NCBI GenBank assembly: GCA_017435505.1 | Contig: JAFSEZ010000042.1 | Location: 1 to 64,000 of the forward strand | Direction of reading: 5' to 3' | DNA length: 64,000 bases | DNA from: Akkermansia sp. | GTDB lineage: Bacteria; Verrucomicrobiota; Verrucomicrobiia; Verrucomicrobiales; Akkermansiaceae | Shown here: in pieces, positions 1 to 64,000 of the stretch | Position numbering within the stretch: position 1 is the stretch's first letter | How the letters are laid out: each line of letters opens with the position of its first letter | Notes under the pieces: model-generated | What the model was told of the DNA's origin: nothing | The model's input: only the letters and a program-made list of their open reading frames with translations | Databases searched by the model: none | Translations under genes and position numbers: made by a program

Positions 1-35
1 CCTTTCGAGCCGCCCCGTGACGGGGTGCGGGGCAA

Positions 36-64
36 ACTATACATGAATCGCCTCAAAACGTCAA
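36..64 (-). promoter_or_regulatory. Minus-strand sigma70-type promoter leaving the window
   Basis: On the minus strand TTGACG (64-59) and TATAGT (41-36) are separated by exactly 17 bp. Transcription would begin near base 29 and run off the left edge. The first transcribed bases hold a short GC-rich stem (CCCCG/CGGGG, 13-25). No start codon is visible before the edge, so the gene served lies outside. A stable RNA gene is possible, but that is inference. Confidence 0.6.
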
Positions 65-188
65 GCTTATTTTTGAAGAAAATGCAAATTTTTGTCAAAA
101 AACGCCCCAAAAAGCCCATTTTTTGCTCTTTTGAGCCCCAAATTTGGCCTTTTTGGGGAAAATACGCACTGTCTTACCGGAAAAGCCC

Positions 189-233
189 AAAAAAGTGAGC
201 GGGATTCCCTGCTCTTTGCAAAGACCCCCGCTC
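189..233 (-). terminator. Rho-independent terminator behind a decayed barrel gene
   Basis: Read on the minus strand, GAGCGGG and CCCGCTC pair (233-227 with 203-197) and are followed by CACTTTTTT. It lies about 39 bp beyond the stop codon of the barrel tail at 272, which suggests it is that gene's original terminator. Confidence 0.6.
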
Positions 234-271
234 CGAGTATGCGTTCTTTCTTATACATATACACGTGAGGG

Positions 272-322
272 CTACCCAAATCGATACGTGGCGCCAATGG
301 ACGCGTTGTAGGCGTTGAACGC
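272..322 (-). pseudogene. C-terminal tail of an outer-membrane beta-barrel protein
   Basis: The minus strand reads AFNAYNASIGATYRFG and then TAG. Alternating hydrophobic/polar residues and a terminal aromatic-glycine are typical of the last strand of an outer-membrane barrel. The frame has a stop two codons upstream, so only 16 residues survive. The break falls at the edge of the 34-bp-phased repeats (326-413) that precede the ATPase gene, so the repeat/ATPase segment probably replaced the rest of this gene. That replacement is inference; the residues and the terminator are seen directly. Confidence 0.45.
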
Positions 323-325
323 AAG

Positions 326-413
326 TTAACCTTGGGGTTTTGCAACACCTATGCCGAATTTAACCTTGGGGGTTTGCAACACTTCCTACAAATTTAACCT
401 TGGGTTTTTGCAA
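326..413 (+). repeat. Three 34-bp-phased direct repeats upstream of the ATPase gene
   Basis: Three near-identical units of the form TTAACCTTGGGGTTTTGCAA begin at 326, 360 and 394, exactly 34 bp apart. The third ends 7 bp before the -35 box at 421. Equal phasing of about three helical turns beside a promoter suggests binding sites for a regulator, possibly the ATPase itself. Only three units are present, with non-identical 11-14 bp spacers, so this is not a CRISPR. Confidence 0.8.
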
Positions 414-420
414 ATTGACA

Positions 421-449
421 TTGACAGTGAAAGAAAAAAGGAATATAAC
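421..449 (+). promoter_or_regulatory. Promoter of the DUF4143-type ATPase gene
   Basis: TTGACA (421-426) and TATAAC (444-449) are separated by 17 bp. Transcription should start near 456, about 15 nt before the ATG at 471. The three phased repeats end immediately upstream. Confidence 0.7.
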
Positions 450-470
450 TTCACTCATAGCGCCCCGGCC

Positions 471-1820
471 ATGAAAAGATACGCACTCGAAAAGCTTCAA
501 AAATGGAAAGAGCACCCCTTCCGCAAGCCCCTTTTGCTGATGGGTGCACGCCAAGTAGGCAAAACATGGCTTATGCAAGAATTCGGAAGGCTCCATTTTC
601 AAAAGGTGGCCTATATTCGCTTTGATAACAGCGAGCGAGCCAGACGCGCATTCAGCATTGATTTCGACATTCCAAGGCTCTTGGAAGCTATTTCCATCGA
701 AAGCAAATGTGCCATTGAGCCACAAAATACGCTCATCATTCTGGATGAAATTCAGGAATGCCCCGCAGCTCTCACTTCGCTGAAGTATTTCTGTGAAGAA
801 GCCCGTGAATACGCAATCATAGCAGCCGGCTCACTACTGGGAGTAGCAGACCACGTAGGCACCGGTTTCCCGGTAGGAAAGGTAGATCGACTGAATCTAT
901 ATCCTATGAACTTTTGCGAATTTCTCGAAGCCACGGACCAAGCACAGCTTGCAACACTACTGCAAAAACAGGATTGGAGCCTCATCAACCACTTTGAAGA
1001 TCTCTATATCCGCAACCTGCGCACTTATCTGTATGTTGGTGGCATGCCCGGTGTAGTACAAGTATATCATAAACTGCGAAATTATGATGAAGTACGCCAA
1101 GCTCAACTCAGTCTGCTGCGTGACTACCGCGAAGATTTCAGCAAACACGCCCCGACCGAAGCGCAACCTAAGCTGAACATGGTGTGGGACTCGGTTCCCC
1201 AGCAGCTGGCAAAGGAAAACAAACGCTTCGTCTACGGAGATGTATACTCAGGAGCACGCCGCAAAGCGCTGGAAATTCCCCTGAGATGGTTGCAGGATGC
1301 CGGGTTAATTCATCCTGTGCCCCGCATTAAGAAACCCCATCTTCCCATGTCCTCATACTGGGAAAACGGTATCAGCAAAGTATATTTCTTGGATGTTGGC
1401 CTGTTGTCCGCCGTCAGCGGGCTCGATGCCGGCACACTCTTGGATGGTAACGACATTTTCAGCGAATTCAAGGGGGCTCTTGCCGAGCAATTCGTGCAAC
1501 AAGAGCTGCGTTCCGCTTGTGAGCTTGCTCCCTGCTACTGGGCCAGCGAGGAAAAAAATGCCAAAGCAGAGATAGATTTTCTCTGCTCCATCCGTGGCCA
1601 TATCATACCCCTCGAAGTCAAAAGCGGAGACAACTTGCGAGCTCGAAGCCTACTGGTCTACTGTCAGCGATTCCAACCGCACTTTGCCATCCGCACCTCC
1701 CTGCACCCATACTCCACCAACGAATACGCCTTCAAAGAACCCCGGCACACCCACACCGCCACCCGCCTCATCGAACTGCCTCTCTACGCCATTTCGCAGC
1801 TTGCGGCGATTATTGGGTGA
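471..1820 (+). CDS. ATP-binding protein, AAA/DUF4143 type
   Basis: A 449-residue cytosolic protein of the AAA_14/DUF4143 architecture. The N-terminal ATPase shows Walker A GARQVGKT near residue 25 and a Walker B-like LIILDEIQE near residue 90. The C-terminal half carries the PD-(D/E)XK-like pattern of this family, with AEIDFLC and PLEVKSG near residues 365-385. The family is widespread and often mobile; its biochemical role is not settled. The ATG at 471 is chosen because the promoter at 421-449 would start transcription near 456, excluding the upstream in-frame ATG at 351, which lies inside the repeats. The gene stands alone. The three phased repeats and the broken barrel gene to its left suggest that it arrived as a small cassette. 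Confidence 0.85.
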   Translation: MKRYALEKLQKWKEHPFRKPLLLMGARQVGKTWLMQEFGRLHFQKVAYIRFDNSERARRAFSIDFDIPRLLEAISIESKCAIEPQNTLIILDEIQECPAALTSLKYFCEEAREYAIIAAGSLLGVADHVGTGFPVGKVDRLNLYPMNFCEFLEATDQAQLATLLQKQDWSLINHFEDLYIRNLRTYLYVGGMPGVVQVYHKLRNYDEVRQAQLSLLRDYREDFSKHAPTEAQPKLNMVWDSVPQQLAKENKRFVYGDVYSGARRKALEIPLRWLQDAGLIHPVPRIKKPHLPMSSYWENGISKVYFLDVGLLSAVSGLDAGTLLDGNDIFSEFKGALAEQFVQQELRSACELAPCYWASEEKNAKAEIDFLCSIRGHIIPLEVKSGDNLRARSLLVYCQRFQPHFAIRTSLHPYSTNEYAFKEPRHTHTATRLIELPLYAISQLAAIIG

Positions 1821-2113
1821 CTCAACTCCATGATCGGATACCCCACCAACTTTCGGACCACGCCGGATTTCAGCCCTTCCCAGCGGGGTTGTTCGTTTTG
1901 GTGGTACTATGGCCTCTGCTGACTCCCTACAGACGGATTGCTCCGCAGCGCTTTGGCCTTCTATTCGGTTCTTGTTCATCCTGTCTGTGTTTCGCCTCCG
2001 GCTTCCTCCCCACCCCACATTACTGTGACGCAGTTGCCTTTGGCTATTTGATTCCGCCCTGTCAGCGGCTCATTGGGGACTTCCACCCCAGTTACGTGTC
2101 ATGCCTGACGTAC
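1821..2113. other. Region without a recognisable gene
   Basis: About 290 bp between the ATPase stop and the terminator at 2114-2155. Long overlapping reading frames exist on both strands, but none has a recognisable domain, promoter or plausible start. The base composition resembles decayed coding sequence or part of a mobile element; I could not identify which. Confidence 0.4.
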
Positions 2114-2155
2114 AAAAAGACGGGCGGGATTCCCCGCACACGGCAAGGAATCCCG
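2114..2155 (-). terminator. Terminator of the decayed autotransporter gene
   Basis: The inverted repeat CGGGATTCC (2125-2133) / GGAATCCCG (2147-2155) is followed on the minus strand by CCCGTCTTTTTG. It sits 22 bp past the stop codon of the barrel remnant ending at 2178. It shares the core GGGAATCCCGC with the terminator at 189-233. Confidence 0.6.
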
Positions 2156-2177
2156 ATCATGGCTAGATACATACTCC

Positions 2178-2443
2178 TCAGAAAGCCACGCGCACGCCTA
2201 TCTGCGCATCAAACTGAGTCGTATCGCCGCGCAAAATGCTCTCAGCAGAACCGAATACGGACATCGTATCATTCAGCGGGACAAATACGTTCCGTTCATA
2301 CCGACATTATAACCCCAGCGGTTGTTATCGGCCCCACGCTGCACGTATTGAGTATCAGCGCCACAGAATCGCAGGTTCAAATCGGCCGTAGTATCGCCCA
2401 CGCTACCCACCATCAGGGCGGACCAAAGGGTGCGGGGTTGTAA
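2178..2443 (-). pseudogene. Frameshifted C-terminus of an autotransporter beta-barrel
   Basis: The minus strand reads ADLNLRFCGADTQYVQRG, then NRWGYNVGMNGTYL, and runs into a stop. In the next frame it continues PLNDTMSVFGSAESILRG and ends QIGVRVAF with TGA at 2178. Joined, the two frames give a typical last stretch of an autotransporter barrel with a C-terminal phenylalanine. One missing base near 2300 breaks the frame. Everything upstream (passenger and most of the barrel) is absent, so this is a dead remnant. Homology is uncertain above about 2440. Confidence 0.7.
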
Positions 2444-2617
2444 CTCTCTTTCGTTGTTGTTTGTTCGGAGCATGAAAAAAATGTTTCTTTCCATATATAG
2501 GGAGTTTTTTGGGAAAAAGAATCCTATTTTTAGGCGAAATAGGCGCACAACTATTTTAGGATAAGCATCTTAATGTATGTTTTATTTTTTACACATTTGT
2601 ATAAAAACACTTTATAC

Positions 2618-2646
2618 TTGAGAGGGGACAGAGCATTTGGTAGGAT
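2618..2646 (+). promoter_or_regulatory. Promoter implying a leaderless mRNA for the DUF5009-like gene
   Basis: TTGAGA (2618-2623) and TAGGAT (2641-2646) are 17 bp apart, and the ATG at 2653 follows after six bases. The expected start point is the A of that ATG. Confidence 0.5.
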
Positions 2647-2652
2647 GAAATC

Positions 2653-3777
2653 ATGGCTGGAGCGAGGCGAATAGAGAGTATTGATGTGCTGCGCGGAGTG
2701 GATATGTTCATGCTGACGGGCGGGGCAGCGCTCATCATGTCGGGGGCTAAGTTGTGGGGGGATAAGGAGACGGCAGCGGGAGTAGTGATGCAGCTGACAC
2801 ATGCGAATTGGGGGGAGGCGCTGACCTGCTGGGATATGGTGATGCCGCTGTTTATTTTCATTGTGGGAGCGAGCATGCCCTTTGCCTTTGCGAAATACCG
2901 AGAGCGCGGGGGCGAACGGTGGCAGTGGCCAACGCTGCTGCGAGTGATACGCCGCGTGGTGCTTCTTTTTGTACTGGGCATGGTGGTGCAAGGCCACTTG
3001 TGCTCGGCGGAGCCGGGGCGCATGGCTCTTTTTTGCAACACTCTGCAAGCAATAGCGGAGGGGTATTTGATAGCCGCCATTGTCCTGATGCTTGGCTGGG
3101 GTCTGAGGGGGCAAGTGTGCAGCATCTTGGGGTTGCTGGCGGGCTATTGGGCTCTGCTGCGCTTTGTGCCGTATGCGGGGAATGCAGGAGGACTTTTCCA
3201 ACCCGACAACAATTTGGCCATCTATATTGACCGCGCGTTGCAGGGTTCTTGGGCCGATGGTACACCGTACAGTTGGATTCTGACGTCTATGTCCTTTGGC
3301 GCACTCACGCTGATGGGATGCGCCGGGGGGGAGTTGATACGGCGATATTGCAGCATGCGCAGCGTTGCCATTCTGGTGGGGAGCGGCGCAGCATGCCTTG
3401 TGGCAGGTTGTTTGTTGGCCTACGACACGCCTATCATCAAGCACATCTATACCAGCAGCGCAGTGCTCTGGTGCGGAGGCTGGTGTTTGTTGTTGCTGGG
3501 TGTGTTTCACCTGCTGTTTGATTTTCGCACATGGTTGGCACCCTTGGGGTATCCGTTCAAAGTATTAGGGTGCAACGCCATGTTGGCATACCTGCTGGCA
3601 GAAATCCACGGATTGCAAGGGTATTCGCTGTGGAACAGCCTGGCCGCCCCATTGCTGGGAGGTACGGCGCGATTGTGCGGCGATGCATCTACCTTTGTGT
3701 ACCAGCTGCTGTCTTACATCTTGTTCTGGCTGGTCTTTTTCTTCCTGTACCAGCACCGCGCGTTCCTGCGCGTATAA
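2653..3777 (+). CDS. Inner-membrane acyltransferase, DUF5009 / HGSNAT-like (COG4299)
   Basis: A 374-residue polytopic protein. The N-terminus reads RIESIDVLRGVDMFML and is followed by MVMPLFIFIVGASMPFAFAK. This 'S-x-D-x-x-R-G' opening, then a hydrophobic segment and an acidic/His-rich loop, is characteristic of DUF5009 and of the heparan-alpha-glucosaminide N-acetyltransferase-like family. These move acetyl groups across the membrane onto sugars. Roughly ten hydrophobic helices can be counted, and there is no signal peptide. The start at 2653 fits the promoter at 2618-2646. The gene converges on the Enzyme I gene with an 8-bp gap, so it is probably monocistronic. The acceptor sugar cannot be read from the sequence; cell-wall or extracellular glycan modification is inference. 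Confidence 0.8.
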   Translation: MAGARRIESIDVLRGVDMFMLTGGAALIMSGAKLWGDKETAAGVVMQLTHANWGEALTCWDMVMPLFIFIVGASMPFAFAKYRERGGERWQWPTLLRVIRRVVLLFVLGMVVQGHLCSAEPGRMALFCNTLQAIAEGYLIAAIVLMLGWGLRGQVCSILGLLAGYWALLRFVPYAGNAGGLFQPDNNLAIYIDRALQGSWADGTPYSWILTSMSFGALTLMGCAGGELIRRYCSMRSVAILVGSGAACLVAGCLLAYDTPIIKHIYTSSAVLWCGGWCLLLLGVFHLLFDFRTWLAPLGYPFKVLGCNAMLAYLLAEIHGLQGYSLWNSLAAPLLGGTARLCGDASTFVYQLLSYILFWLVFFFLYQHRAFLRV

Positions 3778-3785
3778 ACGGTGGC

Positions 3786-5540
3786 TCAATCAAACAGGGT
3801 CGGGTAGGATTTGAGCGCCAAATCTTTGGAAAGTCTGCGGATAGTATAGCTATCTTCTGCTTGGAGAGCTTCTTCGGCCATGATGCGGCATTCCTCGTAG
3901 TTGAGGTGGCGAATGGCAAAACGTATGAGCGGCAGCAGGTGCGTGCCTACAGAGAGCTCACGCACTCCCAAGCCGACCAGCAGGGGGACAAGGGTGATAT
4001 CCCCCCCCATTTCCCCGCAAATACCGGTGGGGATACCGGCCGCAATGGTCTGGCGCATGAGGCGCACCACCCCCGGATGGGTGGAGCGGAACATGCTTGC
4101 CACACGGTAATTCACGCGGTCTACAGCGATAGTGTATTGGGTTAAATCGTTGGTACCAATGGAGAAGAAATCAACGTGCCGAGCGAGGACATCGGCCATC
4201 ATGGCAGCGCTGGGCACCTCTATCATAATACCCACGCGCATGTTCTCATCATACGCAAGGCCACGGGCGCGCAAATCGGTGCGGCACTCATCGAGGAGGG
4301 CATGAACATCCCGCACTTCGGTGATGCCGGATACCATGGGGAACATGACGCCCACCTTGCCGTGAGCCGAGGCGCGCAGGATGGCGCAAAGCTGTTCTTT
4401 GAATACCTCCGGGCGGCTGAGGGAGACGCGTATACCGCGCCAGCCCAGGAAGGGATTGTCCTCCTTTTCCTCCAGTACTTCAAAGGGTAATTTATCGCCC
4501 CCGGAATCAAGGGTACGGAAAATGACTTCGTGCGGTGCGCAGCGTTCCACCAGTTCTCGGTAGTGCTCGTACTGCGTTTCTTCATCCGGCAAGCCACCAT
4601 TACCCAGCAGGAAAAACTCTGTACGGTACAAGCCCACCCCCTCTGCACCGCTGCGACTGATAGCGCCATATTCGTGGGCAAACTCCACGTTGGCCGCAAG
4701 GCGAATGCGCCTGCCATCGGTCGTTTCGGCCGGCAGGTCTTTCATTTCGATGAGTGCGCTGTACGCTTTTTCTTTCTCGGCTTGGATTTCGCGGTAATGA
4801 TCGAGGGTTTCAGCCGTGGGGTTGATGATGAGTACGCCGCTGTAGCCATCCAAAATGGCGGGTCGACCCACGCGAGATTCCATGACCAAATGCGGAACAG
4901 CCACCACGGCTGGCAAGCCCAACGAACGCGCCAAGATGGCGGTATGAGATACAGCAGAGCCAGCCTCCGTCACAAAGCCCAGAACGGTATTTGGATCCAA
5001 ATCAGCGGTATCGCTGGGGCTAAGGTCGTAGGCGGCCAATACACATGGTTCGGCGCTCTCTCCGGCACGCGGAGAAGCTGCGACCGGCGCCATGTTTTTG
5101 AGGACTCGCTGCAGCACATCCCCAATATCAGCCACGCGAGAGCGCAGGTAGGAATCATCCACATGGCGCATGACCTCCATGAAGTTTTGCACCACAGCAT
5201 AGTACACAGAATCAATATTCTGCATGCGGCGGGGAACTTCCTTGCGCAGTTTATTGAGGATAGTACGATCGCGCAGGAACAGGAGGTGAGCATCGAAAAT
5301 GGCAGCTTCATTGGCACCGGAGAGGTGTTCTACACGAGCTTTGAGAGAATGCAATTCCTCCTCGGTGCGGGTGAGGGCAGCTTCAAAACGAGCCCACTCG
5401 CTTTCGAGCTCAACAGGCAGAATAGTGCGAGTTGCCGGAGCAGAACACCCCTGAGCTTCCACCCTCAAAACGCCGATGGCAATACCGGGGGATACCGGCT
5501 GGCCTTTCAGGCGTCTCTCAAACCCATCATCTATCTCCAT
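3786..5540 (-). CDS. ptsI: Phosphoenolpyruvate-protein phosphotransferase (PTS Enzyme I)
   Basis: A 584-residue cytosolic enzyme that takes phosphate from PEP onto a histidine and passes it to HPr. The phosphohistidine lies in SHTAILARSLGLP in the swivelling domain. The PEP-binding barrel shows GIMIEVPSAA, FSIGTNDLTQY and the catalytic-cysteine motif GICGEMGGD. The length is that of ordinary Enzyme I; there is no GAF domain, so it is not the nitrogen-type PtsP. I start at the ATG at 5540, giving LKGQPVSPGIAIG near the N-terminus. The open frame extends to a TTG at 5582, directly after the HPr stop, which is an alternative. It is the last gene of the ptsH-ptsI pair, and no sugar-specific EII gene is present in the window. 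Confidence 0.95.
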   Translation of the reverse strand: MEIDDGFERRLKGQPVSPGIAIGVLRVEAQGCSAPATRTILPVELESEWARFEAALTRTEEELHSLKARVEHLSGANEAAIFDAHLLFLRDRTILNKLRKEVPRRMQNIDSVYYAVVQNFMEVMRHVDDSYLRSRVADIGDVLQRVLKNMAPVAASPRAGESAEPCVLAAYDLSPSDTADLDPNTVLGFVTEAGSAVSHTAILARSLGLPAVVAVPHLVMESRVGRPAILDGYSGVLIINPTAETLDHYREIQAEKEKAYSALIEMKDLPAETTDGRRIRLAANVEFAHEYGAISRSGAEGVGLYRTEFFLLGNGGLPDEETQYEHYRELVERCAPHEVIFRTLDSGGDKLPFEVLEEKEDNPFLGWRGIRVSLSRPEVFKEQLCAILRASAHGKVGVMFPMVSGITEVRDVHALLDECRTDLRARGLAYDENMRVGIMIEVPSAAMMADVLARHVDFFSIGTNDLTQYTIAVDRVNYRVASMFRSTHPGVVRLMRQTIAAGIPTGICGEMGGDITLVPLLVGLGVRELSVGTHLLPLIRFAIRHLNYEECRIMAEEALQAEDSYTIRRLSKDLALKSYPTLFD

Positions 5541-5586
5541 TGTCGGGGGTGTGCCACGTATAGCCCCTGGCACAGGGGGCAAAAAA

Positions 5587-5853
5587 TCAGGCTTCTCCGA
5601 ACTTACCGGCCACCAATTCCTCCAACGCGGCTATGGTTTCTGCCTCATCAGCACCATCTGCAGTCACTTTAATTTGAGCGCCACAGCCTACAGCAAGCAT
5701 CATCAACCCCATAATACTCTTACCATCCACCGACTCATCGTCTTTTTCCACGGTCACATCAGCCTGGAAACGGCTAGCAACGCGAACAAACTGCGCAGCA
5801 GGGCGAGCATGAATACCAAGTTTGTTGAGGACTGTGAGAGTTTTCGTAATCAT
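5587..5853 (-). CDS. ptsH: Phosphocarrier protein HPr
   Basis: An 88-residue protein. The active histidine sits in GIHARPAAQFV (His near residue 15), and the regulatory serine site near residue 46 is present in GKSIMGLMMLA. Length and layout match canonical HPr. The serine site leaves open control by HPr kinase, but no hprK is visible here. A -10 box TATAAT lies on the minus strand at 5885-5880, about 26 bp upstream, so the pair may have its own promoter in the 94-bp gap after murJ. Enzyme I follows immediately. Confidence 0.95.
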   Translation of the reverse strand: MITKTLTVLNKLGIHARPAAQFVRVASRFQADVTVEKDDESVDGKSIMGLMMLAVGCGAQIKVTADGADEAETIAALEELVAGKFGEA

Positions 5854-5947
5854 GGGAGGCTGGGGTGTTTTCTTGTTGCATTATACGCGCCACGCTGCGG
5901 ATTGCGAGCTTTTTTTGCCTGAAAAGAAAGAATTTGCTTACTTGCGA

Positions 5948-7807
5948 TTATTTTTTGCGACGCAGGAAGCGAGAAGCGAACATTTGCAGCTCCGGCACGC
6001 GGAAAATAAAGGCCGCAAAGAGGTAGATTCCTCCCGTCAACACGCCGCCAACAGCCAAGGCCGAGAATCGGGCAAAGAAGCTCCACGAGGTAAAATCATT
6101 GAAGAAGAGTTCGCGTGTTTGCCAGCAAATGATGCCTAAAACTGTACCGGCCGCAATGATACGCAAGACACCGGGCAGCAGCGTGCGCTCGGCCATTCCC
6201 CCCAAGAGGTGTCGCAGGTAGAGGAAATAAAAGAGGAAATTGAGGGTCGTAACCACAGAAGTGGTAAGGGCAAGCCACGATGCCCCCAAGTGGAATACGT
6301 GTACAAAGGTGTAGTTAAGAGAAATGGAAATGGCACAGGCAACCAAGGCCAAGCAGGCAGGAGCCCACGGTTTCTCCAACGCCAAGAAGACAGGTTGGAG
6401 CACTTTCATGCCGGCATAGCCCAACAAGCCTAAAGAATAAGCTGCCAACACCTGCCCTGTAAGAGCAGAAGCAGCAGCATCAAATCGGCCTCGCTGGAAA
6501 AAGATACTCACTATTTCTTCCCCCCAGATACCGAGGAATACGGCCGAAGGTACAGCAAAAAATGCTACAAAACGCATTGCTTGAGCCAAATGCTCTGCTA
6601 TGCCATTATCGCCCTGCGTAAGAGACATACGAGAGACGGAAGGCAAAACCACCATTCCCACGGCCACACCAAAGAGGGCAACCGGCAACTGCCACAGATG
6701 AAAAGCACCGGAAATAGCGGTGACTGCACCGGCAGGCAAATAAAGAGCAAAGGAGGTATTGATAAATATGTTTGTCTGGGTGATGCCGGCAGCAATGACA
6801 CCGGGAATCATCAGCAGCCATACTTTACGGACGCGCGCGTCCGTAAATGCAAGGCGTCCGGTTCGCCATGCAAGGCCGAGATTCCAGTGCGGGCGGTATC
6901 CTTTGCTGCGCAAGCGCGGGATTTGTACTGCCACCTGTGCAGCCCCGCCCAATACTACAGCCACTGCAAAACCATAGAGAGCTTGGGGGCCAAAGTTCGG
7001 GTCAATCAGCCAGCCAATCATGCAGCCACCGATGACGGTTGTCAGGTTAAAAGCAGCACTCGCCAAATTAGGTAAGCCGAAGATGCCGAAGACATTGAGC
7101 GCTCCCATACTGAGAGCCGAGAGCGAGGCAAGCAAAATGAACGGCCACATGATACGGCATAAATCAGCAGCCAAATCAATGTAATCGCGTGGCTCTACCC
7201 GCAGCACAGGCATGCTTGAGGCTTTGGGCGAGGTACGCCCCATAGAAAAAGCCACTTTATCACCGGCTTGCAATTTTTCCACCGCCGACAGGCGTACAAC
7301 GGAAGATGGCAGCATCTGCGCGGAAATGGATTCCGGAGCAGAGAATCGGGCAATGGGCAAGCCCTCGGCATCATGTTGCATACCCATGTAGGTAGCAAAA
7401 TCAGCGTCTTGGGCAGAAGCCGCGGCCGGCACAGGCTCCCAAGCCACGCGCACCTTGGCAGGGTATAGTTGCTGCATACACACACCTGCCAACAAGACAC
7501 CTGCTGCCACAATGCACACCATGAGTGATACCAGTTGAGATACCACCATGTGTGCCACCTTCCAAGCGGCATCGGGGCCCTCACTTTTTTCCACCTTGCT
7601 CATCACGCTGGTGAAGCTTTGGGAGAGGGCACCCTCCGCAAACATATCGCGCAGCATGTTAGGCACGCGGAACGCTGTCAGGAAAGCATCTAAAGCCCCG
7701 GTTGCCCCAAAGAGAGCTGTATACACCACCTCGCGCAGCAATCCCGTGAAGCGGCAACAGAAGATTGCAGCGGTTGCAATCAAACTCTTTTTGTGCATAG
7801 AAGCCAT
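5948..7807 (-). CDS. murJ: Lipid II flippase MurJ with an enlarged periplasmic loop
   Basis: A 619-residue MviN/MurJ-family inner-membrane protein that flips lipid-linked peptidoglycan precursor. Family features include RFTGLLREVVYTALFG at the N-terminus, with the essential arginines, and FRVPNMLRDMFAEGALSQSF. About fourteen hydrophobic helices can be followed. MurJ proteins are usually close to 510 residues. The excess here is mainly a hydrophilic stretch of about 90 residues (roughly 115-205) between the third and fourth helices, rich in Ala, Ser and Pro, where typical MurJ has a short periplasmic loop. The ATG at 7807 is preferred over the TTG at 7816. The start lies 5 bp after the stop of the upstream TPR gene, implying coupled expression. 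Confidence 0.93.
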   Translation of the reverse strand: MASMHKKSLIATAAIFCCRFTGLLREVVYTALFGATGALDAFLTAFRVPNMLRDMFAEGALSQSFTSVMSKVEKSEGPDAAWKVAHMVVSQLVSLMVCIVAAGVLLAGVCMQQLYPAKVRVAWEPVPAAASAQDADFATYMGMQHDAEGLPIARFSAPESISAQMLPSSVVRLSAVEKLQAGDKVAFSMGRTSPKASSMPVLRVEPRDYIDLAADLCRIMWPFILLASLSALSMGALNVFGIFGLPNLASAAFNLTTVIGGCMIGWLIDPNFGPQALYGFAVAVVLGGAAQVAVQIPRLRSKGYRPHWNLGLAWRTGRLAFTDARVRKVWLLMIPGVIAAGITQTNIFINTSFALYLPAGAVTAISGAFHLWQLPVALFGVAVGMVVLPSVSRMSLTQGDNGIAEHLAQAMRFVAFFAVPSAVFLGIWGEEIVSIFFQRGRFDAAASALTGQVLAAYSLGLLGYAGMKVLQPVFLALEKPWAPACLALVACAISISLNYTFVHVFHLGASWLALTTSVVTTLNFLFYFLYLRHLLGGMAERTLLPGVLRIIAAGTVLGIICWQTRELFFNDFTSWSFFARFSALAVGGVLTGGIYLFAAFIFRVPELQMFASRFLRRKK

Positions 7808-7812
7808 GAAAA

Positions 7813-9453
7813 TCAACGTTCTTTCAGAGGCAACGGCTCTTTGATTTTTTTAATCACGGACTGAGCCATCTTTTTATCACCTGCAACCAGATAGGTACGA
7901 GAGAACTCGCGCACGGCTTCTCTGTATAGCTTGGCATCTGCGGCATCCAGCTTGGCGCGATCCTCTTCGGACATATTTTCAATAGCCCGCACAATATCTC
8001 GCAGCATGCGCACAGCCGCTAAATCTTCCTTGGCCTTGCGGCGCACCAGCGCCAGGTTCATGCGCGCACGAAGCGTCTTGCCATCCGTCAGATTAGGGTG
8101 AGAAGCCTCTACCATAGTGAGCGTTTCCTGCACCCATTTAATAGCGGTCTTATACTCCTCTTTGGCAATGTGGTATGCTGCCATTTCCTTGGCAATCATA
8201 GGCAGATCAATGGGGCTGTCCTTGCCCACAAGCTTGGGATTTTCTTTGATGCGATCCCAGCAGCGCATGAGCAGCGTCATCTTCTCCGTCCCCTCTGCAT
8301 GGGTTGCCAGATAAGTGAGGCAGCGAAGCTGCTCCGCCTGGTCGGAATCATGCTCCAGCAAATAGCGGCAATCCTCCAGCGCTTCACCTACTGCCCCACG
8401 AGCTTCATTGGCGCGTGAGCGAATACGACTGAGTTTCACCTGCAATTCCGGAGTCATCTCACCATACCCCTCGGCAAAAGCAGCAGCAAGAGAAAGAGCT
8501 TGGGCGCAGCCCTCATAATTGGCCAAGCGATAGCGCAACTCACCCAGCATGGAATAGCACTGGGGCAAACGGTGCTCTTTATCCGGATTTTCGAGCATGG
8601 AATCACGGCAGCGAAGCAGTTTAGCTTCCACCTCCTTGAGCGCTTGCTGGGAGAGGTTGGGGTGGTCTCGCAGGGTGTTGGACACCTCCTCAAGAATCAG
8701 GCGCGAAGTGGCGGGGCAAAGCGGCCAGCGAGCCTGTTCAAGGATGTTGCGCACCATTTGCAGCACCGGTTCTTTCACCGCGCTTACATCAGCACGCATC
8801 ATTTGCAAAGCGGCAGCTTCCGCAGCCAATGCCGGGTCCGTCAGGCGAGCCAACACGGGGGCTCGATCCAGCTGAGAAATAGCTTGCACTGCATCATCAG
8901 TCTTGTGCATTTTCAGGCAAGTCTCCACCGTGCGACGAATAGAGCGCAACAAGAGGTTTGTCTGCTCCGGCATATTGATGACCTTGGCTTGCAGTTGGCG
9001 ATCCAAGCGCAGTTGCAATTGATGATCACCGCGTTGCAGAGCCGCCACAGCCAAGCGATCCAGGCCTTCGACAGGAGCAAGAGACTCCACCTCCGGCAAG
9101 ATTCGCACAGCTTCTTCCCACTGGTCTTTATCGACCAAGCGGCTCATCAGGAACCAGCGGAATTGGCGTTTTGTGGCCTCGTTGCTAATCCATCCCAAAC
9201 GTGCTTTGGAATTTTCTGCCAGCTGCAGGAGTTTTGATTTATCTCCTGACAAATCGCTAAGCAAGCGAGCCAAGTTATCATTGGCTTCGGTATTATCTGC
9301 CACCACAATCGTTTCGCCCTTGAAAAAGTGAATAATGTCATCCCCCTTGGCGTAGATTCCCCACAGCAAAAGAGCTGCGGCGGTCAAGCCAATAGCAGTC
9401 AAAGGAATAGCATGACTGGTCGTCTTGCGATTGGGTCTGTATCGACGTTGCAT
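7813..9453 (-). CDS. Membrane-anchored TPR-like repeat protein, unknown function
   Basis: A 546-residue protein not assigned to a named family. A basic N-terminus (QRRYRPNRKTT) precedes one membrane helix (AIPLTAIGLTAAALLLWGIY). The rest is almost entirely amphipathic helix pairs resembling degenerate TPR repeats, for example YSMLGELRYRLANYEGCAQA and YHIAKEEYKTAIKWVQETL. This predicts a cytoplasmic N-terminus and a large periplasmic scaffold domain. It lies 31 bp after a similar gene and directly before murJ, so a role in the envelope or in assembling a periplasmic complex is plausible but inferred. No enzymatic motif is visible. Confidence 0.6.
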   Translation of the reverse strand: MQRRYRPNRKTTSHAIPLTAIGLTAAALLLWGIYAKGDDIIHFFKGETIVVADNTEANDNLARLLSDLSGDKSKLLQLAENSKARLGWISNEATKRQFRWFLMSRLVDKDQWEEAVRILPEVESLAPVEGLDRLAVAALQRGDHQLQLRLDRQLQAKVINMPEQTNLLLRSIRRTVETCLKMHKTDDAVQAISQLDRAPVLARLTDPALAAEAAALQMMRADVSAVKEPVLQMVRNILEQARWPLCPATSRLILEEVSNTLRDHPNLSQQALKEVEAKLLRCRDSMLENPDKEHRLPQCYSMLGELRYRLANYEGCAQALSLAAAFAEGYGEMTPELQVKLSRIRSRANEARGAVGEALEDCRYLLEHDSDQAEQLRCLTYLATHAEGTEKMTLLMRCWDRIKENPKLVGKDSPIDLPMIAKEMAAYHIAKEEYKTAIKWVQETLTMVEASHPNLTDGKTLRARMNLALVRRKAKEDLAAVRMLRDIVRAIENMSEEDRAKLDAADAKLYREAVREFSRTYLVAGDKKMAQSVIKKIKEPLPLKER

Positions 9454-9484
9454 GAAATGTGAAAGGTGAGTATTTTAATGAAAA

Positions 9485-11110
9485 TCAATGTTCAGAAACA
9501 GGCTCCGAAGAATCCTCATCTTCTTTTTCTTCATCAGCCGGAGAGTGGGCTCCATGGCGGCGGCAGCGTTCCAGCTGGTCTTTTGCTTCATGAAGGCGGG
9601 ATTTATCGTTGGATGAAAGCTCAATGATACGCGACCACACAGCTGCGGCATCCGTCCATTGCTTGAGCTGGGAGAGGGCGTAAGCTCGCCCCATCATCGC
9701 ATACATCTTGTCATCATTCTCAGGGGTGGGCTCCGGCAATTGCTCAACCGCCTGGGCGTATGCTGCAACAGCTGCAGCGGCATCTCCCGCCATATCGCAG
9801 GCTTGCCCCAGCAAGAGATTCACACGCCCCAGTGCCGTAATGTCGTGAGACATTTTTTCCCGGCGCAGTTGCACACAACGGTTCAGATGAGCCAGAGCCT
9901 CATCGGCCTTGCCCAAGGCAATGCAGCTGCGCCCTGCTCCTTCCAATGGCTGAACGAGCAGTTCATCGCGCGACTGTTGCGCAACGGCCTGAGAGAAATC
10001 AGCCAGGGCAGACTCGTAGTCCCCACGGGAGAAGTGAACCCAACCACGCTGATCAAACAAACAAAGCCAGAACGGGCTTTTCTCGTTGATGCGCCCATCT
10101 GCGGCGCCTTCGGCACGGTACAGAAGTGCCAATGCCTTATCTTGTTTACCCCGACTTTGTTCCAAACGAGCCAAATCGCGCAAAGCCACCACCAAGAAAG
10201 CGGCATCATTGGGAGATTCTCCTAAGCGGCTCACACCATCTCGCAGGAAGCGTTCGGCCAATTCCACCTCCCCTTTTTCCAGCAAGGCTATACCATAGCA
10301 TACAGCCGCACTGGCCACAGAGGGAGATTTGGAAATATCCACCCCTTGGAGCGCTTGTTCAAAATACTGAAAAGCTTGATCATTTTGCCCTTTGGCGCGG
10401 CAGATGTTGCCCAAATAAGCCAATACGTGGGAACGGACCTCTTGGCCGGGAACCCCCAAATCCTCCATTTCCTGCTGGAGATGGCTGAGCATCACCGCTT
10501 CTTTTTCTCCGGCGGCAGAAGCCAACAGCTCCACCATTTCGGCGTACATGGCCACGCGAGAAGCCACCACACCGGCGGTTTTAAAACGAGCCGCAGCCCC
10601 GCGATAATAAGCCAATGCCTCGTCTCGCAAGCCGACTGCGGCAGCGTGACGCGCCACCAACGCCGCACGGCGAGCCCACGCCTCCGTCATGCCTACGCGT
10701 TTAAACAGCTGCTTTGCCAATGGCAATGCTGCTTTCACGCGCCCACGCTCAGCCATGGTGGATACCAGCAACCACTCTGCTTCATCGCGCACTGCCGGCT
10801 CGCGAATCCACGCCAATTTTTTCTGATAATCTGCCACCATTTCGTTGAGCTGAGTATCGCTCATGGATGATACCTGCATGAAATGGTGCAAATTTTCAAC
10901 GGCAATGGCATTTACCTTCTCTTTAACCTCGCCGGAGCCAATAGCATCACCATAGCCACGCCCATACCCCACTCGGTAGGTGGCAAATTCTACTGCAAGC
11001 AATACAGACAAGCCCAACCCAATGGCCGCATACTTGACCCAAGGGCGCATTTCAAATTGCTCTTCCTCAGTTGGTTTTGTATCCGTTGGGAGCTTATTTT
11101 CTTGCTGCAT
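9485..11110 (-). CDS. Membrane-anchored TPR repeat protein, unknown function
   Basis: A 541-residue protein. A short acidic cytoplasmic N-terminus precedes a membrane helix (WVKYAAIGLGLSVLLAVEF). It is followed by many TPR-like units with better consensus than its neighbour: AYLGNICRAKGQNDQAFQYF, WVHFSRGDYESALADFSQAV and YALSQLKQWTDAAAVWSRII. It ends in a strongly acidic tail (DEEKEDEDSSEP). The topology matches the next gene (7813-9453), with which it probably acts as a pair. The gene follows lysC after 49 bp; that spacer contains a small stem (CTCTC/GAGAG) and no clear promoter. Function unknown; a protein-protein scaffold is the safest description. Confidence 0.65.
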   Translation of the reverse strand: MQQENKLPTDTKPTEEEQFEMRPWVKYAAIGLGLSVLLAVEFATYRVGYGRGYGDAIGSGEVKEKVNAIAVENLHHFMQVSSMSDTQLNEMVADYQKKLAWIREPAVRDEAEWLLVSTMAERGRVKAALPLAKQLFKRVGMTEAWARRAALVARHAAAVGLRDEALAYYRGAAARFKTAGVVASRVAMYAEMVELLASAAGEKEAVMLSHLQQEMEDLGVPGQEVRSHVLAYLGNICRAKGQNDQAFQYFEQALQGVDISKSPSVASAAVCYGIALLEKGEVELAERFLRDGVSRLGESPNDAAFLVVALRDLARLEQSRGKQDKALALLYRAEGAADGRINEKSPFWLCLFDQRGWVHFSRGDYESALADFSQAVAQQSRDELLVQPLEGAGRSCIALGKADEALAHLNRCVQLRREKMSHDITALGRVNLLLGQACDMAGDAAAAVAAYAQAVEQLPEPTPENDDKMYAMMGRAYALSQLKQWTDAAAVWSRIIELSSNDKSRLHEAKDQLERCRRHGAHSPADEEKEDEDSSEPVSEH

Positions 11111-11159
11111 GTGGTGGGGAAACGGGAGATCCCTCTCTCACGGAGAGGTGCGGTTAAGA

Positions 11160-12386
11160 TCAGGCAGTGATTTGGTCGAGGTTGAAAGCGGCGTGTACCA
11201 CGCGCGCGGCCTGCTCAATATCTGCTGCTTCCACCGTGGTGGAGATGCGGATTTCCGAGGTGGCAATCATGCCTGTAGCAATGCCGGCCTCTGCCAGAGC
11301 ACGGAAAACGCGGGCAGCCACACCGGAGTTGGAGCGCATGCCCACCCCCACAACAGAAAGCTTGGCAAGGCCAGCTTCAGTCTCCATGGCCGCTTTGGGT
11401 CCCAGCTGGGGCAGAACCGGCTTGAGTGCAGCCTGCGCAGCGCCCAAATCGTTCATGTTCATTGTGAATGACTGACGAGCCATACCATCATGGGCAGTAT
11501 TGGCCACAATCATATCAATGTTAATCTCAGCCTCGGCAAGAGCCGACAGGATGAGCGAGGTATATGCCACAGGGGCCGTGATGCCAGAGACCGTCACGCG
11601 GGCCTGGTTGCGTTCGATAGATACCCCACGCACAGCGAGGGATTCCATAGCTCTGTTTTCTTCTTGCACGATGGTACCGGGGTTGTTGTTCATGGAATTG
11701 CGGACCTCGAACACAACGCCGAATTTCTTAGCGAACTCGACGGAGCGGGCCTGCATAACTTTGGAGCCGCTGGAAGCCATTTCCAGCATTTCCTCATAGG
11801 AAAGCACGGGGATTTTGCAAGCATCCTTGACCACGCGGGGGTCGCAGGTGTATACACCATCCACATCCGTGAAAATCTGGCAAAGGTCTGCGCGCACGGC
11901 AGCCGCCATAGCAATGGCCGACAAATCAGACCCGCCGCGCCCTAAAGTATGAATAGCCCCCTCGCGAGTGACACCTTGGAAGCCGGCGCACACCACGATA
12001 CAACCATCATTGAGCGCGGCCACAACTTTTTCGGGGTCTATCGATTCGATACGGCCACGAGTATGGCTGCCATAGGTGCAAATGCCGGCTTGGGCGCCGG
12101 TAAAGCTTACAGCCTTGTGCCCCATATCGGTGATAGCCATGACAAGCAAGGCAATGGATTGCTGCTCGCCGGTGGCCATAAGCATATCCAACTCACGCTC
12201 AGGCGGGTTATCCATCACCTGGTGAGCCATGCCGATGAGTTTATCCGTCACGCCGCTCATGGCAGAAATGACGGCTACCACCCGGTTACCCTGCTCATGA
12301 GTCTCAATGAGGCGGCGGGCAACATTGCGAATACGGTCGATGGTTCCGACGGAGGAACCACCATATTTCTGTACGATTAGTGCCAT
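11160..12386 (-). CDS. lysC: Aspartate kinase
   Basis: A 408-residue cytosolic enzyme that phosphorylates aspartate, the first step to lysine, methionine and threonine. The N-terminal kinase domain opens with the signature VQKYGGSSVG and contains TLGRGGSDLSA and FTDVDGVYTCDPR. The C-terminal third (about 265-408) holds two ACT-type regulatory segments, with INIDMIVAN and the SVVGVGMRSNSGVAARVF block. Feedback control by lysine and/or threonine is therefore expected, though which one cannot be read. It lies 6 bp downstream of hom in the same transcript and shares its promoter. Confidence 0.95.
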   Translation of the reverse strand: MALIVQKYGGSSVGTIDRIRNVARRLIETHEQGNRVVAVISAMSGVTDKLIGMAHQVMDNPPERELDMLMATGEQQSIALLVMAITDMGHKAVSFTGAQAGICTYGSHTRGRIESIDPEKVVAALNDGCIVVCAGFQGVTREGAIHTLGRGGSDLSAIAMAAAVRADLCQIFTDVDGVYTCDPRVVKDACKIPVLSYEEMLEMASSGSKVMQARSVEFAKKFGVVFEVRNSMNNNPGTIVQEENRAMESLAVRGVSIERNQARVTVSGITAPVAYTSLILSALAEAEINIDMIVANTAHDGMARQSFTMNMNDLGAAQAALKPVLPQLGPKAAMETEAGLAKLSVVGVGMRSNSGVAARVFRALAEAGIATGMIATSEIRISTTVEAADIEQAARVVHAAFNLDQITA

Positions 12387-12392
12387 TGTTTA

Positions 12393-13712
12393 TCAGGAGT
12401 TGAGATCTTCTATGCGGAATACAACAGGGTGGCGATCGATGGCATCATTGGTTGCCAATTCTCGCAACACGTACTTAAGGCGCACCCACTTGCAGGCGTG
12501 TATCATGAACACCAAATGATTCCAGCGCACGCCATTGGCATCAACCTCACACATGGTGGATGTGGTGCCGGAAATGCCGATATCATACTTGGCCAACATG
12601 GCAGCGATGGAGGCAATCACCCCGTGTTTATCCTGCACGCGGAAGCGCACATAATAGGGCGTAACAGTTTCAGCCATGGGCAACACATCCATCTGTTTGG
12701 TGTAGGGTTGGAAGCCCGTGTGATAGCCGGGGAGGTGGCATTCGCGCATAGCCAGCACCACGTCACCGATGACAGCGCTGGCTGTGGGATTCTTGCCGGC
12801 GCCACGGCCGTAGAAAATGGTTTCGCCCACCACATCACCTTTCACGGCAATGGCGTTGAAGACACCATCCACGCTGGCAAGCAGGTGCTGTTTGGGCACA
12901 AAGCTGGGCTGCACGCGCAGCTCAAGAGAATCATTTTCCTCGTGGTGCTTGATAACCACCAGCAATTTAATCGTGTACCCCAACTGTTCGGCAAAGCGGA
13001 AATCAACACTTTCCACGCGTTCAATGCCGTACACAGAAATTTTGTCTGCGCTCAGGGGGGTACCATAGGCCAACATAGCCAGAATCAATGCCTTGTGCGC
13101 AGCATCCCAACCATTGATATCAAAGGAGGGGTCGGCCTCAGCAAACCCGAGTGCTTGAGCCTTTTCCAACGCATCGCGCATTGTTTCCCCGGTTTCTCGC
13201 ATGGAGGAAAGGATGTAGTTACTCGTGCCGTTGATAATACCCACGATACTCTCGACCTTATTACAAATAAGAGAGTTCTGCAAGCATTGCACAATGGGGA
13301 TACCCCCACCGCAGGAAGCTTCAAAGTATAAGGGCGTGCCCTTCTCTGCCGAAAGCTGGAAAAGCTCGCTGCCATACTTGGCAAGCACGGCCTTGTTGCC
13401 CGTCACCACGGGTTTACCCGCCAGTATTGCGGCCTTAATCAAGGCGTACGCATCTGTGGTGCCGCCTATCAGTTCGATGATGATGTCGATTTCCGGATCA
13501 TTCACCAGCTCATGCCAATCATCAGTCAACAAATCAGCAGGAACTTCAACCTCGCGGGCGCGAGCCAAATCGCGCACTGCGATGCGTTTCACGGCAAAGG
13601 ATATCTGGGCACGAGCCTCAAGCAGGCTGTAATTGCGGCACAGAGTCTCATACACACCGGTACCCACGGTACCCATACCTGCCAAGCCCAGCTGTAGCGT
13701 TTCACCTTTCAT
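12393..13712 (-). CDS. hom: Homoserine dehydrogenase
   Basis: A 439-residue cytosolic enzyme that reduces aspartate semialdehyde to homoserine. The Rossmann motif GLAGMGTVGTGVYETL starts at residue 9. The catalytic region includes VVTGNKAVLAKYG, ANGTSNY-type IINGTSNYILSSM and the substrate-lysine block around FDINGWDAAHKALILA. A C-terminal ACT domain (about 350-430) begins YYVRFRVQDKHGVIASIA, the usual site of threonine inhibition. Start 13712 lies 11 bp after a TATAAT box, so the mRNA leader should be only a few bases. It forms an operon with lysC, giving the two regulated steps of the aspartate pathway side by side; the semialdehyde dehydrogenase is not here. Confidence 0.95.
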   Translation of the reverse strand: MKGETLQLGLAGMGTVGTGVYETLCRNYSLLEARAQISFAVKRIAVRDLARAREVEVPADLLTDDWHELVNDPEIDIIIELIGGTTDAYALIKAAILAGKPVVTGNKAVLAKYGSELFQLSAEKGTPLYFEASCGGGIPIVQCLQNSLICNKVESIVGIINGTSNYILSSMRETGETMRDALEKAQALGFAEADPSFDINGWDAAHKALILAMLAYGTPLSADKISVYGIERVESVDFRFAEQLGYTIKLLVVIKHHEENDSLELRVQPSFVPKQHLLASVDGVFNAIAVKGDVVGETIFYGRGAGKNPTASAVIGDVVLAMRECHLPGYHTGFQPYTKQMDVLPMAETVTPYYVRFRVQDKHGVIASIAAMLAKYDIGISGTTSTMCEVDANGVRWNHLVFMIHACKWVRLKYVLRELATNDAIDRHPVVFRIEDLNS

Positions 13713-13723
13713 ACGCGCGCAGC

Positions 13724-13752
13724 ATTATACAGGCAGAACGCTCGGAACTCAA
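13724..13752 (-). promoter_or_regulatory. Promoter of hom-lysC
   Basis: On the minus strand TTGAGT (13752-13747) and TATAAT (13729-13724) are 17 bp apart. The ATG of hom starts 11 bp further on, so the leader is about 4-5 nt. There is no room for a riboswitch or attenuator. Confidence 0.65.
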
Positions 13753-13801
13753 GCCTATTTCTTTGCAGGAAACACTCCTACCTGTCATGATGGGGGGCAA
13801 C

Positions 13802-14686
13802 TCATGCCTGCACAGTGATGCGAGGAGTAATGATGCAGCGGCGGTATTTACCGGGAGCCACATGTGTGCGGGGCCACACGATACAGTCATCCAGCTCACA
13901 ATCGGCGGGGATGACGGCATCTTGCCCCACGACACAATCTTCCCCGACATAAGCACTCGGAGCAATCTTGGCATCCGCATGAATACGGTGGGCAGAGGAA
14001 AGCTCCAGCAGCGTATTAAGATAATCTGCCGGGGTACCGATTTCATGCCAGTTGGCCCAATCAAACACAACGCCACCCATTTTCCCCTGCTCTATCAGCT
14101 CCTTCCAAATCGGGAAAATAGAAAATTTTTCCTCATCGGGGAACATTTCAGCCACGCAGGGCTCCATGATGTATGTACCGGCAAATTGATGTGTGCCGGG
14201 GTTAATGCCCAGCGCATGCCGCATATCGGTGATGCGCCCCGATTCTTCATCAAATCCCACATTGCGCTTACCATCAACGCTGCGCAAAGCCATTGTGATG
14301 AGATTACCACTTCGTTGGTGCTCTGCCAGCAAATCTTCCAAAGGAATATCCGTCAGGATATCACCGTTGTGCACAATAACGGGGCCGTCTTTCCACAACG
14401 GCATGATTTTTTTGACGCCACCTCCGGAATCAAGAGGTTCATCCTCGTGACTGAACGTAACCGGGCACCCCCTGTACTCCGGATCGGGGCAAGGAAAAGC
14501 CTTGTCCCACATCATATCAAGATAGGAAGTATTGACGATAAACTCATCCGCCCCGGCTCGCATGAAATGATCCATCATGTGCTGAATGAGCGGCTTTTGA
14601 AAAACCGGCATAAGCGGCTTGGGCAAAATATGAGTCAACGGCGCCAAGCGCGTCCCCAAGCCTGCACCGAGAATAAAAACTTGCAT
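13802..14686 (-). CDS. Sugar-phosphate nucleotidyltransferase family protein
   Basis: A 294-residue cytosolic enzyme of the NTP_transferase family, which makes NDP-sugars from sugar-1-phosphates. The nucleotide loop is GAGLGTRLAPLTHILPKPLM at residues 7-26. The metal/substrate aspartate is in VIVHNGDILTDI, and there is a substrate loop DEPLDSGGG. The last 60 residues hold hexapeptide-like strands (AKIAPSAYVGEDCVVGQDAV), a short left-handed helix tail. Size and motifs suit the MurU/mannose-1-phosphate guanylyltransferase-like group; the actual sugar is not determinable. It follows the DUF4126 gene by 21 bp. An envelope role is suggested by murJ, the deacetylase and the CPBP protease in the same block. 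Confidence 0.85.
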   Translation of the reverse strand: MQVFILGAGLGTRLAPLTHILPKPLMPVFQKPLIQHMMDHFMRAGADEFIVNTSYLDMMWDKAFPCPDPEYRGCPVTFSHEDEPLDSGGGVKKIMPLWKDGPVIVHNGDILTDIPLEDLLAEHQRSGNLITMALRSVDGKRNVGFDEESGRITDMRHALGINPGTHQFAGTYIMEPCVAEMFPDEEKFSIFPIWKELIEQGKMGGVVFDWANWHEIGTPADYLNTLLELSSAHRIHADAKIAPSAYVGEDCVVGQDAVIPADCELDDCIVWPRTHVAPGKYRRCIITPRITVQA

Positions 14687-14707
14687 AACAAAGTAAAAAG
14701 TTGAATA

Positions 14708-15301
14708 TCAAGCAGCAGAAGAAGCAACGGCAGATTGCTTGCGGCGACGCATTTTGCGAACGATGCAAGCCACAATAGCAATGAGAACTATCAGTCCTAT
14801 AACTGCTAGGATAGGAGCCACCACTGCAAGAACAGCACCGATGGTCGCCATGACATTCTCCCCTGTCGACACAACACAGTTGCCCACGCCCCCGGTCGTT
14901 GCCGTGCTGGCACCGCGCAGCGCTGTGGTACCGGCTTGCACAGCACCGGCAGCACCGGCTCCGCCCACAATTCCTATACCCCACTGCATGTATGTCGGCA
15001 AATCGGGCAGCATACCGCTCATAATGACCGTACCGGCCACCAACGCAAGCGGGCCCGTAATGGTATCCAGGATATTATCGAGCCACGGGATGTAATAGGC
15101 GATTACTTCTACCAACGTGGCCGCACCCAAACACCAAATGGCCACATCGGAGCCAATCCACGCAAGGCTGTCATTCACGTGCACCCCGCAAAAACGGACA
15201 GCCAAAGCGGCTACGAGCAGAGGCACAAACACACGGAAGCCACAGGACGCCGCCAAGGCTATTCCCATACATACGGCGAGTACAATTTTGAGTATTTCCA
15301 T
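14708..15301 (-). CDS. DUF4126 family membrane protein
   Basis: A 197-residue integral membrane protein. It opens ILKIVLAVCMGIALAASCGF and continues RVFVPLLVAALAVRF, the start typical of DUF4126 proteins. About five hydrophobic segments follow, with a Gly/Ala/Thr-rich middle (GGAGAAGAVQAGTTALRG). A final helix before the basic, Arg/Lys-rich C-terminus suggests that this end faces the cytoplasm. The family has no established function. It sits between the CPBP protease and the nucleotidyltransferase with gaps of about 20 bp, so all three are probably cotranscribed. Confidence 0.8.
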   Translation of the reverse strand: MEILKIVLAVCMGIALAASCGFRVFVPLLVAALAVRFCGVHVNDSLAWIGSDVAIWCLGAATLVEVIAYYIPWLDNILDTITGPLALVAGTVIMSGMLPDLPTYMQWGIGIVGGAGAAGAVQAGTTALRGASTATTGGVGNCVVSTGENVMATIGAVLAVVAPILAVIGLIVLIAIVACIVRKMRRRKQSAVASSAA

Positions 15302-15321
15302 AAATAAAGAATGTTAAGATG

Positions 15322-16062
15322 TTACCATAGATGCGGGAGCTGACAATAAACGGCACAAAGCCCCATCACCAAATTAGCCACGGCATGCATCACAAAAGCC
15401 GGAGTCAATCTGCGGGTGAGCACAACCAAGGCATAAGCAAGAGAGCCATATACAAACGCACCGGCATAATCCACCGGATTGTGCACCAGCATGAAGGCAA
15501 GGGTTGTCAGGCCATAGCCCAGCCAGCTGTGCGTACCAAGGGGGACAGATTGGGGAAAATCCCGATTCACACACCAACGCATCATATAACCACGCCAGAA
15601 AAGCTCCTCGACAAGCGGCACAATGAGCACCGCGCGGGCAAAGCGAAAAGCATAGGCCAGAGAGGTAGCAGCACTACCATGCCCCAGTACCTGTTCAGGG
15701 GCAAAGCCCCCCTCTGCCGGAATCCACCCGGCAACATAAGGCACAAGCCATATCGCAATGCCTACAAGGCCAAAAAAAGCACCCAACGCTGCGGCGCGCA
15801 GAGACCAATCCCAGGTGATGTCCCGCCGCACATAATACAGGTATGCACCACAGATCAGCACCTGCAGCGGATAAATCAGCAACAAAGGCTGCTGCTGCCA
15901 CCACGCAGCACCGGGATGCTCCCACTGTAAGAAAGATTCAGCTATGAACAGCAACAAGTTGCAGCAGAGAAACAACACAAACGGATATACGCAGCTGCGA
16001 TACAGCTGCGCATCCCCAGCTATAGTCTTAGTCCCTGCCGGCATCATAGGAAAGGGGGGCAT
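15322..16062 (-). CDS. CPBP-family intramembrane metalloprotease
   Basis: A 246-residue polytopic membrane protein of the CPBP (Abi/Rce1-like) family. Motif 1 is EELFWRGYMMR (EExxxR), motif 2 is FMLVH (FxxxH), and a final conserved MHAVANL provides the last metal-binding residue. Seven or so hydrophobic helices are visible. Some relatives of this arrangement are the CAAX-protease-related proteins that accompany exosortase systems, but no exosortase is present here. Its ATG overlaps the aminotransferase TGA by one base (TGATG, 16060-16064), which indicates translational coupling. The substrate is unknown. Confidence 0.85.
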   Translation of the reverse strand: MPPFPMMPAGTKTIAGDAQLYRSCVYPFVLFLCCNLLLFIAESFLQWEHPGAAWWQQQPLLLIYPLQVLICGAYLYYVRRDITWDWSLRAAALGAFFGLVGIAIWLVPYVAGWIPAEGGFAPEQVLGHGSAATSLAYAFRFARAVLIVPLVEELFWRGYMMRWCVNRDFPQSVPLGTHSWLGYGLTTLAFMLVHNPVDYAGAFVYGSLAYALVVLTRRLTPAFVMHAVANLVMGLCAVYCQLPHLW

Positions 16063-17234
16063 CAGGAGCGCAAGGACTCACAGAAGCGAGCCATCTTGTC
16101 ACAGGCTTGCTCCAGCAAAGCAAAGCTGGTAGCATAGCAACAGCGCAAATAGCCCTCGCCGCATGCACCAAAGGCCGTACCCGGCACTGCGGCCACCTTG
16201 TGTTCCTGGAGCAGGCGCAGAGCAAAATCCTTGGAAGACAAGCCAAAACGCCTAATGCTGGGGAAGGTGTAGAATGCACCGCCCGGCAGGTGGCAATCCA
16301 TGCCCATGTCGTTGAAGCGACCCACAATGTAATCGCGGCGGGTATGGTAACTATCTCGCATTTCACGCATGGCCGGGGTACCATTTTGCAAAGCTTCGAT
16401 ACCGGCCTCCTGCGAGGTTATGGTGGGGCAAATCATGGTGTAGGAATGCACCTTCATCATTTGCTCAATCAGCTCACGGGGGCCACAAGCATAGCCCAAA
16501 CGCAGACCGGTCATGGCAAAGGCTTTGGAGAAACCATGAAGCAAAAGCGTGCGCTCCTTCATCCCCGGCAAAGCAGCAATGGAGGTGTGTTCTTCCGAAT
16601 CATAGCGCAGTTCACTATATATCTCATCCGTCAGCACAAACAAATCATGCTTAATACAAATAGCGGCAATTTCCTCCAGCGTTTTTCGCGGGGCGACAGA
16701 ACCGGTGGGATTGGTGGGGAAATTGAGCATCAACACCTTGGTCTTGGGCGTGATAGCAGCCTCCAACTTGGCAGGATTGAGCGCAAACAAATCGTCAATG
16801 CTGGTCTCTACCGCCTTGGGGATGCCGTAGGCCATCATCACTGTGGGTGCATAACTGACGTAGCATGGTTCATGGTAGAGAACCTCATCCCCGGGATTGA
16901 GCAGACAGCGCAATGCCAAATCAATAGCTTCGCTCACGCCTACCGTGGGCAAAATCTCGCACAGGGGGTTGTACTCCACATGAAAAAAATCAACCACATA
17001 CTTGCTAATCGCGCGGCGCAGAGTCTCCAAACCGTAATTGCTGGTATAGGTTGTGTGTCCCTTTTCCAATGAGGAAATGGCGGCCTCTCGTATATTCCAA
17101 GGTGTTACAAAATCCGGTTCTCCAACGCCCAGAGAAATGATATCTTTGCTACCGGTTGCCAAATCAAAAAATTCCCGGATACCGGAACGCGGCAGATCCG
17201 TCACCTGCTTGGATAGCATTTTATTCCAATTCAT
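16062..17234 (-). CDS. PLP-dependent aminotransferase, class I/II (AspC-like)
   Basis: A 390-residue cytosolic fold-type I aminotransferase. Visible landmarks are SLGVGEPDFVTP near residue 37, YTSNYGLETLR near 60, NFPTNPTGS near 170 and the PLP-lysine segment HGFSKAFAMTGLRLGYACG near 235. The C-terminal arginine that binds the substrate carboxylate is expected in GEGYLRCCYA. It belongs to the aspartate/aromatic aminotransferase Igamma-type group; the exact amino acid cannot be told. It lies 9 bp after an Lrp/AsnC regulator gene, so the regulator probably controls this gene in response to an amino acid, as is common for such pairs. Confidence 0.9.
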   Translation of the reverse strand: MNWNKMLSKQVTDLPRSGIREFFDLATGSKDIISLGVGEPDFVTPWNIREAAISSLEKGHTTYTSNYGLETLRRAISKYVVDFFHVEYNPLCEILPTVGVSEAIDLALRCLLNPGDEVLYHEPCYVSYAPTVMMAYGIPKAVETSIDDLFALNPAKLEAAITPKTKVLMLNFPTNPTGSVAPRKTLEEIAAICIKHDLFVLTDEIYSELRYDSEEHTSIAALPGMKERTLLLHGFSKAFAMTGLRLGYACGPRELIEQMMKVHSYTMICPTITSQEAGIEALQNGTPAMREMRDSYHTRRDYIVGRFNDMGMDCHLPGGAFYTFPSIRRFGLSSKDFALRLLQEHKVAAVPGTAFGACGEGYLRCCYATSFALLEQACDKMARFCESLRS

Positions 17235-17243
17235 AACAACAAA

Positions 17244-17720
17244 TCAGGGGATAATGGTAAGGCGCTCATGCGCGGGTTCTTGAGTGAAAAGCAAGCCGTT
17301 GTTTTTGTATGTTTTAAGGCGGAAATGAGTAGCCGTGGAGAGCACACCATCCATGCTGGAGAGCCTCTCACTCACAAAACGGGCAACAGACATCAAATCC
17401 TGTGCCTCCACCAGCACAAGTAAATCAAAGCCACCGGAAATCAGGAAGCAGCTCTTCACCTCCGCAAAGCGAGAAATACGCGTGGCTAAGCGATCAAAAC
17501 CACCACCACGCTCCGGGGAACAACGTACTTCAATAAAAGCAGACACCCCTTTATCATCTTCGTTGACAATGGTCTGATAGCCAATGATACGCCCTTCTTT
17601 TTCGAGGGCTGCACGCTGTGCTGCGACTTCCGAAACGCACACGCCAAGGCGGTCTGCAATCTGCTGGTCGCTCAGGCGGGCATCCGCTTCCAATAATTTA
17701 AGAAGGACATCCGGGGACAT
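17244..17720 (-). CDS. Lrp/AsnC-family transcriptional regulator
   Basis: A 158-residue DNA-binding protein. The N-terminal helix-turn-helix covers LLEADARLSDQQIADRLGV and the following recognition helix. The C-terminal RAM/ACT-like ligand domain spans about 65-140 and includes IEVRCSPERGGGFDRLA and FLISGGFDLLVLVEA. The frame is open to a TTG at 17786, with further ATGs at 17753 and 17732. I choose the ATG at 17720 because a good promoter (TTGACA-16-TAATAT, 17758-17731) overlaps the upstream codons and the start point falls only a few bases before 17720. The resulting length is normal for the family. The target is probably the adjacent aminotransferase gene. Confidence 0.88.
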   Translation of the reverse strand: MSPDVLLKLLEADARLSDQQIADRLGVCVSEVAAQRAALEKEGRIIGYQTIVNEDDKGVSAFIEVRCSPERGGGFDRLATRISRFAEVKSCFLISGGFDLLVLVEAQDLMSVARFVSERLSSMDGVLSTATHFRLKTYKNNGLLFTQEPAHERLTIIP

Positions 17721-17730
17721 AACGGTAGAC

Positions 17731-17758
17731 ATATTAGCATGTAGCCTCTCCATGTCAA
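17731..17758 (-). promoter_or_regulatory. Promoter of the Lrp/AsnC-aminotransferase unit
   Basis: On the minus strand TTGACA (17758-17753), a 16-bp spacer, and TGC-TAATAT (-10 at 17736-17731, with an extended TGn). The ATG at 17720 is 10 bp beyond the -10 box, so the leader is 3-4 nt. Confidence 0.65.
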
Positions 17759-17786
17759 GCGGAATCTGGGTGCACAAAGGGTGCAA

Positions 17787-19013
17787 TTACGCATTGGTAT
17801 TTTGCGGTTCCGACTGTGGCTGAGGTGCCGTGGGAGCGGGTTGTTTCTTTTCTTTCTGCTCGGTATGCTCAGTTGCAGATTTTTCGTCTTCAGGCGGGAA
17901 CTCCACCACACCTTCAAACGCTTTCGGGAAGAACGCTCTGGCCGGGGCTTCTGCCGCGGCGATACCCTTGCGAGAGGGGATTTTGCCCGGCTCACCATCA
18001 AAATTAATCCCGCGCCGGAAAATTTCCTTATCTACACCAAACACCATGTAGCGGTGCACCTCATACGCGGCTTCCTTGCACTCCACCTTGGATTCCAGCA
18101 CCGTAAAAGCCGCACTATACCCGGCTCGCTGCAACATAGCCTGCATACGCGGGGTATGATAGCCGCCGGGGTAGCAATAAGTCGAGCAATTCCCATACCA
18201 CTTACGCAGCTTCTCACCGGATTCTTTGATTTCACGCACGATCTGGGCATCGTACGCCTCTGCATCGCCTTCCAATTTTTTCCATTCGCTGGGGTAGAGA
18301 TGGTTGCTGGAATGGCTACCGATGGTGGCACCATGCTCCATCATCTCACGAATCATCTCATGTGTCATGGAAGAACCTTGCACATTGACATAACGCGTGT
18401 ACAAAAACAAGGTGAAGGGGTAGCCATACGCCCGCAGGACGGGGTACGCATCCGTGTACACGCTTTTCCACCCGTCATCAATGGTGATGAGCACGCAACG
18501 AGCGGGCAACATACGCGAGCCGTGGCGCCATTCCAAAAAGTCCTGCATGGAAATGACGGTCAGACCTGCGTCCCGAATGTACTGCATCTGCTGGCAGAAC
18601 TCCGCTGTACGCATCAACATTTCAGTAGGGCGCTTGCTGTTGCTGAAGTTGTGATAGCCGAGCACGGCCACACGGGTAGACTCGCGCGGCACGAGCGGTT
18701 GTGCAAAGCGAGAAGTCACCCAATCACCCTCCGGCGAGCGGCGCCCCAAGCCGGCGTAGATGGGCTTGACCTCCGGGTATTGAAATTGCCACGCATGGGG
18801 TGATGCCTCATGGGAGAGCGCGAAATCCGGCACAACAGGCTCCGGCAAGCGCACACTCTGCAAATCATCCACCGTATCCTCCGCCTCACAAGCATAAAGG
18901 GGGCAGGGATTCCACTGTCCCACATGGTGAGACGGCACCACCCGATTTGCCGCGATTGTCGGCACGGCAAGCATCAGCCAAGCGGCTATCGGAACTGCCA
19001 GCTTCTGCATCAT
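17787..19013 (-). CDS. Secreted polysaccharide deacetylase (NodB domain)
   Basis: A 408-residue exported protein. The signal peptide is about MMQKLAVPIAAWLMLAVPT followed by IAA. The NodB domain (about 155-335) shows VLITIDDGWKS, with the catalytic-base/metal aspartates of motif 1, and the metal histidines in ATIGSHSSNH (motif 2, HxxxH). A later YCYPGGYHTPRMQ matches the motif 3 region. It is expected to remove acetyl groups from an N-acetylated glycan in the periplasm or at the surface. The C-terminus after about 370 is a Glu/Lys- then Pro/Gln-rich tail with no fold. It lies 5 bp after rlmI. The extended N-terminal region (30-150) is not assigned. Confidence 0.85.
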   Translation of the reverse strand: MMQKLAVPIAAWLMLAVPTIAANRVVPSHHVGQWNPCPLYACEAEDTVDDLQSVRLPEPVVPDFALSHEASPHAWQFQYPEVKPIYAGLGRRSPEGDWVTSRFAQPLVPRESTRVAVLGYHNFSNSKRPTEMLMRTAEFCQQMQYIRDAGLTVISMQDFLEWRHGSRMLPARCVLITIDDGWKSVYTDAYPVLRAYGYPFTLFLYTRYVNVQGSSMTHEMIREMMEHGATIGSHSSNHLYPSEWKKLEGDAEAYDAQIVREIKESGEKLRKWYGNCSTYCYPGGYHTPRMQAMLQRAGYSAAFTVLESKVECKEAAYEVHRYMVFGVDKEIFRRGINFDGEPGKIPSRKGIAAAEAPARAFFPKAFEGVVEFPPEDEKSATEHTEQKEKKQPAPTAPQPQSEPQNTNA

Positions 19014-19018
19014 GCGCC

Positions 19019-20203
19019 TTAACGACCGGGCACCATCTCAAAGGTGAACCCTTTTAAGTATTCAGTTTCGGGAATATTGAGCAACACAGGGTGATCTACG
19101 CTCTGCCCGTGAGCTGCCACCATGCGCAGCGTACTGTGGCCGTCTACCGCAGCATCCGCAATCGTCTGGCGGAACAGAGAGGCACTTACATGGTGCGAGC
19201 AACAGAAGGTGGAAAGCAACCCACCCACCGGCAGCATTTGCATGGCACGCAGGTGAATCTCCTTGTAGCCGCGCATGGCCCCATTGAGGCTCTTCTTGTT
19301 GCGAGTGAAACTCGGCGGGTCAAGTATGATGAGATCCCACTTCGGGTCAGCACCCTGGCGCACAGCGTCGCTCTCGCGTTTCAGGAAATCAAAGGCATTT
19401 TCAGCAATGGCTTCCACCTCCACACCATTCAACTCCGCATTGCGGCGCACAGAAGCAACGGCATCTTCCGAGATGTCTACTGCGGTCACGCTGGCGGCAC
19501 CGGCCTTGGCACATGCGAGGGCAAAGCCGCCTTGGTTGCAGAAGCAATCCAGCACGCGGCGACCACGTGCCAAGCGAGCGACATCGCGGTAATTCTGCAA
19601 CTGGTCCAGATACAGGCCTGTTTTCTGCCCGGTTGCCAAATCAACCATAAACTTAATACCACGGCCCGTGGCTTCGAACGGCGCCGGCATTTCACCGCAG
19701 GCCACATACGTTTCAGGCTCAATCCCCTCTGCCAAAAGCATGGGAGAATCATTGCGCACGATGATACATGCAGGTTGCAGCAAATCGCCCAGGATATCGC
19801 GTATCAAACCCAAGCGCTGATACATGGCAAGAGTAAGCGTTTGCACCACCAACACATCGGCGTAGCGATCCACAATCAAACCGGGCAGGCCATCACTTTC
19901 GCTCCACACCAAGCGCACCAAATTCTCACCGGGCAACCAGCGCTCGCGCAGCATGGCAGCTTGGGAAATGCGACGCGCAAAAAAATCACGATCCAAATCC
20001 TGTTTACGGCGAGAGAAGCGGCGGGCCACAATCTGCGAGTGCGGATTGTACATGGCAGAGCCCAAATAATGATCGCGCTGGTCTTTCAGCAACACGACAT
20101 CTCCGGGTGAGGGATTGCCGAATACCGTCCGCACTTCCGTGCCGTAAACCCAGTCATGTCCATGAAAAATACGAGCCTTGGGAGCTATGATAAGACCTGC
20201 CAT
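19019..20203 (-). CDS. rlmI: RlmI-like class I rRNA methyltransferase
   Basis: A 394-residue cytosolic protein with a PUA-like N-terminal domain (HDWVYGTEVRTVFGNPSPGD) and a Rossmann methyltransferase domain. The SAM motif is RVLDCFCNQGGFALACA, motif IV is LIILDPPSF, and SVTAVDISEDAV is the acidic loop. This layout matches the YccW/RlmI family, which methylates C5 of a 23S rRNA cytosine; the catalytic cysteine is expected in LSTFCCSHHVS. Start 20203 is chosen over the upstream ATG/GTG at 20242 because the promoter at 20242-20214 covers those codons and predicts a leader of about 3 nt. It heads the long minus-strand block. Confidence 0.88.
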   Translation of the reverse strand: MAGLIIAPKARIFHGHDWVYGTEVRTVFGNPSPGDVVLLKDQRDHYLGSAMYNPHSQIVARRFSRRKQDLDRDFFARRISQAAMLRERWLPGENLVRLVWSESDGLPGLIVDRYADVLVVQTLTLAMYQRLGLIRDILGDLLQPACIIVRNDSPMLLAEGIEPETYVACGEMPAPFEATGRGIKFMVDLATGQKTGLYLDQLQNYRDVARLARGRRVLDCFCNQGGFALACAKAGAASVTAVDISEDAVASVRRNAELNGVEVEAIAENAFDFLKRESDAVRQGADPKWDLIILDPPSFTRNKKSLNGAMRGYKEIHLRAMQMLPVGGLLSTFCCSHHVSASLFRQTIADAAVDGHSTLRMVAAHGQSVDHPVLLNIPETEYLKGFTFEMVPGR

Positions 20204-20213
20204 AACGAGCCCG

Positions 20214-20242
20214 ACCATACCGCAAACGCGCCTTTCAGTCAA
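20214..20242 (-). promoter_or_regulatory. Promoter of rlmI
   Basis: On the minus strand TTGACT (20242-20237) and TATGGT (20219-20214) are 17 bp apart, and the ATG at 20203 follows after 10 bp. A small inverted repeat CAACAA/TTGTTG lies upstream at 20256-20272. Confidence 0.6.
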
Positions 20243-20357
20243 TGCTAAAAGCTCTCAACAAACTGATTGTTGGTTTGTAAAAGCATGGCCACCCCCTTTT
20301 GCGCGGCTCTCTTCATGAGCTCAGAGGCTCAATATTCCGACTCCCCTCTCGCCCAGC

Positions 20358-20386
20358 TTGACACACCGACTATCCAACGCTACAAT
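20358..20386 (+). promoter_or_regulatory. Promoter implying a leaderless nuclease mRNA
   Basis: TTGACA (20358-20363) and TACAAT (20381-20386) are 17 bp apart. Five bases later comes the ATG at 20392, where the start point is expected. Confidence 0.7.
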
Positions 20387-20391
20387 GCGGC

Positions 20392-21057
20392 ATGCGCTGC
20401 TGCAACCTTCTTCGCCCACTTCTTTTCCTTCTGCTCGCAATTACCTTTGTCTTGGGAGCGGAGGCAAAAAGCATCAGTGGTATATGCGTGGGTGTAACAG
20501 ATGGAGATACGGCCACGGTGCAAACGGCAGATGAAGATAAAATCACCGTGCGATTTCAAGGTATTGATGCACCGGAAAGCAGCCAAAAATACGGGCAGGA
20601 ATCCAAAGAGAAGCTTAGCTCTCTCATCTTAGGAAAAAAGGTGAGAGTCGTAGTCATCGGCAAAGACCATTACAAACGCACCTTGGGTCATGTGTATGTG
20701 GGCAAGCTACACATCAATGCGGAGATGGTACGCAGCGGCTTAGCGTGGCATTATGTGCAATACGCACCTGATGACACCGAGCTGGCCAGAGCCCAGCGCA
20801 AAGCACGTGCCGCCCGCAATGGGTTGTGGAAAGATAGGAATCCCCTGCCTCCCTGGCAATGGCGCAAAGCCAAGCGAGAAGTCTCCGGCGGCAAGGCAGA
20901 GCGCCGCTCCACCCCGCCAGATGGCAAATACTGGGTATCCAAAGCAGGCAAAATTCACAACAAGAGCTGCGAGGCATACGGCATCTCCCCCAACGGCATC
21001 TACACCAACAATCCGCAGGGTGTCAACTGCAAGGCCTGTGGCGGCACGGGACGTTAA
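20392..21057 (+). CDS. Secreted thermonuclease-family protein (SNase-like)
   Basis: A 221-residue exported protein. The signal peptide is about 1-25 (LLRPLLFLLLAITFVLGAEA). The SNase domain (about 28-150) has VGVTDGDTATV, with the calcium-binding aspartate, and VRFQGIDAPESSQKYG, with the R..D..E catalytic set. The second catalytic arginine is in HYKRTLGHVYV. A C-terminal extension of about 60 residues has a cysteine cluster (NKSCEAYG and VNCKACGGTG) that may bind a metal; this extension is known in some SNase-like proteins. The start is fixed by the promoter whose -10 box ends five bases before the ATG. The 3' end overlaps the convergent tag gene by 4 bp. Confidence 0.9.
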   Translation: MRCCNLLRPLLFLLLAITFVLGAEAKSISGICVGVTDGDTATVQTADEDKITVRFQGIDAPESSQKYGQESKEKLSSLILGKKVRVVVIGKDHYKRTLGHVYVGKLHINAEMVRSGLAWHYVQYAPDDTELARAQRKARAARNGLWKDRNPLPPWQWRKAKREVSGGKAERRSTPPDGKYWVSKAGKIHNKSCEAYGISPNGIYTNNPQGVNCKACGGTGR

Positions 21058-21635
21058 GGTTCGTTCCCCTGCCCTGCAGCGTGCAGGTAGCACTCCGGCC
21101 CGTGGGCCTGAATCAGACCCACCGCCTGCATCCATGAATACATGGTGACAGAGCCCACAAAACGCATTCCGCGGCGTTTCAAATCACGCGAGATGGCATC
21201 CGATACAGGAGAGCTTGTCCGCTCGTGATAAGGCTCATACAGGGGTTCGCCACCCACAAAAGCGGCTACATACGCAGCAAAGGAGCCAAACTCTGCCTGA
21301 ATTTGCAAGAACACGCGGCTGTTGGTAATGGCTGCTTCAATCTTGCCCCGGTGGCGGATGATACCGGTGTTCTGCATCAATGCGTCCACTTCCTTTTCAG
21401 CAAATTGAGCCACTTTTTCCACCTGAAAATCGGCAAACGCAGCGCGGAAAGCCGCCCGCTTGTTCAACACGCATTCCCAAGATAGCCCCGCCACAAAACT
21501 TTCCAGCACCAGCATCTCGTACAGGTAAGCATCCTCCCGATACGGCACTCCCCACTCTGTGTCGTGATAGCACACGTAGAGTGGGTTGTGCTCGTTCACC
21601 CAGCGGCAACGCGATACTGGTGCAGCTCCCGGCAT
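21054..21635 (-). CDS. tag: DNA-3-methyladenine glycosylase I
   Basis: A 193-residue cytosolic base-excision enzyme that removes 3-methyladenine. Family features are RCRWVNEHNPLYVCYHDTEWG at the N-terminus (split here as RCRWV and YHDTEWGVP), LVLESFVAGLSWECVLNKR and the helix-hairpin-helix region. The zinc ligands expected for TAG are all present: the first Cys and His, and His/Cys in AHGPEC near the C-terminus. The frame opens at 21707, but the ATG at 21635 lies 8 bp after the stop of the upstream dehydrogenase gene and gives the normal length, so I use it. It is likely cotranscribed with the dehydrogenase and flavoprotein genes. Confidence 0.93.
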   Translation of the reverse strand: MPGAAPVSRCRWVNEHNPLYVCYHDTEWGVPYREDAYLYEMLVLESFVAGLSWECVLNKRAAFRAAFADFQVEKVAQFAEKEVDALMQNTGIIRHRGKIEAAITNSRVFLQIQAEFGSFAAYVAAFVGGEPLYEPYHERTSSPVSDAISRDLKRRGMRFVGSVTMYSWMQAVGLIQAHGPECYLHAAGQGNEP

Positions 21636-21642
21636 CACCCGC

Positions 21643-22812
21643 TCAAAGGCTCTGCTGCAATATACTGCGCACCTCTGCCGTGGTGAGGTCGGGCTTGTAA
21701 CCGCCACGTAGCAGGAATGTGCCCTCGGCTATGCCATCCAGCATCTCCTCGGTGGCTCCCAGCTCGCGCAGGGAAAGCACTAAGCCGATTTCCTGCATCC
21801 AAGCGCACATACAATCCAAACCCTCCAGCGCGATTTCTTCATCACTCTTCCCCTCTGCATTCACCCCCCACACCGCTTGGGCAAAACGCTTGAACTTAGC
21901 CAAGCCCAAGGGCAAAATGAAACGATAGTAGGGCAAGGAAACAGCAGCCAGGGTCATACCGTGGGTGGCATCGGTATAGGCTCCCACAGACTGCCCCATC
22001 ATGTGCACCATCCAGTCGGTTGTCTTACCCTTGGAGATAAGGGTATTGAGCGCCCAGGTTGCCGTCCACATGATATTGCTGCGGGCCTCATAATCCTGCG
22101 AATTGCGGGCAGCCACGCGGCTGGCTGTAATGAGCGAGCGCATAAGCCCCTCTGCCATATAATCGCTGGTGTTATCATCCGTACCGGAGAGATATTGCTC
22201 CAAGATGTGAGACATGATATCAAAACACCCGGCCACCATCTGATAGCGCGGCAGCGTAAGGGTGAGCTCCGGGTTGAGGATGGAGAAACGGGGGAATACG
22301 AGGTCATCAAACACGCGCCCGATTTTGCGCTTGATGGCGTGATTCGTGATGACAGAGCCGCCATTCATCTCGCTGCCCGTGCCGGCCATGGTCAGCACAC
22401 AGCCCACGGGGATGATGGGATTATCCACCGGGGCCATGCGTATGTAGTATTTTTCCCACGGGTCATCCGTGCACCAAGCCGCCACAGACACAGCCTTGGC
22501 ATAGTCGCACACGGAGCCGCCGCCCACCGCCAAAATGAGGTCAGCCTTGCAATCGCGGGCACGCTGCGCCCCCTCTGCCAATTTTTCCACAGTGGGGTTG
22601 GGCATCACCCCCGGGTCTTCGGTGATTTGCTTGCCCGCAGCCTGCAATATGGCCACAATTTTATCATACAAGCCGCTTTTCTTGATAGATTGCTTGCCAT
22701 AGGTCAGCAATACGGACGGGCCGTAATGGCAAAGCTCCTCGCCCAGCTTATCCAGCGAAGCGGGGCCGAAATGCAAGCGAGTCGGGTTGGAATAAGTGAA
22801 TGTACCGTTCAT
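21643..22812 (-). CDS. Iron-containing alcohol dehydrogenase (BdhA/YqhD-like)
   Basis: A 389-residue cytosolic group III alcohol dehydrogenase. The nucleotide-binding loop is LILAVGGGSVCDYAKAV near residue 95. The metal site uses an aspartate/histidine pair in CFDIMSHILEQY and two histidines in VHMMGQSVGAYTDATHG. N-terminal FTYSNPTRLHFGPASLDKL is the usual opening of NADPH-dependent butanol-dehydrogenase-like enzymes that reduce aldehydes. It sits 28 bp after the flavodoxin-like gene and 8 bp before tag. A role in aldehyde removal or fermentative redox balance is inference. Confidence 0.92.
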   Translation of the reverse strand: MNGTFTYSNPTRLHFGPASLDKLGEELCHYGPSVLLTYGKQSIKKSGLYDKIVAILQAAGKQITEDPGVMPNPTVEKLAEGAQRARDCKADLILAVGGGSVCDYAKAVSVAAWCTDDPWEKYYIRMAPVDNPIIPVGCVLTMAGTGSEMNGGSVITNHAIKRKIGRVFDDLVFPRFSILNPELTLTLPRYQMVAGCFDIMSHILEQYLSGTDDNTSDYMAEGLMRSLITASRVAARNSQDYEARSNIMWTATWALNTLISKGKTTDWMVHMMGQSVGAYTDATHGMTLAAVSLPYYRFILPLGLAKFKRFAQAVWGVNAEGKSDEEIALEGLDCMCAWMQEIGLVLSLRELGATEEMLDGIAEGTFLLRGGYKPDLTTAEVRSILQQSL

Positions 22813-22840
22813 GATAGGATTGCGTTTTTACGTGTTCAGA

Positions 22841-23377
22841 TTAAACTTGGGAGCCCATTTGGCGGGCTGCTTCCAAAGCGGGATGCCCCACGATGGTATT
22901 CTGCTCATACACACCGCCGGCAAAGACCTGCCCGGCCACGCGGGCTTGCTCAAAGCACTCCACCCAGCCGCCAAGGCCCTTGAAGGCGCGATCGGGGGTC
23001 GCGCCTTCATCTTCTGCGGCGGTAGCAAGCAGGTATATATCGCGGAACTTGTAGGGCGCACTATAAATAGACACCGTGCGATCCAAAAGTGTCTTTAGCT
23101 GGCCGCTCATTTCATAAAAATAGATAGGTGTGGCAAAGGCCACCACATCGGCCGCCTGAATCTTGCTGATGATGGCGGGTGCATCATCCGGCGCCACACA
23201 GCGCCCTGTCTTTTGGCAGGCATAGCATGCCGTGCAAAAGCGTATTTCTTTCCCCTTCAGCGAGATAGTTTCCACGGCATGTCCGGCAGCTTTTGCTCCC
23301 TCGGCAAAGGCCGCGGCCAAAGCATCCGAATTGCTGTGCGCACGCAAACTTGTGCTTATAATCAGGACGTGTTTCAT
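22841..23377 (-). CDS. Flavodoxin-fold NAD(P)H-dependent oxidoreductase
   Basis: A 178-residue cytosolic flavoprotein. The FMN phosphate loop is IISTSLRAHSNSDALAAAF at residues 6-24. CTACYACQKTGRC gives a conserved Cys-rich turn seen in this NADPH-dependent FMN-reductase group, and the flavin-ring loop is FATPIYFYEMSGQLKTLLDR. The electron acceptor is unknown. The ATG at 23377 is used; longer frames start inside the promoter at 23426-23397. It heads the flavoprotein-dehydrogenase-tag transcription unit and is divergent from the pst genes. Confidence 0.88.
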   Translation of the reverse strand: MKHVLIISTSLRAHSNSDALAAAFAEGAKAAGHAVETISLKGKEIRFCTACYACQKTGRCVAPDDAPAIISKIQAADVVAFATPIYFYEMSGQLKTLLDRTVSIYSAPYKFRDIYLLATAAEDEGATPDRAFKGLGGWVECFEQARVAGQVFAGGVYEQNTIVGHPALEAARQMGSQV

Positions 23378-23396
23378 GGTCAGAATCAGCCCTTGT

Positions 23397-23426
23397 ATTG
23401 TACGCCGCAAATAGCTCTTTCGTCAA
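23397..23426 (-). promoter_or_regulatory. Promoter of the flavoprotein-dehydrogenase-tag unit
   Basis: On the minus strand TTGACG (23426-23421), 18 bp, TACAAT (23402-23397). The ATG at 23377 lies 19 bp downstream. Confidence 0.6.
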
Positions 23427-23462
23427 ACCTATTTTCTCCGAGGAGCGCCGCAATGTGCAGAA

Positions 23463-23478
23463 TGTGACAATTGTGACA
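23463..23478 (+). promoter_or_regulatory. Paired TGTGACA direct repeat upstream of pstC
   Basis: TGTGACA occurs at 23463-23469 and again at 23472-23478, 9 bp apart, about 60 bp before the pstC ATG. A phosphate-responsive regulator is an obvious candidate binder, but the spacing differs from the 11-bp phasing of the classical PhoB box, so the assignment is weak. Confidence 0.3.
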
Positions 23479-23538
23479 TATTCTTCAAGGCGGTATCTTC
23501 ACAGTCAAATACTTGTCTCTGCGCCGTTGGCGTACATA

Positions 23539-24504
23539 ATGAAAGCAACAAACACAAACTCTCACACATCCATGCAACGCGCAGATAATACATTTCGCTT
23601 CTTTTGTTTCGCATGCGCCGGTATCGCAGGTCTACTCATGGCCGCAATCTTCGCGCAGCTTCTTATACACTCGACAGAAACCTGGGAGCATTTTGGGCTC
23701 TCATTTATCTGGAGTTGCCAGTGGGATCCGGCACAAGATGATTACGGAGCACTCCCCCACATTGCAGGCACATTGCTCACCACGGCCATTGCCTTATTGT
23801 TGGCCATACCACTCGCTTTTGCCAGTGCCTTACTCACATCGGAATCAACCGGCTGGCTTAACAAGGTGCTGAGCCAATGCATTGATTTATTGGCGGCCAT
23901 TCCATCCGTCATCTACGGCATGTGGGGGCTTTTTGTGTTGGTGCCCATCATGCAAGACTATGTTCAACCGTTTTTGGCACAGGAGATGGGGCTCATCCAT
24001 CTTCCCGGATGTGCCTGGTTGTTGGGAGAAGATGGCTACGGCAGTGGGTTCGGCTTTCTCACCGCCGGCATGATTTTAGCGCTCATGATACTCCCCTACA
24101 TCAGCGCGGTCATGCGAGATGTTTTTCATTTAACCCCCGCCATGTTACGCGAATCTGCCTATGGTTTGGGCTGTACCCGCTGGGAAGTCACGCGTGATGT
24201 GGTTGTCCGTTATGGGATACGGGGTATTTTAGGAGGTATTTTCATAGGCATGGGGAGAGCCCTTGGTGAAACCATGGCTGTGCTCTTTGTCATTGGCAAC
24301 ATGATGGAGCTCCCCGCCGGGCTTTACTCCAGCGGGACCACCATTGCGGCCACGCTGGCCAACAACTTTGCAGAAGCCATGGGATTGCAGAAAAGTGCGT
24401 TGTTTGCATTGGGTCTTCTCCTGCTCCTCATGTGTTTCGCTATTCAATTTGCCTCTCAATACTACCTCAACCGCATCAGCAAATACAGAAGCGACGCGCT
24501 TTAA
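23539..24504 (+). CDS. pstC: Phosphate ABC transporter permease PstC
   Basis: A 321-residue inner-membrane permease of the high-affinity phosphate importer. About six hydrophobic helices are visible. The ABC-coupling EAA-type loop is AYGLGCTRWEVTRDVV followed by GIFIGMGRALGETMAVLFV. The C-terminal FASQYYLNRISK is cytoplasmic. I start at the ATG at 23539; the open frame continues upstream through the intergenic region, but that part has no hydrophobic or conserved character. It is the first gene of pstC-pstA-pstB-phoU. The periplasmic binding protein gene is not in front, as is usual, but lies convergent beyond phoU. Confidence 0.95.
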   Translation: MKATNTNSHTSMQRADNTFRFFCFACAGIAGLLMAAIFAQLLIHSTETWEHFGLSFIWSCQWDPAQDDYGALPHIAGTLLTTAIALLLAIPLAFASALLTSESTGWLNKVLSQCIDLLAAIPSVIYGMWGLFVLVPIMQDYVQPFLAQEMGLIHLPGCAWLLGEDGYGSGFGFLTAGMILALMILPYISAVMRDVFHLTPAMLRESAYGLGCTRWEVTRDVVVRYGIRGILGGIFIGMGRALGETMAVLFVIGNMMELPAGLYSSGTTIAATLANNFAEAMGLQKSALFALGLLLLLMCFAIQFASQYYLNRISKYRSDAL

Positions 24505-24543
24505 TCCTCTTTTCCCCTATACAAATCCACCTTTTTACATCAT

Positions 24544-25413
24544 ATGACAACTCTTCAAAACGCAAGGAAACGCCCCATCTTCTTCCGCAAGGCTGCAACC
24601 ACCATTTTGAGTTGCTTTACTTTTCTATCCCTATGTTTGGCCATCAGTTGCATGTGCTGGATTCTCATCACCGTGTTTTCTCATGGCATGTCTGCCATTT
24701 CTCCCGGCTTTCTCCTCCATATCTCCAAACCATACGGAGAATCGGAGGGGGGCATTGCCAATGCTTTGCTGGGCACCTTGTGTATCACGCTCGGTTCTAT
24801 ACTCATAGCCGTGCCACCTGCATTGGCAGCCGGCATTTACCTGTCCGAATTCGGCAAACAAAGCCGGGTTGCCATCATGCTGCGTTTTTGCGCCAATGTT
24901 CTTATGGGGATACCTTCTATCCTTGTGGGGCTTTTTGTTTATGTGCTACTTGTTGTCAGCACGGGGCATTTCTCCGGTTTTGCCGGCAGTGTAGCACTGG
25001 CCATCATCATGTTCCCGGTTATCATGCGCACCACGGAAGACATGTTGAGCATGGTCCCGAACACCCTGCGGGAAGCTTCTCTTGCGCTGGGGATGACTCG
25101 CATGCGCGCCACTCTCTGCATTGTCGCTCGCAGTGCAAAAAACGGACTGGCTACAGGTATTTTGTTGGCGTTAGCTCGTGTAAGCGGCGAAACCGCACCC
25201 CTGCTTTTCACTGCTATGTTTGCCGACACTTGGCCCACTAGCTTCTTCACCAATCCCACGGCAAACATCCCCGTCCTCATGACAGAATACACCACTAATT
25301 CTCCCTTTGAATCCATGCACAGCCTTGGTTGGGGTGCTGCTTTTATCATTACTTTCATTATTCTTCTTATCAATCTGACAACACGATTATTCTTCCATGA
25401 AAACAAACATTAA
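24544..25413 (+). CDS. pstA: Phosphate ABC transporter permease PstA
   Basis: A 289-residue inner-membrane permease, the partner of PstC. Six hydrophobic helices are visible, the first near residues 20-45. The coupling loop reads [19 protein letters not shown] followed by [16 protein letters not shown], characteristic of PstA. The start at 24544 lies 39 bp after pstC. Its last 17 bp overlap the first codons of pstB, indicating translational coupling. Confidence 0.95.
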
Positions 25414-26158
25414 ACTATCAGCCCGTAATATTAATTTCTTTTACGGCAATACGCAGGTGCTATTTGATAATAATCTCGATATCCCGTCGAATCAAGTCAC
25501 GGCGGTCATCGGACCAAGCGGTTGCGGTAAATCCACTCATTTACGCATCTACAACCGGATTTTTGAACTTTACCGTAATCAACAAGCCACCGGCGAGGTC
25601 TTGCTGGACGGAAAGAACATTCTAGCAGATTCAGTAGATATTCTGAAGTTGCGCCACCGCATCGGCATGATTTTTCAAAAGCCCACGCCTTTCCCCATGA
25701 GCATATTCGACAACGTAGCTTACCCCCTGCGTTTGCATTATAAGCTCCGCTCCAAAGAAATTGAGGAACGTGTAGAGCAAGCTCTGCAAGCCGCCTCTAT
25801 TTGGGACGAAGTGAAGGATAAACTGCACACAAGTGGTCTGGCTCTTTCCGGGGGACAGCAACAGAGGCTTTGCATTGCCCGCGCCTTAATCGCGGAACCG
25901 GAGGTTCTTCTCATGGATGAACCCACCAGTGCCATTGACCCCATCGCTACTCTTCGCATTGAAGAATTAGTCATGCAACTGAAAGAACGCCTCACCATCG
26001 TCATCGTCACCCACAACATGCAGCAAGCCGCTCGCATCTCCGATACCACGGCTTTCTTTTACAAAGGCCGTATCGTTGAAGTGGGAAACACCGACCAAAT
26101 ATTCACCAATCCCACCAACAAACAGACAGAAGACTACATCACAGGCCGTTTCGGCTAA
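25397..26158 (+). CDS. pstB: Phosphate ABC transporter ATP-binding protein PstB
   Basis: A 253-residue ATPase that drives the PstCA permease. Walker A is GPSGCGKST near residue 39, the Q-loop [20 protein letters not shown] is typical of PstB, the signature is LSGGQQQR, Walker B with the catalytic glutamate is [12 protein letters not shown], and the switch histidine is VTHNMQQAA. After Walker A the sequence reads [11 protein letters not shown] where most PstB proteins have FLRxxNRMNDL, a mild deviation. It overlaps pstA by 17 bp and is followed 20 bp later by phoU. Confidence 0.96.
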
Positions 26159-26178
26159 ACACCAACCCTACACAGCAC

Positions 26179-26841
26179 ATGAAAGAACACTTCACCAACG
26201 AACTGCATCGTCTCCTCCTGCAAATTCAAACTCAGGGCACACTTGTCCACCACTCCATTCAGCAAGCGCTCACCGCCTTTCAAACGGCGGATGAGCAACT
26301 CGCACGCCAAATCATCGCACACGATTCCGTCATTGATCGCGAGGAAATTCGCCTGGAGGAAGAGTGCCTCAAAATCCTGGCACTCTACCAACCCGTGGCT
26401 ACTGATTTGCGTGTTGTCATCTCCTGCATCAAAATGAACATCTCTCTGGAACGCATGGCGGATTTCGCCTGTCATATTGCGGAACGAGCCATTCACCGAG
26501 CCGCAGCCAACACCCCACAGTCCTCCGCTTCTTGTGATTTCACCACCATGAGCCAACTCGTGCTCTCTATGTTGCAGGATACCTTGGGGCTTATTGTTTC
26601 TGCGGATATTGCGCTGGCTCATACCGTCATCGCCAAAGACGATACAGTAGATTCCCTGAGGAACCAACATAAAATTGCCGCCCGAAAGGCTTTGGAAGGA
26701 ACTCCGTCTGACGCAAGCTACTTCATCGATTGCCTGGGGCTCGCACGCGATCTGGAACGCATTGCCGACCTCTGCATTGATATTTGCCAGCAAATCCTCT
26801 ATCTGCGCACCGGCCACATCGTTCGCCACCATATCAGCTAA
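26179..26841 (+). CDS. phoU: Phosphate signalling/uptake regulator PhoU
   Basis: A 220-residue cytosolic all-helical protein made of two PhoU repeats. The metal-binding motifs are DREEIRLEEECLKILALY in repeat 1 and DSLRNQHK with the later DCLGLARDLERIADLC in repeat 2. PhoU restrains the Pst transporter and its associated two-component sensor. No PhoR/PhoB pair is encoded nearby. It is the last gene of the pst transcript, which ends at the hairpin at 26870-26901. Confidence 0.93.
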   Translation: MKEHFTNELHRLLLQIQTQGTLVHHSIQQALTAFQTADEQLARQIIAHDSVIDREEIRLEEECLKILALYQPVATDLRVVISCIKMNISLERMADFACHIAERAIHRAAANTPQSSASCDFTTMSQLVLSMLQDTLGLIVSADIALAHTVIAKDDTVDSLRNQHKIAARKALEGTPSDASYFIDCLGLARDLERIADLCIDICQQILYLRTGHIVRHHIS

Positions 26842-26869
26842 CTTATCCGGCAAGACACAATCATGATAA

Positions 26870-26901
26870 GCCTCAGCCCCATACCGGGCTGAGGCCTTTT
26901 T
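26870..26901 (+). terminator. Terminator of pstCAB-phoU
   Basis: A perfect 10-bp stem, GCCTCAGCCC (26870-26879) with GGGCTGAGGC (26886-26895), is followed by CTTTTT. It stands 29 bp after the phoU stop, between the convergent phoU and pstS genes. Confidence 0.85.
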
Positions 26902-27001
26902 GATGCCCGGACAGAAAGAAAAATCCAGGGGACAAATTACCCCCGACAAAGCATCAATCGCTCTGCCGGGGTCGGTGTTATGATACGTAGTGTATGGAGA
27001 A

Positions 27002-27988
27002 TCAAAGATTGGTTTTCACCAAGTTCACAACGTCTTTCGGCAGGGGCACATAATTGAGCTTTGAAGCATCTGCCGAGCCCTTGGTGTAGCACCAGAGGAA
27101 ATAATCTCGCAGGGCTGCTTTCTTATCAGCGGGTGCATCCTTGCGGGTGAGAACATAGGTCACGCCTGTGATGGGCCAGCTCCCGGCACCGGGCACATTG
27201 GTCAGTTCCATGTAAAAACCGGGGGCATTCTTCCAATCAGCAGCTGCTGCGGCAGCAGTAAAGCTGGTTTGACTTGGTGCCACAAATTGGCCATCAGCAT
27301 TTTCGAGCTGTGCGCAGGCCAATTTCGACTCTACCGCATAGGTGTATTCGGTGTAGCCAATAGCTCCGCGAATTTTGGACACATTGTTGCACACACCGGG
27401 ATTTTTCTGGCCTCCGATACCCACAGGCCACTTCACAGAAGATCCCTGCCCTACTGTTTTCTTCCAATCAGCAGAAATCTTGGAAAGATAGTTGGTGAAG
27501 ATGAAAGACGTACCACTGGAGTCCGAGCGGCGCACAACTGTAATTTTGAGTTTCGGGAGCTTCAACTTCGGGTTGAGTGCCTTAATCGCCGGGTCTCCCC
27601 AGTTGGTAATCTTACCAAGATAGATACGAGAAAGCACATCTTTGCTGAGTTTCAGCTGGCCATCCTTCACACCGGGAAGATTGACGATGACGACCACGCC
27701 ACCGGTGAGCATGGGCACCTGCACCAATCCACCTTCATTCTGTTGTTGCAGCGTGAGCGGATTATCTGACCCGGCAAAATCCACAGTACCGGACTTAATC
27801 TGGTTGATCCCGGCACCGGAGCCCACACTTTGATAAGTCACCGTTGTTCCGGGGTTTTCTTTTGAATAAGTGTACGTCCACTTCTGGTAAACAGGAGCAG
27901 GGAACGATGCACCGGCACCCAAAAGAGTCGTTTCCGCCTGCGCAACTGCACTCAGGCATACCATCGATATCAATATATTCTTAAACAT
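27002..27988 (-). CDS. pstS: Periplasmic phosphate-binding protein PstS
   Basis: A 328-residue exported protein. The signal peptide is about 1-18 (NILISMVCLSAVAQA). The phosphate-binding residues appear in LLGAGASFPAPVYQKW at the mature N-terminus, YQSVGSGAGI, DFAGSDNPLT and the central RRSDSSGTSFIFTNYL. It supplies phosphate to PstCA. It is transcribed toward phoU and lies 35 bp behind the porin gene, so porin and binding protein probably share one phosphate-controlled transcript that is separate from the permease operon. Confidence 0.95.
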   Translation of the reverse strand: MFKNILISMVCLSAVAQAETTLLGAGASFPAPVYQKWTYTYSKENPGTTVTYQSVGSGAGINQIKSGTVDFAGSDNPLTLQQQNEGGLVQVPMLTGGVVVIVNLPGVKDGQLKLSKDVLSRIYLGKITNWGDPAIKALNPKLKLPKLKITVVRRSDSSGTSFIFTNYLSKISADWKKTVGQGSSVKWPVGIGGQKNPGVCNNVSKIRGAIGYTEYTYAVESKLACAQLENADGQFVAPSQTSFTAAAAAADWKNAPGFYMELTNVPGAGSWPITGVTYVLTRKDAPADKKAALRDYFLWCYTKGSADASKLNYVPLPKDVVNLVKTNL

Positions 27989-28023
27989 AGTCGTATTTTC
28001 TCAATGAGGTTGGTTATGGGTGA

Positions 28024-29256
28024 TTAGAAATCGAAACGAACGGCAGAAGAAAACTGCCAACCGGTAAAGCCCTTGTTGCCCTTAGCATCAGAGCCCTCGG
28101 AGTTGAGATACTCCGCGCCTACCATCACCTTAAGCATGTGCGGGTTGGAAGGGCATACATAGTAGTTGCAGCCCATATAGAGACCTTGCAACAAGTCACT
28201 CGTGCCTGAGTAGGCAGAGTTGGTGGAGTAATAGCGGCTATCAACCTTTACGGCATTGCTGCCGGCGGCCAACTGATAGCGCAACACCCCCTCCCAATGC
28301 GGAGAAAAGCGGTAGCTGGGCATCAGCACAAGGCCAAATACATTTTCCGCACCTTCAGAGGCATCATACACATTGAACCCGGCCAAGGTTTCAGCGAGCA
28401 TGTTGAATTTGCCCTTCTTGCCTTCCCAGCTGATAGCCACAACATCCTGTGCTCCCGGACCGGCATATTCCGAACCGCTGTGGGATTCTCCATCCTTGTG
28501 GAAGCTGTGCATGTAGTCCAGCCGCACGCGACCCGTTTTCCCGGTGGCGCGGGAGAGACTCATGCCCAAAGTCATGTTATCATCGCTATTAAACGAGGGC
28601 TCCAACCAAGTATTGTCGCGTTGCCCATTCAGCCAGAGGCCGGTATTCCATCCCCACTCGGATTTTTGATCAGCATTACTCACAGAAATACCATACAGCT
28701 TCTCGGCTTTCAGCTGATTCACCAACATGGAACGCTCCAGCGTGATAAGCTTGGCGCTTGAGGTGCGGTACTCTGCCATGTATGCAGGCTTGTGCTTACC
28801 GATGCAAAGTGTCACCGGGTCAATCTTGGTGGAGAGTGTCAATTCATCCAGCGTACCTTCTGTGCGGGAGCGGTTCCAACCGGCATCGGAATACTTGTTT
28901 CGGGCATCCAATCCGCCGATATTCCATATTCCTTTCAAGGTAAATTGATTGAACAATTTAGCTTGCGCCCCCAAGCGGAAACGCCGCCATTCATTATTGT
29001 CGTGTCGATTGCCTTTCACGCGGTCATTGCCACCGGCAGGGTCAAGATAGCCCCACTGATACTGCCCACGCAACTTCAGAGTAAACTCTTGGATGTACGG
29101 ATTCTCCGCATGATCTCTCTTGGCATCAAACAGCTTGAAGCTGTCCTTTGCCCAGGCTCCCAGGTTGAATGTAGCCTGAGAGTTTTCGGCTGTTGCATGG
29201 GAGAGAGAGGTGGCACCTGCGGCAAGAGCCAACGAGATAATGATGTTTTTTTTCAT
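28024..29256 (-). CDS. Phosphate-selective porin, OprO/OprP family
   Basis: A 410-residue outer-membrane protein. The signal peptide is about 1-22 (IIISLALAAGATSLSHA). The mature chain alternates aromatic/polar strands throughout (FTLKLRGQYQWGYLDP, RRFRLGAQAKLFNQFTLKG, WEGVLRYQLAAGSNAVKVD) and ends with a C-terminal phenylalanine (SSAVRFDF), needed for barrel assembly. The RFRLGAQAKL segment and the length fit the porin O/P family. Its position directly before pstS supports phosphate as the solute. The 5' leader contains a stem-loop at 29278-29309. Confidence 0.85.
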   Translation of the reverse strand: MKKNIIISLALAAGATSLSHATAENSQATFNLGAWAKDSFKLFDAKRDHAENPYIQEFTLKLRGQYQWGYLDPAGGNDRVKGNRHDNNEWRRFRLGAQAKLFNQFTLKGIWNIGGLDARNKYSDAGWNRSRTEGTLDELTLSTKIDPVTLCIGKHKPAYMAEYRTSSAKLITLERSMLVNQLKAEKLYGISVSNADQKSEWGWNTGLWLNGQRDNTWLEPSFNSDDNMTLGMSLSRATGKTGRVRLDYMHSFHKDGESHSGSEYAGPGAQDVVAISWEGKKGKFNMLAETLAGFNVYDASEGAENVFGLVLMPSYRFSPHWEGVLRYQLAAGSNAVKVDSRYYSTNSAYSGTSDLLQGLYMGCNYYVCPSNPHMLKVMVGAEYLNSEGSDAKGNKGFTGWQFSSAVRFDF

Positions 29257-29277
29257 TGTATTCTTTTGTTTGTTGTT

Positions 29278-29309
29278 GTCCGGAAAGTCGTTCGATTTCC
29301 CCTCCGGAC
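29278..29309 (-). promoter_or_regulatory. Stem-loop in the porin mRNA leader
   Basis: GTCCGGA (29278-29284) and TCCGGAC (29303-29309) form a 7-bp inverted repeat, and inner GGAAA/TTTCC can extend or compete with it. It ends 22 bases before the porin ATG and could affect mRNA stability or translation. Confidence 0.4.
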
Positions 29310-29495
29310 ACCTTCAGTAAACACCATCTCTGCACAAATTACAAGAATCTCACGGTGAACGTATTGCCACACACACAATGGCATTTTCGCCACACAAAAT
29401 GTGTTGCAACAATACACTCTACATGGATAAATATATTACTTTAACCCCAGCAATTATGAAAATACTAACTTTGTACAATCTTTTCACATAGAGAT

Positions 29496-29524
29496 TTGAC
29501 AAAGCGGCGGGGCGGCGCTATGCT
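29496..29524 (+). promoter_or_regulatory. Promoter implying a leaderless mRNA at 29531
   Basis: A perfect TTGACA (29496-29501), 17 bp, and TATGCT (29519-29524). The ATG at 29531 follows after six bases, at the expected start point. Confidence 0.7.
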
Positions 29525-29530
29525 GGGGGC

Positions 29531-29971
29531 ATGTACGAGGAGAAAGCCCTAGCCTATTTTCACCGAGGATTCAACTGCGCGCAGTCCGTGTTTGCCCCCT
29601 TTGCGGAGCCGCTGGGGTTGAGCGAGGAGCAAGCGCTGCGCTTGGCCGCCGGATTCGGCGCGGGGATTGGGCGCATGCGGCTCACCTGCGGGGCTTTTTC
29701 GGGGCTCACGCTGGTGGCGGGGCATTGCCGGGGCAACCTCAGCGGCCATCCGGAGGAAAAGGAGCGCATCTTTGCCCTCGTGCGGCAGCAGGCAGAGCTT
29801 TTTACCCAAGAATTCGGCACCTTGAGCTGCCGGGAATTGCTGCATTTGGATGAGCACACCACAGAGGGAGCACGCCCCAGCGAGCGCACACAGGCCTACT
29901 ACGATGCCCGCCCCTGCGAACGCTGCGTCGCTTTCTGCGCCCGCGCAGCAGCTGCCTTGTTGCATGCCTAA
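29531..29971 (+). CDS. C_GCAxxG_C_C family protein
   Basis: A 146-residue cytosolic protein. It shows the family pattern of a cysteine in FNCAQSVF, then the glycine-rich [17 protein letters not shown] (the C-GCAxxG core), a further cysteine in GHCRGN and another pair near the C-terminus ([10 protein letters not shown]). The family is thought to be redox- or metal-linked and is found beside oxidoreductases, but its function is not established. The start is set by a strong promoter whose -10 box ends six bases before the ATG. The next gene is glutamate decarboxylase, 56 bp downstream. Confidence 0.8.
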
Positions 29972-30027
29972 TTTTTCTTCCTGTTTTTGGGCACACGGGG
30001 AAAGGTGCGGCATCTCACCCCGTAGCC

Positions 30028-31413
30028 ATGAAAAAGGAAAAAGACAACGATTGCACAAGCATTTTCGGGGCCGCAGATGTGGCCACTCCCCTGCCCGACA
30101 AGCAGATTCCGGCCAACTCCATGCGGCCGGAAGATGCCTACCAACTCATCAGCGAGGAATTGTTGCTGGATGGCAACGCCCGCCAAAATCTGGCAACATT
30201 CTGCCAGACGTGGGGCGACCGCCAAATCCACAAGCTCATGGATTTGAGCCTGAGCAAGAACATGATTGATAAGGATGAGTACCCGCAATGCGCAGAGATT
30301 GAGCAGCGCTGCGTGCGCATGATTGCCAATTTGTGGCACGCACCGGCAGATGCCACCCCCATCGGTTGCTCCACCATCGGCTCCAGCGAGGCGTGCATGC
30401 TGGGCGGCATGGCAGCGCTGTGGCGCTGGCGTGCCCGCCGCAGAAAAGAAGGCAAACCCACCGACAAACCGAACTTGGTGTGCGGTCCGGTGCAGATTTG
30501 CTGGCACAAGTTCTGCCGCTACTGGGATGTGGAAATGCGAGAAGCTACCATGAACCCCGGCCAATACTGCCTCACCGATAAACAAATTGCGGACTTGGTG
30601 GATGAAAACACCATTTGCGTAGTGACCACCTTTGGCGTGACCTACACCGGGCAGTATGAGTTCCCGGAATCCATCTGCAAAGCATTGGACAAGCTGGCCG
30701 CCAAGGGCGGGCCGGATGTGGATGTGCATGTGGATGGCGCCAGCGGTGCATTCCTCGCCCCCTTCACCGCGCCGGATATCCCCTTCGATTTCCGCCTGCC
30801 GCGCGTCAAATCCATCAGCTCCAGTGGCCACAAATATGGTCTGGCCCCGCTGGGCTGTGGCTGGGTGGTGTGGCGAGATACGGCAGAAATGCCCAAAGAG
30901 CTGACCTTTGCCGTCAATTATCTGGGCGGCAGCGTGCCCACCATCGCCATCAACTTCTCCCGCCCCGCCGGGCAGATTATCGCCCAGTACTACAATTTTG
31001 TGCGCTTGGGCTATGAGGGCTACCGCCGCATTCACCAAGCAGCGTACGATGTGGCAGCCTATCTGGCCAAGGAAGTGTCAAAGCTGGGCGAGTTCGAGTT
31101 CATCTGCCAAGGCAATCCCAAGAAAGATATCCCCGCCATTTGCTTCCGCATGAAAGAGGGGTTCAAGCCGGGCTACAACCTGTATGAGCTCTCGGATCGC
31201 CTGCGCATGCGCGGCTGGCTGGTACCGGCTTTCAGTCTGCCGGCCAATTTGGAGGACGTGGTGGTGATGCGCGTGATGGTACGCCAAGGATTCACCATGG
31301 ATATGGCCGCCCTGCTTCTGGCAGACATGAAGCGCAGTATTGATTTTCTCTCGCGGCACGCACCGGCACAGCACCTCGATGAATCTGAGGCCATGGCCTT
31401 CAAGCATACATGA
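30028..31413 (+). CDS. gadB: Glutamate decarboxylase
   Basis: A 461-residue cytosolic PLP enzyme that converts glutamate to GABA and CO2, consuming a proton. Landmarks are [20 protein letters not shown] (PLP phosphate region), the aspartate in [16 protein letters not shown] that holds the PLP ring, and the PLP-lysine segment [13 protein letters not shown] near residue 268. Length and motifs match bacterial GadA/B. The C-terminal histidine near the end (FKHT) resembles the pH-gating tail of E. coli GadB. No glutamate/GABA antiporter gene is adjacent. Acid tolerance is a likely role in a gut organism, but this is inference. Confidence 0.95.
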
Positions 31414-31444
31414 TGCCACGCGGCCCGTGGTACCGCAGAGCAGA

Positions 31445-31483
31445 GAAAAAGCTGCCCGGGGAGCCGGTCTTCCCCCGGGCAGC
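31445..31483 (-). terminator. Terminator of the AP2-like gene
   Basis: GCTGCCCGGGG (31451-31461) pairs with CCCCGGGCAGC (31473-31483). On the minus strand it is followed by TTTTTC, so it ends transcripts from the 31823 gene. It may also slow gadB transcription arriving from the other side. Confidence 0.75.
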
Positions 31484-31532
31484 ACGTTCCAAATCCCCTT
31501 CGGATGCGTGAAAACAGAGGCACCCCAAAGCC

Positions 31533-31823
31533 CTATGCCACACGCCCCTTGCGAGGGCGCAGTCCCTGCGGATAGTTGGTGGCCAACACCTCTTGCCGGA
31601 ACGGTGCAAAGGCCAGCTCCGGATTGTCGCGGTGGTGGCGCAGACTTTCCAGCACGCGGTTGCGCATTTCAACCGCAGCATCGAGGGAAGCTTCCTCGCT
31701 GCCGTACTGCTTGTCGGAGAAGTAGCGGGTGAAATGCACCTGGTTGCGGCACAGGGTGACTCTCCACCCCTGAAAAGAGGTGAACTCGTAGGTGAAACGG
31801 GTGATATTGCGTATGGATTTCAT
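31533..31823 (-). CDS. Small AP2/ERF-domain-like protein
   Basis: A 96-residue protein. The core reads GWRVTLCRNQVHFTRYFSD, then KQYGSEEASLDAAVEMRNR. Three short strands, the 'FS..KYG' turn and an amphipathic helix match the bacterial AP2/ERF-like DNA-binding module. It has no other domain, so it is either a small regulator or a fragment of a larger DNA-binding family. The ATG at 31823 is preferred to that at 31835, which overlaps a -10-like TAGAAT (31839-31834). It is divergent from a second small protein, with about 110 bp between them. Confidence 0.55.
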   Translation of the reverse strand: MKSIRNITRFTYEFTSFQGWRVTLCRNQVHFTRYFSDKQYGSEEASLDAAVEMRNRVLESLRHHRDNPELAFAPFRQEVLATNYPQGLRPRKGRVA

Positions 31824-31931
31824 AACTGCCGCCATTCTAGCGATAAAAATTCCGCTGCGCTACAAAAGATAGGTGAGTGACAACTAACTTTGCTTTCATG
31901 CCACCCTCATTCGCGCTAAAGTATGGCCGCT

Positions 31932-32162
31932 ATGAAGCTTAAACCCATCACATTCCGCTGCACAAACCGCCAATTGGAACGCCTGCACCTCGCCATGCAC
32001 AACGATAACTCCGGGGTAAACCGCACCGCTTATATCTCCGACGCCCTGCAATCATTCCTCGACTTTGTGGAAAGCAAAGAAGGAGCCGGCATGAATCTCT
32101 TTGAACTCGTCAACAAAATTGATGCTGTAGGTTCGCGCGTCCCCTTTGGCGAGCAAGCCTGA
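31932..32162 (+). CDS. Small ribbon-helix-helix-like protein
   Basis: A 76-residue protein. The N-terminus KPITFRCTNRQLERLHLAM has a short strand followed by a helix, then VNRTAYISDALQSFLDFVES as a second helix, the usual order of an RHH (CopG/MetJ-type) DNA-binding fold. The tail beyond residue 50 is not recognised. I use the ATG at 31932 instead of 31923: a -10-like TAAAGT (31917-31922) touches the first ATG and leaves nine bases before the second. It faces away from the AP2-like gene across a shared upstream region, so mutual or self-regulation is possible. Confidence 0.55.
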   Translation: MKLKPITFRCTNRQLERLHLAMHNDNSGVNRTAYISDALQSFLDFVESKEGAGMNLFELVNKIDAVGSRVPFGEQA

Positions 32163-32245
32163 TTCTGCATGACAAAACTTCCCCGAAAGCCGACACTTTT
32201 TTTACTTTTCTAAACCTCCGACCTGCGGTATATAGGAGACCTGAC

Positions 32246-32281
32246 CTTGCTGTAACATTTCTACGTGATACGCAGCAAGGC
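32246..32281 (+). promoter_or_regulatory. Stem-loop in the glucan phosphorylase leader
   Basis: CCTTGCTG (32246-32253) and CAGCAAGG (32274-32281) are perfect inverted 8-mers with a 20-base loop. A TATATA box at 32230-32235 would start the transcript just before it, leaving a leader of about 72 nt ahead of the ATG at 32314, unusually long for this window. Confidence 0.45.
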
Positions 32282-32313
32282 AGCACGACATCAACCTACG
32301 ATCTACATAAAAG

Positions 32314-33987
32314 ATGAGTACCTCCTTCCTGCCTGCGCAGTATGCGCATCCCTACGAAATTGACCCGAAATACGGCAAAGCCGTGGCTTATTTCTGCATG
32401 GAATACGCCATTGACAACGTGTTCAAGATTTACTCCGGTGGTCTGGGCTACTTGGCCGGTTCCCACATGCGTTCTGCCGGCGCACTGCGCCAGAACTTGG
32501 TGGGCGTGGGCATCCTCTGGTCCTATGGCTACTACAACCAGATTCGCGCCGAAGACGGTTCCATGGCGGTGCAATACCGCCGCAAAGATTACTCTTTCCT
32601 GGAAGACCACAACATCAAGTTCCTCATCCGCATTTGCGGGGCTCCCGTGTGGGTGAAAGCACTCTATCTGCGCCCGGAAACCTTTGGCACAGCCCCCATG
32701 TTCTTCCTCACCACCGATTTGCCGGAGAATGATGAGGTGAGCCGTTCCATCACCCAGCGTCTGTACGATTCCAACCCCATGACCCGCATCTCCCAGTACA
32801 TCGTGCTGGGTCAGGGCGGTGCCCGCCTCTTCGAGGAATTGGGCGTAGAGCCGGAAATCTACCACATGAATGAGGCACACGCCATTGGCGCGGCCTTTAA
32901 CATGCTGGCTCGCAATGGCGGCAACGTGGAAGAAGTACGCAAGCGCTTCGTCTTCACCACCCACACCCCGGAAGAAGCCGGCAACGAGAAGATGGATATC
33001 AACCTCATGGCCAACTTCTCCTTCTTCGATGGCCTCTCCCTGGAGCAAGTGCGCAGCATGCTCAAGCTTGATCCCAACGAACAGACTTTCAACTACACCT
33101 TGGCAGCCCTGCGCCTTTCCCACATGGCCAACGGTGTATCTGCCCTGCACGGCGAAGTCTCCCGCCAGATGTGGGAACATTACAGCGATATCTGCCCCAT
33201 CACCCATGTGACCAACGCCCAGAACCGCGAGTACTGGCAGGACCCGGAGTTGGCAGAAGCCTTTGCCACGGGTGACAAGGCCGCATTCCGCAACCGCAAG
33301 CGCGCCCTGAAGAAAGAGCTCTTCCGCATCGTAGGCGAGCAGACCGGCCACCTCTTCGACCCGGATTGCCTTACCATCGTGTGGGCTCGCCGCTTTGCAG
33401 CCTACAAGCGCCCCGCTCTCATCACAGAGAACCCGGTCATGTTTGAGCGCATGTTGCAGCGCACCAATCGCCCGGTGCAGATGATTTGGGCAGGCAAGCC
33501 CTACCCCACCGATTTCACAGCAGTAGATATCTTCAACAAGCTCAACAAGCTCAGCGAAAAATACCCCCGCTGCGCCGTACTCACCGGCTACGAGCTCGCC
33601 CTGAGCCGAGCCCTTAAAAACGGCTCCGATATCTGGCTGAACAACCCCGTCGTCACCCGCGAGGCTTCCGGCACCTCCGGCATGTCTGCCACCATGAATG
33701 GCTCCATCACCGTCTCCACCAACGATGGCTGGGTGCGCGAGTTCGCCCAAGACGGTCAGAACTGCTTCCTCATCCCCGAGGCCAAGCAGGGGCTCACCCC
33801 TGAAGCACGCGACCGCTCCGACCGCGATAACTTCTACAATGTGCTTGAATCCAAGGTGCTACCCCTCTACTACGGGAATAACAACGCTTGGACAGACTTT
33901 GTCTTCCGCGCCATGAGTGATATTTGCCCCGCGTTCGACTCCGACCGCATGGCAGATGAGTACTACACCAAGATGTACAACTGCTGA
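32314..33987 (+). CDS. glgP: Alpha-glucan (glycogen/starch) phosphorylase, short GT35 family
   Basis: A 557-residue cytosolic protein of the short alpha-glucan phosphorylase type. Family motifs include YFCMEYAIDNVFKIYSGGLG at the N-terminus, EIYHMNEAHAIGAAF, FTTHTPEEAGNEKMD, VWARRFAAYKRPAL and the C-terminal EASGTSGMSATMNG. In classical GT35 enzymes the last motif carries the lysine that binds pyridoxal phosphate (GTSGMK or GTGNMK); here that position is serine. The protein may be inactive as a phosphorylase, belong to a subgroup with another arrangement, or act as a different glucosyltransferase. It stands alone with its own leader hairpin and a strong terminator, and no other glycogen genes are adjacent. 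Confidence 0.85.
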   Translation: MSTSFLPAQYAHPYEIDPKYGKAVAYFCMEYAIDNVFKIYSGGLGYLAGSHMRSAGALRQNLVGVGILWSYGYYNQIRAEDGSMAVQYRRKDYSFLEDHNIKFLIRICGAPVWVKALYLRPETFGTAPMFFLTTDLPENDEVSRSITQRLYDSNPMTRISQYIVLGQGGARLFEELGVEPEIYHMNEAHAIGAAFNMLARNGGNVEEVRKRFVFTTHTPEEAGNEKMDINLMANFSFFDGLSLEQVRSMLKLDPNEQTFNYTLAALRLSHMANGVSALHGEVSRQMWEHYSDICPITHVTNAQNREYWQDPELAEAFATGDKAAFRNRKRALKKELFRIVGEQTGHLFDPDCLTIVWARRFAAYKRPALITENPVMFERMLQRTNRPVQMIWAGKPYPTDFTAVDIFNKLNKLSEKYPRCAVLTGYELALSRALKNGSDIWLNNPVVTREASGTSGMSATMNGSITVSTNDGWVREFAQDGQNCFLIPEAKQGLTPEARDRSDRDNFYNVLESKVLPLYYGNNNAWTDFVFRAMSDICPAFDSDRMADEYYTKMYNC

Positions 33988-34009
33988 TAGCGCCGCCTAT
34001 CATCCTTGC

Positions 34010-34048
34010 AAAAAAGCCCCGCAGTATATTCTACTGCGGGGCTTTTTT
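34010..34048. terminator. Bidirectional terminator between glgP and the GNAT gene
   Basis: An 11-bp perfect stem GCCCCGCAGTA/TACTGCGGGGC (34016-34026 and 34032-34042) is flanked by six A on the left and six T on the right, so it works in both directions for the two convergent genes. Confidence 0.9.
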
Positions 34049-34066
34049 GCTATCCGGTCTGCGCGA

Positions 34067-34609
34067 TCACAGCGCATACTCGTACATGTGAAAAATCTGC
34101 CAACCTACGGATTCATAGTACAGGCGGAGCGTATCGCACTTGCGGAATCCCAACTTGGTATATGCCGGAGCGGCGGGGCGGTTTTGGTCTATCAAATCCA
34201 GGCGCACAGCCTTGTGGCCCGCCTCCGCAGCCAGAGAGATGGCATGGCGAGTCATGGCATAGCCAATCCCCCGGCGTTGGAAATCCATCCCCACCCCTAG
34301 GGTGTGAATGATGGTAAACTCTCCCGGAGCAGCCTCCACCGCCCATTGCGCTTTCAAATAGCCCTCATTGCAGCGGTCGTTCACCACCATGGAGGCAGCA
34401 ATCTTCCCTTCCGCCTCGGCCACCCACAGCTCACCTGCGGCAATAGAAGCCTGCAAGTACTCATCATTCGGGTACTCTCCTTTCTTCCACACAGGGTGGT
34501 AGGGAGCGCCCTCCAAATCATCTGTCAGTTGCCAGTAAAAATCCCGCACTGCGGCAAAGTCACTTGCCGTTGCGCGGCGTATCGTGGGAGATGCTGCGGG
34601 TGTGCTCAT
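34067..34609 (-). CDS. GNAT-family N-acetyltransferase
   Basis: A 180-residue cytosolic acetyltransferase. The fold begins PTIRRATASDFAAVRDFYWQ. The acetyl-CoA loop is HTLGVGMDFQRRGIGYAMTR (motif A, Q-x-x-G-I-G), followed by the DLIDQNRPAAPAYTKLGFRK segment of motif B. The substrate is unknown. The ATG at 34609 is used; a TAAAGT -10-like box lies 13 bp upstream, while the longer frame from 34651 runs into that region. Confidence 0.85.
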   Translation of the reverse strand: MSTPAASPTIRRATASDFAAVRDFYWQLTDDLEGAPYHPVWKKGEYPNDEYLQASIAAGELWVAEAEGKIAASMVVNDRCNEGYLKAQWAVEAAPGEFTIIHTLGVGMDFQRRGIGYAMTRHAISLAAEAGHKAVRLDLIDQNRPAAPAYTKLGFRKCDTLRLYYESVGWQIFHMYEYAL

Positions 34610-34723
34610 GATGACGCACTTCACTTTAGCACAATCCGCTGAGTCCCGCACAAAAAATTTACTTTATTTCTCTGTCATGCCTTGTAGGAAGTGTTCACTC
34701 TGTGGTAAGATATAACACACTCC

Positions 34724-37700
34724 ATGAGCGCACCCGAATTACACTTTCTCGGCTGGGACAGGCCGGCCATTGAGCTTGTTGCAGCCAAGATATTAGCAGG
34801 ACTCACCAACCCAGAAACGGCAGATACCTACCGCCGAGCCACAGTTGTGGTACCCACGGCCGAAAGTGGCCGCCGGCTACGCGAATACATGGCCGAGCTC
34901 GCAGGCAAGCCCATGCTCATGCCCCGCATTACGCTGGTCAATCATTTAATTTCTCCCGAAGAAGACAACATCGCCTCACAAGAGGAAACCTTGGCGGCTT
35001 GGCTGCAAATCATGAACTCCGGGGCAGGTAATCCTGTGGCTCTTTATGCGCCGCTTATTCCCCGCATGCCCAATCACCACCGCGAACGCTGGGCGGTAGG
35101 AGTGGCACACAAGCTCATGGCACTCCGCACGCGGCTGGAGAAAGAAGAAGTGGCTATCGACCGCGTGACGGGGCTGCTTCAGAAACGAGAAGATGAGGTA
35201 ACAAGCTCAATCAAGCTCCTGACACCGGAGCAAGAAGCAGAGCGCAAGACGCTCCGGGCAAGACAAGCCGTACTGGCACAGGAGCAAGTTCGCTGGCGCA
35301 CGCTGGGAGAAATTTTCTCCAAGGTGGATTCTGTCTTGAAACACACGTTCAAACGCACCCCGAACAACGACGCGCGCGACCGACTTGTGGCAAACCCTCA
35401 ACCACTCAAAAACTGCAAGTTGCTCATCCTGGCCTGCGTGCCGGAATTTTCTCCCCAGATGGCACGCTACTTATGCAAGCTCCACAGCCAAGACATTTGC
35501 CAAGTGGAAATATGGGTTCATGCACCCGATACACCGGAATACCACGCTCGTTTCGATTTCCTGGGCAGACCCAAAGAATCATACTGGGCCTCCGCTGATT
35601 GCCATATCCATATCCCTCAAGCCCTCGTCTTTGCCGATGAAACACAAAGTAAGGTGGACAACACTGCCTCGACCATTCACCTCGTCGACGGAGCGGACGA
35701 ACTGGCTGCAGAAGCCCTGCGCTTGGCGGGTGAGCTGGATTCGAACCAAGTTGTTATTTCCACAGGCAACCCGAACTATACCCCTGCCTTGGTGGGGGCA
35801 TTCGGCAAGGCAGCTGAGGGTGAGCAATGGAGGCTCCATGCCCCGGAGGGGCGCAGCCTGCTCGGCACGGATGTAGGGATTCTCCCCGAGCTGCTGGCCA
35901 ATTACTGCGCAGCCCGACAAAACCTATACGCCTCCGACCCCGCCGAAGGAGGCATGGGCGAGATGCATGCCTTCCTATCCCTCCTGTGTAACCGCGCCTT
36001 GCAACACGTGCTGGAGGCTCCGCCGGAAGTCACAGCCAATATACAACACCACATCGAAAAACTGCGAGAGGCTCTCTTGCCCGCTACCGCCGCCTCTCTT
36101 TGCCAATACCTGGACCCGGCACATACTCTCCCCACACAGGGATATCGCAACCTGGAATATTTAGCCAAAGAGCGCTGCTCGGCCTATCACAACTACGCGC
36201 TAAAAGTCGCAGAATTCGCCACAGCTTGCTGTCACCTTCCAACGCTGCCAACTGCACTGAATACGCTGTTTGCCGGGCTGCTCAAGCATTACAAAGAGAC
36301 GCCTATCGGGGCTGCAGTGAAGCAACTTTGTAAAAAATTAAACGCTTACGTGCAACCGAACTTGCTGGGCCGCTTCCGCGATGCCGCATCCCTGCTGGAA
36401 GTCCTGCGCCACGAAGCTCAAAACGCTGCTGCCGGGACGCAAGATGAAAACACACGCGCTAAAACAGTTGGCAGTGTCATGGGATGGCGCGAGCTACCCT
36501 TCTCCCGAGGGGAAAGAATTATCATCGCAGCCATGCACGATGGCTGCATCCCCGAACCGGTAGAAGAAGATGATTTTCTGCCGGAATCTCTCTGTTTGGA
36601 ACTTGGAATCCGCCATGAAAAGTTCCGCATGGCGCGTGATTCCTACCTACTCTCCTCCATTCTGAGCAGCCACAGCCCCGGCAACGTTCATTTTATCATC
36701 ACACGGCAGAACCCTGATGGCACCGCCGTTGCACCCTCCTCTTTGCTGATGCGGTGCGGCAATGAGCTCCCGCAACGGGCTCGCACATTGTTCGCCGAAT
36801 CCACCACCGTGGCGGCCATGCCTGTCATCCCGGTTTGCCCCTTGAGACAAGCGAAAAACAGCTTGGGAGAAGGAGAAAAACTGCCGCCGGGCATACTGGA
36901 AAGCATCGAGAGCATCGCCCCGGGTATGGCAAATCCCTTCAAACAGGGCAAGTGCACCTATTCCCCCACATTGTTGGGCGGCTTTCTTCAATGCCCGCTA
37001 AGCTTCTGGCTCAAACACCTTTTCGGACTTGATGCGGGCAATCTGTACGATGAGGATAAATCGGAATTGGAGAGCAATGAGTACGGCACACTCATGCACG
37101 CCATTCTCGAACATGTGGTCAATACTCTGCCCTCCCAAGAAAAATTGCTGGCCCACTTCCCCTCCGCTTCCGGTAAAGAGCAGCTCATCGCCGCTGTCGA
37201 ACAGTTCGCGCTCGATACCATGCAAGCTGAATGGAGCAAAGTATACATGCCTACCCATACTCGGAATACCCAGCCCCTGCCGCTGGAATTGCAGCTGAGA
37301 AACATGGAGAAAAGCCTGCACGATTTTGCCTGCCGCCACGTGCAAGATTTGCTTGATGGTTGGCAAAACATCGCCTGCGAAAAGGTGCTCACCCCCACGT
37401 TCACCCTTTCATCCGGCCAAACCGTCCGATTCAAAATGACGGCCGACCGTATCGACCGCCATGAAGACGGCCACTGGCGCATCATCGACTACAAAACCTC
37501 CGCCGATGATAAAAAACCGCTCAAACAGCATTTTGATGAGCTGGAAGATGGCGAGGATTCGCCTTTCTTCCGCTTCATGAACACCGCGCAATACCCCTTC
37601 CCCTTGGTCAAAGCAGAACGCACCAACTCGAAGGGAGAATACACGGCGAGGTTCTACCATTGGAAAGATGTGCAGCTCATGCTCTATGCCTACGGCCTGC

Positions 37701-38110
37701 GCCAACTCAATGCCAAAGAACTCTGCGACACCTTGCCGGATGAATCCTTGGCGCATGTCATGCCGGATCTCTTTTACTACAACCTGCAAACAAAAACACA
37801 GAGCATGCAGTGTTTTCCGCTTATCGAGGCCGGATGTCTGGAAAAGATACCCGGTAGGAGCAAAACCACGTGGCACTTTGCGCACACCCCCAAAGAACTA
37901 CTGGACAACGCCATGCAAACCGTAGATTCCGCCATCCGCATGATTCAGGATGGCGTATGCCTGTTCTCGGCAGAGGCACTCCGGCTCAAGAATCGGCCAT
38001 ACTCCAAGCTCACCGGCGATAACTGGGATAAAAACGCACCGCGTTTTGGTGCCATCTCTGCCCAAAGCGACCCCCGTTCCATGTTCAACCTGCCCGAACT
38101 CGAAATCTGA
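34724..38110 (+). CDS. AddB-like helicase-exonuclease subunit with PD-(D/E)XK nuclease domain
   Basis: A 1128-residue cytosolic protein, first gene of an AddAB/RecBCD-type double-strand-break repair pair. The C-terminal nuclease domain is clear: the core YSPTLLGGFLQCPLSFWLKH, EYGTLMHAILEHVV, and the catalytic set TADRIDRHEDGHWRIIDYK (D..D..K). The N-terminal two thirds resemble an inactivated UvrD-type helicase core: VVVPTAESGRRLREYMAELA replaces a Walker A, and EGKELSS-like GERIIIAAMHDGCIPEP matches the helicase fold's late motif. The iron-sulphur cysteines of Bacillus AddB are not evident. Its stop is 15 bp before the next gene. A promoter (TTGTAG-18-TAAGAT) ends 12 bp before the ATG. Confidence 0.88.
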   Translation: MSAPELHFLGWDRPAIELVAAKILAGLTNPETADTYRRATVVVPTAESGRRLREYMAELAGKPMLMPRITLVNHLISPEEDNIASQEETLAAWLQIMNSGAGNPVALYAPLIPRMPNHHRERWAVGVAHKLMALRTRLEKEEVAIDRVTGLLQKREDEVTSSIKLLTPEQEAERKTLRARQAVLAQEQVRWRTLGEIFSKVDSVLKHTFKRTPNNDARDRLVANPQPLKNCKLLILACVPEFSPQMARYLCKLHSQDICQVEIWVHAPDTPEYHARFDFLGRPKESYWASADCHIHIPQALVFADETQSKVDNTASTIHLVDGADELAAEALRLAGELDSNQVVISTGNPNYTPALVGAFGKAAEGEQWRLHAPEGRSLLGTDVGILPELLANYCAARQNLYASDPAEGGMGEMHAFLSLLCNRALQHVLEAPPEVTANIQHHIEKLREALLPATAASLCQYLDPAHTLPTQGYRNLEYLAKERCSAYHNYALKVAEFATACCHLPTLPTALNTLFAGLLKHYKETPIGAAVKQLCKKLNAYVQPNLLGRFRDAASLLEVLRHEAQNAAAGTQDENTRAKTVGSVMGWRELPFSRGERIIIAAMHDGCIPEPVEEDDFLPESLCLELGIRHEKFRMARDSYLLSSILSSHSPGNVHFIITRQNPDGTAVAPSSLLMRCGNELPQRARTLFAESTTVAAMPVIPVCPLRQAKNSLGEGEKLPPGILESIESIAPGMANPFKQGKCTYSPTLLGGFLQCPLSFWLKHLFGLDAGNLYDEDKSELESNEYGTLMHAILEHVVNTLPSQEKLLAHFPSASGKEQLIAAVEQFALDTMQAEWSKVYMPTHTRNTQPLPLELQLRNMEKSLHDFACRHVQDLLDGWQNIACEKVLTPTFTLSSGQTVRFKMTADRIDRHEDGHWRIIDYKTSADDKKPLKQHFDELEDGEDSPFFRFMNTAQYPFPLVKAERTNSKGEYTARFYHWKDVQLMLYAYGLRQLNAKELCDTLPDESLAHVMPDLFYYNLQTKTQSMQCFPLIEAGCLEKIPGRSKTTWHFAHTPKELLDNAMQTVDSAIRMIQDGVCLFSAEALRLKNRPYSKLTGDNWDKNAPRFGAISAQSDPRSMFNLPELEI

Positions 38111-38125
38111 TTTTCTTCCCCCGTC

Positions 38126-41100
38126 ATGCCCGACTCCGCGCAACCACTCATTTACCACACCACCAGCACACTCATCTCGGCTTCTGCCGGCACCGGCAAA
38201 ACGTACCAGCTGGTATCACGCTACATCGCCTTGCTCATGCTGGGCGTTGCCCCGGAAAAAATCATTGCTCTCACCTTCACCCGCAAAGCAGCCGGCGAGT
38301 TTCGCGGGCGCATTCTGCACGCCCTTGCAGAAGGAGCCTGCGACCTGAGAGATAAGAAGACCCGGCGCAACCTGCTCGCCGCTCGCGTATGGGAAGTTTG
38401 GAGCGGTCTCACCACGCCGACCCCAAACGAATGGAAAAAAGCTGCCAACGATGTACCCCTGCTCCCCGCCACAGTAGCTGTTGTGAAACGCGCCGCAGCC
38501 GAAAACACCTACCCGGAAGACCTATACGCTAAGGATGCAGAATTGCAAGCCTACCTGCAACTCCCGCAGCAAGACGCCCGGGAGTTTGCAAGCCTGCTGC
38601 GCAAGGTCGTTATGGCGATGTCCAAACTCGAGCTCTCCACCATCGACAGCTTCTTCAACTCTCTCGTGGCAGGCAATTGCTTGGAGCTGGGGGTCAACAA
38701 TGTTTCCTCTCTCGACCCCGCAGACGAAAAAAAAGCTCGCCGCGATACGATTCATGACTATCTGGATGCCCGCACCGCAGAGACGGAAAAAAGAGAGGCC
38801 TTCCTCAACATGTTTGCAGACCTCACCGGCGGCAAGGGGGGAAAAACCATCAACCGCCTCGAAAAAGAGCTCCAAACCTACCTCTCCCTTTATCGCGAAA
38901 ATCCCGTCTTGGATGTCTGGCGCAACACTGCTTACTTTGCTGCGCAAAGCCACACCCCTTTCACCATCGCCACAGCCGAAGAAGCCTCCGAATGGCATGC
39001 GCAAGCAAACAAACTTCGCAAGCTTCTGCTCCGTTATTCCGAATCCGATTTTTCATCGTCTGTTTATTCCGGGCTCAAGAAGCTGGCCGCGGGGGCGCTG
39101 CCGCTCAGCTCCACCCTCAAAAAGTGGCTCCCGGAGAAGCCCATGCAGCACGCACACTTCATTTCCCTACTCAGCCGCCTCTCCCAAGCCTTTGAACAAC
39201 AGCTCCCCATGACGCATGAGCTGCAAGACATCGCGCAAGAGGCAGAGATGCTCGCCGCGTGCCTTTTCCAAACCAAGGCCGACAAAGAAGCGCTTTCCAA
39301 ACTCATCAAAAAGACAGCGACTAGCAACTACAAATCTACAAAGGAGACCCAGAGAATCGCCGCATACGTGGCAGCCATGGAGCAAGATGGCATATCTGCT
39401 ATCATTGATACGGCCTGTTACTTGCGCGACCGGCTCCCGGCCAAGTGTCTGTACGACGCGACCTCCCGCACGCGCAGCCTCTTTTCCCTGCTGCGAGACT
39501 ATGCCGATGCCTACGAGACACGCCTCACCACCACCGGGCAATTCTCGTTTGATGACATCGCGCGCAAAGCCCGGGAACTCATGACCAAGGAGTACGATGA
39601 TGAGAATGTGGATAACGCCGCCTTCTGCCGCGAACACGTCGCACTGCGCACAGGCAAAAAATACATTCACTGGATGCTCGATGAGTTCCAAGACACATCC
39701 GATGCTCAATTTGACACGCTCACCCCGGTGTTGCAATTCCTTCTCGGCGATTCCTGCGTGCCTTTCACCGCGGAAAGCCCCCGCCCGCTCCCCGCTTCTC
39801 TACGGCCCTACCACGAGGACTGCTCCTACTATGTAGCGGAAGGCAGCCTCTTTGTGGTGGGCGATGATAAACAGGGCATCTACGGTTTCCGCACCGGCGA
39901 TACAGAAGCTTTCCGCAAACTCAAAACGGAACGCGAATGGAGCGACCCCGTCTATCCGGCTCATCTCACTCAAAGCTTCCGCTCGGCCCGCGCCATCATG
40001 GGGCAAGACGGCTTTGTCAACACCCTCTTCCGCAATCTTCAACACATTGAAAACAACGATGCCGGAGCCAATAGCGTGGCGCTGGAACACTACACCCACC
40101 ACGAAACCGCGAAAGCTTCTCAGGGCTATGTGGAAATGCAAGTTGTGGCCGCCGAAAAAGAAGACGATGATGCCGAAGCCAAAAATGTAAAAACCCGCGC
40201 CTACGAAGCCATCAGCTCCATCCTGAAACGTCTGACCATCGCAAACAAAGCGCCTATCAACGGCATGAGCATCGGTATCCTCACCCGCACCAACAGCGAG
40301 GCCGAGGCCACCGCCAACCATCTTCGCAACGACATGCCGGAGCTGCCTATTCTGCTTGTCAAAGATACGCTTGCGGCCATTGCCTGCCCCTTGGGAGAGA
40401 TGCTTCACCACCTCTTCCGTTGGCTGAGCCACCCCCACGAACAAACCTCTCTCAGCGTACTCAAAGCCTCTTTCATGGCATACCTGTTCGAGAAAGCGGG
40501 CTCCGATTCCGCGACCTGGGAATCTCTCCGTGAATTGCTGGAGCTGCATGGCTACGCCCACCTGCTCGAGCAGATTTTGGAGAACTTCCCCTTGCACATC
40601 CTGACGGCGGAGCAACAAGAGGCACACCGCCATCTCATCGCCACCTGGCTAAGCACCGCTCGCGCTTTCGATGCCACGGGCGGCACGCTCCACGATTGGC
40701 TAAACCGCATCTCCACCCTCAGCGCACAGGGTGTTGCATCTTCCCGTTATGTGCAAATCATGACCATGCACAAGAGCAAAGGGCTGGAGTTCGATGCCGT
40801 CATCCTTCCCTTCCTGTCAGACGATGCCATCGACAGCGAAAGTGATTTGCACTTCTACCGCACCCCCGATGGCAACGCCATCCTCCTTGCCCCGGCAAAC
40901 AAAGACGTCCGCTCGGAATTTTGGCCGGGCGCCTTCGATGAGCTCACCCTCTCATGGAAACAGCGCCAAAGCCAAGATGAATACAACCTACTCTATGTAG
41001 CCACCACTCGCGCCCGCTTTGCCAACTACATCTTGCTCAATGGCGGAGCCCTCGTTGATGCAAAAGGAAACTCCAACGGGAGAGCTCGCTCCATCTCCGG

Positions 41101-41878
41101 CCTCATCCGCCGGGCTTTCGAGGGCGATACAGCTGCCTACAAAACCACTTCCTTACTGAGCAACCCCATGGGTGATGCAGAATGGTACGCTGATCTAGCC
41201 CCCAAAGATGCAGCCGACGCAACGCCTGCCACCCCCACCGCCCCCCTTGGAGCCGCCATTCCCCGGCGCATGCGCAAAAGCCCCTCCTCCCTCGCCAAAG
41301 CTGAGGATAAACAGAAAGATGAGCCGGAAGATTCCGGAAACCTCTCCCGCGTGAACAACGGGGGGCTCTCTGCCACCGACTTCGGCACCGCAGTACATGC
41401 CTACTGGGAGGAAATCTCTTGGCTGGACTCCCCGCTGCCCCGGTGGATGAACGAAGGCGAGCCCCGCAACAAAGCCCAAGAAGTGGTATACCAAGCTTTG
41501 AAGCAACCGGAAATCGCAGCACTCTTCACCGCCAGTCCCGGACAAGAGGTCTACAATGAGCAGCCCATCGAAGCCATCACCAAAGATGGCGAATGGCTCT
41601 CCGGCACCATCGACCGCCTCGTCATCACCCACGATGCCGCCGGCAACGTGACCGCCGCCCACATCATCGACTTCAAAACTAACCGGCCGGGTTCCAAAGA
41701 GGGGTACACCGATTTCTACGCCTGGCTCCGCGAGCACTACGAAACCCAGATGGCCACCTACCGCGAGCACGTGGCCGCCGCCCTCGCCATCCCCGAATCA
41801 GCCGTTTCCCTCTCCCTCATCTCCTGCCCCCTACGCGAAAAAGCAGGGATAGTACCCTACGAAGCCACGGAGAGCTAA
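38126..41878 (+). CDS. AddA-like UvrD/RecB-type helicase-nuclease
   Basis: A 1250-residue cytosolic helicase/nuclease. Helicase motifs in order: I, SASAGTGKTYQLV (residue about 14); Ia, ALTFTRKAAGEFRGRI; II, WMLDEFQDTSDAQF; III, VVGDDKQGIYGFRTGD; IV, LTQSFRSARAIMG; V/VI, IMTMHKSKGLEFDAVILPF and LLYVATTRARF. The C-terminal nuclease domain shows ATDFGTAVHAYWEEI, GTIDRLVIT and IIDFKTNRPGS (catalytic D..D..K). The protein should unwind and resect DNA ends together with the upstream AddB-like partner. A Lys/Pro/Asp-rich linker (about 1030-1070) joins the two halves. Such systems also degrade foreign linear DNA. Confidence 0.93.
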   Translation: MPDSAQPLIYHTTSTLISASAGTGKTYQLVSRYIALLMLGVAPEKIIALTFTRKAAGEFRGRILHALAEGACDLRDKKTRRNLLAARVWEVWSGLTTPTPNEWKKAANDVPLLPATVAVVKRAAAENTYPEDLYAKDAELQAYLQLPQQDAREFASLLRKVVMAMSKLELSTIDSFFNSLVAGNCLELGVNNVSSLDPADEKKARRDTIHDYLDARTAETEKREAFLNMFADLTGGKGGKTINRLEKELQTYLSLYRENPVLDVWRNTAYFAAQSHTPFTIATAEEASEWHAQANKLRKLLLRYSESDFSSSVYSGLKKLAAGALPLSSTLKKWLPEKPMQHAHFISLLSRLSQAFEQQLPMTHELQDIAQEAEMLAACLFQTKADKEALSKLIKKTATSNYKSTKETQRIAAYVAAMEQDGISAIIDTACYLRDRLPAKCLYDATSRTRSLFSLLRDYADAYETRLTTTGQFSFDDIARKARELMTKEYDDENVDNAAFCREHVALRTGKKYIHWMLDEFQDTSDAQFDTLTPVLQFLLGDSCVPFTAESPRPLPASLRPYHEDCSYYVAEGSLFVVGDDKQGIYGFRTGDTEAFRKLKTEREWSDPVYPAHLTQSFRSARAIMGQDGFVNTLFRNLQHIENNDAGANSVALEHYTHHETAKASQGYVEMQVVAAEKEDDDAEAKNVKTRAYEAISSILKRLTIANKAPINGMSIGILTRTNSEAEATANHLRNDMPELPILLVKDTLAAIACPLGEMLHHLFRWLSHPHEQTSLSVLKASFMAYLFEKAGSDSATWESLRELLELHGYAHLLEQILENFPLHILTAEQQEAHRHLIATWLSTARAFDATGGTLHDWLNRISTLSAQGVASSRYVQIMTMHKSKGLEFDAVILPFLSDDAIDSESDLHFYRTPDGNAILLAPANKDVRSEFWPGAFDELTLSWKQRQSQDEYNLLYVATTRARFANYILLNGGALVDAKGNSNGRARSISGLIRRAFEGDTAAYKTTSLLSNPMGDAEWYADLAPKDAADATPATPTAPLGAAIPRRMRKSPSSLAKAEDKQKDEPEDSGNLSRVNNGGLSATDFGTAVHAYWEEISWLDSPLPRWMNEGEPRNKAQEVVYQALKQPEIAALFTASPGQEVYNEQPIEAITKDGEWLSGTIDRLVITHDAAGNVTAAHIIDFKTNRPGSKEGYTDFYAWLREHYETQMATYREHVAAALAIPESAVSLSLISCPLREKAGIVPYEATES

Positions 41879-42023
41879 AGCTCAACTACACACAGGAAGC
41901 CCCATCTGCAACCCGCCTATCGGCGATACCACAAAATCCGCTTCAGAAAATCCAGAAGTTTAGCCTCACCCGGCATAGACCGAGTCGCAGTCCCCGGTGC
42001 TCGCGAGGCCAAATTGGCCCATC

Positions 42024-42728
42024 TCAACGCGTAAACTCGACAAGACAGCACAGCTGACCCGCCACACACAGCTGCACATACACCGCCGCATCGGTCTCAA
42101 TAACGGCCGGTTCTATCACCGCACCGAGCGTGACCGGGCGCTTGTACTCCACCCGCAAGCCGGTAGGCTCAAAATCCGCTGGCAGCAGCTCCAGTGCCAT
42201 GCGGATATAGTGCGCATTGTTCACATGCTGATTGTAATCAATATCATTGCGCTGCACCGCGATGGGAGGCCGATGCTCGCTCGACAAATCCGGTAGCGTA
42301 ATTTTGCGCGGGCGATACTCCATCTCCATCTGCGGCTCAAAATGCATCTGCTCCACCACAGTCTGCGGAATGCGCAGCAACCTGCCGCTTTCCTTGCACA
42401 CAAAAGCTCCGATACACCAGCACATGTAGCACGCCTTACCCGCCGCATCATATATCACCGTGTTGCGGTAGCCAAATGCCCCCTGCACTCCATACACCCA
42501 CGTGCGGCAGCTCAATTCCTCCCCCAAACGCGGCACACGCACCACATCAACCTGCCGAAAACTCAGCAACTGCGCCGCCCCATTCTCGCGTAAAAAAGCA
42601 TCATACGCCATCTCACTTCCCTTCCACATCTCCGAGCAATCCTGCATCATCTGCAAAGCGGAAAACAACTTCAGGCGTCCCTGAACATCCGTCCGGCTGG
42701 GCGTCACAATCTGGGTTAAACTATACAT
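42024..42728 (-). CDS. Acyl-ACP thioesterase
   Basis: A 234-residue cytosolic double-hotdog enzyme that releases fatty acids from acyl carrier protein. The first hotdog (about 1-125) contains RLKLFSALQMMQDCSE and WVYGVQGAFGYRNTVI. The second carries the catalytic segment RNDIDYNQHVNNAHYIRMAL, with the Asp/Asn/His residues of the FatA/FatB family. The TTGACA-18-TAGACT promoter ends nine bases before the ATG at 42728. It is monocistronic, convergent with the helicase gene (145-bp gap with no obvious hairpin), and divergent from the tRNA. Confidence 0.9.
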   Translation of the reverse strand: MYSLTQIVTPSRTDVQGRLKLFSALQMMQDCSEMWKGSEMAYDAFLRENGAAQLLSFRQVDVVRVPRLGEELSCRTWVYGVQGAFGYRNTVIYDAAGKACYMCWCIGAFVCKESGRLLRIPQTVVEQMHFEPQMEMEYRPRKITLPDLSSEHRPPIAVQRNDIDYNQHVNNAHYIRMALELLPADFEPTGLRVEYKRPVTLGAVIEPAVIETDAAVYVQLCVAGQLCCLVEFTR

Positions 42729-42737
42729 CTCCCCGCT

Positions 42738-42767
42738 AGTCTAACAACCGGTCTGCCTCCATGTCAA
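42738..42767 (-). promoter_or_regulatory. Promoter of the acyl-ACP thioesterase gene
   Basis: On the minus strand TTGACA (42767-42762), 18 bp, TAGACT (42743-42738), then nine bases to the ATG, so the leader is about 2-3 nt. Confidence 0.6.
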
Positions 42768-42997
42768 GAACCGGAAGGTGTTATTCTTGCCCGGATAGCG
42801 GCCAGATTATCATCAAGAAGCACCCACGCGCCCACAACACCACCCTGCCGTTCTACGCTCCGTAGTGCCGATGATATGCCGCACACAGCACCCACGCCCC
42901 CCTTGTCTGCCCTTTTCTTCCCCCAACTCTGCGGGCATGACGCATTCACCCTCATTTTCTTCTTGCATTCCGCTTTTCCTTCCCTTACTATCTGCGC

Positions 42998-43070
42998 GGG
43001 GCTGTAGCTCAGCGGTTAGAGCAGAGGACTCATAATCCTTTGGTCGTGGGTTCGAACCCCACCGGCCCTA
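42998..43070 (+). tRNA. tRNA with CAU anticodon (elongator Met or Ile2)
   Basis: A full cloverleaf can be folded. Acceptor GGGGCTG (42998-43004) with CGGCCCT; D stem GCTC/GAGC; anticodon stem GAGGA/TCCTT around loop CTCATAA with CAT at 43031-43033; T stem GTGGG/CCCAC around TTCGAAC; discriminator A at 43070. The 1-72 pair is G-U and CCA is not encoded. The anticodon stem lacks the three G-C pairs of an initiator tRNA. CAU could read AUG (elongator Met) or, if lysidine-modified, AUA; the sequence alone does not decide. It marks the left edge of the accessory island. Confidence 0.93.
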
Positions 43071-43081
43071 GCTAAATACGC

Positions 43082-43115
43082 AACCCTCTAACGCGCAATG
43101 TGTTAGAGGGTTTTT
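43082..43115 (+). terminator. Terminator after the tRNA
   Basis: AACCCTCTAAC (43082-43092) pairs with GTTAGAGGGTT (43102-43112) and ends in TTTTT, 12 bases after the tRNA. Confidence 0.85.
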
Positions 43116-43158
43116 AATAATTATTCTTAAACATCAGCGACTTAACTATAAAATCGCA

Positions 43159-43264
43159 AGTCCTTGATAAACAAATAATACCACTCATAAAAAGCTTGTA
43201 CGCGCCCCAAAACGGCCTTTTGCACTTCGCAGGGACTCAAAAGGACTAGGGTGCTGGCATACAA
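43159..43264 (+). repeat. 106-bp repeat, copy A
   Basis: It begins AGTCCTT, ends GGGACTC-A-AAAGGACT-A-GGG and then GGCATACAA, and has its counterpart at 47991-48096 with every landmark at the same offset. AGTCCTT and AAGGACT are mutually inverted and span 89 bp in both copies. The middle is diverged. The two copies bracket the four restriction-modification genes. Confidence 0.65.
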
Positions 43265-43323
43265 GGGCTCACAAACAGAGGGCGTCTGTTGTTATGCTCA
43301 CAAATTGCATAAAAACATATGGC

Positions 43324-43352
43324 TTGACCGTATTGCTTTTTTTTGGTATCAT
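43324..43352 (+). promoter_or_regulatory. Promoter of the D12-class methyltransferase gene
   Basis: TTGACC (43324-43329), 17 bp, TATCAT (43347-43352). Transcription would start near 43359, about 10 nt before the ATG at 43369. This rules out the longer in-frame start at 43294. Confidence 0.6.
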
Positions 43353-43368
43353 CTGGCCAATCCGTATT

Positions 43369-44247
43369 ATGGCAACGTCTACACCAGCATCACCGCTTCG
43401 TTATCCTGGAGGGAAGCAGTGTCTGGCTCCTTTTGTAAGGGCTCTGATTGAGGACAACGATATGAAGGGGTGTACGTATGCTGAGCCCTACGCTGGAGGC
43501 GCTGGTGTCGCTTTAAGATTGTTAATGGATGGCATAGTGAGCCGAATTATCTTGAATGATAAATGTACTATGCTGGTAGCATTTTGGAGAAGTTTGTTTT
43601 GGTCTACTGATAAACTTCTAGGTATGGTGGAGAATACTCCTGTTACGATAGAAACCTGGCATCAAACTAGAGAAATTACACAGTTCTCAACAAAATTTTC
43701 TGATCTAGAGGTCGCTTTTTCTCTTTTTTTTCAAAATCGCACCAATTTTTCAGGTGTGATAGATGGAGGGGTAATCGGTGGAAAAAATCAGACAGGTAAG
43801 TACAAATTAGATGCACGATATCCCAAGGCTCGTCTGATTTCATTGATGGAGCGAGTTTCATCGTTCAGAGACAATGTGAACGTCTACAATCTAGATGCAA
43901 TCTCGTTTATGAAATCTGAGCTATTGCCTTTAGGAAATAGCTGCCTCACCTATTGTGACCCTCCCTATTATGAAAAAGGACAAGCCTTGTATTTAAATGC
44001 TTATTTACCACAAGATCATGCATTAGTAGCTGATTTTTTGCAAGCTAACTCAGCATCTATGAATTGGATGGTGAGCTATGATAATGCACCTGAAATTGTA
44101 AAGCTATACGGCAAATCAAAGCTTTTTAGCTTCAATTTGCCTTATAGTGCGCGGAGAGTTCGCAAAGGGAAAGAGCTTTTAGCTTTAAGTAATACAATTT
44201 CATTAACTGACAAATCTAATATGTTGCTTAATTTACAACAGGTTTAG
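43369..44247 (+). CDS. D12-class adenine-N6 DNA methyltransferase
   Basis: A 292-residue cytosolic enzyme. The SAM-binding motif of the D12 (Dam-like) class is LRYPGGKQCLAPFV at the N-terminus; motif I continues YAEPYAGGAGVAL, and the catalytic motif IV is YCDPPYYEKG near residue 192. It methylates adenine in a short duplex target that cannot be predicted. The codons are clearly AT-richer than in the core genes. Its 3' end overlaps the convergent ParB-like gene by 20 bp. It lies in a module with an NgoMIV-type restriction enzyme that already has its own cytosine methylase, so this second methylase may protect against another enzyme or be epigenetic. Confidence 0.88.
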   Translation: MATSTPASPLRYPGGKQCLAPFVRALIEDNDMKGCTYAEPYAGGAGVALRLLMDGIVSRIILNDKCTMLVAFWRSLFWSTDKLLGMVENTPVTIETWHQTREITQFSTKFSDLEVAFSLFFQNRTNFSGVIDGGVIGGKNQTGKYKLDARYPKARLISLMERVSSFRDNVNVYNLDAISFMKSELLPLGNSCLTYCDPPYYEKGQALYLNAYLPQDHALVADFLQANSASMNWMVSYDNAPEIVKLYGKSKLFSFNLPYSARRVRKGKELLALSNTISLTDKSNMLLNLQQV

Positions 44248-45619
44248 ATGTTTCTTTTTTCTGTTTTTTAGCTCTTTTTTCAGAGACGATATACATCAAA
44301 TCTTTAATGATAGGCAGAAAAGTGGTAATCTGGCCTCGAAGTTCATCCTTTGATGGAGTAACGAATGGGGAATGTACATAGGCATGAAGGGTATCAAAAT
44401 GCGAATTAATTATGCTGTCTATTATGCTCTTTAATTGGGCATCTTCAATATACCCTTTAATGTTACTCAACATACCTCCAATCGTGGAACTTTCTTTTAC
44501 TGGAAGTCCTGATGCAGAACAAGCTAGGCGCAAAGAATAATCCAGAAGAGAACGCAGCAGAATGCCAGTTGCGATTGGGTATTTGTTGTATTTTATCAAT
44601 TCAAAAAATTCCTTACAAGCATCATATAATTTAATGCTAGATGAGGAAAATGTTGCACTGATTGCGGTTATTTCCTTAATTAATTCTAAAGCTGGATCTT
44701 TAGCCTTGGGTCGTGGAACCCTATTGGGAGATGGAGTGGATTTACTTGGGATGGCGGACAAAGCTTCTACAGATTTTTTATCATGTGGACTAGTTTTTTT
44801 GTCAGTAGAAACAGGCGTTGTGGGTTTTTGGTAGCGCTCTGATAAGAAATTTTGCGCATTAGAACGGCGGTTTTCTACTATTCGTATGGCCTTGTCTGCT
44901 GAAGGATTATTTATTTCTTCGATAAGATTATCAATAGTGGATTGCGTTGCATCGTCTGGATAGGCCATGCTCAATGCTGCGCTATCGTTATAACCCAGAA
45001 AAAGAGACAGCGGTTTTATAAAGTCTTCAAGAATTGTCAATGGATATGTCAATTCCCATTCTGGAATCAGATGGGGATGACTTTCAAGATAACGCTCAAG
45101 CAAATCGAGAGCGGGATTGTATTTACCTGTTCTTTCTCTTTCTTTCTTTGCTTTTCTAACAGGAGGCCATTCTAGACGGGGAGAGTTGCCTGATAAATGG
45201 CGTGTAGCTATTTCGTTCTCTAAATCTTCGATTTCTTCAGAGGTAAAGGATAAACATGGTACAGTTTCCGTGAGGGAGAGAGTCTGTTTAGAAATTTTTG
45301 CAATATAGTGCTTTAACTCCTGCAGTATGCCTTCTTTGATTAGAACTTTTGCTTGATGTAGAACTTTGAGTGCAGAAATGCGTCGATTTCCTTCTTTGAC
45401 TATGTAATATCCTTTTTTTTCAGGATGAGGCATCACAAGGATATTTTCACCTTGGAAAAAGCCCTTTCTAATAATGGAAGATAAAAGTTCTTTGAATGCG
45501 TCAGGCTTATCGTTGTATATTGCTCGAATGCAATTTGCCTGTGATTGCACTTTTTGGATTCTAGGATTAGCTTCATCCAATAGTAGCTTCTTCAGAGAAA
45601 TTTTACATGTTTTGGGCAT
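44228..45619 (-). CDS. ParB-like nuclease-domain protein
   Basis: A 463-residue protein. The N-terminus resembles a ParB/sulfiredoxin-fold domain: SLKKLLLDEANPRIQKV, then the signature VKEGNRRISALKVLH near residue 75. Such domains hydrolyse nucleotides, and versions outside chromosome partition often sit in phage-defence or restriction loci. A long hydrophilic middle (about 250-320, Ser/Thr/Pro/Lys-rich) links to a helical C-terminus (about 320-440) with LRSLLDYSLRLACSA. That C-terminal part is unassigned but resembles the helical effector halves of defence-island proteins. It is the third gene of the minus-strand unit methylase-endonuclease-ParB-like, 40 bp after the endonuclease. AT-rich. 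Function unknown. Confidence 0.65.
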   Translation of the reverse strand: MPKTCKISLKKLLLDEANPRIQKVQSQANCIRAIYNDKPDAFKELLSSIIRKGFFQGENILVMPHPEKKGYYIVKEGNRRISALKVLHQAKVLIKEGILQELKHYIAKISKQTLSLTETVPCLSFTSEEIEDLENEIATRHLSGNSPRLEWPPVRKAKKERERTGKYNPALDLLERYLESHPHLIPEWELTYPLTILEDFIKPLSLFLGYNDSAALSMAYPDDATQSTIDNLIEEINNPSADKAIRIVENRRSNAQNFLSERYQKPTTPVSTDKKTSPHDKKSVEALSAIPSKSTPSPNRVPRPKAKDPALELIKEITAISATFSSSSIKLYDACKEFFELIKYNKYPIATGILLRSLLDYSLRLACSASGLPVKESSTIGGMLSNIKGYIEDAQLKSIIDSIINSHFDTLHAYVHSPFVTPSKDELRGQITTFLPIIKDLMYIVSEKRAKKQKKETSKPVVN

Positions 45620-45659
45620 AACTCTAGCAACGATATAATTTATAGGTGGATGCTTTCGT

Positions 45660-46532
45660 TTAAATAGCTAAATCCAGAGGAAGGTCTGAAATATCTTTCA
45701 ATCGCTTTCCGTCAATCATGGTGTTTAACATGGATAATGCCTCATCATTGCCGCTTTCTTGTACTGCTTTTTGTAATTCGTACAGCGCAATATGATACAC
45801 GCAATCAATGTCCCCTGTGCCGAGCGCTAGAGAGGAAAGTCGACTTGGGGTGGGTTCGCCGGTTACTACGATGATATGGGGTTGACGCCCTTTTCTGTTT
45901 CTAATCAAGTTTAATGCTTCTGCTCGGGCGTTTTGTGCCCGGTCGCTTCGTAACGTCCACTTGCAACTGATACTGGCATGAAGCAATGGAAGTTTGCCTT
46001 CTCCTTCTCGAATATCGGCAGCTAGAGCTGATTCCTTGTCAACGATTGCGGATGGGGTGTTGAGTTCTTCATCACTTTCAAGATTTCGTGCAATCACCAC
46101 GTCAGGGGCAACAGTATAATCATTCCCCAGATAAGCTGACATCTGAGGATTTTGATTGATAATGTTAGCTAGTTCGCAGAGATGCCCATACTGCGCATAG
46201 TTACCTATGATGTTTTTGTTGCGACCTTTAATCTGTATAATATCCCACTTTCCGGGACGGAGCTTCTCAAGCTTCGCGAACGTTGCCTGTATATATTCGC
46301 AGACTTCTCGTTCGAATTCATCTCCTTTGGTTTGGGCGCATGATTCTCCCAAATTATTCGACGTACCACCTATTTGCGCGAAAATGCTTTTCGCGTATGC
46401 TACGCTTGATGCCTGGGATTTATCAGCATTGCTGGGAATCCCCTTTTCATTGCAAATCAAAAGAGATTTCAATATTGATTTGTGAAACTTGCTTCTCTCT
46501 TCTGAAATGAGAGCTTTTGCTGACGTGTTCAT
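45660..46532 (-). CDS. NgoMIV-family type II restriction endonuclease
   Basis: A 290-residue enzyme. The active-site signature SISCKWTLRSDRAQNARAE near residue 190 contains the S-C-K triplet and the downstream glutamate of NgoMIV; the metal-binding aspartate is in TVAPDVVIARN near residue 145; and the C-terminal block TPSRLSSLALGTGDIDCVYH is also characteristic. R.NgoMIV cuts GCCGGC as a tetramer; the same target is expected here but is inference. The length agrees with NgoMIV (about 286). Its ATG overlaps the methylase stop by four bases (ATGA, 46529-46532), so endonuclease translation is coupled to that of the protecting methylase. Confidence 0.92.
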   Translation of the reverse strand: MNTSAKALISEERSKFHKSILKSLLICNEKGIPSNADKSQASSVAYAKSIFAQIGGTSNNLGESCAQTKGDEFEREVCEYIQATFAKLEKLRPGKWDIIQIKGRNKNIIGNYAQYGHLCELANIINQNPQMSAYLGNDYTVAPDVVIARNLESDEELNTPSAIVDKESALAADIREGEGKLPLLHASISCKWTLRSDRAQNARAEALNLIRNRKGRQPHIIVVTGEPTPSRLSSLALGTGDIDCVYHIALYELQKAVQESGNDEALSMLNTMIDGKRLKDISDLPLDLAI

Positions 46533-47488
46533 TTTCGTTTATCTGCTTGTTCTAAAAATTTTTTGATGCTAAGTGCAACCTCGCGTGCAACAGGGGGCGG
46601 GAATGCGTTCCCTATTTGACGATAGGAAGCCGTCTTTTTGCCATAAAATTGCCATTCGTCCGGAAAACCTTGGATGCGAGCTGCCATGCGAATAGTAAGT
46701 TTTGGCATGCCATTAAAATCGGTACTCGGAACAGTATCAGCTAACCCGGAACCATCCACGCCAAGAGTTGCCCATTTTTTGCGGGCTCTAGTGGGTCCCA
46801 AGTCGGCTCCACCATGCTTCTTAGAACCTCCCACAAGCGTAGGCGCAATATCGTTGGCTTGCTCTCGCCATTGGTCTGCTCCCATCCATCCATCAGACTT
46901 CATTAAATCATACAGGAGATCACCTACGGTCTTGGGTGGGAAAAGAGAGGAAGATGGCCATTCGTATTCGATTCCTAACTCTTTGCGGAAGCCTACGCAC
47001 AAAGCGCGGGGTCGTAGCTGCGAAACCCCATATTCTGAAGCTTGTAGAAGTTTCCAGTAAGAGGAGTACCCCAGTTTGTCCAATTCGTTGCTTATCCATG
47101 CGCGATACTCGTCAAACTGGGGGTCAAAAATGCCTCGAACGTTTTCAAACATTACTGCACGAGGCTCGATTTCTTTTACCAGTCGTATAGCTTCAGGAAA
47201 CAGGTTTCTTTCATCTTTCTCCCCTAGTTGTTTCCCTGCAACAGAGAAAGGCGGGCAGGGTACACCTCCTGCTAAAAGGTCAACTCCTTTGTACCACTCA
47301 CCTTGTACATGGTGTACATCTAGTTCTAGCACATTCCAATCTGGTCGATTAAGCCTCAAAGTTGCACATGCTGCTTTGTCTATTTCAATAAGTGCAGAAT
47401 GTGAAAATCCGGCCATTTCTATGCCAAGTGCTTGTCCCCCAGCACCTGCGCATATTTCAACGGATGAAAACTGTTTTTTACTTGCCAT
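46529..47488 (-). CDS. DNA (cytosine-5) methyltransferase of the NgoMIV-type system
   Basis: A 319-residue enzyme. Motif I is VEICAGAGGQALGIEMAGF, motif IV with the catalytic cysteine is GGVPCPPFSVAGKQLG, motif VI is MFENVRG, motif VIII is QLRPRALCVGFR, and motifs IX/X are MAARIQGFPDEW and YRQIGNAFPPPVA. The short target-recognition region lies between VIII and IX. It should protect the endonuclease's site, probably by m5C within GCCGGC. The ATG at 47488 is used, 35 bp after a -10 box; the frame opens earlier at 47521, inside the promoter region. First gene of its operon, so methylase is made before endonuclease. Confidence 0.93.
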   Translation of the reverse strand: MASKKQFSSVEICAGAGGQALGIEMAGFSHSALIEIDKAACATLRLNRPDWNVLELDVHHVQGEWYKGVDLLAGGVPCPPFSVAGKQLGEKDERNLFPEAIRLVKEIEPRAVMFENVRGIFDPQFDEYRAWISNELDKLGYSSYWKLLQASEYGVSQLRPRALCVGFRKELGIEYEWPSSSLFPPKTVGDLLYDLMKSDGWMGADQWREQANDIAPTLVGGSKKHGGADLGPTRARKKWATLGVDGSGLADTVPSTDFNGMPKLTIRMAARIQGFPDEWQFYGKKTASYRQIGNAFPPPVAREVALSIKKFLEQADKRK

Positions 47489-47523
47489 TTTTTGCGTTTC
47501 AAGCGAACTTTTAATCCACAATT

Positions 47524-47551
47524 ATTCTACCACATTGACAAACTTTTGCAA
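47524..47551 (-). promoter_or_regulatory. Promoter of the restriction-modification operon
   Basis: On the minus strand TTGCAA (47551-47546), 16 bp, TAGAAT (47529-47524). The start point would be near 47517, about 28 nt before the ATG. Confidence 0.5.
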
Positions 47552-47918
47552 CCGCAAACAGAAATGCAAGACGTGAAAAAGAGACAGGTGCCTGTAAATA
47601 CTTGTATGGGAGTTGTATAAATCGTTGGGCATCTAAGGTGGAGAGTTCGCATGATTTGGAAAAAGGCTTGGCTTTTGGGTGAAAAATCGTACAAAACAGC
47701 GGGTTGCCGTACCCCTCTCAAAGGGTGTTTATCTTGATAACTTAGGGATATAACTTGCTCTTATTTCACGTAATCTATTAAATATAAGGAAGCAAACACT
47801 CATAAAAAGCAAGGACTTTCGATTTCTGCGCGTTAAGGGGGTAAAATTAAAGCTGCTTTGTAACGGTAACAATATCATTCAGTTATAAAGTGCCGTACCC
47901 TTCTCAAAGACTATTGCC

Positions 47919-47958
47919 AAAGGCTGCATTCCTGAAATTGAGGGGATGCAGCCTTTTT
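47919..47958. terminator. Hairpin terminator in the repeat region
   Basis: AAAGGCTGCAT (47919-47929) pairs with ATGCAGCCTTT (47946-47956) and runs into TTTTT. No gene ends here on the plus strand, so it may close a small RNA that contains the 19-bp motif at 47891-47909. Confidence 0.7.
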
Positions 47959-47990
47959 CTGTTTATCTGCTGATATTTAACGAATTGCGG

Positions 47991-48096
47991 AGTCCTTAAT
48001 TGTTAAAAAGAATGTATATTAAAAGGCTCAAAACGCCCTGATTTTGCCCTTTTTTACTCCCCGGGGACTCTAAAGGACTGGGGACGCGGCATACAA
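47991..48096 (+). repeat. 106-bp repeat, copy B
   Basis: Counterpart of 43159-43264: AGTCCTT at 47991, GGGACTC-T-AAAGGACT-G-GGG near 48064-48083 and GGCATACAA ending at 48096, all at the same offsets. The ends are conserved while the middle is about half identical. Confidence 0.65.
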
Positions 48097-48340
48097 TAAA
48101 CCCCTATTTTATTGCAAAGGCTTAATGATGAGTGGATTGGCTAAAAGTATATGGTTTACCCCTCTCAAATGAAAGTAGTGTTGATAATGAATACGTTATG
48201 AGTCCTACTCATAAAAAGACTATACTTTTGCCCCCTTTTCCAGCCCGAAAATCGGCAAGTTTTTTAATGACTCGCACCTCTCTGCCTCCCGGCAGACCAA
48301 GGGCTCCACTTCGAGCAAATCCTCCCCTTGCAGCCCTGTT

Positions 48341-48394
48341 TTTGCGCTATCGGCAACAAAAATGCAGGAAACGCGCAACAAAATGCCCGTTGCG
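48341..48394 (+). repeat. 54-bp direct repeat, left copy, beside the KilA-N gene
   Basis: The central part GGCAACAAAAATGCAGGAAA is followed by CGCAACAAAATGCCCG. It matches 49301-49354 at all but about five positions, exactly 960 bp apart. A 59-codon frame starting at the internal ATG (48362) is open through the KilA-N promoter, but it has no recognisable domain. Confidence 0.85.
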
Positions 48395-48434
48395 CCTGGA
48401 CGGTGGGAAGCTTTTATAAGTTCAGTAATTGAAC

Positions 48435-48462
48435 TTGAAGGACATGATGAAAAGTGTATAAT
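48435..48462 (+). promoter_or_regulatory. Promoter implying a leaderless KilA-N mRNA
   Basis: TTGAAG (48435-48440), 16 bp, a perfect TATAAT (48457-48462), then six bases to the ATG at 48469. Confidence 0.7.
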
Positions 48463-48468
48463 CACCTC

Positions 48469-49281
48469 ATGGCTAAGCTTAACGTGTTACAGAATGAGAT
48501 TTCCATTATCTCTGTCGATGGGCAGGACTACATCTCGCTGACAGATATGGCAAATGCTCGTACTGATGATGCACGCGCTGCCGATGTTATCAAAAACTGG
48601 ATACGCAACCGCTACACAATCGAACTATTGGGTACATGGGAGATTATTCATAACCCGGATTTTAAAGTGGTCGAATTTGACCACTTTAAATCGCAAGCCG
48701 GCTTGCCCAGCTTCGTGATGAGCGTGTCCGACTGGGTGGAGAAAACAAATGCCATAGGCTTAGTTGTACGCAAAGGGCGCTATGGCGGTACATACGCCGT
48801 GCGCGACTTGGCATTTGAGTTCGGCACTGCTATCAGTGTTGCCTTCAAGCTTTATCTGATTGAAGAGTTTCAAAAACTGAAATCAGCAGAACAGGAAAAA
48901 CTCGGCTGGACTGCAAAGCGAGAACTCACCAAAATCAATTATCGCATTCATACAGACGCAATTAAACAAAACCTGATTCCTGCGACCATTAGTGCCCAAC
49001 AAGCCAGTTACATCTACGCAAATGAGGCAGATGTCCTCAATGTTGCCATGTTTGGTATGACCGCTCAGCAATGGCGCCGTAATAATCCGACACTTCCCGG
49101 CAATATGCGAGACTATGCCACCGTCAACGAGTTGATTTGCCTCTCCAATATGGAAAATCTGAACGCCGTGTTTATTGAATCCGGCATGAGTCAATCTGAG
49201 CGCTTGCAAAAGCTCAATAAAATCGCCATTCAGCAAATGCGCGTCCTGACAGAAACTGATAGTCGGCTTTTGTTGAAATGA
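48469..49281 (+). CDS. KilA-N domain-containing protein
   Basis: A 270-residue protein. The N-terminal KilA-N/APSES-like DNA-binding module covers about 10-110: DYISLTDMANAR, IKNWIRNRYTIELLGTWE, and the closing RYGGTYAVRDLAFEFG-type motif. The second half, beginning EKLGWTAKRELTKINYRIHT, with MRDYATVNELICLSNMENLN, is the conserved helical partner region of bacterial KilA-N proteins. Such proteins occur in phages and mobile islands and may act as regulators; function unknown. The start codon is fixed by a TATAAT box six bases upstream. The gene is framed by the two 54-bp direct repeats (48341 and 49301), the right one 20 bp after its stop. Confidence 0.88.
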   Translation: MAKLNVLQNEISIISVDGQDYISLTDMANARTDDARAADVIKNWIRNRYTIELLGTWEIIHNPDFKVVEFDHFKSQAGLPSFVMSVSDWVEKTNAIGLVVRKGRYGGTYAVRDLAFEFGTAISVAFKLYLIEEFQKLKSAEQEKLGWTAKRELTKINYRIHTDAIKQNLIPATISAQQASYIYANEADVLNVAMFGMTAQQWRRNNPTLPGNMRDYATVNELICLSNMENLNAVFIESGMSQSERLQKLNKIAIQQMRVLTETDSRLLLK

Positions 49282-49300
49282 TGGCTTTCCTATGAGTGAC

Positions 49301-49354
49301 TTTGCACCATCGGCAACAAAAATGCAGGAAACTCGCAACAAAATGCCCGCCGCG
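49301..49354 (+). repeat. 54-bp direct repeat, right copy
   Basis: Second copy of the 48341-48394 sequence, in the same orientation and starting 20 bp after the KilA-N stop codon. Confidence 0.85.
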
Positions 49355-49427
49355 AGCGTCTATTTATTAGAAAATGCACACTTTCTGCAATTTTAAGTTG
49401 CGGATTCGGTAAGGAAATGTTTAAGGT

Positions 49428-49775
49428 ATGAGCTTGAATAAATATACACGATCCATACGAGCCGCTTGTAGCGTATGGCTGCTTATTTTCTGCTTTTTCT
49501 CCTTTCCGTGGGGATTGGCGTATGCTGCACCTGTTCTGCTAGCGTATATAGTGACGTGGCGTAAGGATTGGTGCAGTCAGGTGAGCTTGGCATCCGGTTG
49601 CTTATCGTTGCTGTTCAGTGTGTATTTTTTGATTCGGTATGTTTGTTGGAAAGCCGCCGGAAACTATGATGCACAGGAAGCTATAGGTTTTGTCTTCCTG
49701 TTTATTTATCAGTTTGGCATTAGTCTGGTAGCTATGGTACTCACTTGGTGTTTCTGCGCAGGCTATCGCAATTAG
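49428..49775 (+). CDS. Small membrane protein, unknown
   Basis: A 115-residue protein, not recognised. Three or four hydrophobic helices fill most of it (CSVWLLIFCFFSFPWGLAYA, VLLAYIVTW, LLFSVYFLIRYVCW, FLFIYQFGISLVAMVLTWC), with a basic N-terminus. Aromatic- and cysteine-rich. It has no neighbours in the same transcript and no clear promoter at the expected distance. An orphan of the accessory island. Confidence 0.5.
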   Translation: MSLNKYTRSIRAACSVWLLIFCFFSFPWGLAYAAPVLLAYIVTWRKDWCSQVSLASGCLSLLFSVYFLIRYVCWKAAGNYDAQEAIGFVFLFIYQFGISLVAMVLTWCFCAGYRN

Positions 49776-50097
49776 TCCGCCCCTTACAAAAAAGAATGAA
49801 CCCGGGCTCCCGTCCATCTCTTGCAGCCTGTCTCGGCGTATCAACGAGAAGACGGAGTGCTTTTTCATCCCCTTGCAAGCGATGTTTCATTTTAGGTTGC
49901 CACTCGTTGAAAAAGGATACTTAAGCAGTTCCCCTTGTTTCTGAATCGGGTGTACCCCCAGTCGGTCGATGTTAGTTGCGATCTCTCATCGACTTCTCCG
50001 CTGACTCGGATTTTACTCCGAACAGCCGCATATTACCACAAAAAATTAACCGAGTGTTTTAGAGTCGCTAAAATTCACAGTCACAAAAAGGCTACTA
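49776..50097. other. Region without a recognisable gene
   Basis: About 320 bp after the small membrane protein. A frame from 49935 is open through the following terminator, but its translation has no known domain, a TTG start and no promoter. I see nothing else. Confidence 0.4.
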
Positions 50098-50135
50098 AAA
50101 AGCGGTTGTTACCAAATCGGCGACAACCGCTTTTT
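50098..50135. terminator. Hairpin terminator
   Basis: AAAAGCGGTTGT (50098-50109) pairs with ACAACCGCTTTT (50123-50134), with A-rich and T-rich flanks suited to both directions. It separates the upstream orphan genes from the convergent 50225 gene. Confidence 0.75.
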
Positions 50136-50224
50136 GTTTGCTTGCAATTCCCTTGTATGGAGAATACGCCGCAGAGTATGGATATCCCAATACTGTTTTG
50201 CAACAGCGGGCTTCTCAGAAAACC

Positions 50225-50935
50225 TCAACTATCCTCAATAGGCATCAAAATCTCGCGCCAGACTTTGCTGCGTAGAATATAGGAAACAAGGGGGGAGATG
50301 CTATCGATATCTGCGGTGAGCATGGCCGGGTGGATATGCAGCGATAAACCACAACCAATGGCAGCAAGTGCAGATATTGTTTCGGGCGGCATTTCCCAGC
50401 GAATAAAACTGCCAGTAGAGAAGTAGTCTATTCGAATCGACTTACAGCGGCTATGCGTTTTCGGGAGCGTCTCCAACAGTTCTTCAAGCGTGCACTGATC
50501 CGGCGTAAGGGCAAAGAACTGCCCCTTGTAGTAATCTTGGAAAAGCCAGGAAAAATGCGGGGGCGTATGGAGGACGGGCTCGCCATCGGGGTAGGTGAGG
50601 AGAAAGAAACTCATGATATTCTGCAAGCCACTTTCGCGGTATGTCTCCGAATAGTAGGCATACTCCAACCCCATATTGCGGGCAGCAAGGTGTTGCAATG
50701 TTTCGCGGGGCGCACGCACCGCGGCTGTGTCCGGCAATATTTTTCTATTTGTGCGCATCACGCTCAGGCATTGTGGGATTCCCCGTGTAGGCAGAGGTGT
50801 TTGTGCCGCATGGCGCACAGCGGCATTCAAAGCATGTTCATCACAATATGAACCTACAACCAAAGATTCTTCCCCCTTAGATTCGGCAGCGTCTGTAAAG
50901 AGGTACAACTTCCAGGTCGTGTTCTGATTAGTCAT
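50225..50935 (-). CDS. Hypothetical cytosolic protein
   Basis: A 236-residue protein, not recognised. It is soluble, with alternating strands and helices: WKLYLFTDAAESKGEESLVV at the N-terminus, YCDEHALNAAVRHAA, MSFFLLTYPDGEPVLHTPPH in the middle, and IGCGLSLHIHPAMLTADIDS near the end. There is no signal peptide or membrane segment. The ATG at 50935 is preferred because the TTGACT-17-TATAAG promoter (50987-50959) almost touches the earlier ATG at 50956 and would start transcription after it. Single gene, convergent with the upstream orphan. Confidence 0.55.
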   Translation of the reverse strand: MTNQNTTWKLYLFTDAAESKGEESLVVGSYCDEHALNAAVRHAAQTPLPTRGIPQCLSVMRTNRKILPDTAAVRAPRETLQHLAARNMGLEYAYYSETYRESGLQNIMSFFLLTYPDGEPVLHTPPHFSWLFQDYYKGQFFALTPDQCTLEELLETLPKTHSRCKSIRIDYFSTGSFIRWEMPPETISALAAIGCGLSLHIHPAMLTADIDSISPLVSYILRSKVWREILMPIEDS

Positions 50936-50958
50936 ATAGGCAGTATCAATACGCATTC

Positions 50959-50987
50959 CTTATATATGAAAATACGCCGAGAGTCAA
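50959..50987 (-). promoter_or_regulatory. Promoter of the hypothetical gene at 50935
   Basis: On the minus strand TTGACT (50987-50982), 17 bp, TATAAG (50964-50959). Confidence 0.6.
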
Positions 50988-51143
50988 TTTTCATCTGTGG
51001 TAGACAAGGCAATTTTTGAGACTGGGCATACGTTTGCGCTTGACTTTACCGCCCACTGTGATAATTGTGAACTAACTTCTACCAATTGTTGATATTTGTA
51101 GCACTTTCGTCAGATATTGATAACGAGTCCACCATAAAACACC

Positions 51144-51593
51144 ATGAATAAATTACTTTACTTACTACCGGTTTCTCTCTTTTTAAGCTCCTGCAAAGGA
51201 GCAGCAGCAGGTAGGTGTGTCCGCTCATTATTAAGGACTGATTATGGGCAAATCATCCTGCTTGCCATCATCATAGAGCTCTTTTGCACCGCGCTTCCCT
51301 TATTTGCCGCATTGATGATTCAGCTGCCGACCAAATCAAACTTTGAGGAAGAAACAAAAAGTAAAGCCACTATTGCGGGTTTAGTGGGCTTGGCTTCGCT
51401 TATTACCTATATCACACCGGATGCCATTTCCGTGCTCATTTCACTGGCTATACTCGTTGGCATACCTGTTCTTATGCGCAAAATCGCAGCTGTATCTTGG
51501 GGCAAGGCATTCGGCACATTGGGGCTATTTATCGTGTTCTCCATCGTCATGAATGCCATCGTAGGGGGCATTCTGGAAGCCATGTTTAGCTAA
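51144..51593 (+). CDS. Putative lipoprotein with membrane segments, unknown
   Basis: A 149-residue protein, not recognised. The N-terminus YLLPVSLFLSSCKG has a lipobox-like LSSC with the cysteine at residue 17. Three further hydrophobic segments follow (IILLAIIIELFCTALPLFAA, ATIAGLVGLASLITYITPDA, FGTLGLFIVFSIVMNAIVGG), which is unusual for a lipoprotein and may mean a polytopic inner-membrane protein with a coincidental lipobox. It ends at the hairpin 51617-51650. Confidence 0.5.
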   Translation: MNKLLYLLPVSLFLSSCKGAAAGRCVRSLLRTDYGQIILLAIIIELFCTALPLFAALMIQLPTKSNFEEETKSKATIAGLVGLASLITYITPDAISVLISLAILVGIPVLMRKIAAVSWGKAFGTLGLFIVFSIVMNAIVGGILEAMFS

Positions 51594-51616
51594 AACTCCT
51601 ACTCACGAGCCTACAC

Positions 51617-51650
51617 CCGCAGCTTCCCAAAAGGCTGCGGTTTCTTTTTT
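51617..51650 (+). terminator. Terminator of the 51144 gene
   Basis: CCGCAGC (51617-51623) pairs with GCTGCGG (51634-51640), followed by TTTCTTTTTT, 24 bp after the stop codon. Confidence 0.8.
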
Positions 51651-51718
51651 GAGAGTAGGCATCAGGCATGAGTCCACTGCTCACGCTAACCCAAAGAAGA
51701 GCAAAAGCATACCGGTGG

Positions 51719-52753
51719 CTATTTTCTCACATGAGACAAACCGCGAACGACCTTGACACATACAGAAGCAACATACTTAAGTATGATTGCAAAAATGAAT
51801 GAGAATAATAGTGCCGTTATAAAAACCGGCACGCCTCCCCCAAACTCCTTTAAACAGAAAGGAAATATGGCCGAATGAGCAAGAAATAATTCCAATGAAT
51901 ACTTCCCAATCCACTCTACGGTGGAACGAGCAAAAATACATACTTTTGTAAAATACCCCGAAAGTATGACTGCAATGGGTAAAAAAGGCACAATCAGCAC
52001 ATAACTTCCGCTCAAAGCATATAAATAACCGCACAGATCATCATTTTTTCCGATTCCCAGCATTTTTGCTACGGCAGTCGCACTGAACAAAGAAAAGCAA
52101 AAAATTGCCAACCAAACGAATTTCGCGTTTAGAAATTCTCTTACCTCAAACTTTCGATGAGCAAAAAACATGCCGAAGAAAAAAGCAGGAAAACGCTCTA
52201 TAGTCCACACTATTGTTTGCTGCATGAAATATGAGTGTTCAAAAAGAAACGAAATGCCCAGCCGGAACATCTGCGCAAGCACCGGGGTGATGAGCAACAT
52301 CAACAGCCATGCAAACATGAAAGATTTTACTCCTTGAAGAAAATTGTATAACAGAGGTGAAATGAGGTAGAAAATGACAATAGTGCGAATGTACCATACG
52401 TCTAACCCAACAAAAGCAGATACGAAGTTAGCAGAATAGGGGTAGTATAATCCGGGAATGCTACTCATCCAGAAATACAAAAAACAAACGCCTGCAAGGA
52501 TGCAAGTAGGAAATATCCTCCAAAATCGGCGCATGTAAAACATTGATATAGGTTGATTTTGTCTACGGCTTTCGTAAATGGAATAATACACTCCGAATCC
52601 AGACACGAATAGAAATGCATCCACCCCCAAATGCCCTACTAAATGAAAAAGTCTAGCAATTGGTCCTCCGACAAAAAGTTGATGAAACATGATGATAGAC
52701 ACCATGCTCAATCCCATTAGGGAGGCTCGAGATTGTGATAAAAGCTGATTCAT
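51719..52753 (-). CDS. Membrane acyltransferase, acyltransferase-3 (OafA-like) family
   Basis: A 344-residue polytopic membrane protein with about ten hydrophobic helices. The family's catalytic histidine motif is in MVSIIMFHQLFVGG, followed by HLGVDAFLFVSGFGVYYSIY. The arginine motif is FYMRRFWRIFPTC. Members O-acetylate or otherwise acylate surface glycans. AT-rich and alone in its transcript within the accessory island; no glycan-synthesis gene is beside it, so the target is unknown. Confidence 0.85.
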   Translation of the reverse strand: MNQLLSQSRASLMGLSMVSIIMFHQLFVGGPIARLFHLVGHLGVDAFLFVSGFGVYYSIYESRRQNQPISMFYMRRFWRIFPTCILAGVCFLYFWMSSIPGLYYPYSANFVSAFVGLDVWYIRTIVIFYLISPLLYNFLQGVKSFMFAWLLMLLITPVLAQMFRLGISFLFEHSYFMQQTIVWTIERFPAFFFGMFFAHRKFEVREFLNAKFVWLAIFCFSLFSATAVAKMLGIGKNDDLCGYLYALSGSYVLIVPFLPIAVILSGYFTKVCIFARSTVEWIGKYSLELFLAHSAIFPFCLKEFGGGVPVFITALLFSFIFAIILKYVASVCVKVVRGLSHVRK

Positions 52754-53002
52754 TTCTGCTGAGATTGTTCTGAAACCATGCTTTAGTGAGTTTGCCTGTT
52801 TTCCCTTGGCTATCGCCTAACTTAAATGGGCATTCATAGTATGCGTACTCAAAATTGAAGTCAAGTACAATCCCAACTGAACTCATTAATTGGGACTGGG
52901 CGCATTGACTCAAAAATCCAGTCACCGAACTGCCACTTCTCGCGAGTTAGGCTGACATGAGAAAAGCTTGATGTCTCATAAATCCGGAACTAACGTATTC
53001 CC

Positions 53003-53530
53003 ATGTCACTCAAAATGAGCAAACGAGCAATAATAGAGTTACTGGATTCGAATGCAGCAAAGTATCGAAAAGCTCACTCTCGCAAAGCTAAAATTGAGTT
53101 TCTGAAGCAATTAGTGGAACTCACTGGTTACAAATCAACTAAAAACATTATTCGATTCTACTCTCGAGTAAGAAAACGCAAACGAGAGGAGAAGATAGGG
53201 CGTCTGCCCAAATTGCAAGCCTGCGACATTGAGCTCATAAAGTCAATTTGGTTGAAATCTGACCAACCTTGCGGTAAACGGCTCCATCTTATGCTGCCAA
53301 CGTGGCTAAATGCTTACTCAAAACGACAAGAAATTGACGAGGAGTCCCAAAGACGCATACTAAGTGTATCACCCGCAACTCCGGACAGAGTGCTACGCAA
53401 TTGCAAGGTGGATGGCATTCACAAAGCCAACAAGCAAACAATCAGCGCATTAAAGCAATCTATTCCCATTATAGATAGAACTGGCAAGATTGATGTTCCC
53501 GGGCATCTCTATGCTGATACGGTGGCCCAT
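53003..53530 (+). pseudogene. Truncated insertion-sequence transposase (DDE integrase type)
   Basis: About 175 residues survive. The N-terminus is basic and helical (IEFLKQLVELTGYKSTKNII); RVLRNCKVDGIHKANKQT leads into the start of the catalytic domain, DVPGHLYADTVAH, where the first catalytic aspartate is expected. The reading then jumps into unrelated sequence at 53522-53530 and stops at 53551. The rest of the DDE domain is missing, so the gene cannot encode an active transposase. It resembles ISNCY-like integrase/transposase genes of Verrucomicrobia. Confidence 0.65.
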
Positions 53531-53968
53531 TTCAAGTTGCAATTCAGATAGGTTGCGAAAGTAGGAGGCGTGGTACGAGGCAAAGGTGTGGCGGCAGACA
53601 TCCGGCACCCACGCGCCGCAGTAGCCGGCGGCGCGGCGCTGCGCACGCCATTTGCGTAGCCACCCTTTGGGAATCTCGCGATCCTGTTTTCGAATAGTGC
53701 GCACCCCACGTAGGGGAACCGCCCGACCGCCGCCTGTTTTGCTTGCCGTGGGGCGCACGATGACTTGTCGATCTTCCCAGTTGAAATCTGCCGCTTGCAG
53801 GCGGCACACCTCGGCGGGGCGAATGCCGCCATAGAGCATGAGCGCGAGGGATAAGCGCATATCGCGAAACTCCGGCAGCCGAGCCGTGTCACTTGGGCGC
53901 AAACCGACTTCTTCCAATAATTGTTCAGCAATGATGTTTTTATCCATAATTCGCCGTGGTTTCTTCAT
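53522..53968 (-). pseudogene. Truncated tyrosine recombinase (integrase)
   Basis: The catalytic core is recognisable: box I arginine in MLYGGIRPAEVCRLQAADFN, the strand lysine in ASKTGGG, and the box II HxxR motif in CRHTFASYHASYFRNL, ending LQLEMGH. The SAM-like N-terminal arm-binding domain and everything after box II, including the nucleophilic tyrosine, are absent. The cut coincides with the transposase cut: both share the nine bases at 53522-53530. It was probably the integrase of the 43-54 kb island or of a neighbouring element. Confidence 0.75.
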
Positions 53969-54020
53969 TCACAATGCGTTTGCCCTGTCAGTTCGGTGAC
54001 TGGATTTTTGAGGCAATGCG

Positions 54021-54313
54021 TAATACGATAAAATGAGTCGGAATAGCATTTTTTTCTTGATATAAGCATTGTGAAAGAGTAATCTAACACCTGGTACAAG
54101 GCGAGCGCAGACGCCGCACTCATCGTGACAGATATTGACACGACGCAGAATAGGCAGCTACGGAAAGCCAACCCGGTACCCCCGCTTTGCTCCCGCAAAG
54201 GAAGGCAAATCCGCTGATATTCCGGCGGAGAGGGCGCCACCAACGCCCCACACTTACGCCGGAGCCCCCGCTGCATGCAGCAAAACACAAAAAAACAAAC
54301 ACAACATACTACA
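54021..54313. other. Gene-free stretch at the right edge of the island
   Basis: It contains no recognisable gene. Open frames on both strands lack domains and suitable starts. A palindrome CTGCATGCAG lies at 54272-54281, shortly before the TMEM43-like gene. Probably a mixture of decayed element sequence and the promoter region of the next gene. Confidence 0.4.
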
Positions 54314-55969
54314 ATGGCAATAGAAGAAACAACGACAGAAAGCTGGGGCAGCCGACTGGGTGGCTCCATCAAAGGCGTTTTGGTTGGTGCCGGTCTTTTC
54401 ATTGCAGGTATCCCCCTGTTATTCTGGAACGAAGGGCGCACCGTCAAGACAACCCAAGCTTTGGAAGAAGGTGCAGCTAATTGCACGGTGGTTCCCTCCG
54501 CCGACACGGTAGATGCAGCCAATGAGGGCAAGCTCATTCACATCACCGGCACTGCGGCCACGGAAGATGTGCTGACGGACGAACTGTTCGGCGGCATCAG
54601 CATGAAGGGCATGCGACTGAGCCGCAAGGTAGAGTACTACCAGTGGGTAGAAGACTCCAAGAGCGAAACAAAGAAGAACACAGGAGGCTCTACCACAACC
54701 ACGACTACCTACACCTATTCCAAGAAGTGGGTAAGCTCCCCGGAAGATTCTTCCGAGTTCAAGGAAGCCGGCCACGAGAACACCATCCATTTTGCAGATG
54801 CGGAAGACACCACCATGTATGCTCAGCAAGCTGCCTTGGGTGCATTTGCCCTTACCCCCGGCCAGATTCAATCGATCTCCGGGCAGGAGAACGTGAAACT
54901 GGAAGGCGTGCAGTGGCCGGATTCGCTGAAAGGGCGCACCACCGTATCCGGCAACACACTCTATATCGGGCGTCCTGTGAATCCCATGCAAGCAGCCATT
55001 GCTGAAAAGGGAGCAGCCCCCCAGCTGCCGGTGGAACAGGGTTACCTGCAAATTGAGAATGAGCCCGGCAAGAATCTGCTGGCTGTGCAGGATGGCGAGA
55101 ATGTCTACGTGCAATCATCCACGGGCGATCTTTACCTGCTCGGCACAGATGAAGACGGCACTCCCATGGTGCAGTTGCGCAATGGCTCGCTCCGCAACGT
55201 GACCGGTGAGGCCGAAATGACCGGTCCCGCTCCCACATTCCCCTACCCCATTCCGGCCTCCATTCAGGTGGAGCGTCTGGGAGAATGCCCTGTGGTGTGC
55301 ATCGGCACATACGCATATGTCCGCACAAGCGACAACCGCCTGCTCTGCATCAAGCCCTATCAGGACTACTTTGTGGTGACGGATAATGGTGTCATGCGCA
55401 AGGCCGACATCATGCTGGCACCCGTGACACTGAGCGACAAGGGCACGGCAGACCCCGCCGCCCCGCAAGTGGGTGATGTGCGCATCACCTGGACCTACGT
55501 TGGCCCGCAGAAGCCCGTCAGCGTGGTGGCTGTGCAGACCGGCAACACCTTTGCCCCGTATGTATCCAAATCCAGCGGCTACAAGGTAGATTTGCTGGAA
55601 ACCGGCATCAAGACCAAGGAGGAAATGTTCCAAAACGCAGAAAATGCCAACACTTTCATGGCTTGGATTCTGCGTTTCTTGGGCTGGTTCATCATGTACA
55701 TCGGCCTGAGCATGATACTCAAGCCACTCTCTGTGCTGGGAGATGTGTTGCCCATCTTGGGTGATTTGATTGGCGTGGGTACCGGCATCATTGCCTTCCT
55801 CGTCTCAGCCGCCGTGGCGTTGCTTGTCATTGCCGTAGCGTGGGTATTCTACCGCCCGGTTTTGGGCATTGTCCTGCTGGCAGCGGCCGTCGGCCTCATC
55901 GTGCTACTCATCAAGAAGAAGAAAGGCAGCAAAAAAGAACCTGCTCCGGAAGCTCCGGCAACCGAGTAA
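54314..55969 (+). CDS. TMEM43-family membrane protein
   Basis: A 551-residue protein. After a short N-terminus the first membrane helix (GSIKGVLVGAGLFIAGIPLL) runs into FWNEGRTVKTTQALEEGA, the hallmark of TMEM43/LUMA-like proteins. A large extracytoplasmic domain (about 45-430) follows. Three or four C-terminal helices (FMAWILRFLGWFIMYIGLSM, GTGIIAFLVSAAVALLVIAV, LGIVLLAAAVGLIVLLI) lead to a Lys-rich and Ala/Pro/Glu tail. Compared with other bacterial members the soluble domain appears long, with a Thr-rich segment (STTTTTTYTYSK). The function in bacteria is unknown. The ATG at 54314 is used; longer frames are implausible. First gene of the secreted-protein cluster. Confidence 0.8.
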   Translation: MAIEETTTESWGSRLGGSIKGVLVGAGLFIAGIPLLFWNEGRTVKTTQALEEGAANCTVVPSADTVDAANEGKLIHITGTAATEDVLTDELFGGISMKGMRLSRKVEYYQWVEDSKSETKKNTGGSTTTTTTYTYSKKWVSSPEDSSEFKEAGHENTIHFADAEDTTMYAQQAALGAFALTPGQIQSISGQENVKLEGVQWPDSLKGRTTVSGNTLYIGRPVNPMQAAIAEKGAAPQLPVEQGYLQIENEPGKNLLAVQDGENVYVQSSTGDLYLLGTDEDGTPMVQLRNGSLRNVTGEAEMTGPAPTFPYPIPASIQVERLGECPVVCIGTYAYVRTSDNRLLCIKPYQDYFVVTDNGVMRKADIMLAPVTLSDKGTADPAAPQVGDVRITWTYVGPQKPVSVVAVQTGNTFAPYVSKSSGYKVDLLETGIKTKEEMFQNAENANTFMAWILRFLGWFIMYIGLSMILKPLSVLGDVLPILGDLIGVGTGIIAFLVSAAVALLVIAVAWVFYRPVLGIVLLAAAVGLIVLLIKKKKGSKKEPAPEAPATE

Positions 55970-55983
55970 CAATCAACCATCCG

Positions 55984-56005
55984 GCGGGGTGCTGCGGCAC
56001 CCCGC
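55984..56005. terminator. GC-rich hairpin after the TMEM43-like gene
   Basis: A perfect 8-bp stem GCGGGGTG/CACCCCGC with a 6-base loop, 15 bp past the stop. There is no T-run, so it may attenuate or stabilise the mRNA instead of terminating it. Confidence 0.45.
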
Positions 56006-56024
56006 AACTTATTCTGTAGCATCT

Positions 56025-56846
56025 ATGAAAACAAGCTTCTTCATGCTGGTCTCCGCATTAGTCGGGGTAGCCTACGCAGGTACAGAAACCATTCAGGAAA
56101 TGGTGCAGCGCTATGAGGGTACCCCGCACTACACAAAGCTCAACCAATACTATGAGGACATTCAGCGCACGGGAAATACCCACGCACAAGATGCCGCAGG
56201 GCGCACCATGCTGATGTATTGCTTGCAAGAGCTACCGGAGATGCACATGGCGCAGATCATACATCCCCTCCTGCTTGCAGGGATGAATCCCAATGCGGCA
56301 GATAAAACAACGGGGCGCACTCCCCTGCACCACGCAGCCCTGAGCAATGATTACCGCTTGGCCTGTCGACTGCTGGCGTTCGGCGCAGATATTCGCAAGC
56401 AAGACAAACAAGGGTACACACCTGCGCAACTTGCGAAGTTGCCCCAGCTTCAACATCTGCTGAGTACCGGCACCCCGCCCGAATTACGCAGTCAACGTGT
56501 CAAAGACCTTCACTCCAAGGCCTGCCGCAACAATGGTGCGGCACAATACGAACTGTCACGGCTCTATCGGGATGAAGCCACGGCAGAACGTATCTCCATG
56601 AGCGCATGGGTGAACAACCCGCAGGAGCCCGATTCCGATGCAGCAGAAAGCCGCTGTTGGTTGGAACAAGCTGCAGCCAATCACTATCCCCCGGCCATGC
56701 ATGATTTGGCACTTCGGCTCATGTGGGGAATCGATGGCAAGGAGAATGAAGCAGAAGCGTGCAGACTCTTGGAAGAAGCAGCAAAGGCCGGACACAAGGA
56801 ATCTATCGACTTCCTCGAAAACACCCCCATCCCCGGCGAGCCATGA
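56025..56846 (+). CDS. Secreted ankyrin/Sel1-repeat protein
   Basis: A 273-residue exported protein with a signal peptide at about 1-18 (FFMLVSALVGVAYA). Ankyrin-type repeats cover about 50-150: MLMYCLQELPEMHMAQIIHP, TPLHHAALSNDYRLACRLLA and GYTPAQLAKLPQLQHLL. The second half is Sel1-like: NNGAAQYELSRLYRDEA, then AESRCWLEQAAANHYPPAMH and EAEACRLLEEAAKAGHKESI. Both are helical protein-interaction repeats; no enzyme motif is seen. The ATG at 56025 gives the signal peptide, while the frame itself opens earlier inside the TMEM43-like gene. Its TGA overlaps the ATG of the next small gene by four bases. Confidence 0.8.
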   Translation: MKTSFFMLVSALVGVAYAGTETIQEMVQRYEGTPHYTKLNQYYEDIQRTGNTHAQDAAGRTMLMYCLQELPEMHMAQIIHPLLLAGMNPNAADKTTGRTPLHHAALSNDYRLACRLLAFGADIRKQDKQGYTPAQLAKLPQLQHLLSTGTPPELRSQRVKDLHSKACRNNGAAQYELSRLYRDEATAERISMSAWVNNPQEPDSDAAESRCWLEQAAANHYPPAMHDLALRLMWGIDGKENEAEACRLLEEAAKAGHKESIDFLENTPIPGEP

Positions 56847-57037
56847 TTGTATACGTCAACAACACCCCCATCCGGCTTTTCTCCGGAGCTACCGCACGAG
56901 AAGCCGTCCTGCGCTACTGTACAGATACAAAGCAACCTTTCACCGAACCCACATTATACGATGCTTGGGGCAACGTCATTGCCCCGGACAGCCCCATGAT
57001 TGAGGGGCGAAAAATCTACACTACTACACCACAATAA
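56843..57037 (+). CDS. Small beta-grasp-like protein, unknown
   Basis: A 64-residue protein with no signal peptide. The pattern MIVYVNNTPIRLFSGATARE, a helix (AVLRYCTD), then TLYDAWGNVIAPDSPMIEGR and a last strand KIYTTT suggests a miniature beta-grasp (ubiquitin/ThiS-like) fold. The C-terminus is not a Gly-Gly. It is translationally coupled to the preceding ankyrin gene (ATGA overlap at 56843-56846) and lies 15 bp before the phosphatase gene. Similar small proteins are, as far as I recall, found next to periplasmic 5'-nucleotidase-like genes in other gut bacteria; this needs a search. Confidence 0.55.
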   Translation: MIVYVNNTPIRLFSGATAREAVLRYCTDTKQPFTEPTLYDAWGNVIAPDSPMIEGRKIYTTTPQ

Positions 57038-57052
57038 CCCCATCTCACTACC

Positions 57053-58471
57053 ATGAAAAAAATCCCCTTTCTCTCACTCCTGGCTCTTTTGGGCAATGCC
57101 TTGGCCACCCAAGTCACCATCTTGGGCATCAACGACATGCACGCTGATATAGACAACCTGCCCCAGCTGGCAACCTATTTGAAGGCAGAGCGAGCCCAAA
57201 ATCCGGATGCACTTCTCTTATCAGCCGGCGACAACCGCACAGGCAGCCCCTATGTAGACATCGGCACCCATCCGGGAGCCCCCATGATTCAACTCATGAA
57301 CAAGCTGCGCTTCGACCTCTCCACCTTGGGCAATCATGAATTCGATGCCGGCGAAGATGCCTTGCGCTATTGCCTCAACCTGGCAGAATTCCCCTTTGTA
57401 TGCGCCAATGTCAAGGCCACATCGGGGGATGCTCTCTACTTGAAGCCGTACCAAATCTTTGAACGCGATGGGGTGCGCATCGGCGTGCTGGGGCTGGTGC
57501 AAACGGGGGACAACGGGCTACCGGATGCACACCCGGATCAGGTCAAGGCTCTCAGTTTCCGTTCGCCCTTTGAAATCGTGCGCGACTATGCCTACTTGCG
57601 GGAGCAATGCGATATCCTCATCCTGCTGACACACATTGGTTTTGAAGACGACGTGAAACTGGCACAACTCTTCCCCGAGGCAGATGCCATTATCGGCGGG
57701 CACTCTCACACCCGCGTAGAAAAAGAACATATCATCAACGGGGTTCTCATCACCCAAACGGAAAACAAGGTCAAATATCTCACCAAACTGACCTTCGATG
57801 TGGAAGATGGCAAAGTACAAAGCCGCAAGTTTGAATTCATCTCCCTGCGCAGCCTCCCGAAAGACGCCGACATGCAAGCAGCAGTGGAAAAGGTGAAAAA
57901 CAACCCCTACATGACACGCAAGCTTACCACGATTCCCTGCGACATCACCCGCCGAGAAAGCTTGGGATGCCTCATGGCCGATTCTCTGCGTTTCTACCTG
58001 AAATCCGATGTAGCGGTTGTCAACATGGGTAACGTGCGATTGGAGGAATTCCCCAAAGGACCTTTCACCGTAGCAGACTGCTACCGTCTCGATCCCTTCG
58101 GCAACAAAAACGTAGTCATGAAACTCACAGGCCGCCAGCTTGTTGATTTTCTGAATGCCATTCCCTCCACAGATCACCACGGGGCTCCCTGCGTATCCGG
58201 GCTCAGCTACAAGGCAACCAAAGCGGAGGGTGAGCTGCAACCCATGCAGATTACGGAAGCCACCATGGCAGACGGCACCCCCCTGAATCCGGATGCCACT
58301 TACACCGTGACAACCAATTCCTACCTCATGGCCACCGTTCCCAACATGCCCCAGGTAGAAACAACCACCTACGATATAGATTGTGCCAAGTGTATGATGC
58401 AATACCTTGATGGCAAAGCGGAGGTGGATTATTCCGACACCACCCGCATAGAGCTCACCATCAGCAAATAA
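57053..58471 (+). CDS. Periplasmic bifunctional metallophosphatase/5'-nucleotidase (UshA-like)
   Basis: A 472-residue exported enzyme with a signal peptide at about 1-18 (IPFLSLLALLGNALA). The metallophosphatase domain shows the full metal set: GINDMHADIDNLP, LLSAGDNRTGSP, TLGNHEFDAGEDAL, LTHIGFEDD and IGGHSHTR. The C-terminal 5'-nucleotidase domain (about 290-470) has CLMADSLRF, VVNMGNVRLEEFPKG and YRLDPFGNKNVVMKLTG, with the nucleotide-stacking region expected near GLSYKATKA. It should release phosphate from nucleotides in the periplasm, which would feed the Pst system encoded elsewhere in the window. Confidence 0.92.
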   Translation: MKKIPFLSLLALLGNALATQVTILGINDMHADIDNLPQLATYLKAERAQNPDALLLSAGDNRTGSPYVDIGTHPGAPMIQLMNKLRFDLSTLGNHEFDAGEDALRYCLNLAEFPFVCANVKATSGDALYLKPYQIFERDGVRIGVLGLVQTGDNGLPDAHPDQVKALSFRSPFEIVRDYAYLREQCDILILLTHIGFEDDVKLAQLFPEADAIIGGHSHTRVEKEHIINGVLITQTENKVKYLTKLTFDVEDGKVQSRKFEFISLRSLPKDADMQAAVEKVKNNPYMTRKLTTIPCDITRRESLGCLMADSLRFYLKSDVAVVNMGNVRLEEFPKGPFTVADCYRLDPFGNKNVVMKLTGRQLVDFLNAIPSTDHHGAPCVSGLSYKATKAEGELQPMQITEATMADGTPLNPDATYTVTTNSYLMATVPNMPQVETTTYDIDCAKCMMQYLDGKAEVDYSDTTRIELTISK

Positions 58472-58539
58472 TTCAGCACAGGGAAAACAATTTCACGAGC
58501 TCACACGCTTATTAAAGTGTGACACTACCTTTCACCGGC

Positions 58540-60294
58540 ATGAAAAGCACCCTTTGCATCGCCTTGCTGCTGGGGCTCCACACCACATGGGGAGCCCCAC
58601 CCCCGGCGTCTGCGGCAAACCACTTGATTCACTTGGATATGGCTGCCGTAGAAATAGCCCGCACCGAACTGAACGAGGCACCGAGCGGCATCTGGTACAA
58701 GCCGGAGAATCTGTCGCCCATGCAGATAAACTTTGCAGGGGGAGATACCTTTACCGCACCCACCACGTACGGAGCTGACCTGAGTTCGGACATCTGCGCA
58801 ACATACCTTCCCCAACAGGGGAGTGATACTGCGCTGGTGAAACTGACTTGCCCGGATTTCACCGCCACTGTCAAGCTGAACTTCACCGGCAAAAAGTCCG
58901 GCACAGCAGAAATCACATGGGACGAAGCGGGGGAAACCCGCCACCTGCGCGGTGCCACGTTCACCATGCGCCCGGCCGGGGAAGATGCCGGTATCATCCT
59001 GCCCATGGAGCAACTTGAGGGTGACCCACCCCTGTGGGATGATGGGCTGGCTACTATATTGAGCAATATCGAGGCATCCACCTACCGCACAGCCACAGAA
59101 AAGTTATACCAAAAGAGACTCATTTCCCTGCTGCCTTTGGTCATGGTCATGCATGATGCCTCGTACACAAACCCGGATTTCAAAGGCAACACAGCCTTAC
59201 ACTATGCGTGTGGGCTCAGTCATATCGACTTGGTGGAATGGTTGGTGAATCATGGCGCAAATTTGGAGGCGCGCACAGAGAAAGGAGCCACCGTCGATGC
59301 GTGTGTAAGCGGTCGCCACGCGGGGACTATCAAGAACCTCCTGAAGCAAGCCCGATCCGCGCGGGACATTCCCCCCGGCGGTTCCGTTGTCGATGAAAAC
59401 ACAGCCCGCTCCATGGCTTTGATGTTGGAAGCAGCTTTTGACTGCACCGACATTCGCTCGGCAGAATACCGAATACCGGAAAAAGATACCCGCGCTGAAC
59501 AAGCTGCCTTGGCTCTCTACAAATATACAAAAAGCAAGAAACAACTCCCGACCTGGATCAACAAAACAGAACCGTTGGGGAATCTGCTGGAGCTCTGCCT
59601 CCATGCAAAAATCAGCGAGAGCATGTATCTGGAAAGGTTCAACGCTCAACTTACCTGTCTGCGAAGGCAGGCGCTGGCTCAGTATTGCAACGAGGGCAAG
59701 GCACTGGCCATATTGCCGTACATGATGAGTGAACGCGAAGCCAACCACACGTGGCACGATGGGGCATCTGCCCTGTATCGCGCCGCCAAGGAGGGCAACG
59801 TGGAACTAGCCCGCTGGCTGGTTGCACACGGCATGCGCCACATCTTCAACGAACAGGGAGAAACTGTCGGAGTACCGCCGGATGCCCCCAACGCATCTGC
59901 CATCTGCGCATTGTTGGCCCCCAATCCTCCACGCGGTACACAAGGCAGCCTAGCGCCGGAACAAGTGGCCGGCAAAACGCTCCACATCTTCAACGCCGCT
60001 CACGAGCACAGTCTGAGCATCTGTTGGCAGCAGAAAAACTGCGAATCCAATGGCCACATCAAAGCGGATGAAGATTGGACTATTGAGGAAAGGTCCTACA
60101 AGCGCACGAGCGATAACACCGCTGAAGTAACGCGCCAAACACAATGGGCACCCGGTGGCAGCTACGCTGCCGGATGGAGGAATATCACCATTCAGCTCAC
60201 ATTCACCTCCGGCGAAGAAGGCACTGCCACCTATACGGAATGCAATAAGCAAGGCGAGGAGTTGACATTCACCGGCACATTCACACTCAAATAA
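58540..60294 (+). CDS. Secreted beta-domain/ankyrin protein, paralogue 1
   Basis: A 584-residue exported protein with a signal peptide at about 1-25 (MKSTLCIALLLGLHTTWGAP). The first beta-rich domain (about 26-150) ends with the family motif GTAEITWDEAGETRHLRGAT. A linker LYQKRLISLLPLV leads into ankyrin repeats KGNTALHYACGLSHIDLVEW and EKGATVDACVSG, then a longer helical stretch with another ankyrin-like unit (GASALYRAAKEGNVELARWL). A second beta-domain closes the chain, starting VAGKTLHIFNAAHEHSLSIC and ending GTATYTECNKQGEELTFTG. The ATG at 58540 fits the signal peptide better than the GTG at 58519. Function unknown; clearly related to the next two genes. Confidence 0.75.
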   Translation: MKSTLCIALLLGLHTTWGAPPPASAANHLIHLDMAAVEIARTELNEAPSGIWYKPENLSPMQINFAGGDTFTAPTTYGADLSSDICATYLPQQGSDTALVKLTCPDFTATVKLNFTGKKSGTAEITWDEAGETRHLRGATFTMRPAGEDAGIILPMEQLEGDPPLWDDGLATILSNIEASTYRTATEKLYQKRLISLLPLVMVMHDASYTNPDFKGNTALHYACGLSHIDLVEWLVNHGANLEARTEKGATVDACVSGRHAGTIKNLLKQARSARDIPPGGSVVDENTARSMALMLEAAFDCTDIRSAEYRIPEKDTRAEQAALALYKYTKSKKQLPTWINKTEPLGNLLELCLHAKISESMYLERFNAQLTCLRRQALAQYCNEGKALAILPYMMSEREANHTWHDGASALYRAAKEGNVELARWLVAHGMRHIFNEQGETVGVPPDAPNASAICALLAPNPPRGTQGSLAPEQVAGKTLHIFNAAHEHSLSICWQQKNCESNGHIKADEDWTIEERSYKRTSDNTAEVTRQTQWAPGGSYAAGWRNITIQLTFTSGEEGTATYTECNKQGEELTFTGTFTLK

Positions 60295-60303
60295 TCACAA
60301 TTC

Positions 60304-61170
60304 ATGAATTTCCTTTTTCCACAGCTACTTCTGCCCCTGGCCTTTGCCATGCATGCTGCGGCTGTCATGATACCGGCCACACTTGCGGACTCATGTCTGG
60401 TGGTGGATTTGAGCGACATCGAAATCTGCGAGGCGCAGGGCAACGCCGCGCCCCATACTGCTTGGAAGCGGAGCAGCCTTACCCCGCTTATTGTCTGCTA
60501 CCCGGAGGGCTCAAGCAATGAAATCAGCGTGCCGCACCCGGCCAATCATGAAAACATCGGCGTACCGGGCGCCCCTTACCTGCCGGATGCCACCGCCGAC
60601 TATTCCCCTTTCACCAATGGCGAAAGCAAGGGGGTACTCTACTTGGAGCATGCTGATTTCGAAATGCAAATCATCCTGCACTTTGAGAAATTGAACACGG
60701 ACGGCACATACTCCGGCAGCGCAGAGCTCACGTGGAAAGAGGCCGGAACCACCACACACATACGCCACGCCACCTTCTGCACCCGCGCTATCCAGCCCGC
60801 CGATATTCCCTTGCAACTCCCCATGCACCCCGCACACGCAGAGGGAGATGCAGACACCCACGCAACGCTGCAACAAATCCTCAGCGAGCTTCAAGGGTGG
60901 CAAACTAAAAATGCGGTAGAATCACTTTACCTGCGCCGCTTGCTCATGCTGCTGCCGCTCATCCTGGAACAAGGGGACGTAAATCTGACCACACCGGAAA
61001 CGAAAGGCAACACTGCCCTGCACTATGCCTGCGGGTTAGGACACGTGGAGCTGGTACGTGCGCTGGTGCAAGCCGGGGCCAACACCAAAGCCCGCACGGA
61101 TAAAGGCGCCACACCTCTCGACTGCGTAAGTGGCCCCCAAAGTAGGCGCATCAAAGCTCTGCTGAAATAA
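60304..61170 (+). CDS. Secreted beta-domain/ankyrin protein, paralogue 2
   Basis: A 288-residue exported protein with a signal peptide at about 1-20 (NFLFPQLLLPLAFAMHAAAV). One beta-domain (about 30-170) carries GSAELTWKEAGTTTHIRHAT, matching paralogue 1. The linker LYLRRLLMLLPLIL and ankyrin repeats KGNTALHYACGLGHVELVRA and DKGATPLDCVSG follow, and the protein ends straight after. It is the most compact version of the family and shows the minimal unit: signal, beta-domain, linker, two ankyrins. It starts 9 bp after paralogue 1. Confidence 0.75.
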   Translation: MNFLFPQLLLPLAFAMHAAAVMIPATLADSCLVVDLSDIEICEAQGNAAPHTAWKRSSLTPLIVCYPEGSSNEISVPHPANHENIGVPGAPYLPDATADYSPFTNGESKGVLYLEHADFEMQIILHFEKLNTDGTYSGSAELTWKEAGTTTHIRHATFCTRAIQPADIPLQLPMHPAHAEGDADTHATLQQILSELQGWQTKNAVESLYLRRLLMLLPLILEQGDVNLTTPETKGNTALHYACGLGHVELVRALVQAGANTKARTDKGATPLDCVSGPQSRRIKALLK

Positions 61171-61191
61171 CCCTCTGTCACCGATTCGACC

Positions 61192-62358
61192 ATGCACATG
61201 CGCTTTCTTATCCTACCGCTCCTTGCAGCAGCCTCTTGCTCCGCAGCTGTGCAAGCACCAACTGATTTGAACGATTGTGAGATTCAATTCAGCTACTCCC
61301 CCTCATGGAAATTCACCCCACTTCTCATGGGCTTCGGTGAGGCTACGCCCGGCAAAGCCAACAGCTACACCATGCGGGGAGAAAACCGCACCTACGATGT
61401 GAGTTACAGCCCCCAAGCCGCAACCGCCAAAGCGCATCTTATCATTGACGGTAAGCGGAATAAAGGCACCATCCAACTGAATTTCCACACAGCAGAAAGC
61501 GGCACGGCTCACATGAAGTGGAACGGGGCGGATTACTACGACCTCAGCTTCCGCGTGAAAGCAAGCAATACGCCCCACCACTATCTTCAGCGCATGGGCG
61601 ACCCCGTGGGAGACGTGATTCCCACTTCTTTGGCAGGCAAAGTGCTGGAAATTGATTTTGACGGGGCTTTCACCTGCCGATGGGATTCTACCACCATGAA
61701 ACCAAACTACCAAGCGTGCAAGACAGCTCCGCTGGTGGTACAATTCCCGGCATCCGGCAGCAACTTCACCTGCCAAAGACAAGGTGCGAGCCCTCATTCC
61801 GTGCAATATGAACTGCGCGGCTGCGGGGCTATCGTATCAATTATCGGCGGGCAAGATTACCATACGGAAATTTCGCTGGATTTTGCCGATTCGGAATCCG
61901 GCTTGGCTCATGTGAGCCGATTAGAGGGCGATACGCAGTGGGAAGAACGCGCCGCCCGCTTCCGCATTCGCCCTGCCACCTCCGATACCGGGTATGTGAG
62001 TTTTCTGCAAAAACCGGGGAAAGATCCGGTTCTGGCAGACCTGATACGGGGGCTGGAAAACATCACCTACCCCACAGCGGTGGAACGCCTGTACCAAAAG
62101 CGCTTGCTCGCTATCCTCCCCCAGATTGCACAAGGTGCTTCTGTCAACAGCATTATCCCCAACGCCAACGGCACCACCGCCCTGCACAATGCCTGCGGAC
62201 TCAGCCATGCGGAAATTGTGCAGTGGCTTGTTGACCACGGGGCCGACACCACGCTCAAAACCGCGAAAGGAGCCGGCGTGGATGCTTGCGTGGGTGGTAA
62301 AAATGCCAAAGCCATTCGCGCCATACTTCAAAGAAAAAAATCGCCAAATCATTTATAA
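61192..62358 (+). CDS. Secreted beta-domain/ankyrin protein, paralogue 3
   Basis: A 388-residue exported protein with a signal peptide at about 1-19 (MRFLILPLLAAASCSAAV). It has two beta-domains in tandem: the first (about 25-130) ends GTAHMKWNGADYYDLSFRVK. The second (about 148-270) starts LAGKVLEIDFDGAFTC and ends GLAHVSRLEGDTQWEERAAR. These are followed by the linker LYQKRLLAILPQIA and ankyrins GTTALHNACGLSHAEIVQWL and AKGAGVDACVGG. The second domain's LAGKVLEIDF matches VAGKTLHIFN of paralogue 1's C-terminal domain, so domain shuffling has occurred within the family. Separated by 21 bp from paralogue 2. Confidence 0.75.
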   Translation: MHMRFLILPLLAAASCSAAVQAPTDLNDCEIQFSYSPSWKFTPLLMGFGEATPGKANSYTMRGENRTYDVSYSPQAATAKAHLIIDGKRNKGTIQLNFHTAESGTAHMKWNGADYYDLSFRVKASNTPHHYLQRMGDPVGDVIPTSLAGKVLEIDFDGAFTCRWDSTTMKPNYQACKTAPLVVQFPASGSNFTCQRQGASPHSVQYELRGCGAIVSIIGGQDYHTEISLDFADSESGLAHVSRLEGDTQWEERAARFRIRPATSDTGYVSFLQKPGKDPVLADLIRGLENITYPTAVERLYQKRLLAILPQIAQGASVNSIIPNANGTTALHNACGLSHAEIVQWLVDHGADTTLKTAKGAGVDACVGGKNAKAIRAILQRKKSPNHL

Positions 62359-62375
62359 CCGAAAGCTCATCAACC

Positions 62376-63686
62376 ATGACAATCAAATTAGCTCTCTCCA
62401 TGATACCCTGGCTGGCTCTGAGTTTCAGTGCCACGGCATCTCCGCAAAAAGCCCCCCAACGTGATCTGGGGTATACGGAATACTACCTGAAAGAATTTGA
62501 AGCGGAGGTAAAGCGAGCCCAAGGCAGCGCCAACACCATGTTCCGCAATAAGAATGAAGCGCTACGCCGCGTGCAAGCACTCATGCAAGCCTACCCGGAT
62601 GACCCCGCCGTGCAGGCTCTTTACGCACGCACCCGTACGGCCCTCATGATGAGTAAGGGTAACTATAATCAGATTACCCCCGCCATGGTAGCCTACCTCA
62701 ACAATGAAAAACAACTGCGAGAGAAATATGCCCAGCTTAGTGCGGCCAAATGGCAAGAACTTCTGCAGGGGCGGGAACTTCTCGCCCAAGTCTTCCCCAC
62801 GGTAGACCCGCTCAAGAATACGCCGGAGACATCCCCCATCGATAAAACCATTGTATTGACGGATGTCAAGTACCCCGATAATCAATTTGTAGGCGGTTCC
62901 GGTGAATACATTGTCGTAGGCAAACCCTCCACCGGGTTTTATTTCGTCAATATAAGCGGGCGCGAATGGCTCGGTCCGTACGAGGCTATCAAACGATTCC
63001 GGCGCGAGGTGGATGGCTCGCTGGGTGATAGCTTCAACTTCACCGTACTGGGAAAAATCACCGGTCCGGTCATGGAAATTCCCGGCACCCGCCGCACCAA
63101 TATGGCCTGGGGCTGGGTCGTTGAGCCGGAGGTGCTTTACATAGATGGTCGCATTGTAGCAACTTTCGATGCCCAACACGAGAAGAGTGGCACCTTTGTG
63201 GAGGAAGACAAGGTAGCCGGCATCAAGGAGGGCTGGTACACGGAGAAGGATGTGCCGGATAACGCAACGCCCGAACGCGTGATGGAAATCTTCTTAGCCT
63301 CCATCAAAGAGAAAAACTACCCCCTCTACCGCAAATGCATCAACCCAGAACGCTATAAGACAGAAACAGCAGAATCCCTCTTGCGTTACCATTGGGATTT
63401 GCACCAACAGCGTCTGCATGGCGAATATGTGCATGCCACCTTCAGCGACACCAAGATTACCGTTGCCAAGGGGCATGATGATAAAAACGACTTAGAAAAC
63501 TTCTTCCTGGATGACAGCCAACGCGCTCAGCTCACCAAAATGCAAGGTGAAAAGGTAGAGTATGCCACCATCCAAAGTCAGGCATTCGATGCCAACGGCA
63601 AACAAATCGGCGTCAAGCATGCGCATAAGCTTATCCGCAAAGGCAATGGCCGCTGGTACGTGGATTCGTATGAAATCCGCTTCTAA
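62376..63686 (+). CDS. Secreted protein of unknown function
   Basis: A 436-residue exported protein with a signal peptide at about 1-22 (KLALSMIPWLALSFSATA). A helical segment (about 35-120, YYLKEFEAEVKRAQGSANTM) precedes a beta-rich middle (about 150-270, with VVGKPSTGFYFVNISGREWL and MEIPGTRRTNMAWGWVV). The C-terminal domain (about 300-436) reads RVMEIFLASIKEKNYPLYRK and ends GNGRWYVDSYEIRF, resembling the NTF2-like or 'DUF4878-like' cystatin-type fold of exported proteins. No catalytic motif is seen. It starts 17 bp after paralogue 3 and probably belongs to the same transcript. Confidence 0.65.
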   Translation: MTIKLALSMIPWLALSFSATASPQKAPQRDLGYTEYYLKEFEAEVKRAQGSANTMFRNKNEALRRVQALMQAYPDDPAVQALYARTRTALMMSKGNYNQITPAMVAYLNNEKQLREKYAQLSAAKWQELLQGRELLAQVFPTVDPLKNTPETSPIDKTIVLTDVKYPDNQFVGGSGEYIVVGKPSTGFYFVNISGREWLGPYEAIKRFRREVDGSLGDSFNFTVLGKITGPVMEIPGTRRTNMAWGWVVEPEVLYIDGRIVATFDAQHEKSGTFVEEDKVAGIKEGWYTEKDVPDNATPERVMEIFLASIKEKNYPLYRKCINPERYKTETAESLLRYHWDLHQQRLHGEYVHATFSDTKITVAKGHDDKNDLENFFLDDSQRAQLTKMQGEKVEYATIQSQAFDANGKQIGVKHAHKLIRKGNGRWYVDSYEIRF

Positions 63687-63716
63687 TAATTTGAACTTTG
63701 ACACTTTTACTAAGAC

Positions 63717-64000
63717 ATGATGAAAAATGGATTTTTATGGGTATGGGCTCTTAGCGGCTTACTGATTCTCCCCCAAACTCAAGCTCAGCAGGGCTACGAT
63801 TTCACCGAGAACGAGGGCTACGATTTTTCGGAAAATGAAGGCTATGATTTTTCGGATGATGAAGAGGAAATAGCCGCGCAAAAAAAATCAGCGGATGATA
63901 AGCGTGCTTTACAATCTCTGCTCTACAATGGAGCGCAATATGCTCTTGCCTGCCGCAAGGCATACCAAGAAGAAATTGTATGGCCCGTTTCTGCATGCTG
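63717..64000 (+). CDS. Secreted protein with EGYDFSEN repeats (truncated by the window edge)
   Basis: Open from ATG 63717 (or 63720) to the end of the window, about 94 codons with no stop. The signal peptide is FLWVWALSGLLILPQTQAQ. The mature start has three acidic tandem units, QGYDFTEN, EGYDFSEN and EGYDFSDD, followed by an acidic/lysine stretch (EEEIAAQKKSADDKRALQ) and the start of a helical domain (LLYNGAQYALACRKAYQEEI). Acidic Asp/Glu/Tyr repeats next to a signal peptide may bind calcium or act as a flexible spacer. Not otherwise recognised; the rest is outside the window. Confidence 0.6.
   Translation, partial: MMKNGFLWVWALSGLLILPQTQAQQGYDFTENEGYDFSENEGYDFSDDEEEIAAQKKSADDKRALQSLLYNGAQYALACRKAYQEEIVWPVSAC

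Follow-up and report, generated by a model that had tools for sequence, protein, structure and literature searches.

Helically phased direct repeats that lie next to a promoter and are read by the product of that promoter's gene are familiar from the iterons of plasmid rep genes and from the DnaA boxes at dnaA, and self-regulating iterons are a known kind of arrangement. Nuclease-associated AAA+ proteins are likewise known, from McrBC, two proteins that cut modified DNA, and from TnsA/TnsC of Tn7-like elements, where an AAA+ regulator and a restriction-like nuclease come with repeats at the element ends.

By profile, the ATPase described here belongs to the same protein family as PDC-S01, a PADLOC phage defence candidate. 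Passages of a 2026 survey put PDC-S01 in fourth place among prokaryotic defence types by frequency and give validation as pending for most PDC candidates (PMC12988326), and an excerpt on rumen genomes names it as the most frequent single locus (PMC13356809). A Thermus study, in the part available, tables a DUF4143 ATPase among genes whose behaviour changes in the presence of plasmid DNA (PMC4406477), and the available text on IniR likens its ATPase domain to SSO1545 and reports binding to the iniBAC promoter (PMC5760070). In the portions available, the two surveys define PDC-S01 by its protein alone and mention no upstream array.

Array, promoter and ATPase in the Akkermansia window

The window, as we call the whole 64,000-nucleotide stretch of Akkermansia DNA that was analysed, contains on its + strand an array of three 34-bp direct units at 323..424, each consisting of a conserved core of about 20 bp and a looser 14-bp spacer. 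The cores, TTAACCTTGGGGTTTTGCAA (326..345), TTAACCTTGGGGGTTTGCAA (360..379) and TTAACCTTGGGTTTTTGCAA (394..413), were located by direct reading and pattern search. A sigma-70-like promoter, TTGACA-17-TATAAC at 421..449 of the same strand (-35 at 421-426, 17 bp, -10 at 444-449), was also read directly and is near-identical in the orthologues L093, L039 and L028. The array stops just 5' of the -35 element, which lies 7 bp from the end of the third core (413); an additional TTGACA copy is found at 415-420, and the ATG at 471 is 57 bp past the last core. An earlier note on this DNA had described units at 326, 360 and 394, phased at 34 bp and ending 7 bp before a promoter, and both the sequence and the shuffles described below confirm this layout.

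With up to 3 mismatches, the pattern TTAACCTTGGGNNTTTGCAA matches three times in the 64-kb window, always inside the array; shuffled windows gave a mean of 0.05 matches, and none of 100 shuffles reached three. Across the whole genome (57 contigs), matches with 0-1 mismatch are the three array units only, and four further matches with 2-3 mismatches each are all isolated. The array is thus unique in this genome, and the earlier note's concern that the repeats might be spread over the genome unrelated to the gene does not apply here. When all 46 window genes were scored for 30-36-bp tandem phasing, the ATPase alone reached at least 15 (32.0; runner-up 11.4). A CRISPR array was considered and rejected, since the cores measure 20 bp and the 14-bp spacers are themselves 73% alike. 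Elsewhere in the window, three 24-bp tandem repeats (GGCTACGATTTTTCGGAAAATGAA) at 63792-63864 are apparently coding, and a membrane-protein-like gene at 2653-3777 is weakly similar to DUF5009 (29.9 bits against a cut-off of 25). A short intergenic REP-like sequence (L044:2040-2900, query positions 726-824) occurs in many copies in several Akkermansia genomes.

The gene behind the array (471..1820, + strand) encodes a long-type AAA_14-DUF4143 ATPase of 449 aa, as assigned by Pfam, by the PADLOC profile PDLC04786 (PDC-S01) and by a structure model. Both Pfam domains, encoded on the + strand, scored above cut-off: AAA_14 (522..926; 94.0 bits), with the Walker A motif GARQVGKT and a Walker B DE at residues 92-93, and DUF4143 (1131..1628; 111.7 bits). 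The PDC-S01 profiles PDLC04786, 04788 and 04792 matched, the first with an E value of 2.5e-161 across residues 1-445. Matches to TnsC profiles were weak (E 0.002-0.009), no NCBIfam model scored above its cut-off with the window ATPase, and PHROGs and PDB sequence searches with it returned nothing useful. The AlphaFold2 model is confident (pLDDT 90.5), and its closest solved folds are the archaeal STAND ATPases PABY2304 (2qen; Z 17.0, rmsd 4.6, 266 aligned) and, second, SSO1545 (2fna; Z 15.4, rmsd 4.1, 269 aligned), followed by NLR/CED-4 proteins; the Foldseek list also includes DNA-bound Orc1/Cdc6. Folded alone (pLDDT 77.8), the C-terminal domain had its best fold match in McrC, a nuclease (Z 10.0, rmsd 2.5, 111 aligned), followed by Can2 and other PD-(D/E)XK nucleases, with a likeness to DdmD also seen; a family missing from these fold-match lists carries no weight as evidence. 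The PD-(D/E)XK-type residues E339, E367 and E382-x-K384 (1485..1622, + strand), placed by alignment and fold, are, together with the Walker residues, invariant in 19 of 19 aligned homologues. The protein is STAND/ORC-like AAA+ by fold and Walker A/B motifs and has a McrC-like PD-(D/E)XK nuclease domain by fold and catalytic-type residues, with DNA cleavage as its predicted activity.

These likenesses bear on a defence-related role, in which the array would be a licensing or self-marking platform that holds the ATPase inactive until invading DNA alters occupancy, whereupon the released protein would act as a nuclease. The strong match to PDC-S01, the STAND relatives CED-4 and NLR resistosomes, which are assembly switches, and the resemblance of the nuclease domain to the defence-acting McrC, Can2 and DdmD are in line with such a platform. 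However, PDC-S01 is itself an unvalidated candidate in the source passages available, no trigger or target is known, and most of the genes are seen solitary, so that we regard this role as distinctly improbable. One plasmid copy, from Glaesserella (L171, NZ_CP071488.1), adjoins a type III restriction-modification operon, whose own upstream region carries a weak 30-36-bp tandem signal (score 15.4).

Scanning the core against public genome contigs, one genome per species, yielded 19 matched stretches, seven of them from Akkermansia or Akkermansiaceae. In six of these seven, an ATPase again starts 57 bp past the last unit and the units are again 34 bp apart; the proteins, some of them only contig-end fragments, are 83-92% identical to that of the window. 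Identity between units of the six orthologous arrays is 94% in the core versus 73% in the spacer, and such conservation of cores while spacers drift is as expected of binding sites. The other 12 matches, single and in unrelated bacteria where the ATPase is absent, were taken as chance, as was a core match inside a coding gene (L013), presumably of the Sel1 type. The window's own genome encodes a second long-type DUF4143 ATPase (L012, G000:C7:21585-22919), 48% identical to the first and preceded by three units of a different sequence, AAACTCCTTTGTCTTTTGCCG, with a period of 33 bp.

Phased arrays across long-type DUF4143 ATPases

A protein search of 195 genomes of the family Akkermansiaceae gave matches in 29, and the DNA upstream of each homologue was screened for tandem phasing of any sequence at periods of 15-69. 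Most of the 63 homologues have a 32-34 bp period just upstream, with unit sequences that differ. A tandem score of at least 15 was reached upstream of 51 of the 63 copies versus 1 of 30 in the 330 nt downstream, the downstream control comprising the 30 of 63 copies for which such DNA was present. Phased arrays, some of them weak, were also found on plasmids of Segatella, Prevotella, Parabacteroides, Collinsella, Fusobacterium, Vibrio, Acinetobacter, Glaesserella, Criblamydia, Agathobacter, Vescimonas and Ruminococcus. They recur in phage-labelled faecal scaffolds, in IMG/VR contigs and in genomes of the class of genome G235, reached via a Saprospiraceae locus; with the Akkermansia genomes included, the combined sources span seven phyla.

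To arrive at a non-redundant set, copies with less than 150 nt of upstream DNA were removed and the remainder reduced to below 85% identity, which took 160 copies to 135. Among the 105 long-type representatives, 92 score above every one of 60 dinucleotide shuffles at periods of 31-35 bp, 13 fail this test, and 77 reach a tandem score of at least 15. By source, the test was passed by 35/38 from Akkermansiaceae, 23/26 from the G235 class, 14/16 from plasmids, 13/17 from IMG/VR, 3/3 from phage scaffolds and 4/5 from others; the named plasmid misses are Fusobacterium vincentii L177 and Phocaeicola L172, the latter with a pair spaced 66 bp in place of an array. In a comparison group made up of 30 further Walker-A rows, predominantly short-type DUF4143 but impure in that at least two rows (L192, L195) are other Walker-A frames at long-type loci, seven beat the shuffles and two score at least 15.

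The 31-35 range had been picked after seeing Akkermansia, and a separate Clostridia set was tested later by the same rule. From 30 loci taken among the 71 matches listed, three were excluded (no start found in L306, upstream DNA too short in L308 and L309). The array was present upstream of 16 of the remaining 27 genes, eight scoring at least 15, versus 2 of 26 downstream with none at that score; 11 of the 27 fail, which shows that the rule is strong but weaker there. A phased array at the gene's own promoter is a broad rule for long-type DUF4143 ATPases. The earlier note had mentioned similar repeats before related ATPase genes in other gut bacteria; they are real and more widespread than it supposed, being found before most long-type genes in seven phyla, and as an association its idea is largely borne out. 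The note's other refuting case, homologues devoid of phased repeats, does not hold either: what carries over between homologues is the phase of about 31-35 bp, and the units are lineage-specific. Short-type DUF4143 genes mostly have no 33-bp array, although a few have 22-bp ones: such repeats, phased at about two helical turns, lie upstream of L145, L143, L169 and L156, with five units of the ATTCCATAnnAGCCG type in L145.

Geometry was compared in 84 arrays. The period is 33 bp in 66 of them, 32 in 16 and 34 in two; the median position of the 3' end is -43.5 relative to the ATG, 77 arrays end within 80 nt of it, and a median of 2.6 units is seen per array. A spacing of about three DNA turns would place the units roughly on one side of the helix. 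Many genes of the G235 class have an array that extends across the promoter region as far as the start codon, and in L109 a long array of about 14 units (-590 to -144) lies apart from the promoter. The words AAAAGTG, AAAGTGT and AAATGTG are enriched about four-fold in upstream regions, and phased AAA[AG]TGT pairs occur in 24 of 105 of these regions against a shuffle mean of 0, which points to a common ancestral site. As the prevailing period is a multiple of three, the repeats could be thought to encode 11-aa repeats in a longer reading frame. However, 18 of the 84 arrays have periods of 32 or 34, and just six of the 66 with period 33 keep the gene's reading frame open, so coding tandem repeats were rejected. 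Chance repeats fare no better: scores of this kind are rare in shuffles, in the window as in the family-wide test, and a chance or coding origin retains practically no probability.

Unit sequence follows the protein. Unit similarity increases with protein identity (Mantel rho 0.192, reached in 0 of 1000 permutations), and its mean is 26.5 for proteins 70-85% identical and 6.2 for those below 28%, shuffled units scoring 5.4. We compared paralogues and orthologues in a set of 53 Akkermansia copies that come from 24 genomes. Pairs of paralogues from a single genome, on average 43.5% identical, had similar units in 3 of 57 cases; between genomes, similar units were seen in 51 of 64 pairs with at least 60% identity and in 38 of 605 pairs with 45-60%. 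These comparisons indicate that the unit is set by protein relatedness and not by the genome, as expected if the ATPase recognises it. The array could instead be read by a different protein, such as a nucleoid protein, or act as RNA, in either case with no relation to recognition by the ATPase. Simple linkage between adjacent stretches of DNA could contribute to the co-divergence of unit and protein, and might even produce it alone. Against this, units that differ between paralogues of one genome and match between orthologues of different genomes fit poorly with one host factor, and most arrays are sited upstream of the promoter or overlap it, which leaves a separate reader or an RNA role highly improbable. 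Two units typical of the family of L132 stand at -203 to -151 in L118, before a gene with another unit type, and are perhaps the relic of a lost cassette.

Apparent joint movement of array and gene

We aligned the DNA of 38 pairs whose proteins are at least 85% identical and for which 300 nt or more of sequence extends past the array. In 32 of these close pairs, which derive from about ten gene families and are therefore not independent, the 5' homology limit falls within 30 nt of the array start. The same holds for 28 of the 30 pairs scored as lacking a common flank, one of which, L039/L044, does have a common upstream flank. L042 and L044, which sit at unrelated loci, share 97.3% identity between -145 and a point some 40 nt beyond the stop; the right homology limit is variable, from inside the stop to about 45 nt beyond. 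That closely matching copies in unrelated surroundings resemble each other from their first repeat until roughly the stop codon implies that array and gene travel as one unit, and we read the two as a putative transferable cassette, which in the window would comprise array, promoter and gene (326..1820, + strand; limits by homology with near relatives elsewhere).

Arrays lacking a gene also exist: L016, L017 and L048 each retain one or two units and the start of a promoter. In L016 and L048, from two genomes, nearly the same junction follows past the -35 and is succeeded by a hairpin resembling a terminator and by what seems to be the tail of a PEP-CTERM gene in reverse orientation. Conversely, units can follow the gene, with three further ones directly after the stop in L066, two after the gene in L170 and one at the gene's end in L063. 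The L066 gene is bracketed by two arrays, the downstream one led by a stretch that also precedes the upstream one.

Both the 5' homology limit and the L042/L044 pair, as well as the solo arrays and the trailing units, are compatible with the array being the end or attachment site of a minimal mobile element, whose ATPase would bind it and whose PD-(D/E)XK domain would cut, so that the cassette is copied or inserted; solo arrays would then be leftovers after loss. However, neither a transposase nor a target duplication nor a fixed right end was identified at the cassettes compared. The flanks of L172, L181, L178 and L171 searched in plasmids gave no clean empty site, and two Akkermansia flanks searched in 76 genomes gave no clean junction; genomes free of the element exist (e.g. 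L260, flank identity 93%), but their intergenic DNA has diverged too far for a junction to be drawn. Ordinary recombination, through gain and loss, would leave the same picture, and the homology limits stem from few families. We consider a mobile element of this kind rather unlikely. Of the mobility signal proposed in the earlier note, the joint movement of array and gene gained support; with no clean empty site or target duplication found, a mobility function of the repeats themselves remains a candidate role.

A putative autoregulatory operator and its relatives

The repeats probably form an iteron array that serves the downstream ATPase as its cognate operator, self-regulated, specific to its protein and inherited with it as one cassette. 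A ladder of units at the gene's own promoter and their joint movement suggest that the protein recognises its own promoter, and the fold, like that of archaeal STAND ATPases and DNA-bound Orc1/Cdc6, supports an operator. Copies of the STAND/ORC-like ATPase would bind side by side on units about three helical turns apart and, placed next to or over their own promoter, would set their own level or assembled state. A unit specific to lineage and protein would allow paralogues to coexist in one cell free of cross-talk, and array and gene would be inherited and transferred as a single self-regulated cassette; a nuclease-bearing switch protein arriving by transfer would need control that travels with it. 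The array, its phasing and placement, its tie to this family in several phyla, its co-divergence with the protein and the cassette limits are read directly from the sequences; from them we infer that the encoded protein is the binder, that its binding is autoregulatory and of which sign, and that the nuclease acts; repression seems the likelier sign where the array covers the promoter up to the start codon. Against an operator speak the 13 of 105 representatives and 11 of 27 Clostridia genes that fail the array test, as well as the finding that no more than 19 of 84 units (about four expected) show the significant dyad symmetry often associated with dimeric repressors, and the L109 array, which ends about 144 nt before the ATG and apart from the promoter, indicates that a simple operator is not universal. 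A bolder form, which we hold to be decidedly unlikely, is a minimal self-propagating cassette whose ATPase-nuclease reads its own array for self-regulation and also as the marker of where the mobilised DNA ends, with lineages that co-diverge and are mutually blind.

If the repeats are indeed the operator, the cognate array beside most long-type genes is a predicted DNA ligand with a readable code, through which binding, regulation and specificity become testable together, and the many natural protein-site pairs could serve to study how DNA specificity evolves. The array can also be used as a sequence mark in cassette annotation, and it matters because PDC-S01, according to the source passages available, is abundant yet of unvalidated function (PMC12988326, PMC13356809). 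Near-universal arrays with lineage-specific units in this ATPase-nuclease family were not found in the open-access literature searched.

MalT and IniR are, in the text available, likewise STAND-type ATPases used as transcription regulators (PMC5760070), but they have other, LuxR-like DNA-binding domains, regulate other operons and have no nuclease domain. SSO1545 (2fna) and PABY2304 (2qen) are alike in their AAA+ and following helical domains, to which the window protein adds the PD-(D/E)XK domain. McrBC has the AAA+ motor and the PD-(D/E)XK nuclease in common, with McrC as the closest C-terminal fold, whereas here a single protein has its own promoter array; and in contrast to Tn7-like elements, no DDE transposase and no defined ends were identified for the cassette. 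Compared with rep iterons and DnaA boxes, the putative binder is an ATPase-nuclease and not a known replication initiator, and its units differ from lineage to lineage.

Follow-up and report, generated by a model that had tools for sequence, protein, structure and literature searches.

Ten adjacent genes at the 3′ end of the analyzed DNA form a conserved envelope gene cluster. Its carriers found to date are all Akkermansia gut bacteria, though only some members of the genus, and nearly all of them are known as metagenome bins. Although this gut genus has been studied intensively, the cluster matches no named system that we found. The window, by which we mean the entire analyzed stretch of 64,000 nucleotides, is the first 64 kb of contig C34 (136,896 bases) from a 2.0 Mb genome bin. 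Records that bear the name Akkermansia (MAGs, some of them from goat cecum) contain near-identical gene sets. The ten genes, designated A–J, occupy C34:54,314–65,485 and are all encoded on the plus strand. The first-pass annotation had ended the cluster at position 64,000. This boundary is wrong: gene I runs to 65,102 and gene J to 65,485 on the contig, so that the cluster extends 1.5 kb beyond the window. The same annotation was right that the genes it named are present, lie on one strand and are tightly spaced, with intergenic gaps among A–I of −4 to 68 nt and an ATGA overlap between B and C. Pfam searches also bore out the domains it had named, namely TMEM43 in A, ankyrin (Ank) repeats with a weak Sel1 match in B, Metallophos and 5_nucleotid_C in D, and ankyrins in E, F, and G. 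Gene B (56025–56846, plus strand) encodes an exported ankyrin/Sel1 protein (Ank_2, E = 4e-13; the Sel1 match is below the Pfam cut-off). By inspection, signal peptides are present on B and D–I, a lipobox on J, and no export signal on C, while A carries N- and C-terminal membrane segments. Scans for promoters (14 promoter-like sites; 9.0 expected, sd 3.0) and terminators (19 terminator-like sites; 17.0 expected) were uninformative on operon limits.

When the window proteins were compared by BLAST with fetched loci, 12 loci from nine other Akkermansia genomes proved to share the order A-(B)-C-D-(E/F/G)n-H. In these loci I and J usually follow, and the number of D genes varies between one and two and that of β/Ank genes between one and four. 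Two clusters are present in several genomes. This conserved order strongly supports the earlier proposal of a coherent envelope cluster, whereas a joint function of its genes we can still only infer. The cluster is absent from most Akkermansia, including large closed genomes. H is present in 14 of 97 relatives, the β-domain profile matches 23 of 87 relatives (all in one genus), and C, sought among 289 genomes of the phylum, occurs in Akkermansia only, save for one marginal match. The TMEM43 gene (A) and this nucleotidase (D) also co-occur: among 37 Akkermansia genomes, 15 contain both, one D only, two A only, and 19 neither (Fisher p ≈ 2e-7, an optimistic value since the test ignores phylogeny). 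This count includes three genomes (G001, G003, G031) that contain a C-D pair and, elsewhere, a TMEM43 gene like A beside a GAPDH gene. One genome (G029) contains D without A or C. Given the conserved order, the co-occurrence of TMEM43 and nucleotidase, and the shared modules, it is unlikely that these genes are unrelated neighbors.

The surroundings of the cluster suggest island-like mobility. Just upstream lies the C-terminal half of a tyrosine recombinase (53450–53968, minus strand; Phage_integrase, E = 8e-9). This remnant shares 42% identity with a full-length integrase that precedes A in locus L042 and has a further relative preceding A in L075; integrases of the same family stand upstream of A in three loci. 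At L043:4312–16357 the cluster is bordered by an intact fabD gene on one side and, on the other, by a truncated version that is 97% identical and equally oriented, as an insertion would leave it. The flanks vary among lineages, and genome G033 shares parts of the upstream and downstream flanks of the window. Separately, the segment 48338–49354 of the window shares 95–99% protein identity with G033 (L033:1966–3039) amid diverged neighbors and is possibly mobile. The upstream recombinases, the several genomic contexts, and the variation in gene content would all fit a variable island on which separately useful secreted proteins form a conserved neighborhood without joint function. We consider this quite unlikely, because the order has held over deep divergence and in duplicated clusters, and because A and D co-occur even when unlinked.

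TMEM43 is known mainly from human disease. Gene A (54314–55969, plus strand) encodes an inner-membrane protein of this family, with a match to PF07787 of 242 bits (curated cut-off: 23.3; E = 7e-72) and hydrophobic segments at 15–40 and 450–537. The match to the family model is split (1–117 and 116–250) around a variable extracytoplasmic insert of ~155 amino acids. In comparison with the other cluster type, the framework of A is about 60–76% identical and the insert about 20%. Pairwise BLAST pointed to homology between this insert and D (E = 4e-5 to 5e-7), which we rejected based on a profile–profile probability of 0.5%. Since TMEM43 was found in 12 of the 17 genera sampled, is unlinked from C-D in three Akkermansia genomes, and since a homolog of H occurs beyond the genus, the cluster could also be a TMEM43-based operon for envelope maintenance or stress with the nucleotidase as an accessory. 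This explanation seems unlikely to us, as it accounts neither for the diversifying β-domains nor for the co-occurrence of A and D within the genus.

Gene C (56843–57037, plus strand) encodes a protein of 64 amino acids without a signal peptide and is located almost always immediately 5′ of D. An alignment of 15 C sequences has a mean column identity of 62%. This protein had been labeled beta-grasp-like, which it possibly is; the label received no support from sequence searches for such a family or structure, which returned no Pfam match and no relevant PDB match. Gene D (57053–58471, plus strand) codes for an exported 5′-nucleotidase of the UshA/NT5E family with both domains (Metallophos, E = 2e-13; 5_nucleotid_C, E = 1e-22; both above cut-off), which also matches PDB entry 2z1a (E = 7e-31). 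It is the only enzyme recognized in the cluster. The calcineurin-type metal-ligand motifs are intact (NDMH, AGD, GNHEFD, THIG, and GGHSHT; expected: NDxH, AGD, GNHE, THxG, and GHSH). Judged by its sequence, D is probably an active nucleotidase. With the nucleotidase homologs found in the large closed Akkermansia genomes it shares ~31% identity. In the tree of D, the C-D-only genomes form the outgroup, and three further lineages comprise the window type and each member of the D-D tandem. Chains of CD73 are also among the PDB matches of D, and the named relatives are gut-derived MAGs. With this family membership, D might act as a bacterial CD73 that converts host AMP to adenosine, with the β/Ank proteins attaching it at the cell surface. 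Such host-directed purine modulation is improbable: D contains no surface anchor, our data hold no link to a host, and the cluster is missing from most Akkermansia, the large closed genomes among them.

The three following genes encode exported paralogs that combine β-domains with ankyrins. E (58540–60294, plus strand, 584 aa) has the arrangement β-domain/Ank/helical/Ank/β-domain, F (60304–61170, plus strand, 288 aa) consists of β-domain/Ank, and G (61192–62358, plus strand, 388 aa) of β/β/Ank. The β-domain, an LYxxRLLxLLP segment, and the ankyrins are common to E, F, and G as first described, with several amendments. The second, C-terminal β-domain of E, related by profile to the N-terminal one (profile–profile probability 83%, E = 8e-6), is an addition to the earlier inventory. 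Both E (GTAEITWDEAG) and F (GSAELTWKEAG) retain an intact GTAxxxWxEAG signature, which is degenerate in the two copies of G (GTAHMKWNGAD and GLAHVSRLEGD). The LYxxRLLxLLP segment, initially taken for a linker, more plausibly belongs to the ankyrin module (helix 185–204 in the model). Finally, the ankyrins are not near-identical. Between paralogs the Ank modules are 48–58% identical and the β-domains 19–30%; between the window and its G033 orthologs these values are 82–92% and 67–83%, respectively. These identities contradict the suggestion of recent shuffling and imply that the E/F/G paralogs predate the species splits.

The β-domain matched no characterized family, and no Pfam family covers it. 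An AlphaFold2 model of E (14-row alignment, mean pLDDT 78, pTM 0.53) predicts meander β-domains at both termini with ankyrin helices in between. In this model the C-terminal β-domain resembles an 8-strand calycin-like barrel: it could be superimposed on 5hal over 90 residues (Z = 8.9, rmsd 3.2) as well as on a designed barrel, although Z scores near 8 may reflect only a common arrangement. A Foldseek search with the whole E model returned mostly ankyrins, and no row aligned the N-terminal β-domain, which was barely tested in this way. Elsewhere in the genus the β-domain occurs in standalone lipoproteins, in Ank-β or tandem proteins, and also in gene M downstream. A standalone exported β-domain protein (E = 3e-12) is encoded about 3.4 kb past J (L029:15910–16398, corresponding to C34:68910–69398). 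On another contig of the same genome (L030, G000:C30, 248–13203, minus strand), three successive genes code for exported caspase-like (Peptidase_C14) proteins of ~1,325–1,545 amino acids, the first of which contains two C-terminal LYQKRLLTLLP-ankyrin copies with 45–48% identity to the module of F.

Exported ankyrins bring up the main rival explanation, a periplasmic self-protection array in which these proteins would be inhibitors of, or immunity proteins against, lytic enzymes or toxins, and their diversity would record an arms race. A precedent is Bd3460 from Bdellovibrio, an ankyrin protein for self-protection that inhibits the bacterium's own wall-cutting endopeptidases (PMC4686830). The Foldseek search with E retrieved two of its structures (5ced and 5cea; E ~0.04–0.05), and the patchy, multicopy, and partly recombining nature of the cluster would also fit. 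We regard this analogy as rather unlikely to hold: the Foldseek ankyrin matches are generic, PADLOC matches the ankyrin only, and a domain search of genes A–J returned no peptidoglycan hydrolase or toxin domain. Furthermore, an arms-race inhibitor should vary in its Ank module, which in these proteins is the part that is conserved.

Gene H (62376–63686, plus strand) encodes an exported protein of 436 amino acids that is the most conserved member of the cluster (79–95% within the genus). Searches with H gave no significant Pfam match and no significant PDB profile match, and the structure model was unusable (pLDDT 46). A distant homolog (34%) occurs in G039, which belongs to another family of the order. 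There (L091:7322–10279) the H homolog is directly 3′ of a gene for a large exported helical protein, a possible ancestral H-I-like pair; homology between I and this helical protein was not supported (E = 0.12). Gene I (63717–65,102, plus strand, ending past the window) encodes an exported protein of 461 amino acids with three acidic GYDF(T/S) repeats at the mature N-terminus. Although identity within this family ranges from 27 to 98%, and between classes from 27 to 37%, an acidic G[YF]xF[TS]-type tag follows soon after the signal peptide in all 18 of 18 members. The DNA pattern of this tag has three occurrences in the genome, all within I. J, a small lipoprotein encoded on the plus strand up to 65,485, has a homolog with a long C-terminal (T/V)TRPST repeat tail at L034:9807–10691.

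A tract of ~2.5 kb over H–I (62,560 to ~65,090, plus strand) is 88–100%, and mostly 94–100%, identical to G033, while sliding nucleotide identity is mostly 66–86% over A–G and falls to about 72% past the tract. Values of dS against G033 are 0.04 for I, 0.23 for H, and 0.69–1.77 for the other genes. This tract is the product of recent recombination, unless one of the two assemblies is chimeric. Since dN/dS is 0.08–0.41 throughout, diversification in the cluster is to be read as relaxed constraint or old divergence, not as demonstrated positive selection. Across the cluster, conserved parts (Ank module, H, framework of A) stand beside diversifying ones (β-domains, insert of A, I).

The reading that we favor, tentatively, is a modular periplasmic apparatus for recognition and scavenging that is built around the nucleotidase and specific to some Akkermansia. 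A would be the inner-membrane anchor that presents a variable extracytoplasmic domain, and D would act in the periplasm, splitting nucleotides into nucleosides and phosphate. Since their Ank module is conserved and their barrel-like domains are divergent, E, F, and G may be adaptors: their β-domains, and those of the standalone relatives, would bind different ligands, and the Ank module would dock on a shared partner. This partner could be H or the tag of I, whose conservation, small size, acidity, and uniqueness make it a candidate ligand for the ankyrin groove. Thus assembled, the apparatus might capture nucleotides, or ligands that bear them, for processing, with variable modules swapped or diversified between species. 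Ligand binding, docking, complex formation, cotranscription, and the scavenging role itself are all meant as putative. The conserved order, the co-occurrence of A and D, the motifs of D, the contrast between modules, the likeness to a barrel, and the tag of I argue for the scavenging apparatus. Against it count the lack of any transporter or nucleoside-uptake gene within the cluster, the position of the signal-less C beside an exported enzyme, and the presence of D without A or C in G029. A more far-reaching proposal, which we consider fairly doubtful, is that the cluster encodes a new envelope system: a TMEM43-anchored periplasmic complex with interchangeable barrel receptors, a common ankyrin module on an acidic tag, and a dedicated nucleotidase. 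If true, this would place prokaryotic TMEM43 in a functional context; literature searches found no such context for it. The cluster unites a probably active extracytoplasmic nucleotidase, TMEM43, and exported ankyrins with what appear to be conserved docking and variable binding parts, and this division of the ankyrins leads to clear testable predictions.

Literature searches (TMEM43 and bacteria; Akkermansia ankyrins) returned no description of this cluster. A known anti-phage defense system found no support, as the PADLOC matches (PDC-M72A, Ankyrin) were driven by ankyrins only, and the StlA ankyrin-neighbor locus (PMC3861447) is a different system. With Bd3460 the cluster has in common an ankyrin protein acting outside the cytoplasm, here as an ankyrin fold with export according to Pfam, AlphaFold2, and inspection; it differs in that it contains no endopeptidase partner gene, that a β-domain is fused to the ankyrins, and that conservation centers on the Ank module. 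A further comparison is with calycin/lipocalin-like 8-stranded barrels such as 5hal, whose fold the predicted C-terminal β-domain of E resembles, without a sequence family match. A resembles the TMEM43 (LUMA) family in its family domain and membrane segments, but this domain is interrupted by the ~155-aa insert, whereas it is contiguous in relatives from other genera. D, finally, resembles UshA and NT5E (CD73) in its two domains, metal-binding motifs, and export signal, and unlike these enzymes it is encoded within a conserved cluster alongside TMEM43 and β/Ank proteins.
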